Source of the DNA: Magnolia sinica
Lineage: Eukaryota; Streptophyta; Magnoliopsida; Magnoliales; Magnoliaceae
Assembly (NCBI RefSeq): GCF_029962835.1
Contig: NC_080578.1
Coordinates: forward strand, 28,723,001-28,787,000
Direction: 5' to 3'
Length of the DNA: 64,000 nucleotides
Shown: one piece after another, positions 1 to 64,000 of the stretch
How the letters are laid out: every line of letters begins with the position of its first letter
Numbering within the stretch: position 1 is the stretch's first letter
The notes under the pieces: model-generated
What the model was told of the DNA's origin: nothing
Seen by the model: the letters and a program-made list of their open reading frames with translations, nothing else
Databases searched by the model: none
Made by a program: the position numbers and the translations under genes

Positions 1-2346
1 ATTTCACACAACAGGATTGGGAAGCTAAGATACCTTCCTCATATCACCATCCAAACAGTAATCCATACTAGGGTCGTCAATCCTAGATATCTCATACGAT
101 CATATAGTTGAGGTCGTAGCAAAGGGCTCGTCACCAATCAATGTACGCCTTTCATGCCCTTACTACCACAGATCGGCTCGTCACCTCCTTGCGGTATCCA
201 GGTATGCTCGAGGTCACTACAAAGGGCTCGTCACCAATCAATGTAGGCCGACAGCACGAATATAGTGTCCCATACCACCATAATCGGCTCATGAGTTTAG
301 TTGCTCATTGGTCACTACGGGGAGGCTCGTCACCCCAGCGTAGGCCGACAGCTCGACCACGGTGTCCCATACCACCATGTCCGGCTCATGAGTCTTAGCG
401 GATCAGGTACCATGGTTATTAGGATTTCACTGGTAAGTTCGGTACCCTAGATTCAAGCAGTAGCGTCCATACATGGTTAACATACATCGGAGAATCGGGT
501 TACTTGACGAACTCGACTAGCACGAGCGCACGTTGAATTGAACGACATAGAGTGCGCAAACACTCCGCGTGGCCAAACCACTGCCGCCAACTCTAATACG
601 GCTCGGGTTCGTCTAATACGTCCTACGTGGCGAAAGCAATCTCAACCACGAATATAGGGTCAATTACCGATCTCCTGGACTAAGGCATAGTCCCAAATAT
701 CCTACACTACTACAGATATTCATATGGAATGTAAAACAGTAATGGAACAATAACTCAAATCATGTTACATGCACATCTGCAGAATATCAACTTAACATAA
801 ATGTAAGCATAGGAATGCTTGAATTTAAATAACTTGGAATGTAAATGCATAAAGGAAATCATGCGCATCCATAGAAGTATTGAGAATCACTTCTCAACGC
901 CCACACTTAGTGTAATCAGTTACACTTAGGTCATTCATGCATTTCTACAAACACTTAGCATACAAGGAATAACATACATGACGTATGTTGGAATACATGC
1001 ACTTAGACAATTCCCTTTACCAAGGAGTTGTCATACATGCATCTAGCATACATACATGACCAATAATCATGGCAAGCACAAGTGCATATTTTATACGTAT
1101 ACGGTACTTTATAAATACACTTAAAATACACAAATCTCAATATAGCATAGGCATATCAGGAAAGCAATGTAAACATAACATTTGACATGTGAAATCTCAT
1201 CCATAACAAGAATAAATCACTAACTGGGATTGAAAGCCTTGAAAACCATAACCTATACACTTAAAGTCCGCACCTTAAGCGAAGAAAGAACCGCCGAACT
1301 GATTTAGATGAGTTGTCTTCGTCAACGGTGGAAGAATACCCTAAAATAAGGATAGAAATGAGATACAACAACACCAAGTCTAATCTAAGCTCTAACACAG
1401 GTTAGGGTTAGGTTAACTTACCCCAAAAGAACTCAGAATCGCCAAAGGAACGATTCAAAGTGAAGATTCAAAGGTGAAGAAGAACAAGGAAGAATCAAGG
1501 TGATTCACCAACTAATCTCTCTCACTTCCTCTCTCTTTTCCACTCTCTTTCCAAGCTAGGGTTAGAGAAAATTCGTATGGAAATGAGAGCTAGGGTTTAA
1601 GGACTATATATAGACCTTAAAATGATGGAAATAACCCTAGGGTCAAGGTATACTTAGGTTATAACCAAAGTATGCCTTTCTCGATCCAATGAAGCACTTC
1701 TGGTGGGCCTATAACCACGAAAGGTCGGATTTAAGCTCATTGACCATGGATCTAGGTCAGGCTGAGATTTCATACCGACCGACTCTTCAGATCAGCCGTG
1801 GCGGACTACACTCAATTCAACGGTCACGGAATCTCGATCAGGTCCACAAGCACTAGGATATGCTTGGGCCAACCATCCTGATCAGAGGGTGAAATTGGGT
1901 CAGAATCCAACGGTCAGATAGCTTAAAATCGTCGCGCAAGCGACACGACTCAGATTTCAATAAAAGCTTATTAAATTCCAACTGTTCTCACACTCTTCAC
2001 TCCGAACTCAACCAAATCGACCCAGAACATCAGATCGACTTGATTTTCGAGGTGAAGATCAAGCCCAACTCGGTGACCGCAACAGCCTAAGATCATCGCT
2101 ATCGGACTTTCGACGCGCGGTCTAGGTCCGATCCAGATCTTCCAAAAATTCCCCAGAACAACTGGATTTAGCGATGGATCCCAGATTTCAGAGTAACGTA
2201 GCGCTCACTAATCTACACGTTTAGAGCCATGCAGATACAATTTAAAGTGATTGATGCGAATTTCACAAGCAATCGAGTAAAGCACTAATTACCCCAAAAC
2301 AACTACTTAAGGAAAGATTAGCACAAGAAAATCTAAGGTCGTTACA
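1..2346 (-). mobile_element. Partial Gypsy-type LTR (family B), left part outside window
   Basis: The stretch matches 37665-39994 almost base for base over its whole length, and that copy is bounded as an LTR. It ends in GGTCGTTACA at 2346, the same terminus as the other copy. The next base belongs to a Tat-type integrase region, so this LTR inserted into that element. Its outer end lies beyond the window, so I cannot tell a solo LTR from the edge of a full element. The minus orientation is inferred from an AAACCCTAG-rich leader near 1560-1600 that follows an AT-rich TATA-like stretch when read on the minus strand. It has no coding capacity; short ORFs inside are incidental. Confidence 0.75.
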
Positions 2347-5130
2347 ATGAATCTCTCGAATCACATAATCTGCCTCATCAGGTCAAAGACACCTGAGGTA
2401 AGGCCGCGAATGCCCTTTCTTATACAATATCCCATCCAAAATTATATACCGCGCTACTCTGACCCTCAGGCACCTTGCTTCCAACCTCTTCGAAGGAACC
2501 TCACCGGATGTGAGGTAACTATAAATTGGGTCCGTCCAGCTCCGAGTATCATTTACTGGATTGACCATTTTCTTCTGTCTGGTTGATGCTCAGATGTTAT
2601 ATAAACTCTATGGGAATAATTCGCGGGATCTTTCCTTCCGTGGCCGAGGCTAACTTTGCTAGGGCATCAGCCCATGAATTTTCTGCTCTAGGGATCTGAT
2701 GGATAGTACAGCTCCAAAATCTTTCAATCAATTTTCTTGCCTCGTCTAGATAAGCAATCATTTTGCTTGGCTTCATACTCGGTGGAGATGTGGTTCACTA
2801 CCAGCTGGGAATCACATCGGACCTGAATGGACTGAACCCCCAAGCTTGCTGCCAGTCTGAGTCCAGCGAGCAGAGCCTCGTATTCTGTCTTGTTGTTAGA
2901 GGCTTTGAAATCGAGTCGGATTGCATAATGGATGGGTGTGGATTCAGGCGCGACTAGGACAATTCCTACCCCAGTAGGTTTGGCATTGGATGACCCGTTT
3001 ATGTAGAGAATCCATCCTGGTTCAGATTCTGCCTTTTGATTGCTTGGGGGAACAGGTGAGGGAGCCACTTTGACTTCAACACTGATCCCTCCTTCGCTTG
3101 GAGTGGTGAATTCTGTGATGAAGTTGGCCACAGCTTGGCCTTTGATTACTGTCCTCAGTCAGAACTGAATGTCGAACTCCCCGAGTTCAATGGCCCACTT
3201 GGTTAATCGACCTGACACTTCGGGCCTCTGGAGGATCTGCTTGAGGGGAGAGTCGGTTAGGATGACAATGGAATGATCTTGGAAGTACGGACATGATCTC
3301 CGAGCCAAGACGATAAGACTGAGTACTAACTTCTCCAGAGGTGGGTATCTTGTCTTAGCGGGCATCACAGCTTTACTTTCATAGTATATGGGATGCTGCT
3401 TAACCCCTACTTCTCTAATCAGGGCCGAGCTGACAGCTGAGGTCGAGACCGCGAGGTATAAGAATAGGGGTTCACCCTCTTCAGGTTTAGACAGTAGGGG
3501 TGGTGAACCTAAATACTGTTTCAGTTGCTAGAAGGCCTGTTCGCATTCTGACATCCATTCTGCCTTCTTGTGTCCCTTTTATCTATAGCTCTTGATATAA
3601 ACCGTCTGAGTGCTGTTACTCGTCTAGTGAGGCATTGTATCTCCTTGACAGTTCGAGGTGAACTCATGTCTAGGAGCGCTTTGATCTTGTCAGGGTTTGC
3701 TTCTGTACCCCTCTGGCTAACCTGAAATCTGAGGAATTTACCAGAGCCAACTCCAAAGATGCACTTTGCAGGATTCAGCTTCATCTGGTACTCTCGAAGG
3801 ATGGTAAAAGTTTCTCCGAAATCTGCCAAGTGATCGGATGCCTTGATGCTCTTCACAGGCATGTCGTCGACATATACTACCATGGTGTGTTCGATCTGTT
3901 TGGCGAACATCTAATTTACTAACCTTTGATACATGGCCCCAGCGTTTTTCAGGCCAAATGGCATGACCCAGTAACAGGAGAGCCCCTTGTTCGTGACAAA
4001 GGCAGTCTTCTGCCTGTCTGGGGGATGCATCGCGATCTAATTGTACCTGAAGTAAGCATCCAGGAAGTAGAGTAATTCGTGCCCTGCGGTGCTATCTACC
4101 AGCTGATCAATCCGAGGCAATGAGAAGTTATCCTTTGGACACGCCTTGTTCAGATCTGAGTAGTCTATGCAGACCCGCCATTTCCCGTTGGCTTTCTTGA
4201 CCAGGACTATGTTCACTATCCAATCAGGATAGTGTACTTCTTCTATGAAGCCGGCATCGAGAAGAATGGAGACTTCATCGGCTATGGCTTCGTATCGCTT
4301 GGTATCAAATGGTGTCCTCTTCTGTTTGATAGGTTTGTAATCTGGGTCCACATTCAGCCTGTGGACCATAACATCCGGGGAGATCCCGGGCATATACCAT
4401 GCGACCATGTGAAGACGTCTCTATGCTGTTGCAAGAAGTCCAACATTTCAGACCGTTGTTCCAGGTTCAACGATGTTCCGAGTTGAACCGTCTTACTCAG
4501 GTCTGCCTTGTCGAGTGGTACCTTCTCCAAGTCTTCCACGGATGAGTCTTCCACAGGTCCTTTGGGATCCAGAATATTGACGGTGAGTGCTTGCTTCACA
4601 AACCCCTTCTTTATTGCTATAACATAGCATCTCCGAGCTTCGCGCTGGTCGCCTCGGAAGTATCTTATTCCGCCCTCGGCGGGAAACTTCATCATTAAGT
4701 GATAGGTGGACATGACTACTCTCATTGCATTGAGGGAAGGCCTGCCCAAAATGACGTTGTGCACTGATAGCACATTGACAACAAGGAAGTCCACCATGAG
4801 AGTGACTTGATGTCGTCCTTCTCCCACAGTCACGGGAAGGGAGATGGATCCCTTGGAGATTACCCTTTCTTCAGAAAAGCCGTGCAGGGGGTCTTCACAG
4901 GTCTGAGATGTGACCTAAGAATCCCCATTCTTTCAAAGGACTCAGAGTAGATTACGTCAACCAAACTTCTAGTATCGACCACGATACAGTACACTTTGTG
5001 GTTTGCTATGGTCATATTAACCACCAGGGCGTCATTGTACAGGTGCTGGATTCCGCACGTATCGTCTTCCATGAAGGTCAGACTACACGGGTTGATTCGG
5101 AGTTCCTTGCCAGGCCGTTCGGTCAAGTGG
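2347..5130 (-). pseudogene. Tat-type pol region (protease, RT, RNase H, start of integrase)
   Basis: On the minus strand the order is aspartic protease-like (about 4860-5126), a linker, reverse transcriptase (about 3520-4410), RNase H (about 2724-3131) and the zinc-binding start of integrase (2347-2570). Recognisable blocks are an RT segment with WRVCIDYSDLNKACPKD and FSLPRIDQLVD, and an RNase H segment with LYINGSSN, NNKTEYEALLAGL and VRCDSQLVVN. The last two are typical of the extra RNase H of Tat elements. The integrase part carries ILYKKGHSRPYLRCL. The region is decayed and not expected to encode a working polyprotein. Confidence 0.75.
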
Positions 5131-5447
5131 ACATAATGCTCCGGATCGAACTTTCGAGAGTGGGCTTTTCTAGCCCAGTTTGAATCTCCTCCACCGGATG
5201 AGCCCCCAAAGATGGTGCGGATTTTGGCTGGCTCTTCCGTGGTGTTATTTGGCTATTCTCACTCTCGCTCTTCTTTCCGAGCGGTTCTTTCTCCCTTGGC
5301 ATATCAGCGTAGATGTCCTTTATGAATAAGGGTCCCGATCTCATCCTTGAGGTCCACGCAGTCGGCTGTGTTATGGTGGTGATCCCGATAAAAATGACAA
5401 TACTTGTGTTTGTCTCGATGTTCCGGGTCGTCCTTCATGCAGATAGG

Positions 5448-6671
5448 CTAATTCAGAAGTTTCTCCCCTCGAATGTCCAGTAGGATTTGTTCGGTGGACG
5501 TGTTGAGGGGAGTGTAGGAATGGAATTTTCCCTCCAGTTTTCTGCTCAGGCGACGATCGTGGGGGGTGTGGTCGTCTGGTCCCTTGCTGGTTAGCTGAGA
5601 TTCTTCGTTCCTAGGCCTCTTCCCCTTACCAGTCGGATCTGTCCCTTGAACATTTTTGCATACATTAGAGAATTCCTCGATGTTAGTATACTTTTGAGCT
5701 CTGGTGTTTAGGTCGGCTAACGTTTTTGGCAGATTCTTCCTGATAGAGAAGGTGAACCTTCCCTCTTTTAGACCACCGAACACATCGGAGAGTGCCATCT
5801 TGTCATCGTAGTCCTCTACTTGCAGCGCTTCCCTGTTGAAGCGAGCAATATAATCCTTCAATGACTCCTTAAGCTCTTGTTTGATGGTGAACAAGTGAGT
5901 ATTTGGCTTTCGGTTCTTCTTACTGCTTACGAATTGGGTAAGGAATAACCGGCTAAGTTCTGCGAAGGAACCAATGGAATTGGGCTTGAGTTGTCAGTAC
6001 CAACTCCAAGCAAATTCGGTGTGTGGTTGAGAACCTCCTACACATCATCGCATCTGTTGCTGTCTGGATTTGCATCCATGAATGGTAGGCTTCCACGTGC
6101 TCGGATGGGTCACCAAGCCCGAAATATTGGATGACGGGAGGTATCCGGAACTTTTGCGGCATCACCTCATTCATGATTACTGAGGTGAAGGGAGGCTCGG
6201 TCTCTTCCATCATCACTTGAACGATGGCGGGAACTGATGATGGCTGCTGCTTCTTTTCAAGTGTTAGAATTTTATCATTGAGCTCCATGAACTGTGCTTC
6301 CCAAGGATCTTTGTTCTCAGCCACTATCTCTTGGGCATTTTCAATTTCTGGAGTTCTCCTTCCCCTCCTCCATTCTAGCTCATGGTGGAGATCTGTAGGT
6401 GCCATGGCCGAGGTGATCGAGGCATTTGTCGGAGCTCGAGTAACTATGTTTCGAGCCGATAGATGGATTTGGGTTGGGGGAGGATTCTGAATCGAAACTG
6501 GTGCCCAAGGTGTTGAAGCCCCTCGGGCCACATACTCGGCGCGGAGTGAGCTTCCACGACCAGACCAATCGGCTCAGGAACAGGGTTTTCCTGAGCAGGA
6601 TGTGGTTGTGGCTCCTGTTGCTGCTTCATCTGGTTAACCTCATCCCGCAGAGCTTGTATCTTGTTTTGCAT
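5448..6671 (-). pseudogene. Tat-type gag region
   Basis: The minus strand shows a glutamine- and proline-rich N-terminal part with a predicted coiled stretch (MQNKIQALRDEVNQMKQQQE). A retrotransposon gag core follows, with FRIPPVIQYFGLGDPSEH, LKDYIARFNREALQVEDY and DVFGGLKEGRFTFS. This pattern (target P-x-x-I-x-x-Y-x-G-x-x-D-P, then D-Y-I-x-R-F-N) is common to Gypsy gag proteins of the Tat and Athila lineages. The sequence is broken and is part of the same fossil as the pol region to its left. Confidence 0.7.
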
Positions 6672-6872
6672 GGCTCAATACTTACTCGCTCGATTACGAG
6701 AACGCTGGGAAGGCCCTGGGACTGATTTGGCATGAAGTAATGAGAGGAACGAGTCTGCTCATTTTTATTTGCTCTCTTTCTGCAGCTACTACTTTCTTCT
6801 TTCATCTCACCATTATTCTTAAGAGTAGGAACCTGACTTTTCGTACCAGATTTCCATAGATGATGCTAAAAA

Positions 6873-7227
6873 TGTTGAGGACAAAATCTGGATGACTCCT
6901 CGCTCCGACTCATGAGCTCTGAATCGCTTCAGCCCCTTGGACTTGCACAGTCGCAATGAGCAAAGGAGACCCTGGTCTAAGCAGGGAACCCTCCGATGCC
7001 TAAGTCAGGTCATGGGAATCCAGGTCTAAGTTGAAGAGTAGAGGGAGAGTGCAAGATGTTGCATACTTGTAGCAGTGGGTCTTCATTATATTTATACCTG
7101 ATCATTGGGCGAACTAGGTCCGTTAATCTTGGCACGATCTGCTCAATCAGTGGGATTTTCGGATTGTGGGGATATTTCCTAGATTCTAGGGATCGTGTAG
7201 CATATGTTGCGTATCTGTGGGGGAGGT
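6873..7227 (-). repeat. Partial 5' LTR of the Tat element, with adjoining primer site
   Basis: The plus-strand boundary TGTTGAGGAC at 6873 would be the inner end of the 5' LTR on the minus strand (ending ...CAACA). The adjoining 6853-6872, read on the minus strand, resembles the tRNA primer site that follows Tat LTRs, though it is diverged. The LTR is interrupted at 7228 by the Tekay-like insertion, with candidate target bases GAGGT at 7223-7227. The rest of this LTR is not seen to the right, which fits the truncation found at 19126. Confidence 0.5.
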
Positions 7228-10200
7228 TGTCACGGCCCAAACTTGAAAAACGGGCTTACAAAATTCTGGATCGCCGAATCCGGGGCCGACAGCCTCCGTA
7301 GTGCCCCATTCTTGGATCCCGACACTCACATGCCAGATTCCGATCCTGGGTCCTACAAGGAGGATTTTCAGTATGAATTTTTTTTTGTAATAGAGCATAA
7401 CCACAAGCATAACCAAGTCATAAAATAACATCACCACATATCCACAATATCAAAAACTTTAAGTACAAAGCAGGAAGGGAAATACAAGGTGATCAAAAAG
7501 CTCTAAAATGATCAGATGCGCGCTCCTACCTCAACGCTGCTGCTGTCCAACGCTACCTGCACGCAATGGTCATGCATAAGCTTACAAAAGCTTAGAGGGT
7601 GGTGTAAGTATGTGCGCAAGGCAAGCGCCAAGTGTATGATATCAGAGTAATGCGGAAAGGTGCGATAAGTCCATGAATGCTATCAGGTGTACCAAAGCTA
7701 AGTGATGTAAGGCATGAATGCTATCAGCCATACCAAGGCCATGCGATGCGAGGCTTATGTAGCCAACGTCATATGCGAGATGCAAAATAAGCATGTCAGT
7801 CCTCATCAAGTACACATATCAACACAGTTCCCCTCTAGATATCACCGGGGTCTAGGACACTCACACTAACTACCTCCTCCCTAGCTGCACAGCCAAGCAA
7901 GTGGAAGAGACCACAATATCCGTCTGACCAGTAGTCTGCCAATACCTACCCGTCTCCTTGATAGCGGACTCATTTGTGAGCTGGTCAAACACAGCCTAGC
8001 TTATAGCCCCCTCACTCGGGTGGATAAGGCCACACCCCCTTCCAACCGACCACGACACAGTGGGAGACAGACCTACTAGTATTCGGCACTTGGGCGCTCG
8101 TGTGTCCACTCGGTCTAGGCATTAGAGTATCCCCTGGTACCAAAAAGGTTCTAAAATTTTCACCCAAGGACATCCTAAGTGCCCACAATTTAGAGCCAAT
8201 ATTTTCGGTATCCGATACGACCATCCACGATGTGCCTGTGGAGGCCACGCCCCTAATGTCGCTAGGGCGTGCAGTGATCAAGTCACACATATGCGGAATG
8301 CATGAGTCACATCGTCAAATCATGCAGCAATACTGCGCATACCACGCACTCATGTGGGGGCACTCTGTCTCACAAGGAGTCCCATAAATGTCTCAGCCCA
8401 ATGGCTTATGCTATGATCAAACATTCTTCATATCAAGCACACATATGATGCGTATGGGCATGAATCATGGAGCTATACTAAGCATGTTATAATGTGATGA
8501 ATTATCCTTACAATGCAGATGGGCCTAAACGGCCTACATACAACAAGTACGGCCTATCAATGGGCCCTAGGGAGAGTCATAATGCGGACATTTAACTAAC
8601 ATTATACTTGCAATGTGGACGTCAAACCAACATTGCTCCCAAGGCATAGCCTATCATAAACATCATTACCTAAACCATGTTGGGATCACACATTGCAATG
8701 AACCTTAGGTACTTCCCATTGGGCCTTCAATAAATCAAATGGGCCATATCACATGGGCCTTATATTCATCAAGTGGGCCACATCAATGGGTCGCACCAAT
8801 GGGCCTTATGTACATTGCAATGGGCCATAACCCATGGGCCTTAGAATGCATCAAAATGGGCCTAATCACATGAGCCTCATATATATATCAAGGTGGGCTT
8901 CGATGGACAGCCAAAAATAAATCAAGATGGGCCTCATTACATGAGCCTTACATTCATATCAAGGTGAGCCTCAATAATGGCCTTATACACATCGAGGTGG
9001 GCCTCAACCAACGGGCCATGAATATGACAAGTGGGCCACCTCGCATGGGCCATATGTATATCAAATGGGCCACACCAATTGGGCCCCATGCATATCAAAT
9101 GGGCCATACCCAAAGATGAGTGGAAACCACTATGGCTCTTAAGAAGTTTGAATGGTGGAGGTCACTGTCCACTATTTTAAATAGTGGGGTTCACTTGAAC
9201 TTTAGATCTGACTCATTCTTTAGCTCATGCCATACAATGAGCTTTCAAAGTGGATGGATGGTTTGGATGCAACACATGCATCATAGTGGGGTCCACTATC
9301 CGTCTAGCAGCCAGCGAAATGGCTGGACGACATGATAAAACACATACATTAAAGGTGGGTTCCACCGTCCACGACAGTGGACAGTGTGAATAAAACACAT
9401 ACATTACTATGGGCTCCACTGTCCGCCTAGACGGTGGGAATAAAACACATGCATCATTGTGGGCTCCGCATGGGGCCTACCGACTACCCGCTCGCCTGGT
9501 GCAGGCCCAGTCTGTGCCTCTAACAGCAGCAGCAGCAATGCTGCTGTTGTATCTCCTTTTTTTTGAAGAAAGGTGGTTTTTCTCAAGTGGGGCCTGTACC
9601 GGCAAAATCCACCCCGCCCACTAGCTTCCATGGTTCAAAACAAGCCGAACGAGCCCAATATCTGCTATTTTTTGGTGTATAGAAACGGCAGGGTGGTTTT
9701 CAACGGTAGAAACCATTGTTTTATATGTTATGGCCCGCTAAAAGATCGGATTGGGCCCATTTTTCAGCTTAACGCCTAAAATGGTCTGAGGAAAAGGTGG
9801 ATTGAATACATACATCAAGGTGGGTCCTATATGAATGGGCCACCCCATAAGCTTGGAAACAAGCTAATATTTGTGATTTCCCCCATTCACGTCCAGCGTC
9901 CCTGGATGCTGGACGGGTTGGGTACACACGTAGGTGAGGTGGGCCCTGCTCAGGTGGGCCACCACATGATGGATGGTGTGGGTACAATGCATATAAAGTG
10001 GGCCCCACTTATAGATGGCTTGGATAAAAGTCATGCCTCATGGTGGGGTTCATCCTGATGGGCCACACAACCACATCATCCTCACATGAAAAGAAAATGA
10101 AAAAGAGAGGGAGAGAGAGAGAAAGGGATCCCGACACTATGGGCCCTCCCTTGAAATCGATCATACATCGAATGGGTCCCATTACATGTGGACCCATCAA

Positions 10201-11127
10201 ATTGAAAATCAATGGTGGAGATCCTTTCTCCACCAAAATGAAAGGTCTAGATGACCCTATTTATGTAAGAAAATAAACATCATGATGGGGTCCATGGAGA
10301 ATGGCCCCATCATGGAATGATCATGAGCATCAAGGTGGGCCATCGACCACTCCTAGGGTTCAAAGGGAGATCCATACCATCAATTGGTAGGCCTCACTTG
10401 GCCCTTCATCAAAAAAAGAAAATCTAGGCCTAATAGAGCACCCACCATCGATCTTCTTGGTCCGTTGAAAAGCCGATCTACTTGTGTTTCACTTTGATGG
10501 AGGGAGATGAGGTTTGAATGGCTAGGATGAAGGTTAAATGGATAAGAAAGTGGCCACCAAAAATCACTTTCTTTCACATGGAGGAGCTTGGACGTGTGCA
10601 CCTCTCTTGCTTTGGATTTGTTGCTTGGGAAATGAGGGAGAGAGAGAGGGTTATAAGGAGATGTGAGGGATGGGTGATGGATGTGTGAGAGGGATGGCTT
10701 GTGTAAGATCTTTGTTGACTTTTGGGGTAGATTGTGTAAGAAGGGTATGGGGTGTGTAAGAACTTTTGACTTATGGGATTGCTTGGGGATGGGTTTGAGG
10801 TGATGTGTACTTGACATGTACTTGACCAATGATGGGATATGATGTAGAGATTCTCTTGGGATTGCAAACACGCGGCATTTTCTTTGAAATAAACGTTGGC
10901 CCACATCTCCCTGCCAGGGTATCGGATCGGTGCGCGAGACGCGGCACTGGAAATGTGGCGACGGTGTGGTCGCAATGGTACAAGTCTTGAATCGAGCTGA
11001 CTTTGGTATGTGGGACCCGACTTAGGATTGCGTGCAAATGTCGGATATGGGTCGAGAATTTTTAAAATTCGACTGGAAGGACCGCGGAAGCCTACGGAAT
11101 GGTACGAACTAGGATATGGGTCTTACA
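7228..11127 (-). repeat. 3' LTR of Tekay-like element (3.9 kb)
   Basis: It begins TGTCACGGCC at 7228 and ends GGTCTTACA at 11127, that is TG...CA on either strand. It is collinear with 15934-19126 and, in reverse, with the solo LTRs at 20343 and 30396. Compared with the right LTR it lacks about 300 bp near 9460 but keeps about 1 kb (10130-11127) that the right copy has lost. Inside are a GGCCCA-rich array (8515-9115) and short hairpins. Several ORF-length open stretches occur, but none resembles a protein. Confidence 0.85.
8515..9115. repeat. GGCCCA-rich degenerate tandem array inside the LTR
   Basis: About 600 bp of short, irregular units, roughly 20-35 bp each, built around ATGGGCC plus a spacer such as TTACATTCATATCAAGGTG. 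The same kind of array occurs at 17205-17810 in the sister LTR and, in reverse complement, at 23090-24390 and 32260-32860 in the solo LTRs. It belongs to this LTR family rather than being an independent satellite. Confidence 0.8.
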
Positions 11128-11140
11128 ACTCTCCCCACCT
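11128..11140 (-). other. Polypurine tract of the Tekay-like element
   Basis: On the minus strand AGGTGGGGAGAGT lies immediately beside the LTR that starts TGTAAGACCC. This is the normal position and composition of the plus-strand primer in plant Gypsy elements. Confidence 0.8.
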
Positions 11141-11269
11141 AATAAAAATTTCATCCTCGAAATTTGCACTGCTATCGCACTAAGCATAACTCATAAGGGA
11201 ATAGGGAACATAACGTCATATGTAATCAAACACAATACATCATACAATTAAACATCGAAAAGATGCGAA

Positions 11270-12570
11270 TCTCCACCTCGCGCTCCCAAGACGCCTCATC
11301 CACGCTATGATGGCCCTACTGCACCTTCACCAAGGGAATGACCTTGGTCCACAGGACCTGCTCCTTCCAATCGAGGATATGAACTAGCTGCTCAATGTAA
11401 GAAGCGTCCTCACGAACCTCCAATGGTTGCCAATTAATAACAGGAACGATGTCTGACCCACACTTCCTCAACATAGAGATATGAAAAATGTTGTGGACAC
11501 CAGACAACTGAGATGGCAGGCAAGCCGATAGGCTATGGCGCCTACGCGCCCGATGATCTTGAAAGGTCCTATAAATCTCGGGGCAAGCTTGCCCTTCGCT
11601 CCAAAATGAACCACACCCTTCATAGGTGAGACCTTGAGATACACATAGTCCCCAATGACAAACTCTAAGGGACGACGCCGATGGTCAGCAAAACTCTTCT
11701 GCCGGCTCTGAGCTGTGCGTGTCCTCTGCCTGATGATGTCGATAACCTCTGACGTCTGCTGCACAAGCTCGGGACCCAAGAGACGCCGCTCTCCAACCTC
11801 GGTCCAACAACTCAGAGATCTGCACGGTCTGCCATATAATGCCTCAAAAGGAGCCATGCTAATGGTCACCTGATAGCTGTTGTTGTGCGCGAACTTAGCC
11901 AATTGTAGGTGCTCGTCCCAACTACCCGAGAAATCAATTGCGCAGGCCCGAAGCATATCCTCAAGGATCTGGTTGACCCTTTCGGTCTGCCCATCGATCT
12001 CCAGATGATACGCGGTGCTGAGCTACAAATTAGTGCCCATCACTCTTTGGAAGCTCCTCTAAAACTGAGACGTGAACCTCAGGTCTCGGTTTGAAACAAT
12101 CGAGACAGGAACACTGTGTAGTCTCATGATCTCATCAACAAACATCTTGGCAAGCTGGTCCATATGCCAAGTCTCACGAATCGTAAGAAAGTGTACTGAC
12201 TTTGTCAGACGGTCCACGAAAACCCAGATAGCGTCATGACCGCACTAAGTCCTCAGCAAACCCATGATAAAATTGATATATAAGTGCTCTCACTTCCACA
12301 TCAGGATGCTCAACAGTTGCAATAGACTGGGGGGTCTCTGATGATCGGCCTTGACATGCTGGCACGTGTCACACTCGGCCACAAAACTACCTATCTGACG
12401 CTTCATCCCCACCCAAAAATATTGATGCCTCATATCGCGATACATCTTCGTCAAGCCAGGGTGGATAGAGAACTGCGATCGATGTGCCTCGGTCATAAGA
12501 TCTCGGTGCAACTCAGGAACATCTGGGACACATAATCAGCCTCTGAAGCAAAGTCCACCATCAGAACTAA
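11270..12570 (-). pseudogene. Tekay-like integrase with chromodomain-type C-terminus
   Basis: On the minus strand the zinc-binding segment (about 12290-12511) shows H-x-G-x-x-K-M-Y followed by YFWVGMKRQIGSFVAECDTC. The catalytic core follows at about 11957-12290. The C-terminal part (11468-11956) has WDEHLQLAKFAHNNSYQ and APFEALYGRPCRS. The tail (11270-11507) reads SGVHNIFHISMLRK and ends in a chromodomain-like stretch rich in W and E. This order is characteristic of plant chromoviruses. The region is broken. Confidence 0.8.
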
Positions 12571-12574
12571 TCTG

Positions 12575-14305
12575 TCAATCTGTCCGACTGTCAGATGCTA
12601 CCTCTGCTCCGTAATCCTGTAATGACTCGTTTGTCTGCTGAGCCTCGATCACCCTTGCAATAAGAGAGGGTCGAATCAACAGGCTCGATAGCTGAATGAT
12701 AGAAGACTGCAGACTAAACTCGAAGTCATACTCTGCTATATCCTCGAGCATCCTCCACTCTTGAACCATCATGTGTGCCACCAGGCCTCGTGGCTGATGG
12801 CTAAGGGCATCCGCCATCATGTTTGCCTTTCTCGAGTGGTACTGGAGATCAAAATCATAGTCCTTCAGGAGCTCCATCCAACGCCTCTGCCTCATGTTCA
12901 GCTCGGACTGAGAGAATAGATACTTCAAGCTCTTGTGGTCAGAGAAGAGCTCGAACCTCACCCCATAAAGATAGTGCCTCCACACCTTCAGTGCGAAGAC
13001 CACTGCTGCCAGCTCCAAATTATGCGTGGGGTAGTTCAGCTCATGGACCTTGAGCTGACAAGATGCATAAGTCACCGGTTTCCCGTGGTGCATCAGGACA
13101 GCACCCAAGCCAACTCATGAGGCATCGGTAAATATGACAAATCCATCACTCCCAGAGGGAAGAGTGAGGACAGGAGCGGACATGAGGTGGTCCTTCAGCT
13201 CCATAAATGCCTGTTCACAAGCGTCGCTCCAAACGAACTTAGTACCCTTCCGGGTCAACCTGGTCAACGGGGCTGCAATGCGAGAGAATCCCTCAATAAA
13301 ATGTCGGTAGTAGCCTGCCAAACCAAGAAAACTGCGGATCTCAGATGCATTCGTAAGCTGGCCCCACTGACGCATGACATCAATCTTCGAGGGGTCCACA
13401 GAGACACCCTGCCTCGTCACCACATGATCGAGGAACTTCACCTTCTCCTGCTAGAACTCGCACTTCTCCAGCTTCGCGTAAAGCTGGTGTACATAGAGGG
13501 TCTACAATGTAATCTCCAGATGCCACTCATGCTCCTCACGGGTCCTCAAATAAATCAGAATGTCGTTGATGAACACCACAACAAACTGGTCGAGATACAG
13601 ATGAAAGACCTCGTTCATCAACTGCATGAACACTGCGGGCGTATTGGTCACTCCGAAGGACATGACCTGGAACTCAAAATGATCGTAGCGAGTCCTGAAG
13701 GCTGTCTTCGGGTTATCCTCATCTCAAACCTGAACTTGATGATAACCGGACCGCAAGTCTATCTTCGAAAAGAACTGCACCTCCTGCAGCTAATTAAATA
13801 AATCATCGATCCTCAGAAGTGGGTACTTGTTCTTGATCATGACCTTGTTGAGCTCGCGGTAATCTACGCAAAGCCTCAACGAGCCATCCTTGTTCTTCAC
13901 GAAGAGTACCGGCGCTCCCCACGGTGAACTGCTCGGATGAATAAAGCCTAACTCTCCCAACTTGTCCAACTGTTTCTGCAGTTCCCGTAACTCGAACGGT
14001 GCCATATGATACGGGGCCTTCAAAATAGGTACGGTACCAGGCACATGATCAATCTGGAACTCAGTGTATCGACGAGGTGGTAACCCCGAAATCTCCTGAA
14101 ACACATCAGGAAAACCACAAACAACTGGCAGCTGGTTGATACACAAAGAAAATGACTCCTCAACGGCACACGATAATAGGTAAGAAAGCTGCTCTCCCCT
14201 GGGCTCGGCAACAAACTGGAACTCTGGCACGCCGGGTATACCCAAAGAAACTGACTCCTCAACGGCACACGATAATATAGCGTGGTACTTAGTGAGCCAA
14301 TCCAT
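12575..14305 (-). pseudogene. Tekay-like reverse transcriptase and RNase H
   Basis: The RT start (13790-14305) includes [37 protein letters not shown] and CVDYRELNK. The thumb and connection (13115-13441) include FLDHVVTRQGVSVDPSKI and IRSFLGLAGYYRHFIEGF. RNase H (12575-13108) includes [38 protein letters not shown] and [10 protein letters not shown]. These are standard Ty3/Gypsy pol blocks in the expected order. The region carries several breaks. Confidence 0.85.
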
Positions 14306-14329
14306 ACCAGGATGACATCAAACTCGAAC

Positions 14330-15760
14330 ATCGGTAATACGAACAGGTCGGCAGGTAAAAAGATATCCCCAATCAGAACAGGGCAAGATGCGCAAAATCG
14401 GCCCAACACTTCAGTCTTCCCTAAGGGCGTCGATACTGATAAACCCTCACGGGCAGACTCCATCAGAAAATCGGTCGATTGACAGAAATCAGTGGCCACA
14501 AAGGAATGCAATGCACCAGAGTCATACAATACACGTGTAATGCATGTAGAAACAGGGAGAGTACCCTCGATGACCCCTCCTGATGACTGAGGGTCTTGCT
14601 GTGCGGCATAAAATCTACCCTGGGCCTGCTAGGGAGGTGTAGGCCCCCTTTAAGGTCTCTGCTAATGCTGCTGCCACTGTGGCGGCCTGATATGCTGCCT
14701 CTGCTCCTATGGGGGAGGCCCTGGAGGCTGGTGCTGTGGTCGCTACTGCTGCTGTGGTGGCTGTCGTGGAGGCTGATGCGGTGTCCTCGGCTGCTGCCGC
14801 TGTGGATGGGGACACTCGTGCACCCGATGTCCTGTCCTACCGCACCCAAAGCAAGTACCTGCGAACGGTCCCGAAGGTGGTGCTGGGGGTGCCACTGGTG
14901 CTCGGAACGCTGGGCGGGTTGTGCGTCGCTGCTGTGAACGATGGTGCTGCTGCTGGGAACTACCAGAGGGCGCCTTCCTCTCTGATCTCCTCTCTGGTCG
15001 CTGGCTCTCTGCAAACTGGCCCATTCTGACTCATAAATCTGTGCCCTGTCCATGATCTGCTCAAATGTCGGAAGCATATGTCCGATCACACGACTCCTGA
15101 GGGTAGGACGCAAACCGTTCTCAAAACGGTGGGCCTTCCACCCCTCATCATTAACAAGATAGGTCGCGAATCTCAATAGTGCGATCATACTGGGACACAG
15201 TCATGTCCCCATGGATTAGAGTCTCAAACTCTAGTGCTACTGTCGTACATGCTTGGAAAAGAACTTCCGGTCAAACCAGTCTACAAAGTCCTCCCAGGTC
15301 CATACAAAATTGGCCGCTACCGATCGGGCGACAGATGCCCATCAATGCTAAGCCTCACCCTGTAGAAGGAATACAGCTAATGGGACTTGCTGTTGGGTCA
15401 TATATCTCATGGTGTCAAATATCTTCTCCACCTCGGAGCACCATATCTCTGCTGCAGTAGGGTCAGGCTCGCCTTGAAAACACGGAGGATTGTGTTGTCG
15501 GAAGTCCTTGAGAAGGGCGCTTGCATGCTCCTGCTCTGCCTCGGCCTGCGTAATATGGGACGGCTACTCTGCCCTTGAAGAATAACGGTCATCGCCTGTA
15601 GCATCTGCTGCAGCTGAGTAGCAGTCATAGGTACGGTCGGATTCACACCGGTCTCAGATAAGGGAGTGGCATCCTCAGGCTGGAAAGCAGGAATATCCAG
15701 TGGTGGAGCGGGAGTCGCAGGTGGTGGGGCGGGATTCGCTCGGGTTGACCTTCTAGCCAT
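14330..15760 (-). pseudogene. Tekay-like gag and protease
   Basis: The likely gag start is at 15760 on the minus strand (MARRSTRANPAPPPATPAPP, a proline-rich N-terminus). The capsid part includes FATYLVNDEGWKAHRFENGL and a stretch ending in MDRAQIYE. One CCHC zinc knuckle, CFGCGRTGHRVHEC, lies near 14840. It is followed by a Q/P/T-rich linker and a retropepsin-like block (YDSGALHSFVATDF) near 14500. The polypeptide is broken. Confidence 0.8.
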
Positions 15761-15916
15761 TACGTCCTACAGGAAGGAACAAGGGCCTATCAGTCTTGAG
15801 AATTCTCGAAGGCATAAACGCTAAGGGCTTAAATTGCTAAGTTATTTGGACCCGGAACCTATTCATTCTAAGTTCATAGTAGATATGTGATGTGATCTCA
15901 GGTATTCCCAAGTTAT

Positions 15917-15928
15917 GCTCTGATACCA
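15917..15928 (-). other. Primer binding site, initiator Met-tRNA type
   Basis: The minus strand reads TGGTATCAGAGC five bases inside the 5' LTR. This is the 12-base complement of the 3' end of plant initiator Met-tRNA, the usual primer for plant chromoviruses. It fixes the element's orientation as minus. Confidence 0.9.
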
Positions 15929-15933
15929 ACTTC

Positions 15934-18900
15934 TGTCACACCCCAAACTCAGAAAATGGGCTCACAAAATTCTTGATCGCCATATCCGGTGTCGACAGCC
16001 TCTGTAGTGCCCTATTTTCGGATCCCGGCACTCACATGCCAGATTACAATCTTGGGATCCTACAAGGAGGATTTTCAGTATGAATTTTTTTTTGTAATAG
16101 AGCATAACCACAAGCATAACCAAGTCACAAAACAACATCACCACATATCCATTATATCAAAAACTTTAAGTACAAAGGGGGAAGGGAAATACAAGGTGAT
16201 CAAAAAGCTCCAAAATGATCAGATGCGTGCTCCTGCCTCAATGCTGCTGCTGTCCAACGCTACCAGCACGCAACGATCGTGCATAAACTTACAAAAGCTT
16301 AGAGGGTGGTGTAAGTATGTGCGCAAGGCAAGCGCCAAGTGTATGATATCAGAGTAATGCGGAAAGATGCGGTAAGTCCATGAATGCTATCAGGTGTACC
16401 AAAGCTAAGTGATGCAAGACATGAATGCTATCGGCCATACCAAGGCCATGCGATGCGAGGCCTATGTAGCCAAATGTCATATGCGAGATGTAAAACAAGC
16501 ATGTCAGTCCTCTTCAAGTACACATATCAGTACAGTTCCCCTCTAGATATCACTGGGGTCTAGTACACTCACACTGACTGCCTCCTCCCTAGTTGCATAG
16601 CTAAGTAATTGGAAGAGACCACAATATCCGCCTGACCAGTAGTCTGCCAATACCTACCCCGGCCCGTCGATAGCGGACTCATTTGTGAGCTGGTCAAACT
16701 CAGCCTAGCTTATAGCCCCCTCACTTGTGCGAATAAGGCTACACCCCCTTCCAACCGACGACGACACAGTGGGAGACGCAGCCTACTGGTATTCGACACT
16801 TGGGCGCTAGTGTATCCACTCGGTCTAGGCGTTGGAGCATCCCCTGATATCAAAAAGGTTCTGAGATTTTCACCCAAGGACATCCTAAGTGCCCACAATG
16901 CTAGAGCCAATATTTTTGATATCCGATACGACCATCCACGATGTGCCTGTGGAGGCCATGGCCCTGATGTTGCTAGGGTCTGTAGTGATTAAGTCACACA
17001 ATCGTCAAATCATGCAGCAATCCTGCACATACCACGCACTCATGTGGGGGCACTCCATCTCACATGGAGTCCTGTAAATGTCTCAGCCCAACGGCTTATG
17101 CTATGATCAAACATTCCTCATATCAAGCACACATATGATGCATATGGGCATGAATAATGGAGCTATACTAAGCATGTTATAAAGTGATGAATTATCCTTA
17201 CAATGCAGATGGGCCTAGACGGCCTACACACAACAAGTACGGCCTATCAATGAGCCTTAGGGAGAGTCGTAATGCAGACATTTAACCAACATTATACTTG
17301 CAATGTGGACGTCAAACCAACATTGCTCCCAAGGCATAGCCTGTCATAAATATTATTACCTAAACCATGTTGGGATCACACATTGCAATGAACCTTAGGT
17401 ACTTCCCATTGGGCCTTCAAAACATCAAATGGGCCATATCACATGGGCCTGATATTCATCAAGTGGGCCACATCAATGGGCCGCACCAATGGGCCTTATG
17501 TACATTGCAATGGGCCATAACCCATGGGCCTTAAAATGCATCAAAATGGGCCTAATCACATGGGCTTCATATATATATATATCAAGGTGGGCTTCGATGG
17601 ATAGCCAAAAATAAATCAAGATGGGCCTCATAACATGGGCCTTACATTCATATCAAGGTGGGCCTCAATAATGGCCTCATACACATCGAGGTGGGCCTCA
17701 ACCAACGGGCCATGAATATGACAAGTGGGCCACCTCGCATGGGCCATATGTATATCAAATGGGCCACACCAATTGGGCCCCATGCATATCAAATGGGCCA
17801 TACCCAAAGATGAGTGGAAACCATTATGGCTCTTAAGAAGTTTGAATGGTGGAGGTCACTGTCCACTATTTTAAATAGTGGGGTTCACTTGAACTTTAGA
17901 CCTGACTCATTCTTTAACTCATGCCATACAATGAGCTTTCAAAGTGGATGGATGGTTTGGATGCAGCATATGCATCATAGTGGGGTCCACTATCCGTCTA
18001 GTAGCCAGCGAAATGGCTGGACTGCATGATAAAACACATACATTAAAGGTGGGTTCCACCGTCCACGACAGTGGACAGTGTGAATAAAACACATACATTA
18101 CTGTGGGCTCCACTGTCCGCCTGGACGGTGGGAATAAAACACATGCATCACTGTGGGCTCCACATGGGGCATGGGGCCCACCATAATGTTTACCTGCGAT
18201 CCAATCTGTTCATGAGGTCATGCAGACCTGGACGCTGAGGAAAAATAAATTTCATCTTGATCCAAAACTTCTGTGGCCCATAAAAGGGTTTCAAGGGCAG
18301 ACGTACAATCACCACTGTTTCCAATGATGTGGGCCACCTGAGTCTTGGATGTGGCTGAACTTTGGAGGGGACCCACTTCAGGAAGGAGCCCACCACACGA
18401 ACGGGTTGGATGACAAATATACATCATGGTGGGGCCCACAGCTGGAGCCGTGGGTCCCTGCCTACCGACCGCCCGCCCGCCTGGCGCAGGCGCTGTCTGC
18501 GCCTCTGACTGCAGCAGCAGCAATGTTACTATTGTATCTCCTTGTTTTTTTTAAAAGAAAGGCGATTTTTCTGAGGTTTTTTTAGGTGGGGCCTGCACCG
18601 GCAAAATCCACCCTGCCCACTGGCTTCCATGGTTCAAAACAAGCTGAACGAGCCCAATATCTGATATTTTTCGGTGTATATAAACGGCAGGGTGGTTTTC
18701 AATGGTAGAAACCACTGTTTTATATGCTATAGCCCGCCAGAAGATCGGATTGGCCCCATTTTTCAGCTCAACGCCTAGAATGGTCTGAGGAAAAGGATGG
18801 ACGGTGTGGATTAAATACATACATCAAGGTGGGGCCTATATGAATGGGCCACCCCATAAGCTTGGAAACAAGCTAATATTTGTGATTTCCCCAGTTCACG

Positions 18901-19126
18901 TCCAGCGTCCAGGGACGCTGTACGGGTTGGGTACACACGTAGGTGAGGTGGGCCCTGCTCAGGTGGGCTACCACATGATGGTTGGTGTGGGTACAACGCA
19001 TATAAAGTGGGCCCCACTTATAGATGGCTTGGATAAAAGTCATGCCTCATGGTGGGGTTCATCCTGATGGGCCACACAACCACATCATCCTCACATGAAA
19101 AGAAAATGAAAAAGAGAGGGAGAGAG
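15934..19126 (-). repeat. 5' LTR of Tekay-like element, truncated
   Basis: It begins TGTCACACCCC and follows the left LTR closely up to the AGAGAGGGAGAGAGAGA stretch (10103-10120 in the left copy), where similarity ends abruptly at about 19126. Relative to the left LTR it has an extra block of about 300 bp (18167-18470). The missing outer end explains why no right-hand target duplication is seen. The GGCCCA-rich array recurs at 17205-17810. Confidence 0.85.
17205..17810. repeat. GGCCCA-rich array, second LTR copy
   Basis: The counterpart of 8515-9115, with the same unit order and small differences in the dinucleotide runs (for example TATATATATATC near 17570). Confidence 0.8.
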
Positions 19127-19386
19127 AGATGTCTGTGATACTAATTTTTCTTGAGAAATGCGTAGATTGTAGTCATCCATAAGCCTCTTAAAGGGCTACT
19201 CTATTGGGTTCTCAGCATACAAATGTAGTGGAATATAATACAATACAATTTAATCATGAGATCCATCATAAGAATCTGTCTTCGTTTACAATAATATCAA
19301 ATTTCTACAATATAATAATATGTATAAATGGTTGAGATAATACCTGTACGCGATGTACACAAAAGAGATGTCTGTGATACTAATTT
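19125..19386. repeat. 23-bp direct repeat at an LTR truncation point
   Basis: The two copies, at 19125-19147 and 19364-19386, are identical over 23 bp and enclose 216 bp. The left copy overlaps the exact point where the Tekay-like LTR loses similarity to its sister. This suggests double-strand break repair with a templated duplication. Confidence 0.75.
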
Positions 19387-20342
19387 ATCGATGATGATTT
19401 CCTAAACCAAGGAGTCTCTCTAATTTATCCTAGTATTGGAGAATCGAGATAGCTCAACATCTAATCCTCTAGTAGATGCCAAGGAGGGCATATACCATTC
19501 ACACAAGTGGACTACACGTGAGGAAAATCAAAGAGGATGGAGTGGATCTCCACGCTCTCACATACCTTCTCTTTTTCCTCACACTCACTTGTCCCATGGG
19601 GTAGGAACGTCTAGGGCTAGTTCTACCTCTCTTATGGGATATGATTATATAAATAAGGAGTTAGGGTTTCATGGGTACATCTAGTATGATTCTATGCCAC
19701 CCTACGAACTTTGATGTAACCTGTTGTAAAGGAAGCCTGTCAATCCGCTTCATCCATGTGTATACTGATGATTCAATCCCTTCACTGCCATGATGTATCC
19801 ACTAATGATCATATTCTATGCCCATCAAAAGTAGACCATCAGATCCGTGTCATTAGGTTATCATCAAGCGCATTCAAAATAATTTTAATAGTTAAAACAA
19901 AACTTTAATAGTTAAAAACTTTTGAAAATTCGATTAAAACATTTAGAGTGCTAGACCCAACGGAAAAATTTGTTGATGAGTCCTTGATCTATCCAGATCA
20001 AAGCCAAAACATGTTCTTAGGCAAACCAGTGGATCTCTTGTTAGCCCGTGAAAGAGTCAACAACTCTTGATGGAAGTACCCAGCAACGTCAATTTTATTG
20101 GCCCCTACATGGATCTCACAAAAAGGGTCAAAATCGACCAGTTAAGATCGTGACCCTTACACGTCTTCAGGTCTAAGGATCAAACCATCTTTCATATATG
20201 ATCAAGTCCTGATCTCACGATCATAGTCCAAGCTAATGGGTCCCTAGACTGTTGACTTAATCTTGAACCACCAAAAGTCCAAACCTGAATCCTTTGTTCA
20301 TGACACACTCACTCTCTTGTGTAGGGTAAGGGTAAGGCATAA
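19127..20342. other. Unassigned DNA beside the truncated LTR
   Basis: I recognise no gene here. The first 240 bp are bracketed by a 23-bp direct repeat, AGAGATGTCTGTGATACTAA and three more bases, at 19125-19147 and 19364-19386. That looks like filler or a local duplication made at the truncation. Further right are a TATA-like ATTATATAAATAAGG (about 19645) and an AGTTAGGGTTTC leader-like stretch, which may be part of another decayed LTR. 19700-20342 shows nothing I can name. The solo LTR at 20343 then interrupts this DNA. Confidence 0.4.
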
Positions 20343-22324
20343 TGTAAGACCCGTATCCTAGCTCGTACCATTCCGTATGCCTCTGTAGTCCTCCCAGTCG
20401 AATTCTGGTGACCCGCGACCTGTAGATTTCATTTACGCTTGACTGCGAGTCACACCCTATTCACCCGAGTCGGTTCGACCCGAGACCTATGCCATTGTGA
20501 CCATGTCGTCGCTACGATTCCGATGTCGCGTCTCGTGTGTCAATCCGACGTCTAGATCTCAAGATATGACCCATGTACGATCATAGCGGTGGACCACACG
20601 TTGCGGGCCATGGTGTACACGTTTCCCCATAATCATAATGAGGATGATGTCATCTTAGGGATGACATCACCCTATTCTACAACCTAACCTACCCCCCTTA
20701 CCTAGCCTACCCCATAAATGCTCTCTTTTTTTTTTCAAAACTCATTATTACACCTCTTACAACCCATCCTTTCACTCTCTCTATCCTCTCACTTTCTCTC
20801 TCTTCTTCTTCACTTCCATTGCTAGCCATGGACGTCCTAAGCAAGCTCCATTTCCAACCCTCTTACCTCTAGATCCCTCCTAATCTAACCCTTAGAAGCC
20901 CATCTCCACCATTGGAAGGAGTCCTAGAAGGCTTATGAACCCATGGGAAGAAGAAGGAGAAGATCAAGTGGGTGTTTCTCTCTCTTTCTCTCTCCCTCTC
21001 TCTCCCTCTCTTGTTCATTTGTTTTGTCTATGAAGATGTGATTGTGTGGCCCACTTAATGAGTTGTGAATGTCCAAACGGCTCATCAAATGGACCTCACT
21101 TTGATGTGTGTATTACCCACATCATTCAACTATTTGGGTGACCCACCTAGACAACATGTCCGTAGGTGGGGCCCACCTTAAAATGCATGTCTTAGACAAC
21201 GGTCCAGCATCCAAGGACGCTGGACGTTGCCACTGTAAAGTATAAGGACAGTGAGTGTACTATCGTCCAAAGAAAAAAAAAAGAAGAGGGGCTTTTGGGA
21301 TGGGCTATTGATGCAAGCCCCACCTTGGTGTATGTATAAAATCCACGCCGTCCATTTCGTTTCTCGGCCCATTTTAGATGTTGAGCCAAAAGATGAGGCT
21401 GATCTGACGATCAACCGGGCCATACCATAGGAAATAGTAGTGGTTACCATTAAAGAAACCATCTTGATGTTTTTATTTGCCAAATATGCTGCATATTGGT
21501 GTTGCTTGGCTTGTCTTGAGCCGTAGAAGTTAATGAACGGGACGGATTTCCCTGATGTGGGCCCTACCATGGAAAATCTTTAGAAAAACTATTTTCTTAA
21601 AAAAAAACAAGAAAAGAGGAAGCAGCGCTGACGCTGCTGTCAGTGCCAGCGGATGTTGACGGGCAGCGGACGAGCTAGGCCTCACGGCTCCAGCTGTGGG
21701 CCCCACCGTGATACGTGTCGACCATCAACACCGTGCATTTGATGGGTCCCTACAAACTAGGTGTCCATCCCAAAAATCAGCCTTATACGGGACTCAGGCG
21801 GGCCACACCATCTAAAATCATGTGAAAACATGCCTAAACATATAAAATCATTTGGTGGGGCCTACCTGAGTTTTGGATGCGATTGAAACTTGGTTTGGAC
21901 CTCTAATTTTATGGGACACATATAATGGACGGAGTAGATCTGGTTAATGTGGGTCCCACCTGGGATAAAAGAAAAATATATATATATATACATGTATGTA
22001 CCTTGACGTCCAGACTCTCTGGACGTCCCACGTTAAATAGGGAGGGCCCACTTGGCCCCAATTGTGGACCTTACCATGATGTATGTTCTACATCCACGCC
22101 GTTTATTTAATAGGTCCCCTTTTATGATGCGTTGGTTCCAAAAATCAGTCATAAAAAGTTCTCGGATGGCCCACACCATCACCTTTCATGTGGTGGTATG
22201 CCAAGCCACATGGAATCAACTGCTAGGGTCCACATGCAGCTTGGATCCACCTGAAACTCGGTTTGGACCCTTAAATTGGTGGGACACACATAATGAATGG
22301 GTTGGATTTGTGAACTACATCATG

Positions 22325-22700
22325 GTGGACCCCAGGACCACATAACAAAGTTTGGTTGACAAATAAACATTACAGTGGCTCAGTCCACGTGACCTTATAA
22401 ACAGGTTGTATGGCAAGTAAACATTTCAGTGGGCCCCTGGCCCATGTGACTTTATCAACAGATTGGATGCAAGTAAATGTTGTAGTGGGTCCCAATGTCG
22501 TGTGACCCTATCAACAGATTAAAATAATAATAAAAATAAATAAATAAATAAATATTGTAGTGGGCCCCAGGTCTATATGACCTTATCAACAGGTTGGATG
22601 CAAATAAATATTACAGTGGCCCAGGTTGGATGCAAATAAATATTATAGCGGGCCCTAGGCCCATGTGACCCTATCACCAGACCAGTTTGGATGGAAAATA
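22325..22700. repeat. Tandem repeat, unit about 60 bp, inside the solo LTR
   Basis: Successive units share the frame 'gtgaccttatcaacaggtt', then 'gatgcaaataaa', then 'attacagtggcccc'. At least five degenerate units can be followed. An AAATAAATAAATAAAT run interrupts the block near 22530. Confidence 0.75.
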
Positions 22701-23089
22701 AACATCTTGTTGGCCCCAGTTTGGATGGACAGTATGTTGGACCCTAGGATGGGTGGAAAATAAACATTTTGGTGGGTCTTACTTAAGACCCATTTATGTA
22801 CGTGTTGTGTCCACAATTGTGGACCTCCATAATGGAATATGTGACTTATCTATGCCTTCCATCCCTATGGGACTCACCACGATGCATGTGTTTCATCCAA
22901 CCGTCCAACCATTTTTGAAAAATGATTTTAAGGTTTAGGATGAAAATAATACAGATTTATTTATCAAGTGGACCATAGTGCACGGTGAGGATTGAACGGC
23001 TATCTTTGAAATCTTGAGACCTTATGATTAGATTAGATGGGAAATAAATGTTATGACGGGCCTTGAAAATTTTAGTAGTGGAAATCATT

Positions 23090-24390
23090 ATCACCACTTA
23101 TATTTGAGCGTGGCCCATTTGATATACATGGGGCCCATTAGTGTGGCCCATTTTATGTATGTATGACCATGTTATGAGGCCTACTTTAATGTATGTTGTG
23201 GCCCATTTGTCAGGCCCACTTTGATGTACTTTTATCCACGCCATCAAGGGTAGGCACCCCATTATGATATATATCAGGGCTCATGGGTCGAGGCCCATTA
23301 GTGCTGCCTATTTGATACAACCCACTTGATGTGTACGAGGCCCATTGATGCAAGGCCTATTGTGACATGTATTGGGCCCATGATGCGTGACCCATTTGAT
23401 GCGTATAAGACCCATGGGTAGGGCCCACATATTATGTATTTGAAGCCCATGAGCAGGGCCCACCTGAGGTTTATATATGGGCCCCATTAATGTGGCCCAC
23501 TTGTATTTGAGGCCCATGGGTTGTGGCCCATGGGTCGTGGCCCATTGTGATATATACTCGGCCCATACGTCGTGGCCCATTGAGATGTGTTTTCGACCCA
23601 TTTAGTGAGGCCATTGTGAAATATTCCTACTCATGTGATGAGGCCCATCGAGATGTATTTCTAGTTCATTGATGCGGCCCAATGATGCGACCCACCGTGA
23701 TGTGCATATTAGGTTAATGGTGCAGCCCAATGTATCGACCCACGGTGATGCGTAGGCCCACGTGCTACATGTGTAAGGCCCACCTGTGATGACTATTTGA
23801 GGCCACCTGTCGGATATTTGGGCTCACCTTATATTTGACTCTACTTGGGCCACTACTTGGGAGCAATGTTGGTTAAATGTCCACTTTGATGGGCGATGAT
23901 GGTTGAATGTTCATATTGTGACCTTCCCATAGGCCATGTTCGACCAATCAGCGAGGCTGATTATTGATCGATTCTGATTGACGTGACTGATTTACCGATT
24001 CTGATTATCGAGTACCGATTATGATTGTTGTGGTCGATTGGCCGATTATCGATCAAGGCCAATCATCGTGGCCGATTGTGGATTCCGATTGTGATGTATA
24101 TTCTGTCCGTAGGTTGAGGCCCACTATGATGTGTAAAGGCCCATGGACGTGGCCCATTGTGATGTATATGTAGCCCATGTGATGTGTATTAGCCCCATGT
24201 GACACGGCCCATTATGATTGTACGAAGCCCATTGTGGTGTGTTTGAGGGCTAGGCTATGGAGCCATTGTGTTGTATGTTAGGCCCATGTGAAAGGCCCAT
24301 CGTGATATGTATTAAGCTCTTGAGTAAGGCCCATGGTGTTCTATATTTGGTCCTTGTGTGAGGTCATGGGTCCACTATATGTTAGGATCC
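23090..24390. repeat. GGCCCA-rich tandem array in the solo LTR
   Basis: Degenerate units such as GAGGCCCATTGTGATGTATA repeat for 1.3 kb, the reverse complement of the arrays at 8515 and 17205. A different block near 23940-24110, built on 'ccgattatcgatt' units, is embedded in it. Confidence 0.8.
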
Positions 24391-26299
24391 ATGAGGGCTA
24401 TTCCTTGGGGGGCAATGTTGGTTAAATGTCCACATTGTTGGGGTCGATTGTCAATGCCGGTTGCTGATACCGATTATGAGTATGTGACAGCATAGCATTA
24501 TGATACATGCCTATATGCATCATCTGCATGTTTGTTATGAGATGTGGTTGATCATTGCATATGTCATTGAGCATGTTGTTATGAGACTCCCTGATAGGCG
24601 GAGGTTATCTCACTTGAGCACGCAGTATGCACAGGATTGATGCATGACTGGATTGTATGACTCATGCATCTCGCATTATGATTACTATATGCCCTAGCGA
24701 CACCAGGGCCGTAGCCTCCACAGGCGTATCGTGGATGGCCAAATGGGACACCGGAAATATATTGTTCTAGCATACGGGCGCCATAGATGTCCCTGGGTGA
24801 AAATTTCTAAACCTCCGTGGCCAGGAGACGCCCCAACGTCGAGACCGAGTGGATACATGAGCGTCGGAGTGTTGAATACCAGGAGGTCGCGTCTCCCACT
24901 GTGTCAGGGTCGGTTGGGAGGGGGTGTGGCCTTACCCACCCGAAGGTAGGGGGTAATACTAGGCTGAGTTTGACCAGCTCGTGAATGGGTCCGCTATCGA
25001 CATGCCGGATAGGTATTGGCAGACTATTGGCCAGGCGGATAGTGAGGTTTCTTATGCTCACTTGGACTATGCGGCTGGGAGAGCGGCAGTGCCATTTGGA
25101 GTGTACTAAACCCCGGTGATGATCTCAGAGATGAACCGTACTGATATGTGGACTTAGTGAGTAAGAGTTGCATAATCATTCATTCATTCATCATTCACTA
25201 TCCACTCGGGCTGGTGGTGCGTAACTATTTGTTACGTGTACCTTCATAATGGCCAGGATTTCGGTTGGGGCGCGCGACTAACCTGAGATCAGGAGTTTAC
25301 CACATTGGGTCTGACCATCCAAATTAGGTATGAGACTAGTTTGGATAGAAGTTCATTGTGATGGACCCCATGGCCTGTGATACTACGTACTACCATACCG
25401 ACTTCACACTCCAGCATGGTCATTCCATTTGCATTGCATGTTGCATTACATCCGCAGCATATGGTATGGTTGATGCTATTCATTTTACTTATCAGGAATG
25501 TATATTGCATTGCATCCTCTGCATCTGATATTTGGCTCTCTACGACTCTTCATTTGCATACTGATTTGTATTGTGTATTTTAATATTGTATGATTTATGC
25601 ACTTATCAATATTTCCGCTTACTCTGTTATCGTGTGATTTATGACTTTGTCAGTATTTCTGTTTACTCTGATAATTCCTGCCCTTGTCAATATTTCTACT
25701 TATTCTGATTATGTACGATTTATGGATTACTAGTATTTCCGGTATTGTATAATGATGGCATTGTATTGAATACTTGGCACTTACCTTGTGCACACACTTT
25801 CACCACCCTCTAAGCTTTTTATAAGCTTATGCACGATAGATGCGTGCAGGTGTTATTAGGTTGCAGCAGCGTTGAGCTTGGAGCGTGCAGTTGTATTCTG
25901 GAGCTTTGATTTCGATATATGTAATTTTTCCTTTCAGCATTGTACTCAAATGATTATATTAGTGGATATGTGATGATGATATTGCCTTTGTGAATTGGGT
26001 AATCTTATGGTTATGCTTATTATGAGTTAAATGTACAAAAAAAAATCCTCCTTGTAGGATCCCAGGATCGGAATCTGGCGTATGGATGCTAGGACCCGAG
26101 AATGGGGTACTACGGAGGCTGTCGGCACCGGATTCGGTGATCGGGATTCCTGCGAATCCGATTTTCCAGGTTTGGGGCGTGACACATAAACCGATACCAA
26201 GTCAGTTCCCGCTGGTGGAGACTGTCCATCTTGACCCAAGTCAGTCCCCTCTAACAAGAAATTACATATGGTGTAGGATACCACGGCTCACGCGGAAGT

Positions 26300-28050
26300 T
26301 TGATGAAGCTATGGAATAAATGTTATGTCTTAGAGGGAGAGGGTGATTAGGACCAAATAAAATTTTTATCAATTAACACACAATTTCTTACTTAAATTAA
26401 TATGATTATTTAAACTAAATAAAATAATTTAACACTAAGGCTTCCAAGCCAATAGCGGGTACAATCACATAGACTATAATAGATGCAACATGCTAAGCAA
26501 CTAGTCTATAATGATATTGTACATGTGTGTAGGATGTGTTAACTATTGACTCCTAGTATTTATTTAATAATGCATAGATATAATTCACTAATCAATCACA
26601 TAAGCATAATTAAATAAGTGCTCAAATGACAATTACCAAACATAAACATGTATAGCGGTTTAATTTTTCTATTCCACTCCCGGGGGATACACTCAACCCA
26701 TGAGTGTACTGAATTTCCTTATCAGATATTTTAAATCAGGTTCACCCTTAACCTTTACAGCCCTACATAAGGATCGTGGTTCTATACAAGAACCTATTTA
26801 ATATACACTCTCCGGAAGCTCCCGCAAGAGACTTTAGTTGGTTTTCAATTGGCTAACTAACAACCTCGGTCTTATATCCTAATATAAGAACCTACATTAA
26901 CTCCCACCAAAGGCTCTCACGGAGACTAACATGTACATACTCATATCCGTTGAATTCAATCCTACACAAGAGACTATGTCCTACACAAGAACTTATCAAG
27001 TTTGAGTTATAAACTCTTATTCTCAATTCTATATAGGGAAAGAGAGTATGGACTCACTAATTGATACTTATCGAATTGAGCCATTTGATCCATTGTCTCG
27101 AGTTGCTTGATCGATGTTCTCTCGTGCTTCAATTAGCTCCTCGTTTGCTCTCTCGATCGTGATGCCAATACTTTGCCAGGGCTTCGGCTCCAAAATCAAA
27201 CACCTTGTATGCGATGCTCCAATGAGGTGACCAAGGTGATGGGAGATTGGTAGAATCTTCTACAACTAATGTGGTAGTTGAAATCCTAGGGGATTCATCT
27301 AGAAGGGTCTTCTTGGAAGATTTAGACAAAGATATGCCAAGAAGATTGAGTCTAATATTTTAAAAATAGTGATCAGAGGTTTAAGATACGGGATATCAAT
27401 GCTAAATAACTTAGCATTCCATTGCACCAAAAATCTATCATTTTTCTCAAGAACCGAATGCCATTTTATAAGAAACCGATTTGCAACGGCTATAAAGTGA
27501 CTAGTTAACGACTTTGTCTATAGGATCGAAAGGGCCTTTGATAGGATCGAAAGGGCCTATAGGATCAAATCTTTTGTTGATCCTATCAAGAAAATTCAAA
27601 ATTATCTCTGTTGGTTGCTAGACTCATTCTTCGATGAATTGAGTGGTCATTTGATTCCATTAATTCCCATCGATGGGATTGAGAACCACTCAAAAATTAC
27701 TATTTTAAGCATATGATTTCACGACAGTTTTGCATCCATTCTAGCCTTACTTATCATGTTCTAATAAAGATTCTAAGGATAATGGATAATCAACAAAGTT
27801 TACATATAAGGTTAGAATCATCTAGAGATTCAAGGGTTAGTTTGGGTTAACGGTTATTTTAGGTCAAGGGTTAAGGTCACCAAGACACCTCATAGACCTA
27901 TTCTTTACTCCTTGATGCTCCACCTCCTTTTGTATCTTCGGCCTTCAGCTTCTAAGAGTTTAACCGACTATATGACACACAAACTCACATAATTGACAAA
28001 CAATATGCACAAATTAATGCACTAACGTAACATAGTACTGAGATTCGTGT
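26300..28050 (+). mobile_element. Decayed Copia LTR related to the one at 57135
   Basis: Three stretches align by eye with the SIRE-like LTR further right. 'tgtcttagagggagaggg' near 26325 matches 57183. 'aagccaatagcgggtacaatc' near 26445 matches 57296. 'ttttaaatcaggttcaccctta' near 26730 matches 57578. The end near 28050 is approximate. It is non-coding; the small ORFs are incidental. The flank between 26190 and 26300 is unassigned. Confidence 0.55.
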
Positions 28051-30208
28051 ACCATGACTCTCCTAGGTCAATGGCCGTCATGTCCAACTCAAGTTTCCAA
28101 GGATGATTAGAGAAATCACTCAACAAAGCTGATCAATGTGAGAAATGCTAAATCTGTCTAAGATATATCACATGTCTAATGTAGGACCATGATCACCCCA
28201 ATCAAGAGTTGAGATCCACCCAATCACATCACGTGTCTATTGGATATGGGCACGGATGATTTTATAGGGCACTGACTCCAACACGCACCATAGGTCCAGC
28301 CCAAGAGATAAAAATCGGGACCAAAGACAGCCATACATGTGGGCTGCTGATAGCCCTAGCCATTGGCAGTTGCTATTCTTAAAACAGTTGAGATACTCAA
28401 CAAACGAGCTTGTGCATCATGTGCTGGGACCAAGCAACACATCAGGTGGGCCTCAGTGTGTGGATGCTCTCTCCAAAATGTCAGGCTCGTCAACTCATCC
28501 AGTGGGCCATGCGGCAAGTTGAATCTGGAACCGTCACTGGTTGGCATTTTTCTGGGATTAGAGGATCATAGACCCAGCGCTGTGGATGGTATACTCGCAT
28601 TTTCAGTTCTAGACCATGGTTCCGTATTATCCCGGCCCATTATCTATTGTGCATCCCTATAGGTGGATCATGTGGGACTTTGCCATTGGGCTGTTGCGCC
28701 TGGCCCATCATTGGTGGGGCTTCGCCTACATTCTTTAGGTCCATCGGGCAACGAACCAATCTTAACTATCCATTAGATCCATCAAGTATTTCATAGGCTA
28801 CCGGGCAAAACTCACACTAATCAGAAACTCCAATGAACCACCTACAAAATGGACAGTTAAGATTGTATAAATAAAACTAGGTCCAATGAAATAATTTGGG
28901 CCACCTCTTTGTTTCATACATCACGTGTCCCTTATGGTTCTACTCATGTCACTAATGGCTCGGAAGATGGACGACAACGAAGGCAGCCTACTTTTGGGTT
29001 AGCTCATCCCACTCGTGTGCTTTTAGCTTTGTAGTCCCCGTGAAATGTGTGGTGGACCAGATGGACGCTCCAGATAGATTGATTGGAGTGTCCATGTGCG
29101 CCAGTGAAACTAGCTGAATTATCGTGATTAACTAGGCGAAATCATTTCTCATAACTCGTAAAAGTGAGCTGGACTACGGACTGTCCTTCAGGTTCAGCAT
29201 ACATTTCATGGTCCAGGGATGCCTTTGATTGCACCAAATTTCACAAAATTTTGTGCAACCAAACACAGCCCTAACGTAAAAATATCACGCTGTTCTTAAT
29301 TAACACGAGGATGCACCGTTGCGGTCTGTTAGTAAGATGAAATGAACCATGTTAATTACACACCGGTCGTACTTTTGCTAGGGACGTCAATGGCCTGAGC
29401 TTGATCTCGGTCAAGGTTCAGCCCAAGCTCGACTACACAACCCAAAACAAATAAATGGCGACTTTTTTAGGCGAGTGATTGAACCAACTTAAAGTTTGAA
29501 AAGCTGAAGCTTTGGTCTATTAAGCCATTTTTACACATACATTATATCTCTATACCTACTTTAAATCTTTATCTCTACGGTATATAACGCCAATAGCTTT
29601 GGACATTTTAGTCTTCACAGCATTGGTTAAGAGAAAGTACATTCATCATAAACATTGAGCTAACGCCAATAAATTTGGACATTTTAGTCTTCACAGCATT
29701 GGTTAAGAGAGTACATACGTCATAAAAATTGAGCTGCTTGGCACATAACAGTTGAGATTGGTACAAGGATGGTTTAAATTGCACCTGCTTTCTTGTCTTC
29801 TTTTAATGCCTTGAGCTCCTCCCACTGACCTTCACGCGTTTAGCCCATATCCGCATGAAGCAAGGGAGTTCGTGAAATATAGGCTTTGCGGTGCCTACCT
29901 TGATATTGTGTGACATCTGTATAATTGCTAGGCTCACGTTATGATGCCATCCCAATAATTAGGTGAATTGTGGATTTGAGTGGGCCACAAGACAGGAAAC
30001 AGTGAGATGGATGCTCTGTTCTCCTCTATTTCTTTCTAGCATGCATTTACGTGTATTCCCCCACCTTTTTCTCTACCTCCTTTGTTTTTTTTCTTCTCCC
30101 ATTTGAATCTTTCTTCCTTTTCTCTCTCCCCTCCTTGCTCCACCTCCCTTCTCACTTATACCATACTTCCTGATGTATATTATATCAGTGTGCTTGTGTT
30201 TTGGAGGG
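28051..30208. other. Unassigned low-information DNA
   Basis: I see no gene, recognisable element or splice-like structure. Fragments such as 'gtgggcctcagtgtgtggatg' (about 28445) resemble the GGCCCA-rich style of the region. The segment 29235-29280, 'caaaattttgtgcaaccaaacacagcccta', looks like the end of a small MITE, but I could not find its partner. A 76-bp tandem duplication lies at 29585-29735. The Copia element starts at 30209. Confidence 0.4.
29585..29735. repeat. Two-copy 76-bp tandem duplication
   Basis: TAACGCCAATA begins at both 29585 and 29661. Both copies then carry 'ttggacattttagtcttcac', 'agcattggttaagaga' and 'gtaca', with only a few differences. Confidence 0.85.
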
Positions 30209-30825
30209 TGTATGGAAAGTAATCACTTGGAAGCAAACTCGATTCCAATCAAACTGGATAAAATCAAACGTAAACCAAGCAAGCAGAGAACACATAAATT
30301 TTATGTGAAAAAACCTTCACGGGAAAAAAACCACAGCACAAATCGACAAACAATCCATTATGAAAGCAATATTACTAGAAATGGATAGACTTACCTGTAA
30401 GACTCGTATCTTAGACCATACCGTTCCTTACACTCCCGCGGTCCTCCTGGTTGAATTTCTGCGACCAATGACGCATAGATAGCATTTGCACATGACCTTG
30501 AGTTGCATCCATTCGATCTGAGTCGGCTTGACCCGAGACTTATACCCTTGCGACTGCGCTGTTGCCGCGGTTCTAACGCCGCGACTTGCGCACCGATGCG
30601 ATATCCAGGTCAGGAGTTGTGGGCCCACGCATATTTAGGAAAAATGCCACACATTTGTAAAATCCTAGAGAATCTACAAATCAATCACATCAATCAAGTA
30701 CATCCCATCACAACCCATTACTCACCCTTACCTCTCTCTTCACCAAGTCAAAGCAACCCATGCTTAGCCCATCCATTTCATCCCAAAAGTTAATGAGACC
30801 CATGCCTCCCATGTCATACACACCA

Positions 30826-30828
<3 letters not shown>

Positions 30829-30859
<31 letters not shown>
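30829..30859. repeat. (CT)n microsatellite
   Basis: An uninterrupted CT run of about 31 bp inside the solo LTR. Confidence 0.9.
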
Positions 30860-30864
<5 letters not shown>

Positions 30865-32259
30865 CTCACTCCATTCAAGCAATTCTCATTGAGAGGAAAC
30901 ATCCAAGCCTTTCATGAGAGGAGCTAAGTGTGGCTAACTCCCTACCCCAAGATCTCTCATCTTCACCCTTCAAATCTCATCAACTTCCATCAAAGGAAAA
31001 GTCATGGAGTTTAGGAGTCCAAGGAGCTAAAGAAGGAGTGATATAGGTGGGTGATCTTAGGATTTCCACCGTTGATTTTTATTTGTAGGCCCACTTGTGG
31101 TGGGACCATTTGATGTATGCATTGTATTGAGTTTAGGGAGGGCCCATAGTGGCGAGGTCCCTCCCCTTCACACGTCTCTCTCTCTCTCTATCTCTCTTTT
31201 CCATCTTGTGGCCTACCATGATGTATTTTTTTTATCCATGCCATCCACCATGTGGACCACACTGCTGTCCAACTAGGCCCACCTTGTCGGCATCCAATAG
31301 GTGGCTGGATGGTCCAGCACTGCTGGCACCGTCTAATAGACCTGGATGAAGAGGAAAGAATAAGTATCAGCTTTATCCAGGGTTGGTGGGCTCCACACGT
31401 GTGGACCCACCTTTGTATCTATTTTGAATGTGGGCCATCCATTTGCTGGACGGCCAGCAACGCTGGCTGCTGTATTGTCGCTAGTAGGTATTATATATAT
31501 ATATATAAATTATAATATAATAATATATATTATATATGATATGCATATATACCATATGTTATGGTGGGCCCCACGTGGTGACCCACCTGCGTTGAGCAGA
31601 TTGGCTGGCTACTACGCACCAGCTATATAGCTGCTGTAGGTGGGTAAATCCACACCGTTCGTTCATCTGGTGGGACCACCTTGATGTGCATATTTTATAT
31701 CTGCACCGTCCATCTGGACGGTGCTGTGTGGCGCCCACTTGGTGATAATGTGTTGCACCCACGTCGTCCAAACCATGGATGGTGGGTGCGGACTGGCTAG
31801 AGTACCTCACGCAGTCCCACACGATGTATGTGTTTCATCTATACCATCCAATCATTTGACATGGACCCCACCATGATATATGTGATTTATCAACACTGTC
31901 CATCCAATTGGTGAGCTTGTCTTAAGGCTTGAGACTAAAAATGAGGCAGATCCATGTATCTGGTGGACCACACTACAAAAAACAGTGGAGGATTGAACGT
32001 CTATCATTGAAACCCATTTGGGTCACAGAAGTTCTGGATCAATATGGAATTTGTTTTCCCTCTTAATCCAAGTCTTTATGACCTTATGATCAGATTGGTT
32101 GGAGAATAAACTTTATGGTGGGCCCTGTGATTTGTTTAACAGTGAAAATCATTATCTCCACTGTTATTTGTGGTATGGTCCAGATGATCTTCCGTTATGA
32201 TTCATTTGGGTAATGCTTTATAATAACTTCTTAAAATAAATGAATGGTATAGATGGCGC

Positions 32260-32860
32260 GATCCATGTGATGTGTCCCACTTGATGTACATGAGGTCCAT
32301 TGGTGCGGCCCATTGATGCGGCCCATTGATGATGCCCAATGTGATGTATTTATGGCCCATTGATAAGGCCTAATGTAATGTATTTATGGCCCATTGATGA
32401 GGCCCAATATGATGTTTTATGGCTCATTTGATGAGGCCCGATATGATGTATATGTAGCCCATGTGATTCGGCCCATTATGATGTATATGTGGCCCATGAG
32501 TGGGCCCGACGTGTTGTATATGAACCCATGAGTGAGGCTCGACATGTTGTATGTGAAGCCCGTGTGAGTGTCCCATTGTGATGTATATTAGGCCCGTCTG
32601 AGCGGCCCATTGTGATGTATATTAGGCTCATGTGGGCGGCCCATTGGGATGTGTATTAAGCCCATGAGATGCGGCCCATGTAATGCGGGCCATTATGATG
32701 TATTTGAGGCCTAGATATCAGGCCTAATGTAATGTATATGAGGCCCATATGGTGAGGCCCGATGTGATATATATGTGACCCTTGAGTGAGGCCCATTATG
32801 ATATATGTTAGGCCATTGTGTGTGGCCATGGGCCCATTATATGTTTAGCCCTATGAGGGC
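32260..32860. repeat. GGCCCA-rich tandem array
   Basis: Units such as GCCCATTGATGAGGCCCAAT and 'tgatgtatatgtggcccatg' repeat for about 600 bp. This is the same array class as 23090-24390, but half as long. Confidence 0.8.
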
Positions 32861-35099
32861 CACTCCTTGGGAGCAATGTTGGTTGAATGTCCACATTAAT
32901 GGGCAATGATGGTTAAATGTCCACATTGTGATCTTCCCTTAGGCCTCGTTAGGCTGATTATTGATGCCGATTATGAGTATGTGATAGCATAACATCATGA
33001 TACATGCCCACATGCATAATCTGCATGTTTGACATGAGATGTGGTTGATCATTGCATATACCATTGGGCGGGTTGTTATGGGACTCTCTGATAGATGGAG
33101 TTGCCCCACATGAGCGCGTGGTACACGCAGGTTTGATGCATGACTGGATGGTATGACTCATGCATTTCATATTTTGTGATATGACCACCGTATGCCCTAG
33201 CGACATCAGGGCTGTGGCCTCCACAGGTACATCGTGGATGGCTAGATGGGACACTGAAAATGTTTGGTTTTAGCATACGGGCGCTATAGATGTCCATGGG
33301 TGAAAATTCCTAAACCTCTGTGGCCAGGAGATGCTCCAACGTCTAGACCGAGTGCATACATGAGCGCCTGAGTGCCGAATACTAGTAAGCTACGTCTCCC
33401 ACTGTGTCGTAGTCGGTTGGAAGGGGGTGTGGTCTTACCCGCCCGAGGGTAGGTGACATAACTAGGCTGAGTTTGACAAGCTCCTAAATGGGTCTGCTAT
33501 CGACATGCGGGGTAGATATTGCCTAACTACTGGCTAGGCGGATAGTGAGGTCTCTTCCACTTGCATGGTTATGCCTCCATTGGGCGGCGATTGCGTGTAG
33601 AGTGTACTAGGCCCCAGTGATGATCCCAGAGATGTACAATACTGATATATGGACTTATTGAGTAGGAGTTGCATACTCAACATTTTTACTCATTCATTCA
33701 TTCACTATCCACTTGGGCTGGTGGTGCGCAACTAATTGTTATGTGTACCTTTGCAATGGCCAAGATTGTAGTTGGGGCACGTGCCCAACCTGAGTTCAGG
33801 AGTTTACCACATTGAGTCTGTCTATCGAAATTTAGGTATGAGACTGGTTTGGATAGAAGTCCCTTGTGATGGACCCCATGGCCTGCGATACTATGTACTA
33901 TCATCCTGGCTTCACACTCCAGCTTGGTCTTTTCATTCGCACCGCATATTACATTACATCCGTGACATATGGTATTATAGGTTGCTACGTTTTTGCATTT
34001 ATATGGCCTAGATACGACTGACGGTATTCGTGGACTCATCAGGATTTGCATATTGCATTGCATCTCAGTATATGATATTTGGCTTACTATGTCTCCACAT
34101 TGCATAACTGATCTACATTGCTTCCTGAGTATATGATACTAGCTAATTATGTTTTTACATCGCATAGCCTGGATAAGGCTGATGGTATTTATGGACTTAC
34201 CAGCATGTTTCCACATTGCTCTGAGATTGCATATTTAACACTTATCTTGCGCATACACTTACACCACCCTCTAAGCTTTTTATAAGCTTATGCACGATAG
34301 ATGCGTGTAGGTGGCGTTAGGTTGTAGCAGCGTTGAGCTTGGAGCATGCAGTTGTCTTCTAGAGCTTTGATTTTTGATATATGTATTTCCCTTTTAGTAC
34401 TATATTCAACTGTTTATATTAGTGGATATGTGATGATGATTTTGCCTTTGTGATTTGGGTAAACTTATGATTATGCTTCTTACAAGATAAATGTACGTTG
34501 AAACATCCTCCTTGTAGGATCCAAGGATTGGAATCTGCTGTATGGGCGCTGGAAGGTGAGAATAGGGTGCTACGGAGGCTGTCGATACTGGATGCTGCGA
34601 TCGAGAATTTTGTGAGCCCAGTTTCTGAGTTTAGGGTGTGACATTACCGATCCGAACAATCCCAAAAACTGTCCTTCAAACCTTAGCAATGCTCTTAAAC
34701 TCTTAGTAATGTCTTAAAGAACCCTAATCATACCCTAATCCCAATTACAAATCGTGCACTTACGGAGAACTACGTGCACCTTCAATGGGACCTTTGATGA
34801 CATCGACACTCATTGAAGACTAGTTGATGACATCAAAGATCTTTCGATGCCATCGAGTAGTAACCTCTAAAAATATCCAACAACTAATTTTGATTTTTTT
34901 TTTTTGGAATTTTTCGATGGGATTGAGCATTTGTTGATGGCATCGACGTCATTCACTTCTACGTGATTGGATCGAGTAGTCTGTCAATGACATTAACAGA
35001 CAAACAATTTTAAGACATTAAACAATAATTTCCACCATGTCTTCAATCTTATACTCCATTGCTCCTTACTACCACTATCTCTAATCGCTTTCTATCATA

Positions 35100-36914
35100 G
35101 CTTCATCCTCGCTTATCGTGCACACTTCATCTTAATTAAGCCTTTGCCAAGCCCAGAGATGTTGCACAGAACTTGAACTTCTCTGTAGGAACCACCTTTG
35201 TAAGCATGTTAACCGGATTCACATCTTCTTTAGAGTCACACCTCATTCCTCAAACACTTGTCGGATAAAATAATGAAGAACATCAATATTTTTAGTACAT
35301 GAGTGATAAACATAGTTATTTGCCAAATTAATCACCCTTTTGTTGTCATAGTTAACTAACACAACCTCTTACTGAAGTCCCAACTGATTTATCATTCTAC
35401 TCAACCAAACACCTTCTTTGAATGTTTTTGTTACCTCCATATACTCAGCTTCAGTTGTGGAAAGTGCCACTATAGACTAAAGCTTTGATATCTAACTAAT
35501 CGCTCTACTCGTTAATATAAATGAGTAACTGAAAGTTGACATTCTATTATCTACATTGCCTATATAGTTCGAATCAACATAGCCAATCAACTTGCCCTCT
35601 TATTTCTCAAACGTTAAGATATAGTCCATCATACCTCAAATATACTGAAGTAGCCATTTCACCGCCTCCTATTATTGCTTGCTGAGATTAACCATGTATC
35701 TACTAATAACACCTACTACATGTGAAATATCTGGTCTTGTAGAGACCATTGCATATATCAAATGGCAACGACACTTAAATAGGGTACACGTGACATCACT
35801 TGAATTTTTTTTTTTTATCTGTATTAGGACATTGTTCAGAAGAAAGCTTAAGGTGAGCAACATAGGGTGTGCTAACCAGTTTCACCTTGTCCATACCACA
35901 CTTAACTAATCAATTCTCAAGGTATTCTACTTGTGATATATCGTAGGGTGTTCTTTTGTTTGTTTATATGAATATCTATACTGCTAATCTTCTTTGCAAC
36001 TCCTAGATCTTTCATTTTAAATATCCTTGACAACTGAGCCTTCAATGTATCGATCTCAGACATGTTATGGTTGGCGATAATATGTCATCTGCATACAGTA
36101 CCAATACAATAAAATGCCCATCATCTAATGTCTTGAAATGGACATAATGATCATACTCACTCCTAGTAAACCTCCGAATCATCATGAAAGTATCAAATCT
36201 TCTGTACCACTGCCTAGGCGATGTTTAAGGCCACATAACGACCTTCTCACCCTGCAAACTTTATTCTTAACTCTATTTGCTTCGAACCCTTCTAGTTGCT
36301 TAATGTAAATCTGCTTCTCTAACTCCCCATGTAGGAAAGAAGTCTTCACATCCATCTGTTCTAATTTTTATTAGAAAATCGACGACAATACAAATCTGAT
36401 AGGCACCTGCTTGACCACAGGTGCAAAGATCTCATTAAAGTTGACACCCTCCTTTTGCACATAGTCTTTTGCGACCAATCTTACTTTATATCTATCTTGC
36501 TTCTTCTTAAAGATCCACTTGCAATCAATCAAATTTTGCTCCATTGGAAGCTCCACCAGCTTTCATGTCTCATTCTTATGCAGAGAGTCCATCTCATCAT
36601 GCATGACCACCATTTACTTTTCAACATCAGAACCATTTAGTGCTTCTTGGAAGAAAGATGGACCACGTCATTCACAATGAGGGCAAATGCAACATTCGAG
36701 TCATCCCTGTATTTGACTGAAAATATGCGATCTCTCAACGGATTTCTTCTGAGAGGTGGCTGCTCCACTTTCTTCTTGACCTCTGTTTGCGGCTTAGCTT
36801 CAAACTATGTTTCACCCTTTTCAATTTCAATGTTGATAACCGTTAATTTTTTTGGTATCTTGCCTTCATCCTTATAGAATAAGGAATCCTCATTGAATAT
36901 GACATTGTGGCTTA
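35100..36914 (-). pseudogene. Copia reverse transcriptase / RNase H region
   Basis: On the minus strand the RT start (about 36371-36556) reads CKWIFKKKQDRYKVRLVAKD and NFNEIFAPVVK, the standard Ty1/Copia RT opening. Further left, about 35672-35863, STRPDISHVVGVISRYM marks the RT/RNase H junction. The RNase H end lies near 35150, followed by the polypurine tract. It is heavily broken and interrupted on the right by the solo LTR at 36920. Confidence 0.75.
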
Positions 36915-36919
36915 AAGTG

Positions 36920-39900
36920 TGTAACGCCCTGAAATTCGGGGGTCGAGCACAACTCAGCTCCCGAGTTCCAAAACATCACTTATGCAACATATTTAATGAT
37001 GAATGTATGTTGACTGTATTAGTGCATAAAACATGGAATAGATTAAGCCAAAACACAAATATGATTCAGGGATAAGTGAATAAAACAAGCGGAAGACTTA
37101 TAGTAAAATGTGTACAAGTGTAAGTCCCTGAAGTACATATACAAGCCAGGTCGAATGAAAGTGTTATTTAACAAAATTATAAGTATCAAGTTACATCATT
37201 TCATATCCCAAAAATAATCCCAAAGATCCCGCGCATCAGATCGAGGCTCGCTAGAACCCATCTGAAAACTCCATATAGGAGAAGGCAGCCTCGTCGTCAT
37301 CCAGCTCCCGCTCTGCCTCAGATGTCGCATCCACATCTGCAACATCAAGGCCTAAGACAGAGTCTGGTGGGTGTTTAACACCGCCCCAGAAACGTGGGAG
37401 TGAGTGATCAACTCAGTGGAACAATAAGGCACTGGTTAACATGTTATCAGTTCAATCAAATAGTAATGATAAAGCAGGACAATTAAATAAATCCTAAGTA
37501 CTCTTGTTAATGCAAGTATGAATGCGGTATGATGCGTGCCCTCACGCGTACACCCTCAGCGTCTTCATCTTACGTTACACATGACATCGCCTCAAAGTGC
37601 GCCACATCTACAAAGCACATGCAAATGCGGTGCATGGATATGATTACCAAGTTGTTATTAGTCCGTTTCACACAACAGGATTGGGAAGCTAAGATACCTT
37701 CCTCATATCACCATCCAAACAGTGATCCATACTAGGGTCGTCAATCCTAGACATCTTATACGATCATATATTTGAGGTCGTAGCAAAGGGCTCGTCACCA
37801 ATCAATGCACGCCTTTCATGCCTTTACTACCACAATTTGGCTCGTCACCTCCTTGCGGTATCCAGGTATGCTCGAGGTCACTACAAAGGGCTCGTCACCA
37901 ATCAATGTAGGCCGACAGCACGAATATAGTGTCCCATACCACCATAATCGGCTCACGAGTTTAATTGCTCATTGGTCACTACGGGGAGGCTCGTCACCCG
38001 AGCGTAGGCCGACAGCTCGACCACGGTGTCCCATACCACCATGTCCGGCTCATGAGTCTAAGCAGATCAAGTACCATAGTTAATAGGATGTCACTGGTAA
38101 GTTCGGTACCCTAGATTCAAGCAGTAGCGTCCATACATGGTTAACATACATCGGACAATCGGGTTATTTGACGAACTCGACTAGCATGAGCGCACGTTGA
38201 GTTGAGCGACATAGAGTGCGCAAACACTCCGCGTGGCCAAACCACTGCCGACAACTTTAATACGACTCGGGTTCGTCTAATACATCCTACGTGGCGAAAG
38301 CAATCTCAACCACGCATATAGGGTCAATTACCGATTTCCTAGACTAATGCATAGTCCCAAACACTTTACACTACTACAGATATTCATATGGAATGTAAGA
38401 CAGTAATGGAACAACAACTCAAATCATGGTACATACGCATCTGAAGAATATCAACATAACATAAATGTAAGCATAGGTAATGCTTGAATTTAAATAACTT
38501 GGAATGTAACTGCATAAAGGAAATCATGCGCATCAATAGGAGTATTGAGAATCACTTCTCAATGCCCACAATTAGTGTAATAAGTTACACTTAGATCATT
38601 CATGCATTTCTACAAACACTTAGCATACATGGAACAACATACATGACGGATGTTGAAATACATGCACTTAGGTAATTCCTTTTACTAAGGAGTTGTCATA
38701 CATGCATCTAGCATATATACACGACAAATAATCATGACAAACACAAGTGCATATTTTATACGTATACGGTACTTTATAAATACACATAGAATACACAAAT
38801 CTCAATATAGCACATGCATATCAGGAAAGCAACGTAAACATAACATTTGGCATGTGAAATCTCATCCATAACAAGAATAAATCACTAACTGGTGTTGAAA
38901 GCCTTGAAAACCATAACCTATACACTTAAAGTCCTCACCTTAAGCGAAGAAAGAACCACCGAACTGATTTAGACGAGTTGTCTTCGTCAACGGCGTTAGA
39001 ATACCCTAGAACAAAGATGGAAATGAGATACAACAACACCAAGTCTAATCTAAGCTCTAACACAGGTTAGGGTTAGGTTAACTTACCCCAAAAGAACTCA
39101 GAACCGTCAGAAGAACGATTCAAAGTGAAGGTTCAAAGATAAAGAAGAACAAGGAGGAATCCAAGGTGATTCACCAACTTATCTCTCTCACTTTCTCTCT
39201 CTTTTCCACTCTCTTTCCAAGCTAGGGTTAGAGAAAATCGTATGGAAAAGAGGACTAGGGTTTAAGGACTATAAATAGGCCTATTCTTGATGAAAATAAC
39301 CCTAGGGACAAGGTATACTTAGGTTATAACCAAAGTAAGCCTTTCTCGATCCAACGAAGCACTTCTGGTGGGCTTATAATCACGAAAGGTCGGACTTAAG
39401 CTCACTGACCATGGATCTAGGTCAGGCTGAGTTTTCATACCGACCGGCTCTTCAGATCAGCCGTGACGGACCACACTCAATTCAACGGTCACGGAATCTC
39501 GATCAGGTCCACAAGCACTAGGATATGCCTGGGCCAACTATCCTGATCAGAGGGTGAAATTGGGTCAGAATCCAACTGTCAAATAGCTTAAAATCGTCAC
39601 GTAAGCGACACGACTCAGATTTCATAAAAGCTAAATAAATTCCAACCGTTCTCACACTCTTCACTCCGAACACAAGCAAATCGACCCAGAACATCACATG
39701 GACTTGATTTTCGAGGAGATGGTCAAGCCCAACTCGGTGACCGCAACAGCCTAAGATCAACGCGCGGTCCAGGTCCGATCTAAATCTTCCAAAAATTCCC
39801 CAGAACAACTGGATTTAGCGATGGATCCCAGGTTTCAGAGTAACGTAGTGCTCACTAATCTACACGTTTAGAGCCATGCAGATACAATTTAAAGTGATTG

Positions 39901-39994
39901 ATGCGGATTTCACAAGAAATCGAGTAAAGCGCTAATTACCCCAAAACAACTACTTAAGGAAAGATTAGCACAAAAAATTCCAAGGTCGTTACAA
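36920..39994 (-). mobile_element. Solo LTR, family B (3.1 kb)
   Basis: It starts TGTAACGCCCTGAA and ends GGTCGTTACA, with a perfect target duplication AAGTG at 36915-36919 and 39995-39999. From 37665 on it matches 1-2346 of the window closely. No pol sequence is present. A TATA-like CTATAAATA at 39269-39277, with an AAACCCTAG leader beside it on the minus strand, suggests minus orientation; that call is tentative. It interrupts the Copia pol between integrase and RT. Confidence 0.9.
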
Positions 39995-39999
39995 AGTGA

Positions 40000-41437
40000 T
40001 TTTTCAAGTGACCTAGTCATACTGTCTGTACTCTTTCACACCATCCCCATAACCCACAAAGTAAGTTTCTTCGCTCTTTGGTCTAGCTTATCTCTTTCAA
40101 CTGACAGTACATGAGAGTAAGTGTCACAACCAAATACAAGTAGTCAACATCATGGCCGCTCCCCACTTCTTTGGAGATTTTACAGTCTATCGGCTTAGAC
40201 AAAGACTTATTCACCAGATAATGGGTCGTATTCACGGCTTAAGTCCACAACTCCTTGCCCAATCTATAATTACTTAATATGCTTCGGGACTTTTCAAAGA
40301 GAGTCCGATTCATACGTTTTGCTACACCATTCTGTTCAAGTATATGCCTCACTGTATTGTGCCTTATAATCCCCTTATCTTTACAAAACTAATTGAATTC
40401 TTTTGAAGTGAATTCACCTCCATTGTCTATCCTTAAAACCTCCAATGTTCACCTTATTTGCTTCTCAACAATTGCCTTCCACATCTTGAATGTGGCGAAT
40501 ATATAGAATTTATTTTTCAGGAAATAAACCCACACTTTCTTGAAGTAATCACCTATACATGAGACAAAACATGATGACTCTTCAATGGAAACAACAGGCG
40601 ACGGGCCCCATACATCTGACTGCACATATTCAAGCACTCATTTACATACACACTTTCCATTCTTAAAAGTTAGTCGAAATTGTTTACCATATATACAATG
40701 TTCACAAATATGAAAATCAATGCTTTTAAAAATCGAAATTAAGTTATGATCAGAAAGTACCTTCATACCGTGCTCGCTCATGTGGCCCAAATGAGCATGC
40801 CACAAACGTACTGATGTGGACTCTGCCATAGACGTTGCAGCTGCACCCAATACGATATTCTCGATCAAGTTGTAAAGATTACTGTTCTGCTGTACTTTCA
40901 TCACTATGAGAGCCCATTTAGAAACTTTACGGACCTAATTAAAACTAGTAAACTTGCACCTGAGTGCCTCTAACGCCCCAAGAGAGATAAGATTCTTCCT
41001 GAGGTCAGGAATGTTCCATACATCTAGGATACGCTCTACCCCATTAAACATCATGATATTCGTTGAACCAATACCAATCACTTTACAAGTAATGTCATTG
41101 CCCATAAAAAGCTATCTGCTATCGTTCTTGTTGTGAACCAATCTCTGTGAGAAGTCATGTGATACGAGGCTTCCGAATTTAAAATTTAGTCATTATTGTG
41201 GTAACCAAATTTGGATGCATTTAACACATCACCACCATCCACCTCCTTGTTAGATTGCACTGTATTGGCCTCTTTTGTCACATCATCAAACTTCTTTTTT
41301 CCTTCAAAGCCTTAGGATTCCAACAATCCTTCTTTCACATGTCTTGTTATTCCACAAATTCAATATTCTATTTCAATTTGGACCGTAATCGAGAATTACC
41401 CTTTTTCTGTTCAGAATTACTTTCCTTGTAGAGGTAC
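40000..41437 (-). pseudogene. Copia protease and integrase region
   Basis: On the minus strand the gag zinc-knuckle remnant and protease (about 40950-41400) are followed by the GAG-pre-integrase block. That block shows RLWHAHLGHMSEHGMKVLSD and HICEHCIYGKQ (40638-40904). The integrase core follows at 40449-40637 with YVQSDVWGPSPV. The block order is the Copia order (protease, integrase, RT). It is broken and flanked on both sides by solo LTRs. Confidence 0.75.
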
Positions 41438-43221
41438 TGTAACACCCCGAACTTTCAATACTCAAGTATTGAAAGTTCTCGAGTGTTACTATATAATTTA
41501 ACCTATTATGTACATGTGTATGGTACCAATCTAGCTAACCTAACCTTATATCTATTCCCCAACATGAATCTGACAATTGGGAATAGTCTCCATTCATAGA
41601 TCAAGCCATCTGACCGTTAATTTTAAGACAAGACCATCCACCATGTGATTTGACATATGTACCTTCCCTTAAATGAATTGGCAAATACCTTTTTATCCGT
41701 AATGATTTAGATATAAGTTATTTTGTAAGAATTGTTTAGAAACGTGCATATAACCATATAGAACTATTAGATTTCATAAAACTCTTAGATCAGTAATGAT
41801 TACGAAAATGCCATTAACCTATACCCTTAAATTCCAAATCACATGGTTCTCCTGATCCGTATCATGTGAAATTTTATACCAGGCCTAATTATTATAAATT
41901 AACCGTACACATCGAATTTCAGCTCTTAGATCATTTTAAAAGTGACCCAATTAACAAATCAACCCTTAATCGTTGACTTTGGTGTCCATCGTGTGAGGAA
42001 AGCTCATAGGTAGTTGTAGTAGGATATTTTTCTCCATATGAATGACTTGGATTGGCCATTATATGGACCAAGTATAAAATATGAAGACCCAACTTTGGTA
42101 GGCTTTTACTTAGCCGCCAAGTTATCCTTTTAGGGCTTATCAACTCTGTATAAACCTAGATCTTCAGATTTAACCACTTCCTACCATCCATCGCAACTCA
42201 AACTTGGACCACACTTTAACCTCACATGACTATGATATCATACAAAATTTAGACCCCAATTAATGATCCTACACTGTTGAACACTGAAGCCAGTTCCTTC
42301 TTTTTAACGTAAAAGGTGACATTTTAGATTTAGACTTTCCCACCATCGATCAACTGCCAAATTTTGTCCAACTATTCACTTATCTTGAATACACGTTTCT
42401 TCCAAAATTGGGCCCCGATCATCGAACATGGACCGTTACTTAAGGTCAAGTCTGTTTTACATCCACTAAGAGGAATTTCAAGATAAGGGTACCTAAGCCT
42501 CAGATCAACTTCCTAATTAGCCCCGTGGCCAAACATGACTTGCTTAAATAGATGAGTGGAATAGATCTCCCCAAAGACCATCATAATGGACCCCACCTGT
42601 TTTATATAACTGAACCGGAAGACTCCGCATGTTGTAACAGCCCGAGAGGAGTTTCGCATGGTAATCTTCCCATTTCAAATCCTTTTAAGATCCTCTAAGT
42701 GATCTGGGCCGTTCAATCCATTAAAGAGGGGATTCTGATCATTTCTCACAAGAAAAGGAGTCGGGAAGAGAGATGAATACGGTATCTCTGCCATTCTTCT
42801 TAGAAACGAGCTATGTATGCGGAAGCTTCTTTTGTAAAAAACACTGATTAAAGCTTGCTAGACATTTGATTTTTGTTGTCCACAAGATCTATATGATAAA
42901 TCTAAGATGTCCATTGAAGTCGGTTTAAATAAATATGCAACGAACGCAAATCCGCCATTAAAGCTTTAATCATCTTCTCCGATGAAATAGGGACCATTGC
43001 TTGCTGTTTTAGCTCCAATTCTGGATCAAATCCACACATCTGATGGCTCACCAAAATGCTTTCCACTCCTCACGATACTAAGAGGAGATGAGCTATTGAT
43101 CGAGATCGCTGTTCAAATCAAACTACTACCAGCAACTAGCGTGCGTAATAATGCTGAGTGCAAGTAGCTGTTTCAACATAAACATGATTCCCTTCTCATG
43201 TTAGGATTTAGTCAAAACCTT

Positions 43222-43229
43222 TATAAAAG
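43222..43229 (+). promoter_or_regulatory. TATA box of the family C LTR
   Basis: TATAAAAG, preceded by 'gtcaaaacctt' and followed about 50 bp later by a long GA tract. This is the usual spacing of an LTR promoter and its transcribed leader. Confidence 0.5.
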
Positions 43230-43275
43230 AACCCTCTATCTGGTGATCGTCCAACACTTAAAACACACACATATA

Positions 43276-43280
<5 letters not shown>

Positions 43281-43340
<60 letters not shown>
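43281..43340. repeat. (GA)30 microsatellite
   Basis: Sixty bases of perfect AG repeat in the transcribed leader of the family C LTR. Confidence 0.95.
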
Positions 43341-43342
<2 letters not shown>

Positions 43343-45151
43343 GTGGATTGAGCCACGACTCACTAAACCTGAAGTCAGGATCATGTTCAAGTTAAATCCA
43401 ACGTCTCAGAGGTAAGAAGATCGTCCAGATTAATTTTTTAGAGAGATCCTTAAATAATTTACGTTCAAATCTTAATTCCAAGGTAATGTTTGTAGATTTG
43501 ATTCTAGCTAAGTCAAACTGAGTCGTCTCGGCAAGTGAATTTACTGAATTATGAGTTTTACTGACTGAGATTAATTGCTGATGAAGGAAAATTACTCATC
43601 TACTGATAATCCTATATTAGATTCATATCTAAAATCATTGCCACTCTTATCCTAGCTCTAAACTTAAAACTTAAGCAAAATCCTAGCCTTTGATCTTAAC
43701 CATTAGAGTCATCTGATGTGGCGATCTAACCCTTGAATTGTTTAAAATAATGTTAGAATTCAATCATATGGCGTATACACAGAACTATAACAACACTTGA
43801 GAGCGATCCGACATTAGAGGTGAGAGATGGATTCCTTTAAGCTTACTTTGATTTAAATTGATATGATCTTACCTCTTTTTATGTGCTCTCATGTTACTAT
43901 GATTCTCTCCATGTAATTATTTAATTTACCACCAATGATCATTTACCCTTTAAAATTATGGTATGATGTTAATTACGAGTAATCTTCATTATTTTATGTG
44001 GGGTGATGGATATAAGCCTTGCCCTTGCCTTTACCAATTTTGTTGAGTTAGCCTTTCCTACTCTCCTCTTTGTTGAGTTGGCGATTGCCACTCTCCTTTT
44101 TATTGAGTTAGCCATTATTACTCTCCTCCTTATTTCATTAGCCTTGTGCTATCTACTTTTATGGCTTGGGCATATGTCTTGAAATTTCAAAGCTCCCATG
44201 ATTTAATTGATTTCCTCTTTGGTGCAAGTATTATGGTGGTAATCTCACTTCTAACAATCAAGTAAATATCGTAGACATAATGCGGTTCGGGTAACGGCCC
44301 CTGGGTCGACACGTAATTTCATGAATTTTGGGTAGTGGTGCACAAATTGATGCAAGTAATTCGTAATGAGTGTTACATCACTTCTGGGATTGGATGTCAC
44401 AAATAGTCGTTCCATGAACAAATCGTGTTACGTAATTCATCCAATTCATGTGTTGTTGTCATCTTGGATAACCGCGTAAATCCACGTTAACATGGGACAC
44501 GCTAACGAATCTATGTAGAATGGGACGTGGGGTGAGTCGGATAACTCTTAATCATTTTCCATATTTTGGTGATCGCTAAGTGTGATGAACCGCATATACT
44601 TTGCTAGGCATGCATCTCATGTAGGTTGCTTGCGCATATTGATACCCCTTGCAGTTGTGGAGTACGGGACGTATTTGAACCCTTGTATTACTTTTATGAA
44701 TATTTGAATTAATAATAATTTTAAAGGATAACCATCACTATGAGTAGGGCATTGACCCACTCCAACTGTACAAATGATGCATGTGATGTACAGATTGAAG
44801 ACCTAGAGGACCATTCCCGTATGAAAGATTATACTGAATGAATAAAAAGATAGTTTTATGATTTAGTTTTATATTTTTGCTACAAACTTGATAATGTAAT
44901 AAGCTCCCATTGAGAGGGCATTTAATAACTTGTTGAATTCTTCTACTCTAATGAAATAATAAAAATAATAAATACAGTTGATTTTATTCTTGTGAATGGG
45001 TTACCTTCATGAATGTAGTTGGATGTGATCTAAATGTAAAAAAAATTATGTTGTAATTTTTAACGCATCCAATTTATACATTATTAACACCCAAAATTCT
45101 CGATCATGAGTATGTACTCGGGCCACAGAAATTTCGGGATGTTACAGGTAC

Positions 45152-45735
45152 CCTTGATACTGTCTTTCTTTTTCAACTGCTTCTCATGAAGAGATGAGAT
45201 GACAGTTGCAACATCAATGACATCCCTACCAGGGATCAACGTGTCTACCGGATTCTTGAAAGATGGTGGAAGTGAATTCAAGATAATCAAGGCTTGATCT
45301 TCCTCTTCGATCTTAACCTCGAGATTCGTCAGTTTGTAGAGCAATTCATTGAAAGTACTAATGTGTTTATTTATATATGAACCCTCTGTTATCTTAAGAT
45401 TGTAGAATTGTTTCTTAAGATACAAATGAATGCCTAGGGATTTTTTCACGTACAAACTGTCAAGTTTCATCCACACCCTTACAACGGTCTTTTGATCCAG
45501 GACATTATAGAGAACACTATCCGCTAAGCACAATTGGATTGAGGTTGTAGTCCTCTCATCAATTCATCTCACTCTTCATCATTCATAGATGCCGAACGCT
45601 TCACCTTGCCAAGGAGAGCATGTTGTAATCCTTGTTGAACTAAAAGGCCTCTTATCTTCACCTTTCATAGTTTAAAATTATTTTTACCTGTGAACTTCTC
45701 CATTTCATACTTCACGTTAGATCCTTTCATTAACA
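45152..45735 (-). pseudogene. Copia gag (UBN2-type)
   Basis: On the minus strand the N-terminal part shows EMEKFTGKNNFKL and LLVQQGLQHALLGK. It continues into LADSVLYNVLDQKT, LDSLYVKKSLGIHLYLKKQF and ALIILNSLPPSF. This is the capsid-like UBN2 gag of Tork/Tnt1-like Copia elements. It lies between the family C solo LTR on its left and the CACTA transposon, which starts nine bases beyond its presumed start codon. Confidence 0.8.
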
Positions 45736-45744
45736 TGTTTCATA

Positions 45745-45775
45745 CACTACCAAAAAATCGAGCAACGGCTACGGA
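45745..45775 (+). repeat. Left terminal inverted repeat of the CACTA element
   Basis: It starts CACTACCAAAAAA and pairs with 54935-54965 at 25 of 31 positions. The ATA just outside at 45742-45744 is the target duplication. Confidence 0.92.
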
Positions 45776-45850
45776 CTTTGAAAGTTTTTGGCTACAGATT
45801 TAATCCGTAGCAATTATGCTACAGATCTAATCCGTGCCTAAAACCTAATT
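45763..45850. repeat. Left sub-terminal CACTA repeats
   Basis: Three or so copies of a motif like GGCTACAGATTTAATCCGTA, in both orientations, within 90 bp of the end. In CACTA elements such motifs bind the transposase accessory protein; that role is inferred from the family. Confidence 0.8.
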
Positions 45851-48800
45851 GATTCGTACCTATAGCCTACCTCCTCATCATAGTTGTATTAGATATTGAT
45901 GGTGCTAAAGTGGCTCCATGGGGCCCATTGAAATATTTGTGTTTGATCTAAGCCATCTATAAATTCTTATATAAAATTTCAGTGGATTAGGCCAAAAATT
46001 ATGTAGATTAAAGGTCTAAGTGGACCACACAATAAGAAATCATAAAAATTAAATTTCTATTGTTAATATGTTGTGTGGTCTTCTTACAGCTTCGATCTAA
46101 CTCATTTTTTGCATTAACCCTTAAAATAATATTTTAAAATTAATGGACGGAGTGGATAAATAACATACATCATGGTGGGCCCCAAGGTTGTAAAACCCAC
46201 GGCTTAAAGGCCGTCCATCACGCGCCCCTCGCCCAAAATGAAATCCAATTCCGTCAGCCCTTTTCTCCCACGCGCAGACCTTCCAAAACCCCATTTCCAT
46301 TTCCCTCTCTCCATCTCCCAGGCTCCCTCACCCCCTCTCTCTCTCTCTTGCACTCAGCCTCTCCCTTTCCCTTGTCCTCTCTCTCCAACCACGATCTATT
46401 GTTGCCGAACGCCCTACTCATGCATGGCCTCTCTCTCTCTCTCTCTTTGAAGCTCAGTTGAAGGGTAGCTCATTCACGACCTTGAGGTATTTCTCTCTCT
46501 CTCTCTCTCAATCACTCTCAATCTCAATGCCGATTAAGGGATTTGGGGATTTAGTAATTTGTGGATTCCTGATTCTATGTGGACCATCATTTAGGGATTT
46601 GGGGATTCTAGGGCTTACAGATTTGAATGTGGACCCCGAATTGTTGTTTTTTTGATTTTATAAATTAAGGATTTTAGAATTTTACACATGTGGGGCATTT
46701 GGTGAAATGGAAACCACATTTCCAGGAAATTTACAAAAACAAATGAAGTCCTTAATTATATTTCAACAAATCCAAATAGGCCCTAAGTTTCAGTGGCATA
46801 TAGTGATGACCCATCACTCCAGAGACACATTTCCACTTTGTTCTGATTCAGTTGGAAACATCCTAATTTAATGATGATGATTACATTGAACTGTGATATG
46901 TCAATGTGGGTGATAATGGACAGATCTTCGATAAATGTATGATCTTTATGTTGTGTTATTAGTATATGGTTGTCTGTGGATGTTCATATTTTCTGTATCT
47001 CATCTTATAAGATTTGCAGGTGAAGAAGACACTCCCATCAAGCTCTTCATGCATTTGAATCTCCTTGTAAGCATTCTTCTTTCATTTTTTTTCCAAGGCT
47101 TTTAAATATGAGCTTAAAGACGAGCATCAAGTGAGATTTTCATGGAGAACGTTACATTGAACATCCATCCTAGGTATCTTTCTACTTTCATTACAACCAG
47201 AGATTTATTTCGTATATTATAATTAAATATTTGAATATCATTTTATACAAATTTTACAATTTATTTTTGTACTGCATCTCCATTTCAGGCAAGAACACCA
47301 AAAAGCTTGGCATTTGGGGTTAATGAAGGTCCTGTTCTAGCTTGACAAAAAAGTTACTAGACATAGATATCTATCCAAGGTGCCCAACCTGACCCAATCG
47401 AGTTTAGGTGGTTTGTAGAAGCCAATCCTTTTTAGTCTAATATCTTAACATTGTAACTATTGTGCCCACTTGGCTGGGCGGCAATGAACTGTGATTGGTC
47501 CTACCTTGGCCGTGGTTCCCTAAACCATGGGCTTGTCCGTAATGGAACTAAAATTCCTTTGGTATTGGTGCTAGCCTTATATGCAATAAGTAAAAGAAAA
47601 AGTATCAAAGATCAAAGTTTTGAAATAATTTAAATTGAAAAAATAAAATTAAAATCAATGTATCTCCTCCATCCACATACATCTTACACCTGCACATCAT
47701 ATGTTTGATTAAATTCCTTAAAGAATGTTTAGCACATCAAATTTTTTAGGTCTGCATTACGTACTTTTTATATACCTAACGCATTTGCAAGTTATAACTG
47801 ATGCTGGTGTTAAACATCAATCTGTTGTTCACATGTTGCCTGGCTATTCACTTGGTCCTTATTTCGTGTATATATTGTGGAGAAAGACATCTAACAGATG
47901 TTTAACTTCATGGAGTGATGAAGTCTCATGGTTATGTTTTCCTTCTGTGTCCACATTGCCCATTCATGTCAAAATATGCCCTCTTTTGTTGGAGGTAAGC
48001 TACTAGCAGGTATGGGGCTTCTGTGATTTAGATTAGTGGATTCCTTGTTATTCTTTTTCATGGTCTTGTTGCATATTTTTCCCTCTGGTATCGATCTATG
48101 TTGTGTTGTGTTAAGTCAAATGCATGATGAGTATTGATTATTTCCTTATAGAACATCATTGAGTTCAAGTTCAATTCGATTTTGATCTAGTTGCCTGACT
48201 TGTATTGACTCTTGTGAATGCATGTTGTGTTCGAGCTTTGACTGGTGAACTTTCATGTTCTAAATAAAATGGTATTCTTGTGTTTTTGGTGAACTGACCC
48301 ATTTCACTGAGGAGTTTCAGTCCCAGCCAAAACCCGTCCTGTTTCAGTGATGAGTTCTGATCCCAACCAATCCGACAGTCTGGTCCATTCCAGGTAAGTA
48401 AACACTAGTCATTGCTGAGGCTCATCAAACAACTTACTTCTATGATCCCAATTACCAACAGGACTGTCAGGACTGCACTGGACACTGGTTTTGGGGTATG
48501 CTGAATTCTTCTAAATGCCTTTTCAGTTCATTCCATTTCACACACTTACCACCCACTGTCTGAGAAAATCACTCTTATTCTTGTTTTTAGCATGATATAA
48601 CTTTGTGCTTAGCATCTCCAAACTTTAGTGTCAGGTTGAATTCGGCCAAGAGATTTTTATGGTGCTTAGCTTGTTGTTTGGTTTTTGGTTTAGAAACTTG
48701 ACACTTGCACATGCTTCATATTAGTCGAAGCTCGAATTGTTTTAATTTTTAAATCTTGTTAATTTTGAAAAGCTTCTCCATATTTATCTTTTTCATCTGA

Positions 48801-48955
48801 ATGCATTTTAGATTGTATTGGATGGTATCATGGTTTTATTGATGTTAAGTTTTACCTACTTGTCTCCTCTCTTATTCAACTATGGAATGTGGGTTTTTTT
48901 TTTGTGTGTGTGTGGTTTCTTTTGTAAGAATAATACTTGATATATTTGATTCTAG
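45851..48955 (+). other. CACTA interior, left part: leader-like CT-rich DNA, no recognised gene
   Basis: 46200-46500 is GC- and CT-rich ('cacgcgcccctcgcccaaaatg', several CTCTCT runs) and looks like the promoter and 5' leader of a plant gene. Exon-like pieces with splice-type borders follow, for example 47030-47066 between 'tttgcag' and 'gtaagc'. The open stretch 47725-48006 resembles nothing I know. This may be a fifth captured gene start, but I cannot name it. I see no transposase. Confidence 0.35.
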
Positions 48956-49056
48956 GTAGATCTCCTTTTGTCATATGGCTATGAAGATGCCTTAAAAGCC
49001 CTCATCCCACATGTCCCTCAACGCTGCCAATGCCTTCTCATGCCTGCTACTTCAAG
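48956..49056 (+). pseudogene. Captured exon of a DEAD-box RNA helicase (RH16-like)
   Basis: Bordered by 'ttctag' and 'gtatgg', this 101-bp exon reads VDLLLSYGYEDALKALIPHV and then PQRCQCLLMPATSR. It matches the segment from the DEAD box to motif III of plant DEAD-box ATP-dependent RNA helicase 16, the DDX56-type helicase of ribosome assembly, whose usual form is DLLLSYGYEDDLKAL...LLMSATS. Motif III, normally SAT, is PAT here. The DEAD box itself should sit just upstream but is not in this exon. The reading frame is open throughout. It is a fragment of about 34 codons from a protein of several hundred residues, so it cannot act as a helicase. The source identity is recalled from family knowledge and should be confirmed by alignment. 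Confidence 0.8.
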
Positions 49057-49468
49057 GTATGGTATCTCAATTCTTTGTGTACTGGATTTGAAAGCTCATT
49101 CCTTTTCATTCATCACTTACTGCTACCAGCTTTTAAAGTTCATATCTATGTTCTTGTACTACTTTAAAAAAAGTTCATGGAATACTTTAATGGCTGTCAA
49201 TGTCAATAGCCTTAAATGGTCATGTAGAAGAAATCAATTATCCCTATTTACAAGTGTGGGCATGGTCCAGTGATCCAGCTTGTTGATCTGATGGGCCATC
49301 TTGGATGGAATGTACTCCAACAATTCTGGTTAATTTTTAACCAAGTTACTGATTAAAGTCAGCCAAGTTGGATGGAGTCAATCTGACTGGGTCAGTTTTT
49401 AGTACATGACAATTTTCAGGATACTGCATTAGTTGTAGTTTATCAACTGACTTGGAAACTGTGCACAG

Positions 49469-49679
49469 GTTGCAAGCTGGGGTGCTTACTTGTTGAAAAG
49501 AAATGTATTGGCAATGTCCTTTGCACTGAGGGACTCACACGAGGCACAAGTGCAATTTGCTTTGGAAAGAGGTGTGCCTGCAGTTATTAGTGTGCTTGGA
49601 ACCATACAGCTCCCTTACCCATCTAGAGCCTTTAACATGGCTCACTGTTTGCATTGCTTAATCCCATGGGAAGCAAATG
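49469..49679 (+). pseudogene. Captured exon of a PMT-type (DUF248) methyltransferase
   Basis: The exon begins after 'gtgcacag' and ends before 'gtgact'. It reads [19 protein letters not shown], then [19 protein letters not shown], then [20 protein letters not shown]. This is the Rossmann-fold core of the plant putative S-adenosyl-methionine-dependent methyltransferases called PMT (DUF248, QUASIMODO2 relatives). They are Golgi membrane proteins linked to pectin methylation. Paralogues usually read RAFDMAHCSRCLIPWGAND, so this copy has N for D, L for S and E for G in a conserved stretch. The frame is open over about 70 codons. The N-terminal membrane anchor and the C-terminal half are absent. 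The fragment follows the helicase exon by 412 bp on the same strand. Confidence 0.88.
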
Positions 49680-51254
49680 GTGACTTAAAATAACATATGA
49701 CTTAGATTATGTACCAGCTAACAATAGAGCCATTTTTATTAGGAAAAAAAGCCATACTGCAGGTTCTAAACTTATCGTTGTCTTCACACACTTTCATCTC
49801 CACGTTCTCATCTCTACAACACCCAAATCTCTGCTCATGCTGCTTTCTAACTGCCTAACAATTTGCCTCATATAACATGCTGGGTCCTCTTTTCTTCTTC
49901 TTCTTCTTCTTCTTCTTCTTCTTTTTTTCTTTCTTTCTTTTTTTTTTTCTTTTTTTTTTACTGCTTTATAAATTAAATTTGTATGCCTGTGTATCTTTCA
50001 ACGTTATAATGTTAACTTTACAATGAATCTTGCATTGAGAATCTTGTTAACCTTTTCCAAGTTGCTCCTAAATTTAGTCCAATCAACTCGTGGTAATTGA
50101 GTAAGCCCTTTTCTATTGGTGGAGCTATTTTAACAAGTATATGAAATTTTAGTAGATGAACTCTTCTTCCAAGGTGTCGCTGGTGCTGCATGCGATTAGA
50201 ACTTGGAACTGTAGGGAGCAACCTAGATCTAAGTCTCTTCATAACTTTTTGTTGATTTTATGCATGTCTTCTATATTCTAGGACTTATCTGGCAGTTGCT
50301 GGTTAATCTTCCGGTACTGATACAACCAGATATGGTTATTCATCTGGGATTTCTTTCTGATGGATCTACTTACACTTGTTTACATCAAGAAAATCTTAGC
50401 TGCGGAAAACATCTATTAACATCCTTTTGGAACTCAAGAGTGCAAAAGATATTCATAAGACACTGATATGCGATGCTCTTCACACTGTGATTGGTTGACC
50501 TCATTGGTGGAGCCTGTACTTCCCTTCTTATAATTCTTCTAAAAATGTCAACAGTGGCCAGATTTGGTGTTATCTATTAATACCTTTAAAGTATATGGAT
50601 CTCTAATAACTTCAACTTCCAAGAAGCATTTAATTTGGCAGGGTGCTATTTGCTTTAGTTTGTTGCTCATACTGATTATTAATATTAGATATGATAACCA
50701 GTAAAATCTGATGCATTTGTTGATCGCAACATACATGCTTTATTGCTCATTCTGACTATTAAGATTAGAGATGGCATAGCTTATTCATACATGGTTCATG
50801 CTCGATCTTATCATGTCACCTTCAGAAAGCACATGAAAGTCTAGTTCGAAATTGGTGAATTTGTCTGAAGCAAACCATTATGCCCCATTCATTTCTTCTG
50901 TTAAGAGTGGGATATGAACCCATGCTATTTGATTTCTGTTATGTTAAATGCTCAGTGCTTTAGCCATTCTGAGCATCATGGAAGCCATTAATGATGCATA
51001 GGCATGCTTTTTATATGTTCTTTGCTGACTACTGAGGAATACAATCCAAAATAAGTCCTAAAGACTTGATTGGATTTCCTTACTGTATTTCTCCATTAGA
51101 AAGTTGGGAATTTGTTGTCATTTGTGTCAATTGAAGCTTTCCCACTGATACATATGGAACATCTTTCCTAGATTCCCTCCTTGGACTGGAATCCAAGTTT
51201 CATGAAGCAGTTGATGATTCTTGATGCAATATCCTACACTCCTCCCATTTGCAG
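49680..51254. other. CACTA interior between methyltransferase and EPSPS fragments
   Basis: This holds a TTC microsatellite followed by a T-rich tract (about 49889-49960) and an exon-like open stretch after 'ttctag' (50281-50466, reading LIWQLLVNLPVLIQPDMVIH) that I do not recognise. The last 150 bp before 51255 look like the natural upstream intron of the EPSPS exon, ending in 'tttgcag'. Confidence 0.4.
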
Positions 51255-52905
<1,651 letters not shown>

Positions 52906-54192
52906 AATCCTAGGTATGTGGATCCACTCAATATAACTGCAATGACATGTCCCACACTATCGTTATGCCCTCTGGCAATAGCAGAAGCAGAGCGTGGAAT
53001 TCCTGACATTCTCAAGTGGGTTCGAGCTGTATTTGATAAGGCAAGCCATAAAGCTATATACTCATTCATGTTTTTTTTTTTTTTTTTGTGTAATTCAAAA
53101 TTGAATAGAAAATTTGCATCAAACCTATTTTTCCATGGGGTCACCGAGACACTTGAAAATGGTGTTTTGTTGTTACAGGTTGGCCTCAAGTACAATAAGT
53201 CAATGGTAATAAGGGTAACTGGATGCCCTAATGGTTGTGCCGGACCTTATATGGCTGAGCTTGGACTGGTTAGCGATGGACCCAACACGTACTAGGTATT
53301 TCACATGCTGATTTTGTCGAAACCCTAGAAATAAATGTATCATAGATGAGTTATATTCTTTTACAAGGATAGGTACCATGTAGTTGCCAAAATGGTGATT
53401 TAAGCACGACATGTCCTGTCCGCCCCCCAAAATGGGGAAAAAATCCCAAACAAGCAGGAACACTGAAATGTCCTTCTAAAGATCCATTACAGGATGTCTC
53501 TTACAAATCTTTAAAATAGGACTTATTTTAGAAGGATGAATGATGGGGTACTTTTACATGTTTCAAATAGGTCTGGCTCGAGGGAACGCCTAACCAAACC
53601 TCACTAGCAAAATGTTTCATGAATAAGCTGAAGATTCATGATCTAGAAAAGGTTTTGGAGCCATTGTTCAACAACTGGAGGTGCAAATGCCAACATGGAG
53701 AATCTTTCAACGATTTCACAACCCGCCTGGTGAGTACCCAAGTTTGTATTTGGGTCATGTTATTTACAACATCTGAATTACTTCCAACCATACTTGCAAC
53801 TTGAATTATTTCATGGGTTTTGGGATATGAAATTTAACGAATGTCTGATCATTTTTAAAAGAACACTACCACAGAAAATTTCTATATCAGTAGTGTCTCA
53901 ATGCTTGGTTTTGCCCCATTTTCATCTACATATCATTCCTGGGGCAACTAATAAAAAATCTGAACGGTTCTATACTGGCAAAGTAAGCATACATTAAGTT
54001 TCTTCCTGTCCTATGCAGGGTTTTGACAAACTGAAAGAGACAGTTGAGAAGTGGGAGGGCACAGCAAAGGCACCAGCACGATTTAATCTAAAGCTTTTTG
54101 CTGACAAAGACACATATGAAGCCATGGATGAACTTGCAAAGCTGCAGAACAAGACTGCTTACCAGCTGGCCATGGAAGTCATCTGCAACTAA
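52906..54192 (+). pseudogene. Captured 3' part of ferredoxin-sulfite reductase, four exons
   Basis: The exons are 52906-53040, 53179-53295, 53571-53729 and 54019-54192, all in phase 0. They carry [20 protein letters not shown], then [20 protein letters not shown], then WLEGTPNQTSLAKCFMNKLK, then FNLKLFADKDTYEAMDELAK, and end MEVICN-stop. This is the C-terminal third of plastid sulfite reductase, which reduces sulfite to sulfide with ferredoxin. The four cysteines that hold the 4Fe-4S/siroheme centre (C-x5-C and C-x3-C) are all kept. The first intron begins GC rather than GT. Exon 2 ends TAC TAG where relatives have a Q codon, so a spliced reading would stop there. The protein ends about ten residues earlier than its relatives. 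The N-terminal two thirds are absent. Confidence 0.93.
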
Positions 54193-54233
54193 AATGAAAG
54201 TGTTTCTCTTGCCTTGCTTCAATCTGAGGCAGC

Positions 54234-54500
54234 TCATATGAGTCTAGATAATGGTTCTTGGTTCACCATTGCTGAATGATCTTGTAACTCTTCACCATTA
54301 GTACATGAAGCTTCATCTTCCACTGAAAGATCTTCCAGCTCTAGAAACTGATTGATTACTGCGGGATCTTTCGACTCAGATCCATCGAATGAGACCATGT
54401 GATTTTGTTGGATAGTAGTAGCATTGGCAGCATCATAGGTATCCCCAACACTAGAATCTTGCATTTCCTTTTTCAGGATCTTTTGACTTAGATCCATCAA
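54234..54500 (-). CDS. Unrecognised acidic open stretch, antisense to captured genes
   Basis: Eighty-eight codons open on the minus strand, starting MMDLSQKILKKEMQDSSVGD and containing FLELEDLSVEDEASCTNGEE. It is strongly acidic and serine-rich, with no membrane segment or motif I know. Its composition looks more like real coding sequence than the other antisense ORFs here, so it could be an exon of another captured gene inserted in reverse. No function is assigned. Confidence 0.25.
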   Translation of the reverse strand: MMDLSQKILKKEMQDSSVGDTYDAANATTIQQNHMVSFDGSESKDPAVINQFLELEDLSVEDEASCTNGEELQDHSAMVNQEPLSRLI

Positions 54501-54509
54501 ATGAGATCA

Positions 54510-54635
54510 TGTGATTGTAACTGAATGAATGAATGATTGTAATTGAATGAATGAATGATTATGCAGGTGGTAATTGAATGAATGAATGAGTGATTATGCA
54601 GGTGGTAATTGAATGAATGAATGATTATATTTTTT
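54510..54635. repeat. Short tandem repeat, GAATGAATGAATGATT type
   Basis: Four degenerate units of about 25-40 bp with 'gtaattgaatgaatgaatga' and 'ttatgcaggtg', next to the right sub-terminal repeats. Confidence 0.8.
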
Positions 54636-54649
54636 TAAATGTAGGTCAT

Positions 54650-54934
54650 AACTACGGATATTAATTGTAGTTGTTAATTTGACAACCATAGCTATTATAA
54701 AATTCGGCATATTGCTATAGATTCAACACTACTTTTAGCTACCAATAATATCCGTAGCTGTAAGTGCCTTTGGCTACAGAAATATTTGCTACGGATTATA
54801 TCCGTAGCTATTTTAAGCTATGGCAACGGATTAAATCCGTAGCCATAGGTTTTAGACCTATTGGCTCGGCACCTACGACGATGGTCATGCTACGGATTTA
54901 ATCTATAGCCATAGGTTTATGGCTACAGATTAAA
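54650..54934. repeat. Right sub-terminal CACTA repeats
   Basis: At least seven copies, in both orientations, of GCTACGGATT..ATCCGTAGC-like motifs, several joined as near-perfect palindromes (for example GGATTAAATCCGTAGCC near 54828). They are far more numerous than at the left end, a common asymmetry in CACTA elements. Confidence 0.85.
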
Positions 54935-54965
54935 TCTGTAGCCTTTGCCCATTTTTCTGGTAGTG
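54935..54965 (-). repeat. Right terminal inverted repeat of the CACTA element
   Basis: It ends TTTTTCTGGTAGTG, the reverse complement of the CACTACCA end, and is followed directly by the target duplication ATA (54966-54968). Confidence 0.92.
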
Positions 54966-54973
54966 ATATTACA

Positions 54974-55166
54974 TGTTGGGGGTTACGCAGAAGCAAACCC
55001 AAATCCAATCAAACAAGAGGAAATTAAACGTAAACCAAAACACAGAGAACACACGAATTTTATGTGGAAAAACCCTCACAAGAAAAAAATAATAGCATAA
55101 AGTGACAAATAATCCACTGTAAAAGTAATATTAGAAGAGATGGATGGACTTACTAATCCGAACAAC
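54974..55166 (-). repeat. Part of the 5' LTR of the split Copia element
   Basis: It starts TGTTGGGGGTTACG and shares 'gcaaac..ccaatcaaac', 'aaacgtaaacc' and 'gacttac' with 30225-30395. It is interrupted at 55167 by a Gypsy LTR, with candidate target bases ACAAC at 55162-55166. The rest lies beyond the window. Confidence 0.75.
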
Positions 55167-55864
55167 TGTAAAAACCCACATTAAAACCTATAGACACCCC
55201 ACCCAGGCTAGAAACTTGATAAAGCATGGACGATCCTTAGGAACTAAATCTAAACCGTGAACCCTACTTAAAACCTTAGCCATTTCTAAGCCTAACCCAA
55301 ACCCTAGCCGAACTCGAGCCATTATCCTAAATCGTAGCTGAACTCGAGCCATTACCCAAGCCGAGCCATACCAAACCCATCACCCAAAGTCAAGCCATAT
55401 TTAAGCCATCCTCAAGCCAAATCTCCAAAGAAGGGCCCTAAGCCACTCTCCGGGCCTAAATAAGCCCATCGGCTAAACCACGAAAGCAAACGCCCGACTG
55501 AATTTTGAACAAGTACATTCGACAGTGGTAATCCGATTATCTCCGCCTCTCAAAAAATGTGCCCACCGAGCTGTAGTTATTGCTCCCCTCAAAAGTCAAA
55601 TATATTGATCTATTTGACCTTAGAATTCCTCCTATTTACCATTTTACCAAGCCACTTAAACCTATAAGGAAGTGTCATGTGGCATCCCCCTTCCCTCCAC
55701 CAATCTAAGTTGCCACATAATCATTTATCTCTCAAAGTCCTTAGAATTACCTAAAGACCATCCCGAAAGGCTATAAATACCCCCCACTTCTCCTTATTTC
55801 ATACCAACTAACTGCTAAGTAAGCCCTCACCAGGAGAAGGAGAGTGTGTGTGTGTGAGAGAGAG

Positions 55865-55906
<42 letters not shown>

Positions 55907-56679
55907 TGCTTGAGTTCTCAAGATCTCATCTTTTTAGCCCCCTTCAGCCTCCTCTAACCATCTCTTAGCTTTACAGTCCTACTTGAGTCAATCATCCCCA
56001 ACCATGGTGCACCCAAACATCCAAGTCATTCCAAGTACAAGCCAAAGATCATGTAATCATCACTAGCATTTATATTTTATCAATCACATCATTACTTCCC
56101 TTCTCAACCCCCCTAGTTTTATAGGTTACCATTGAACGTATGCTCTGTGACTTGTCCGAACTCCGGATCCTATCACATCAGAAACTTATGGTAGCTTAGT
56201 CCTCTTACATAACATTTTAGAATCATCACATCTACTCTTAACCTCCTTTCTCCTATAGACATTCTCTAGACATGAACTGTGGCTTGCTGGAATTCCTGAC
56301 CTTGCCATATCAAAAATCTCAGTCTGCCTAGTCTCATTTTAGTACTTCATATCTTATCATTTTATCTCATAAGATCAGTCTACCACACAAAGTAGAGACC
56401 ATACACCTGTACGGGCAGAGGGGGTGCCTAACACCTTCCCTCTTTGTAACTGAGGTCCCTTACTCAGAATCCCATGTCGCAGATCAGGAGTTAATTTAAA
56501 GCAAGGGAGTCTCCGGATTCTCTAGCTTTTACATATTTTGCTAGTTCTAGCCGATTGTGGGATTTTGAGTTAATTGGCTAGTGGCGACTCAAAGTCTACT
56601 ACATCATCAATCTAAATCAGCCTGCACATCACATAGAATAAATATAAATTAGCATGGGCGCTGATTTCCAGCGTTCACA
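55167..56679 (+). repeat. 5' LTR of the Tat/Ogre-like element
   Basis: It starts TGTAAAAACCC and ends near GCGTTCACA (the exact last base, 56677 or 56679, is uncertain). It contains a TATA box, a GA microsatellite (about 55856-55901) and a pyrimidine-rich downstream part. It is inserted in the Copia LTR. Confidence 0.65.
55772..55779 (+). promoter_or_regulatory. TATA box of the Tat/Ogre-like LTR
   Basis: TATAAATA in the context 'aggctataaataccccccac', about 85 bp upstream of a GA-rich leader. This is a classic plant LTR promoter layout. Confidence 0.6.
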
Positions 56680-56681
56680 AA

Positions 56682-56699
56682 TGATGACTCCACTAGGGA
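56682..56699 (+). other. Primer binding site of the Tat/Ogre-like element
   Basis: TGATGACTCCACTAGGGA lies two to four bases inside the LTR. It resembles the TGGCGACTCCACTGGGGA primer site that I recall as Arg-tRNA-type for Ogre/Tat elements, with a few differences. Confidence 0.5.
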
Positions 56700-57134
56700 T
56701 TTGCTAGCTCGCACTAGCTGAGATCCGACTCGAAAGAGTATGGTAATCCAATCTTAGGGGATATTCTACATATAAACATTTGCATTCATACTTTACATAA
56801 AAAAATGAAAAATAAAAAGATGAGCATCGATCTTTGGCTTGCAATGATTTAAGGCTTCCGCTCACCCCATACTTACTCAATCTAGAGATGTCACGACAAA
56901 CCAAAAAGTAGAAACCATTGCGCCTAAAAGGCACACCCCGGATCACCTGAGCTCATGACTAGTAATACAACAACCACTGCATCCATGGTTGATGTGGCCC
57001 AAAATCTCAGGGCTTTGTAAGACCTTCTTGCCTAATGTATTGAAAGAGGAGCTGCTTAAACTATACAAGTATCATCGCTGAGTGCCCTAATCATCTCAAC
57101 TTTCTAGCATCCTCCCCACAATAGGAGTCACTTT

Positions 57135-58658
57135 TGAAATTGTACTATAACCGCTAGTACGAAAGTATGAAGTATGACTAAATGTCCTAGAAGGGGGTGA
57201 ATAAGACTTTTCAAAAACTTGTTATCTATTAATAACAAACTATGCCTAACTTTTAAAGCAAAGAAATTAAGGCAAAGTAACTCTATGGTTTCTGAGCCAA
57301 TAGAGGGTCTAATTCACATAGGCTTATGCAATATTTATATATTGAAGGAAAGCCTATATGGATAGTGTATATTGTGCTTGGGATGTGACTTCTATCAACA
57401 CTTATATATTAAATAAATCATGCATCATCGTGAACATATGCTAAACATAAGCATAACTAGATAAATGTACTCAAAGAAATCCCAAACACAATCATGTATA
57501 GTGGTTCGAATATTTGCCTACTTCACTCCTGGTGGATGCACTCTCTCCTAGAGTGTACCAGATTTCACTATCCAATGGTTTTAAATCAGGTTGACCATTA
57601 ACCTTCACAACTTATACGAGGTTAAACTAGGACACCTACACAAGGTTCCTAGATGCTTGCATAAGGCGACATGTCCTACGTAAGGACATAACACTGGGAG
57701 TCTACACAAAGCAACCCAAGCCTAGACAAGGCATAACCTATGTAAGGCTACACGTCCTACACAAGCACACAACATAGGACAAAATGTTCCAATTACTCGA
57801 TGTCATCAAGTAAGCCTCAATATTATCAAGAACTTACTCTCAATATAATTAAAGGTCACTCGATGTTATTGATGAACACTTTTAGAATGTTTTCTGTATA
57901 GAGGGAGTGACCTGAGTCGATATTATCTAGGAGGGTTCGATATCTATTGAAGTTTAAATTTCAATATTATCGATATTTATCAAAATCTCCAGCAGATGGT
58001 TCATATGGTTGCTGGACAGAATGAGACTATTTATAGATGCTATGGAACCATCTTCAATAATACTGTAGATGCCTTTCGATTGTAAGTCGATATAATCGAC
58101 TTTATTAATATAATGCATTTTTCACTCCTCTAACATTCTAAGTGTCTTTCTTATTTAAACTTACAAAAGATGTTTTCAAAATGAATTGAGGTAAGTTATA
58201 ATTTGGATAGGGGTCATATACCTTTGGGTTTAGTTTAGGGAAGTGAGGCTTCATTACCTGTTTGGAGCACTCAATCTTCTCTCTTGTTGAGATCATCTTC
58301 TTAAAATCTTCGTCTTGGAACTCTTTTAAGGATAAACTCAACATTCACATAATTTGATAAACTAGGATACTTTCAGTCTCCCCCTTTGTCAATTATGTGA
58401 TAAAACAAACTAACTAACCCTAAGTTATTATAATCAACTCAGTAAATGGTTATTTTAAATAAATCTACTCTAGATTTGATCATGCTCCCCATTTGTTCTT
58501 GCTCCCCCTTAGTTCTTGCACACAAGATATACAAGACACAAAACAACAAACTTGGGGGCATATATGGTTCTCCCGCCTTTTGTCAGTCATTGGCAAATGA
58601 TAGATAAAGAACCAAGCCAATAAAACGAAATTATGGAATTTGCAATTAAATCTAGTTT

Positions 58659-58716
<58 letters not shown>

Positions 58717-61337
58717 CACATAAGTTCATAAGATAGAAGAATAAAGCATAAGAACTAAATGTGAGGTAATCATGCCTTTGAGAAATGTAGCACATAGATC
58801 ATAGAGGACATTTTTAGCAAAAAAAATGATTAGATATCATCATTCAATCCAAAGTTAACCAAAATGACTACCCCAAGCTTGGGTTGTATAATCATCATCC
58901 AAAAAGAACCTACAAAAACAAGCAAGCCCTTAAGGGCATACATATCTAAAAGGGAAATATCATCTTTTACAACAACAAAATACTGAAAGTGCCCTAGTTT
59001 GTCAATTAGCATGTGTGTTGAGTTGACTAGACAGAGAAGCTCCATAGGAAGATCAATTAACCATCTGTCTCAATTGGATGTGGGCCCAAACTCACCATAG
59101 GTAAATCTTAGCCTCACATCTTATGTCCAAAAATACCAGGTAATTAAAACACTTAAAATTGATTAGAATATCATAGGGTTTTTGAGTTAGAAAACTTTTT
59201 CAATCTACAGAAAAATCTCTAAGTTTTCTACCTTTGTCGATTTATCAACAGGCAGTTCGATGAAATCGAACATTGCTGTCGATGTCCTCAAAACTCACTC
59301 GATAGTATTGAAATGAGGACATAAGACGTCCAACAACCGTATATACCTCTGGATGAAATTATCGATGTATCGATAGTCTTATCGAATCATCGATAATTGA
59401 ATCTCGAGTCTATCGAAGTTGACTCGATAAAATCGACGTCATATATAATGTGTCCAAGTTCTGATAAGGCAAATCACAAAATCCTCAATATATCGAAGTC
59501 TCCTTGATATCCTTGGAATTTAAATTTCGATGATATTGGAAGCCCTTTGATGATATCGATTTTAGACACTCTGTTTTCTAGCAATATTTTCAAGTTGTTC
59601 TATCTTGGATCAAGGGTCACTTGATAGAATCGATATTCAAATATTAATGATATCGAGGCCGGGTGGATGACATCGAGAATAGACATAAACTGTCCAACAA
59701 GCTTAACTGGAAGATCCTTTGGATTTATCAATGCATCAACATGACAATCGATATCATCGGCATTCAAATTTCGATGATATCGAGCGTGCCTTGATCATTC
59801 TTTTAACCTGAAAAATTTTAAAGGCAAGTCTCTCACATTTTTCAATTATTGAGGAATTGAACCTCGTGTCGATGAAATCAGAGTTCAAAATCTGATGACA
59901 TCGACGCATGCTCGATTTCCTCGACTAGCTAGCAAAAAGGTTTTAAAAGCGTTTAACATTTGTATTCATGTCATCGAGCGGCCAGTCGATGTTATCGAGA
60001 GTATACGCTCGATGATATTGACCCTGATCGATGATATCGAACTTTGTAAAAAATGTGACCGTTTTATATCCATTGGAACCTTCTGCCTATTTAATGAGAG
60101 CTTGCCCTTGGTTGTTGGATAGAGAAAAAGAGAGAGTGCTTTTGTGTGCTTAACCTTAGATCATATACCCTTAGCCTTTTTCTCTCATGGGAGTTCATCC
60201 TCCAATCCACCCTCATCATTGACATTCAATAGAGTGGATTGGAGAATGAACTTCTGTATCAAGGATCCTTCAGCTACCACCTTAATGGAAAATCATTAAG
60301 TTAGGATGCCTTGAATGCATAGATGATTGGAATCGCTCCATCTCCCTTATAGGAAAATATTCAATAGAGTAGGAATCCATTATAACCTTGACCCAACCTG
60401 TCACCATGTATTGGTACATCTTCTGAGTTGCAGATCAAGGAAGTGAAGTTCTTTATCAAAGGAGGAGATCTTCAATAATGCGCTGAAAGGGACTCATTTG
60501 CTTATCTATAAGTTATTAGAGTCCAGAGGACCCTTGTGATCATTCCTTCTGTAGGATTAGGTTTAAGGTGTTTCTCACCCCTTATAAGTCCTTGTAGGAG
60601 GCCTCCGGTGGGAGTGTACGTTGTGGGTGCTTTGTGTTGACCCTTGCTCTATGGAGAGCATAAACCCTTAGGTCCTTATAGTAGGTCCTTGACCAGGGTA
60701 GTTTAAAATTTGGGTGCTTTGTGTTGACACTTGCTCGTGGGAGCATAAACTTGTGAGGTTCCTTGAGTGGATCCTTGGACAGTGTGTCTAAAATTGGGTG
60801 TTATGTGTTGACCCTTGCTCATGGGAGCATAAACTGTCAGCCTACGTGTAGGTTGTACTGGTTAGAGGTGAACCCAATTTAAAACCTCCGGTTTGAGGTG
60901 AACCTGTTGTAAAACCTCCTTAGTGAAATCTGATACACTCAAGGGTTGAGCACGTCTGCCGGGAGTGGAGTAGACAAGTAGTCGAACCACTATAAAAATG
61001 ACTATGTTTGTGATTGCTATTGTCTTTCATTCCTATGTGATTATATGCATTCATATTTGATTATCTGAGATCACATCTCACAGACAGTCACATCCATCAT
61101 AAACTCAAATTCGCATCTTGTTTATCTTTCAAAGTAGTTTTGATGATTGGATCCTCTATTTGGCTTGGAAGACATTAGAGTTAGTTTTAAGAAATCTTGA
61201 TTCATGCATATCTACTTACGACAAGTTTGATAGGATTTTAAATAAACCATAAATTTTTTATAAAAGTCCTATTCACCCCCTCTAGGACATATTGGCATAT
61301 TCCTACTTCAACTAAAGCGATCATTACCGCAATTTCA
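57135..61337 (+). repeat. 5' LTR of the SIRE-like element (4.2 kb)
   Basis: It begins TGAAATTG and ends CAATTTCA, an exact 8-bp terminal inverted repeat. Just inside, TGTCCTAGAAGGGGGTGAAT (57183) is mirrored by ATTCACCCCCTCTAGGACA (61271). Long stretches between 57780 and 60020 are built from TCGATGATATCGA-like palindromes. A (GA)26 run lies at 58661-58713. The LTR is non-coding; ORFs within it are incidental. A decayed relative lies at 26300-28050. Confidence 0.75.
58661..58713. repeat. (GA)n microsatellite
   Basis: Fifty-three bases of uninterrupted AG repeat inside the SIRE-like LTR. Confidence 0.95.
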
Positions 61338-61339
61338 AT

Positions 61340-61351
61340 TGGTATCAGAGA
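61340..61351 (+). other. Primer binding site, initiator Met-tRNA type
   Basis: TGGTATCAGAGA matches the Met-tRNA primer complement at 11 of 12 bases and lies two bases after the LTR end, fixing plus orientation. Confidence 0.85.
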
Positions 61352-61407
61352 AGGTCTCTCTGAAAGGGCTTCACTGCCTAGAGAGTGATCTTGACTGAAG
61401 TGGTAAT

Positions 61408-62427
61408 ATGGACAAAGGAGAGGGCTTGTCAGTTATTAGACCTCCACTATTTGATGGATCATATTATGCATACTGGAAGGCTAGAATGCATTACTTTCTG
61501 AGATCTTCAGATCATGATGTTTGGGATATAGTTGAAAGAGGATATGTGCTACCATCTAAACAAATAGTACTTAAATATGACACAATTATCACCAAACCAA
61601 AATCTAAAGAAAAGTGGACAACATTCCATAAAGAAAACCAAATTGCTGAGGCTAAAGCTATGACTGGTATCTATTGTGCTGTGTCCCAAGATATTTTCAA
61701 TCAAATCAGTATGTGTGGGACAACCAAAGAAGCATAGGATTTGTTGGAAACAACCCATGAAGGAATAAGCACTGTGAAGAGATCTAAATTGCAACTCTTG
61801 ACATCACAGTTCGAAAGTCTTAGAATGGAAGAGCGTGAGACCTTCATGGAGTTTTTCACAAAGCTGAATATCATTTGCAACTCCATGGGTGGATTAGGTG
61901 AGAAAGTTTCGGTTCCAAAAATGTATAGGAAAATACTAAGATCATTACCAGAATGGTTCAATCCTAAGGTAACAACTATTGAAGAATGCAGAAACATAGA
62001 TGAAATGAAAGTAGAAGAACTAGTAGCTTCCCTATGAACATTTGAACTACACTTCAAAAAAACCCCTAAATCCAAAACTACTATCCTTAAAACTTCAAAG
62101 AATACAACAAATGAGGATAATGAAAGTGAAAGAGAAAATGAAGATAAAGAAGTGGCTTTATTGGCACGACGGTTCAGAAAGTTCTTTCAGAAAAATCGTG
62201 GGCGTCCATTTAAAGGAAGAAAGGTGGACAACAAAGATTCTGCAGGTAAATTTAGTAAAAAGACCAAAGAACCACAATGTTATGCTTGTCAGAAGTTTGG
62301 ACACCTGTTTACTGAATGCCCAAATAGAAAAACTAAGGGTAAAGCAATGGCTGCCACATGGGATGATACAAAAGAGTCGAACTCAGAATCTAACGACTCA
62401 GAGAGTGTGGAGATCAGAAATCTTTGA
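61408..62427 (+). pseudogene. SIRE-like Copia gag
   Basis: It opens MDKGEGLSVIRPPLFDGSYY, with the W-K-A-R-M pattern of Copia gag. The UBN2 core follows near 61760-62030 (LQLLTSQFESLRMEERETF, then FFTKLNIICNSMGG). A CCHC knuckle, CYACQKFGHLFTEC, lies near 62278. The region is broken and is part of the fossil starting at 57135. Confidence 0.75.
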
Positions 62428-62722
62428 AAATTCTAATGGTCTCCACTGCTCCAATCATTCCCATTGAAACTGAGAACGAGGAAGAACCGCAAGTCACAGA
62501 ATCATTTCCATCTGATAATGAAGAATCAGAAAAAGAAGAAGAAGAAAAGGATAAATTGTAGGATGCATATAATCAACTCTACATTCATAGCATCAACATC
62601 CTTAAAAGACTTGGAATATCTGAAACAAAAAGGAACTGCTGAAAAAAGATCTAGATAAAACTTTGGAAATTAATACACATCTAATTAATGATCTATAACA
62701 ATATCATTCAAAGAATGATAAG

Positions 62723-63283
62723 TTGGAAAGAATCAATCTGTCCCTAAAAACTGAATCATCAAAACTTACTAAACAGATTGAACTATTGGAAGAAGAAAAT
62801 AAGCATCTCCAAAATGAGAATCACACACTTCGGTTTGGCTTAGAAAAATCTAGAAAATCTGCTGAAATAAACTATAAATTTTCCCAGAGTGGTGAAAAGC
62901 TAGAAAATTTGTTAGGGATGGGAAGACGAGGAAAAGACAAGAGTGGCCTAGGGTATAATAAAATTAAAACAAGAACTAGAAATGTAGCACAAATGGATAG
63001 ATCTGTTGCTTCAGGAAGTAAAACTAGAACTACTCCAGTTTGTCATCTATGTGGTAACTCGGGTCATTATAAGTTTAAATGCATGACACCTGGGAGGACT
63101 CAACATAACTCTAGTCAAAATCATACCGATAAACACAAGCCAACCAGAAAAAAAATACAAAATGACAGGAGTCCACTTAGAAATCTAGATAGAAGAAGAA
63201 CACATACATCATCGCCTGGAATGACCAACAGGATAAATCAATTGGGTGAACTGAATAAGAAAACTAATAAATTTGTAAAATAA
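62723..63283 (+). pseudogene. Copia gag extension with coiled coil and second zinc knuckle
   Basis: A heptad-rich stretch (LTKQIELLEEENKHLQNENH) is followed by a basic region and a second knuckle, CHLCGNSGHYKFKC, near 63040. An extended gag with a coiled coil before protease is typical of SIRE-like elements. The region is part of a broken element. Confidence 0.65.
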
Positions 63284-63298
63284 GAAAACACGATTTAG

Positions 63299-63759
63299 TT
63301 GCCCAACTCGATTAAAGAAACTAAAACTTCCATGGTTAAAAAGCCTATCACAAAATGGGTAATAAAAGAAAAGAAGAATTGCCTTGTCACTCATTCAAAT
63401 CATATAATAGGCAATAATACTAAGTGGTACTTGGACAGCGGTTGTTCACGACATGTCACAGGTTACAAATCCCTCCTTTCGAATTATTCAGATCTTGATA
63501 ATGGGATAGTCACTTATGGAGACGGAAGCACCGCTAAGGAATAAATTTGCTCAAAAATGAGAATGCCTTTTGTATAAAAGGATTAACGCATAATCTTTTA
63601 CGCATTTCTCAAATATGTGACAATGAGCATGTGGTTAAATTCAATAAAGAAAAATGCGAGATCTTAGACCTTTCAAGAAAATCAGTGATTAAAGGATCTC
63701 GTACAAACAACCATTGCTATGTTATTAAAGGAAAAGGAAAGGCTGATTCATATGCCTAG
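63299..63759 (+). pseudogene. Copia protease and pre-integrase start
   Basis: The protease block reads KWYLDSGCSRHVTG near 63423 and continues with YGDGS. The pre-integrase segment (NLLRISQICD, then VIKGSRTNNHCYVIK) follows. The Copia character is lost just after 63759. Confidence 0.75.
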
Positions 63760-64000
63760 AAATAATTGGGCATGGAAAAACGTGTCCAGGTCTTGCATCT
63801 AGATCTGGATAACTGCTAAAATGATGCAATTTTGGTAAACTTCAAATGATGTATCTAAGGTTTCTCACCTCTATCTTTTGTATATAAACATCTAGGTGTT
63901 TATAAGTTTTGGTCTGCACAATGTGCATACAAATTTTACTGTGTGTACTGACTAATTTTAAGATATACTGAAATTATGCACAAAAGTCTATCGAAATTCT
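63760..64000. other. Unassigned right edge
   Basis: Copia coding similarity stops at about 63759, where the family would continue into the H-x-R-L-G-H block of pre-integrase. The 240 bp that follow (a TATATAAA near 63880, AT-rich) show no domain I know. They may be the start of another insertion. Confidence 0.4.

Follow-up and report, generated by a model that had tools for sequence, protein, structure and literature searches.

How do exons and introns of several unrelated host genes come to lie side by side within one transposon? This question is raised by a locus of Magnolia sinica situated at 45745-54965 of the window, the whole stretch of 64,000 nucleotides that was analysed. The locus is one non-autonomous CACTA element of 9221 bp, and it is very probably a Pack-CACTA element (CACTA, En/Spm superfamily) that took up its cargo at the DNA level.

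Ends, target site and transposase

The terminal inverted repeats, CACTACCA at both element ends, are identical at 25 of 31 positions and lie at 45745-45775 (plus strand, from the comparison of the ends) and 54935-54965 (minus strand, from the same comparison and the right-end motif). They are flanked on both outer sides by ATA, at 45742-45744 and 54966-54968 (no strand assigned), a duplication read in the flanks and checked against empty paralogous Copia sites. Subterminal repeats of the GCTACGGAT/ATCCGTAGC type, detected by a motif scan of the element, are confined to the neighbourhood of the two ends (45769-45844 on the left, of the GCTACAGATTTAATCCGTAGC type, and 54652-54942 on the right, both on the plus strand); the scan placed them at 45769-45818 and 54652-54933 and found none in the interior. 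An earlier note, made from the letters alone, had already proposed these ends, the target duplication and subterminal palindromes, and all of them are borne out.

The element is inserted into a Copia-type retrotransposon, whose gag is recognisable in the left flank (Pfam PF14223, 5.6e-28). When the flanks are joined with one ATA, the alignment spans the joint in 35 of 42 rows (from 2178 candidates, of which 40 were scored); paralogous Copia copies thus show the target without a break. Among the three empty sites aligned, two read CATATTAG, with one ATA, and the third, where ATA itself is not present, reads CAGATTAG; the occupied site in the window reads CATA, element, ATATTA.

A Helitron or a Pack-MULE is hardly a credible reading of such a structure. 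Multi-gene capture is best documented in those two groups, but MULEs have long terminal inverted repeats and duplications of about 9 bp, and Helitrons have neither duplications nor terminal inverted repeats, whereas CACTA inverted ends, a 3-bp duplication and subterminal repeats are found here. In agreement with the earlier note, the six-frame Pfam search of the element returned no transposase family, and an element of this kind would move in trans by means of a CACTA transposase that recognises its ends. The genome contains 1669 Transposase_21 candidates, and all of the 150 that were scored exceed the cut-off; none of these 150 places, considered as a possible autonomous partner, is closer than 62 kb to any of the ends listed (100 out of 884).

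Those 884 end motifs resemble the ends of the element within three mismatches, and 70 genome matches reveal a multi-copy family, of which this element is one member and in which the same ends and interior recur. Both ends could be read in four copies, three of which have matching 3-bp flanks (ATA in the window, ATT at C2:140.1M and TAA at C12:27.57M, with no match at C6:38.80M), and a near-full copy at C9:63.17M carries the right-end motif at C9:63183764-63183796. These copies bear on the reading that the mosaic was produced by ordinary genomic rearrangement and that CACTA insertion merely took place around it or beside it, with two ends that belong to different elements. The interior is indeed a patchwork with many different boundaries; nevertheless, the recurrence of ends and interior together, with duplications of their own (ATT, TAA), the near-full copy with its right end and the unbroken Copia target make this reading highly improbable, and the ends are those of one element and not of two.

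Captured pieces and their donor genes

Donors were searched for in the host genome (1.84 Gb), and donor-matched stretches amount to 5129 of the 9221 bp. The full genes lie on contigs C2, C11, C18 and C13, with the source of a fifth stretch on C10 and the element itself on C6; thus the fragments do not come together from an ancestral locus devoid of CACTA ends. Neither of the two outcomes that the earlier note had named as refuting it, this one and ends from two different elements, was therefore borne out. The four host genes named in the earlier note (PMT methyltransferase, helicase, EPSP synthase and sulfite reductase) are all represented, but the stretch at 49764-50181 was also captured and had been overlooked, and the eight exons then counted are nine exons or exon parts, with a second, partial PMT exon starting at 48423.

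From left to right, all on the plus strand unless stated otherwise, a CT-rich leader-like stretch (46379-47379) has counterparts at C3:105.43M and C3:105.84M, as well as block-wise ones at C11:60.80M, and is possibly a further captured fragment. The first PMT piece (48423-48785) consists of an exon end followed by an intron and is 88.7% identical to the gene at C2:2.05M; the second (49339-49772) comprises an intron, the exon VASWGAYLL... and another intron, at 90.6%. Bracketed by these two matches is a DEAD-box helicase piece (48775-49254; intron-exon-intron, 91.7% to C11:13.361M), which is therefore nested in the captured PMT intron. The fifth fragment (49764-50181), in which no gene was recognised by eye, derives from C10:21.625M; a second similar locus is present at C2:0.741M. 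It is followed by the EPSP synthase piece (50179-51756), which holds two exons together with introns (94.7-95.4% identical to the C18:14.288M gene), by a stretch without assigned strand (51757-52597), for which there are several groups of matching places whose boundaries differ, and by the sulfite reductase piece (52598-54476). The latter holds the last four exons and 3' flank (92.9-93.7% to C13:5.445M), lacks the final codons and misses about 275 donor bp at 54190/54192.

The PMT exon matches Pfam PF03141 (1e-35) and the EPSP synthase exons match PF00275 (5.6e-10 and 1.1e-09), while single searches with the helicase exon and with each of the four exons of sulfite reductase gave no Pfam family above the cut-off. 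Once joined, the sulfite reductase exons match PDB 5h8v (4.6e-65). The helicase exon, which we take to be RH16-like, is weak on its own (PDB phmmer E 0.23) and reaches 0.0078 when the donor's intact exon is used, the one exon through which the donor at C11 was located. Two other candidate sources were discarded: L060, for the helicase, contains a PMT-helicase chimera, and L048, for the sulfite reductase, does not correspond to that gene throughout on its upstream side (by eye) and carries a ribosomal S3Ae piece. The sulfite reductase gene with its upstream domain and an intact C-terminus is L056.

Introns of EPSP synthase, PMT, helicase and sulfite reductase align colinearly with their sources, so capture took place at the DNA level, as the earlier note had supposed. 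Both donors are known for three joins, and at each of these 3-4 bp are common to the two donors and the element (TCT, TTCT and GCT, by eye). The left part of the interior was built from host DNA by uptake of PMT, of the helicase within the PMT intron, of the fifth stretch and of EPSP synthase, the pieces being joined at short shared sequences, probably through template switching during the repair of transposon-induced gaps.

Sister copies, the two halves and decay

There are 47 places with the helicase piece, its own gene among them (46 besides), and the sulfite reductase piece lies within 12 kb of eight of these 47. Conversely, 32 of the 40 sulfite reductase places, one of them the gene itself, lack any helicase piece within 12 kb, and the same right-end motif stands 538-783 bp downstream of at least 21 of the 40 (100 of 884 ends listed). 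As the halves occur apart in many related places, the window element may result from the fusion or recombination of two similar-ended elements, one contributing the left half (PMT to EPSP synthase) and the other the right half bearing sulfite reductase. For this fusion step taken alone we regard the case as evenly balanced. The missing interior subterminal repeats count against a simple two-element fusion, which might have left some.

It could be argued, instead, that the 9.2-kb element is ancestral and that left-only and right-only elements are its deletion derivatives, with no fusion at all. Internal deletions are in fact seen in the type-B copies, in which 50658-51685 is missing and AAG stands instead; these copies had been considered as the state before EPSP synthase capture, an idea that was rejected, and they look like deletion products because EPSP synthase intron still flanks the gap on either side and AAG is common to them. 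Besides, the sulfite reductase pieces of L049, L050 and L048 share 26-28 of the 35 columns that separate the seven type-A copies examined from the gene; these columns are not polarisable, and the comparison leans towards a single capture for L048, L049, L050 and type A. However, the approximately 275 donor bp absent from those seven copies are kept wholly in L049 and partly in L050, which therefore cannot be derived from type A through deletion only, and one-half places outnumber both-halves places among the matches listed. Derivation by deletion is thus rather unlikely. In L045, a sister element whose right end is related, there is a CCR4-NOT piece along with weak matches of myosin and enolase type.

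After the proposed fusion the element multiplied, and its copies are now decaying. Exons have diverged more than introns in 19 of the 23 copy rows compared, and C-to-T type differences affect 38 of 118 donor CpG bases compared with 90 of 1756 other C/G bases; with exons diverging faster than introns and CpG decay, nothing suggests a selected gene. To judge from these comparisons, the copies decay neutrally, and they are apparently methylated. Selection on the captured exons was rejected on account of their greater divergence between copies, which bears directly on the proposal of a functional chimeric gene, in which in-sense exons behind a leader-like 5' region would be spliced into a new selected protein. 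In its favour, the four coding donors are all in the same sense, GT and AG dinucleotides are kept at most exon borders inspected by eye, and the CT-rich stretch lies upstream. Nevertheless, four coding pieces would all face the same way by chance in 1 case out of 8 (hand calculation), a stop breaks the frame of the EPSP synthase exon (SGSWD*FLVKG versus SGSWDRFLVKG in the gene) and another stands where sulfite reductase exon 2 ends, so that such a gene is very unlikely.

Known systems and implications

The class of element is already known. The earlier note took gene capture to be less often described for CACTA elements than for Pack-MULEs and Helitrons; its view of the novelty is its weaker point, since multi-gene CACTA capture has been published (PMC1947982, PMC8903248). 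Tgm-Express1 of soybean (Zabala and Vodkin, PMC1947982) is described as a 5.7-kb CACTA element in one gene intron; it holds both exons and introns from five unrelated host genes, and its chimeric transcripts were sequenced. It resembles the window element in carrying exons and introns of several unrelated host genes, whereas the latter is 9.2 kb long, has many copies and located donors, contains a piece that lies within another piece's intron and is known from DNA alone. Pack-CACTA elements from Arabidopsis, rice and maize are reported as non-autonomous and as carrying coding sequence of the host, frequently drawn from several loci, and their capture has been modelled by neighbouring insertions and terminal deletions (PMC8903248, PMC13317346). 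Most rice and maize CACTA Pack-TYPE elements are given as low in copy number (PMC8903248); in contrast, the pieces described here are found at dozens of sites, combined in various ways. For multi-gene maize Helitrons, stepwise capture and internal loss in some copies are described (PMC3288121), much as here, although transposon class, ends and mechanism differ. Animal Pack-TIRs, explained by gap-filling or fork-switching, have microhomology at the joins (median 2 bp) comparable to that of the window element, but they are mostly single copy and each was traced to a unique parental copy (PMC8277862). The literature search returned no paper uniting CACTA, EPSP synthase and gene capture, nor one uniting CACTA, sulfite reductase and gene fragments. 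Traceable donors and many copies are what is unusual here, and the new facts are the helicase nested in a PMT intron, the 3-4 bp at the joins and a multi-copy, reassorting family.

The way in which cut-and-paste transposons take up host genes is debated between template switching in gap repair and fusion of neighbouring insertions. In this case a single genome contains the coding donors, several of the joins and many sister elements that differ in the pieces they carry, so that one can measure in what order pieces were captured, how much microhomology the joins have and how large a part reassortment plays. For annotation, many loci of this genome bearing EPSP synthase or sulfite reductase sequence are transposon copies and not gene duplicates. 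Tentatively, the large CACTA end-family could act as a pool of exchangeable gene-fragment modules, in which captured PMT, helicase, EPSP synthase and sulfite reductase pieces, and those of L045, recombine again and again between moving elements; if this were true, new multi-gene chimeras would form mostly by reassortment and rarely by fresh capture.

Ends and target site of the element

The earlier note placed a CACTA-type element at window 45745-54965, and its ends, its ATA flanks and unbroken Copia sites all support a real and single element. The left end, CACTACCAAAAAATCGAGCAACGGCTACGGA, and the right end, which reads CACTACCAGAAAAATGGGCAAAGGCTACAGA when reverse-complemented, are identical at 25 of 31 positions, ATA is present outside each of them, and in a motif scan subterminal motifs of the GCTACGGAT/ATCCGTAGC type adjoin both ends, none being found in the interior between them. 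A Copia-type gag lies in the left flank. When both flanks with a single ATA were used as query (40 of 2178 candidates scored), 35 of the 42 rows returned align across the joint, the two own flanks being among the seven non-spanning rows; two of the three joint-spanning sites aligned read CATATTAG, with one ATA, and the third CAGATTAG. The Copia target copy in the window is without around 33 bp, starting 5-6 bases to the right of the element (window 54969-54975 against loci L051-L053), among them a TGGTATCAGAGC-like primer-binding-site region. Among the copies read at both ends, the one at C2:140.1M (contig and megabase) has ATT on each side, that at C12:27.57M has TAA on each side, and the flanks mismatch at C6:38.80M.

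No transposase was matched by Pfam in six frames of the element. Related to the autonomous partner, 1669 candidate Transposase_21 places were found in the genome, of which 150 were scored, all above the cut-off; when these were compared with 100 of the 884 ends, no pair lay within 62 kb. Elsewhere in the window, three pairs of long direct repeats, 2-2347/37666-39994 (93%), 7228-10120/15934-19129 (90-93%) and 24084-26184/32571-34643 (77-82%), resemble the LTRs of retrotransposons nested in one another; the second and third pairs are mutually related in inverted orientation, and no Pfam domain was detected in three forward frames of 10120-15934.

Donor genes and assembly of the mosaic

The host genome (1.84 Gb, 127 contigs) was searched for the sources of the captured exons, which had been attributed to four unrelated host genes. 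This attribution holds, the donors being located on other contigs: together with the source of a fifth stretch they are spread over five, C6 (that of the window) not among them, and jointly match 5129 of the 9221 element bases (union of intervals, leaving out a 43-bp repeat match). The EPSP synthase pieces (window 50179-50566 and 50563-51756) are 95.4% and 94.7% identical to a locus at C18:14.287-14.291M (L041) with further EPSPS exons on either side. The sulfite reductase pieces (52598-54190, 92.9%; 54192-54476, 93.7%) correspond to C13:5.444-5.448M (L056/L062), which has an upstream NIR_SIR domain and an intact C-terminus; between them around 275 donor bases are absent, the last codons included. 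The sulfite reductase intron within the element contains, at 53864-53895, a cryptic CACTA-like inverted pair, CACTACCA...GTAGTG, only 32 bp long. The PMT methyltransferase pieces (48423-48785, 88.7%; 49339-49772, 90.6%) match C2:2.052-2.054M (L061/L057), carrying a Methyltransf_29 domain, and the helicase piece (48775-49254, 91.7%) matches C11:13.361M (L059), containing the exon ADLLLSYGYEDDLKALIPHVPRRCQCLLMSATSR. This exon matched DEAD-box helicases in PDB (0.0078) and nothing in Pfam in the one frame scanned; RH16 is our assumed name for it, and of the four genes this one is the least securely identified. The fifth stretch (49764-50181) has its match at C10:21.625M (L058), and another at a second locus, C2:0.741M. 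The CT-rich, leader-like window 46379-47379 also matches C3:105.43M, C3:105.84M, C11:60.80M, C19:41.10M and C31:0.136M, and could come from the 5' region of a further captured gene.

Uptake at the DNA level, also proposed earlier, is borne out by the introns that the pieces keep, such as those of PMT and EPSPS. Since the helicase piece sits between two PMT pieces, in place of around 170 bp of PMT intron, it was added inside a PMT piece already captured or simultaneously copied. At the three joins with both neighbouring donors known, bases common to both donors and the element were seen by eye: TCT (PMT-helicase), TTCT (PMT-C10) and GCT (C10-EPSPS), at least 3 bp being expected by hand calculation at around 5% of random joins. 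These bases, at as few as three joins, fit template switching during repair, by which the pieces would have been joined as in the gap-filling and fork-switching model outlined for Pack-TIRs in PMC8277862.

Copies, recurring combinations and age

The whole element returned at least 70 matches in the genome (31 of 6678 candidates scored). Type-B copies (e.g. L012, L013, L017 and L024) are without 50658-51685, with AAG instead, and look like deletion products because the EPSPS intron is kept on both sides of the gap. A sister subfamily (L018, L019, L021, L025) has a distinct left end, matching at 72-77% across its initial 440 bp, that joins the same interior at around window 46448; L024 has this left end too, its interior resuming at around 47715.

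Captured pieces reappear in varying combinations. The helicase query gave 48 rows, of which 47 are the piece itself, its own gene counted in (one weak match, E 6.8, excluded), and at 8 of these places a sulfite reductase piece lies within 12 kb. For sulfite reductase, scoring 40 of 141 candidates gave 41 rows, or 40 places once an extra C2:84.90M row was set aside; one of these places is the gene. A helicase piece is absent within 12 kb of 32 of them. The right-end motif recurs 538-783 bp downstream at no fewer than 21 of the 40, as the first 100 of 884 end motifs were compared (control pattern, 0). Locus L048 (C12:73162500-73170000) is another multi-gene mosaic, in which a sulfite reductase piece adjoins one of ribosomal S3Ae and, judged by eye, exons of leucine-rich-repeat (LRR receptor-kinase-like) type; no CACTA end was found across the 7.5 kb examined. 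In L045 (C16:5562500-5570500) a shorter EPSPS piece (51132-51695) is accompanied by a CCR4-NOT piece and by two weak kinds of match, myosin-like and enolase-like, both below their cut-offs; L046, with a CACTACCA right end, is colinear with it for 3.4 kb. Together with L047 they form another element family, in which the EPSPS piece stops around 5 bp into the following intron. With the EPSPS query, 19 places including L047 match only window 51561/51567-51695, the second EPSPS exon.

One natural reading of these combinations is that neighbouring elements fused, as PMC8903248 and PMC13317346 describe for Pack-CACTA; the absence of internal end motifs from the motif scan of the element counts against it. 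Explanation by pure loss instead is argued against by the 275 donor bp absent from the seven type-A copies (those like the window element) examined, all of which are kept in L049 and part in L050.

With CpG columns masked, mean K2P distances in sulfite reductase are 0.067 between copies (45 pairs) and 0.062 between gene and copies (10 pairs): capture and spread took place near each other in time. In 19 of 23 copy rows divergence is higher in exons than in introns (means 7.0% and 5.5%); once CpG-type positions are masked this holds for 9 of 12, rows that stem from a single genomic copy not being independent. The element differs from its donors by 128 C-to-T type changes, by 64 changes in the opposite direction and by 81 transversions; the first are found at 38 of the 118 CpG bases and at 90 of the 1756 C/G bases outside CpG, the excess expected as a signature of methylated DNA. 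In the window copy one stop interrupts the EPSPS exon and another falls at the end of one sulfite reductase exon, and nothing in the sequence points to a chimeric gene under selection.

Relation to known gene captures

Tgm-Express1 of soybean belongs, like the window element, to the CACTA type and contains both exons and introns from several host genes, five in its case; its captured exons are spliced into chimeric transcripts, as reported in PMC1947982. According to PMC8903248, the Pack-CACTA elements described in Arabidopsis, rice and maize frequently draw on several loci and, in rice and maize, are mostly at low copy number; stepwise multi-gene capture is reported for maize Helitrons (PMC3288121). 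In the open-access literature, which leaves most subscription journals outside, no paper combined all terms for CACTA capture of EPSPS or of sulfite reductase. Multi-gene capture by CACTA elements is thus already known; what is notable in this element is that its donors are located, its capture nested, and its copy number.
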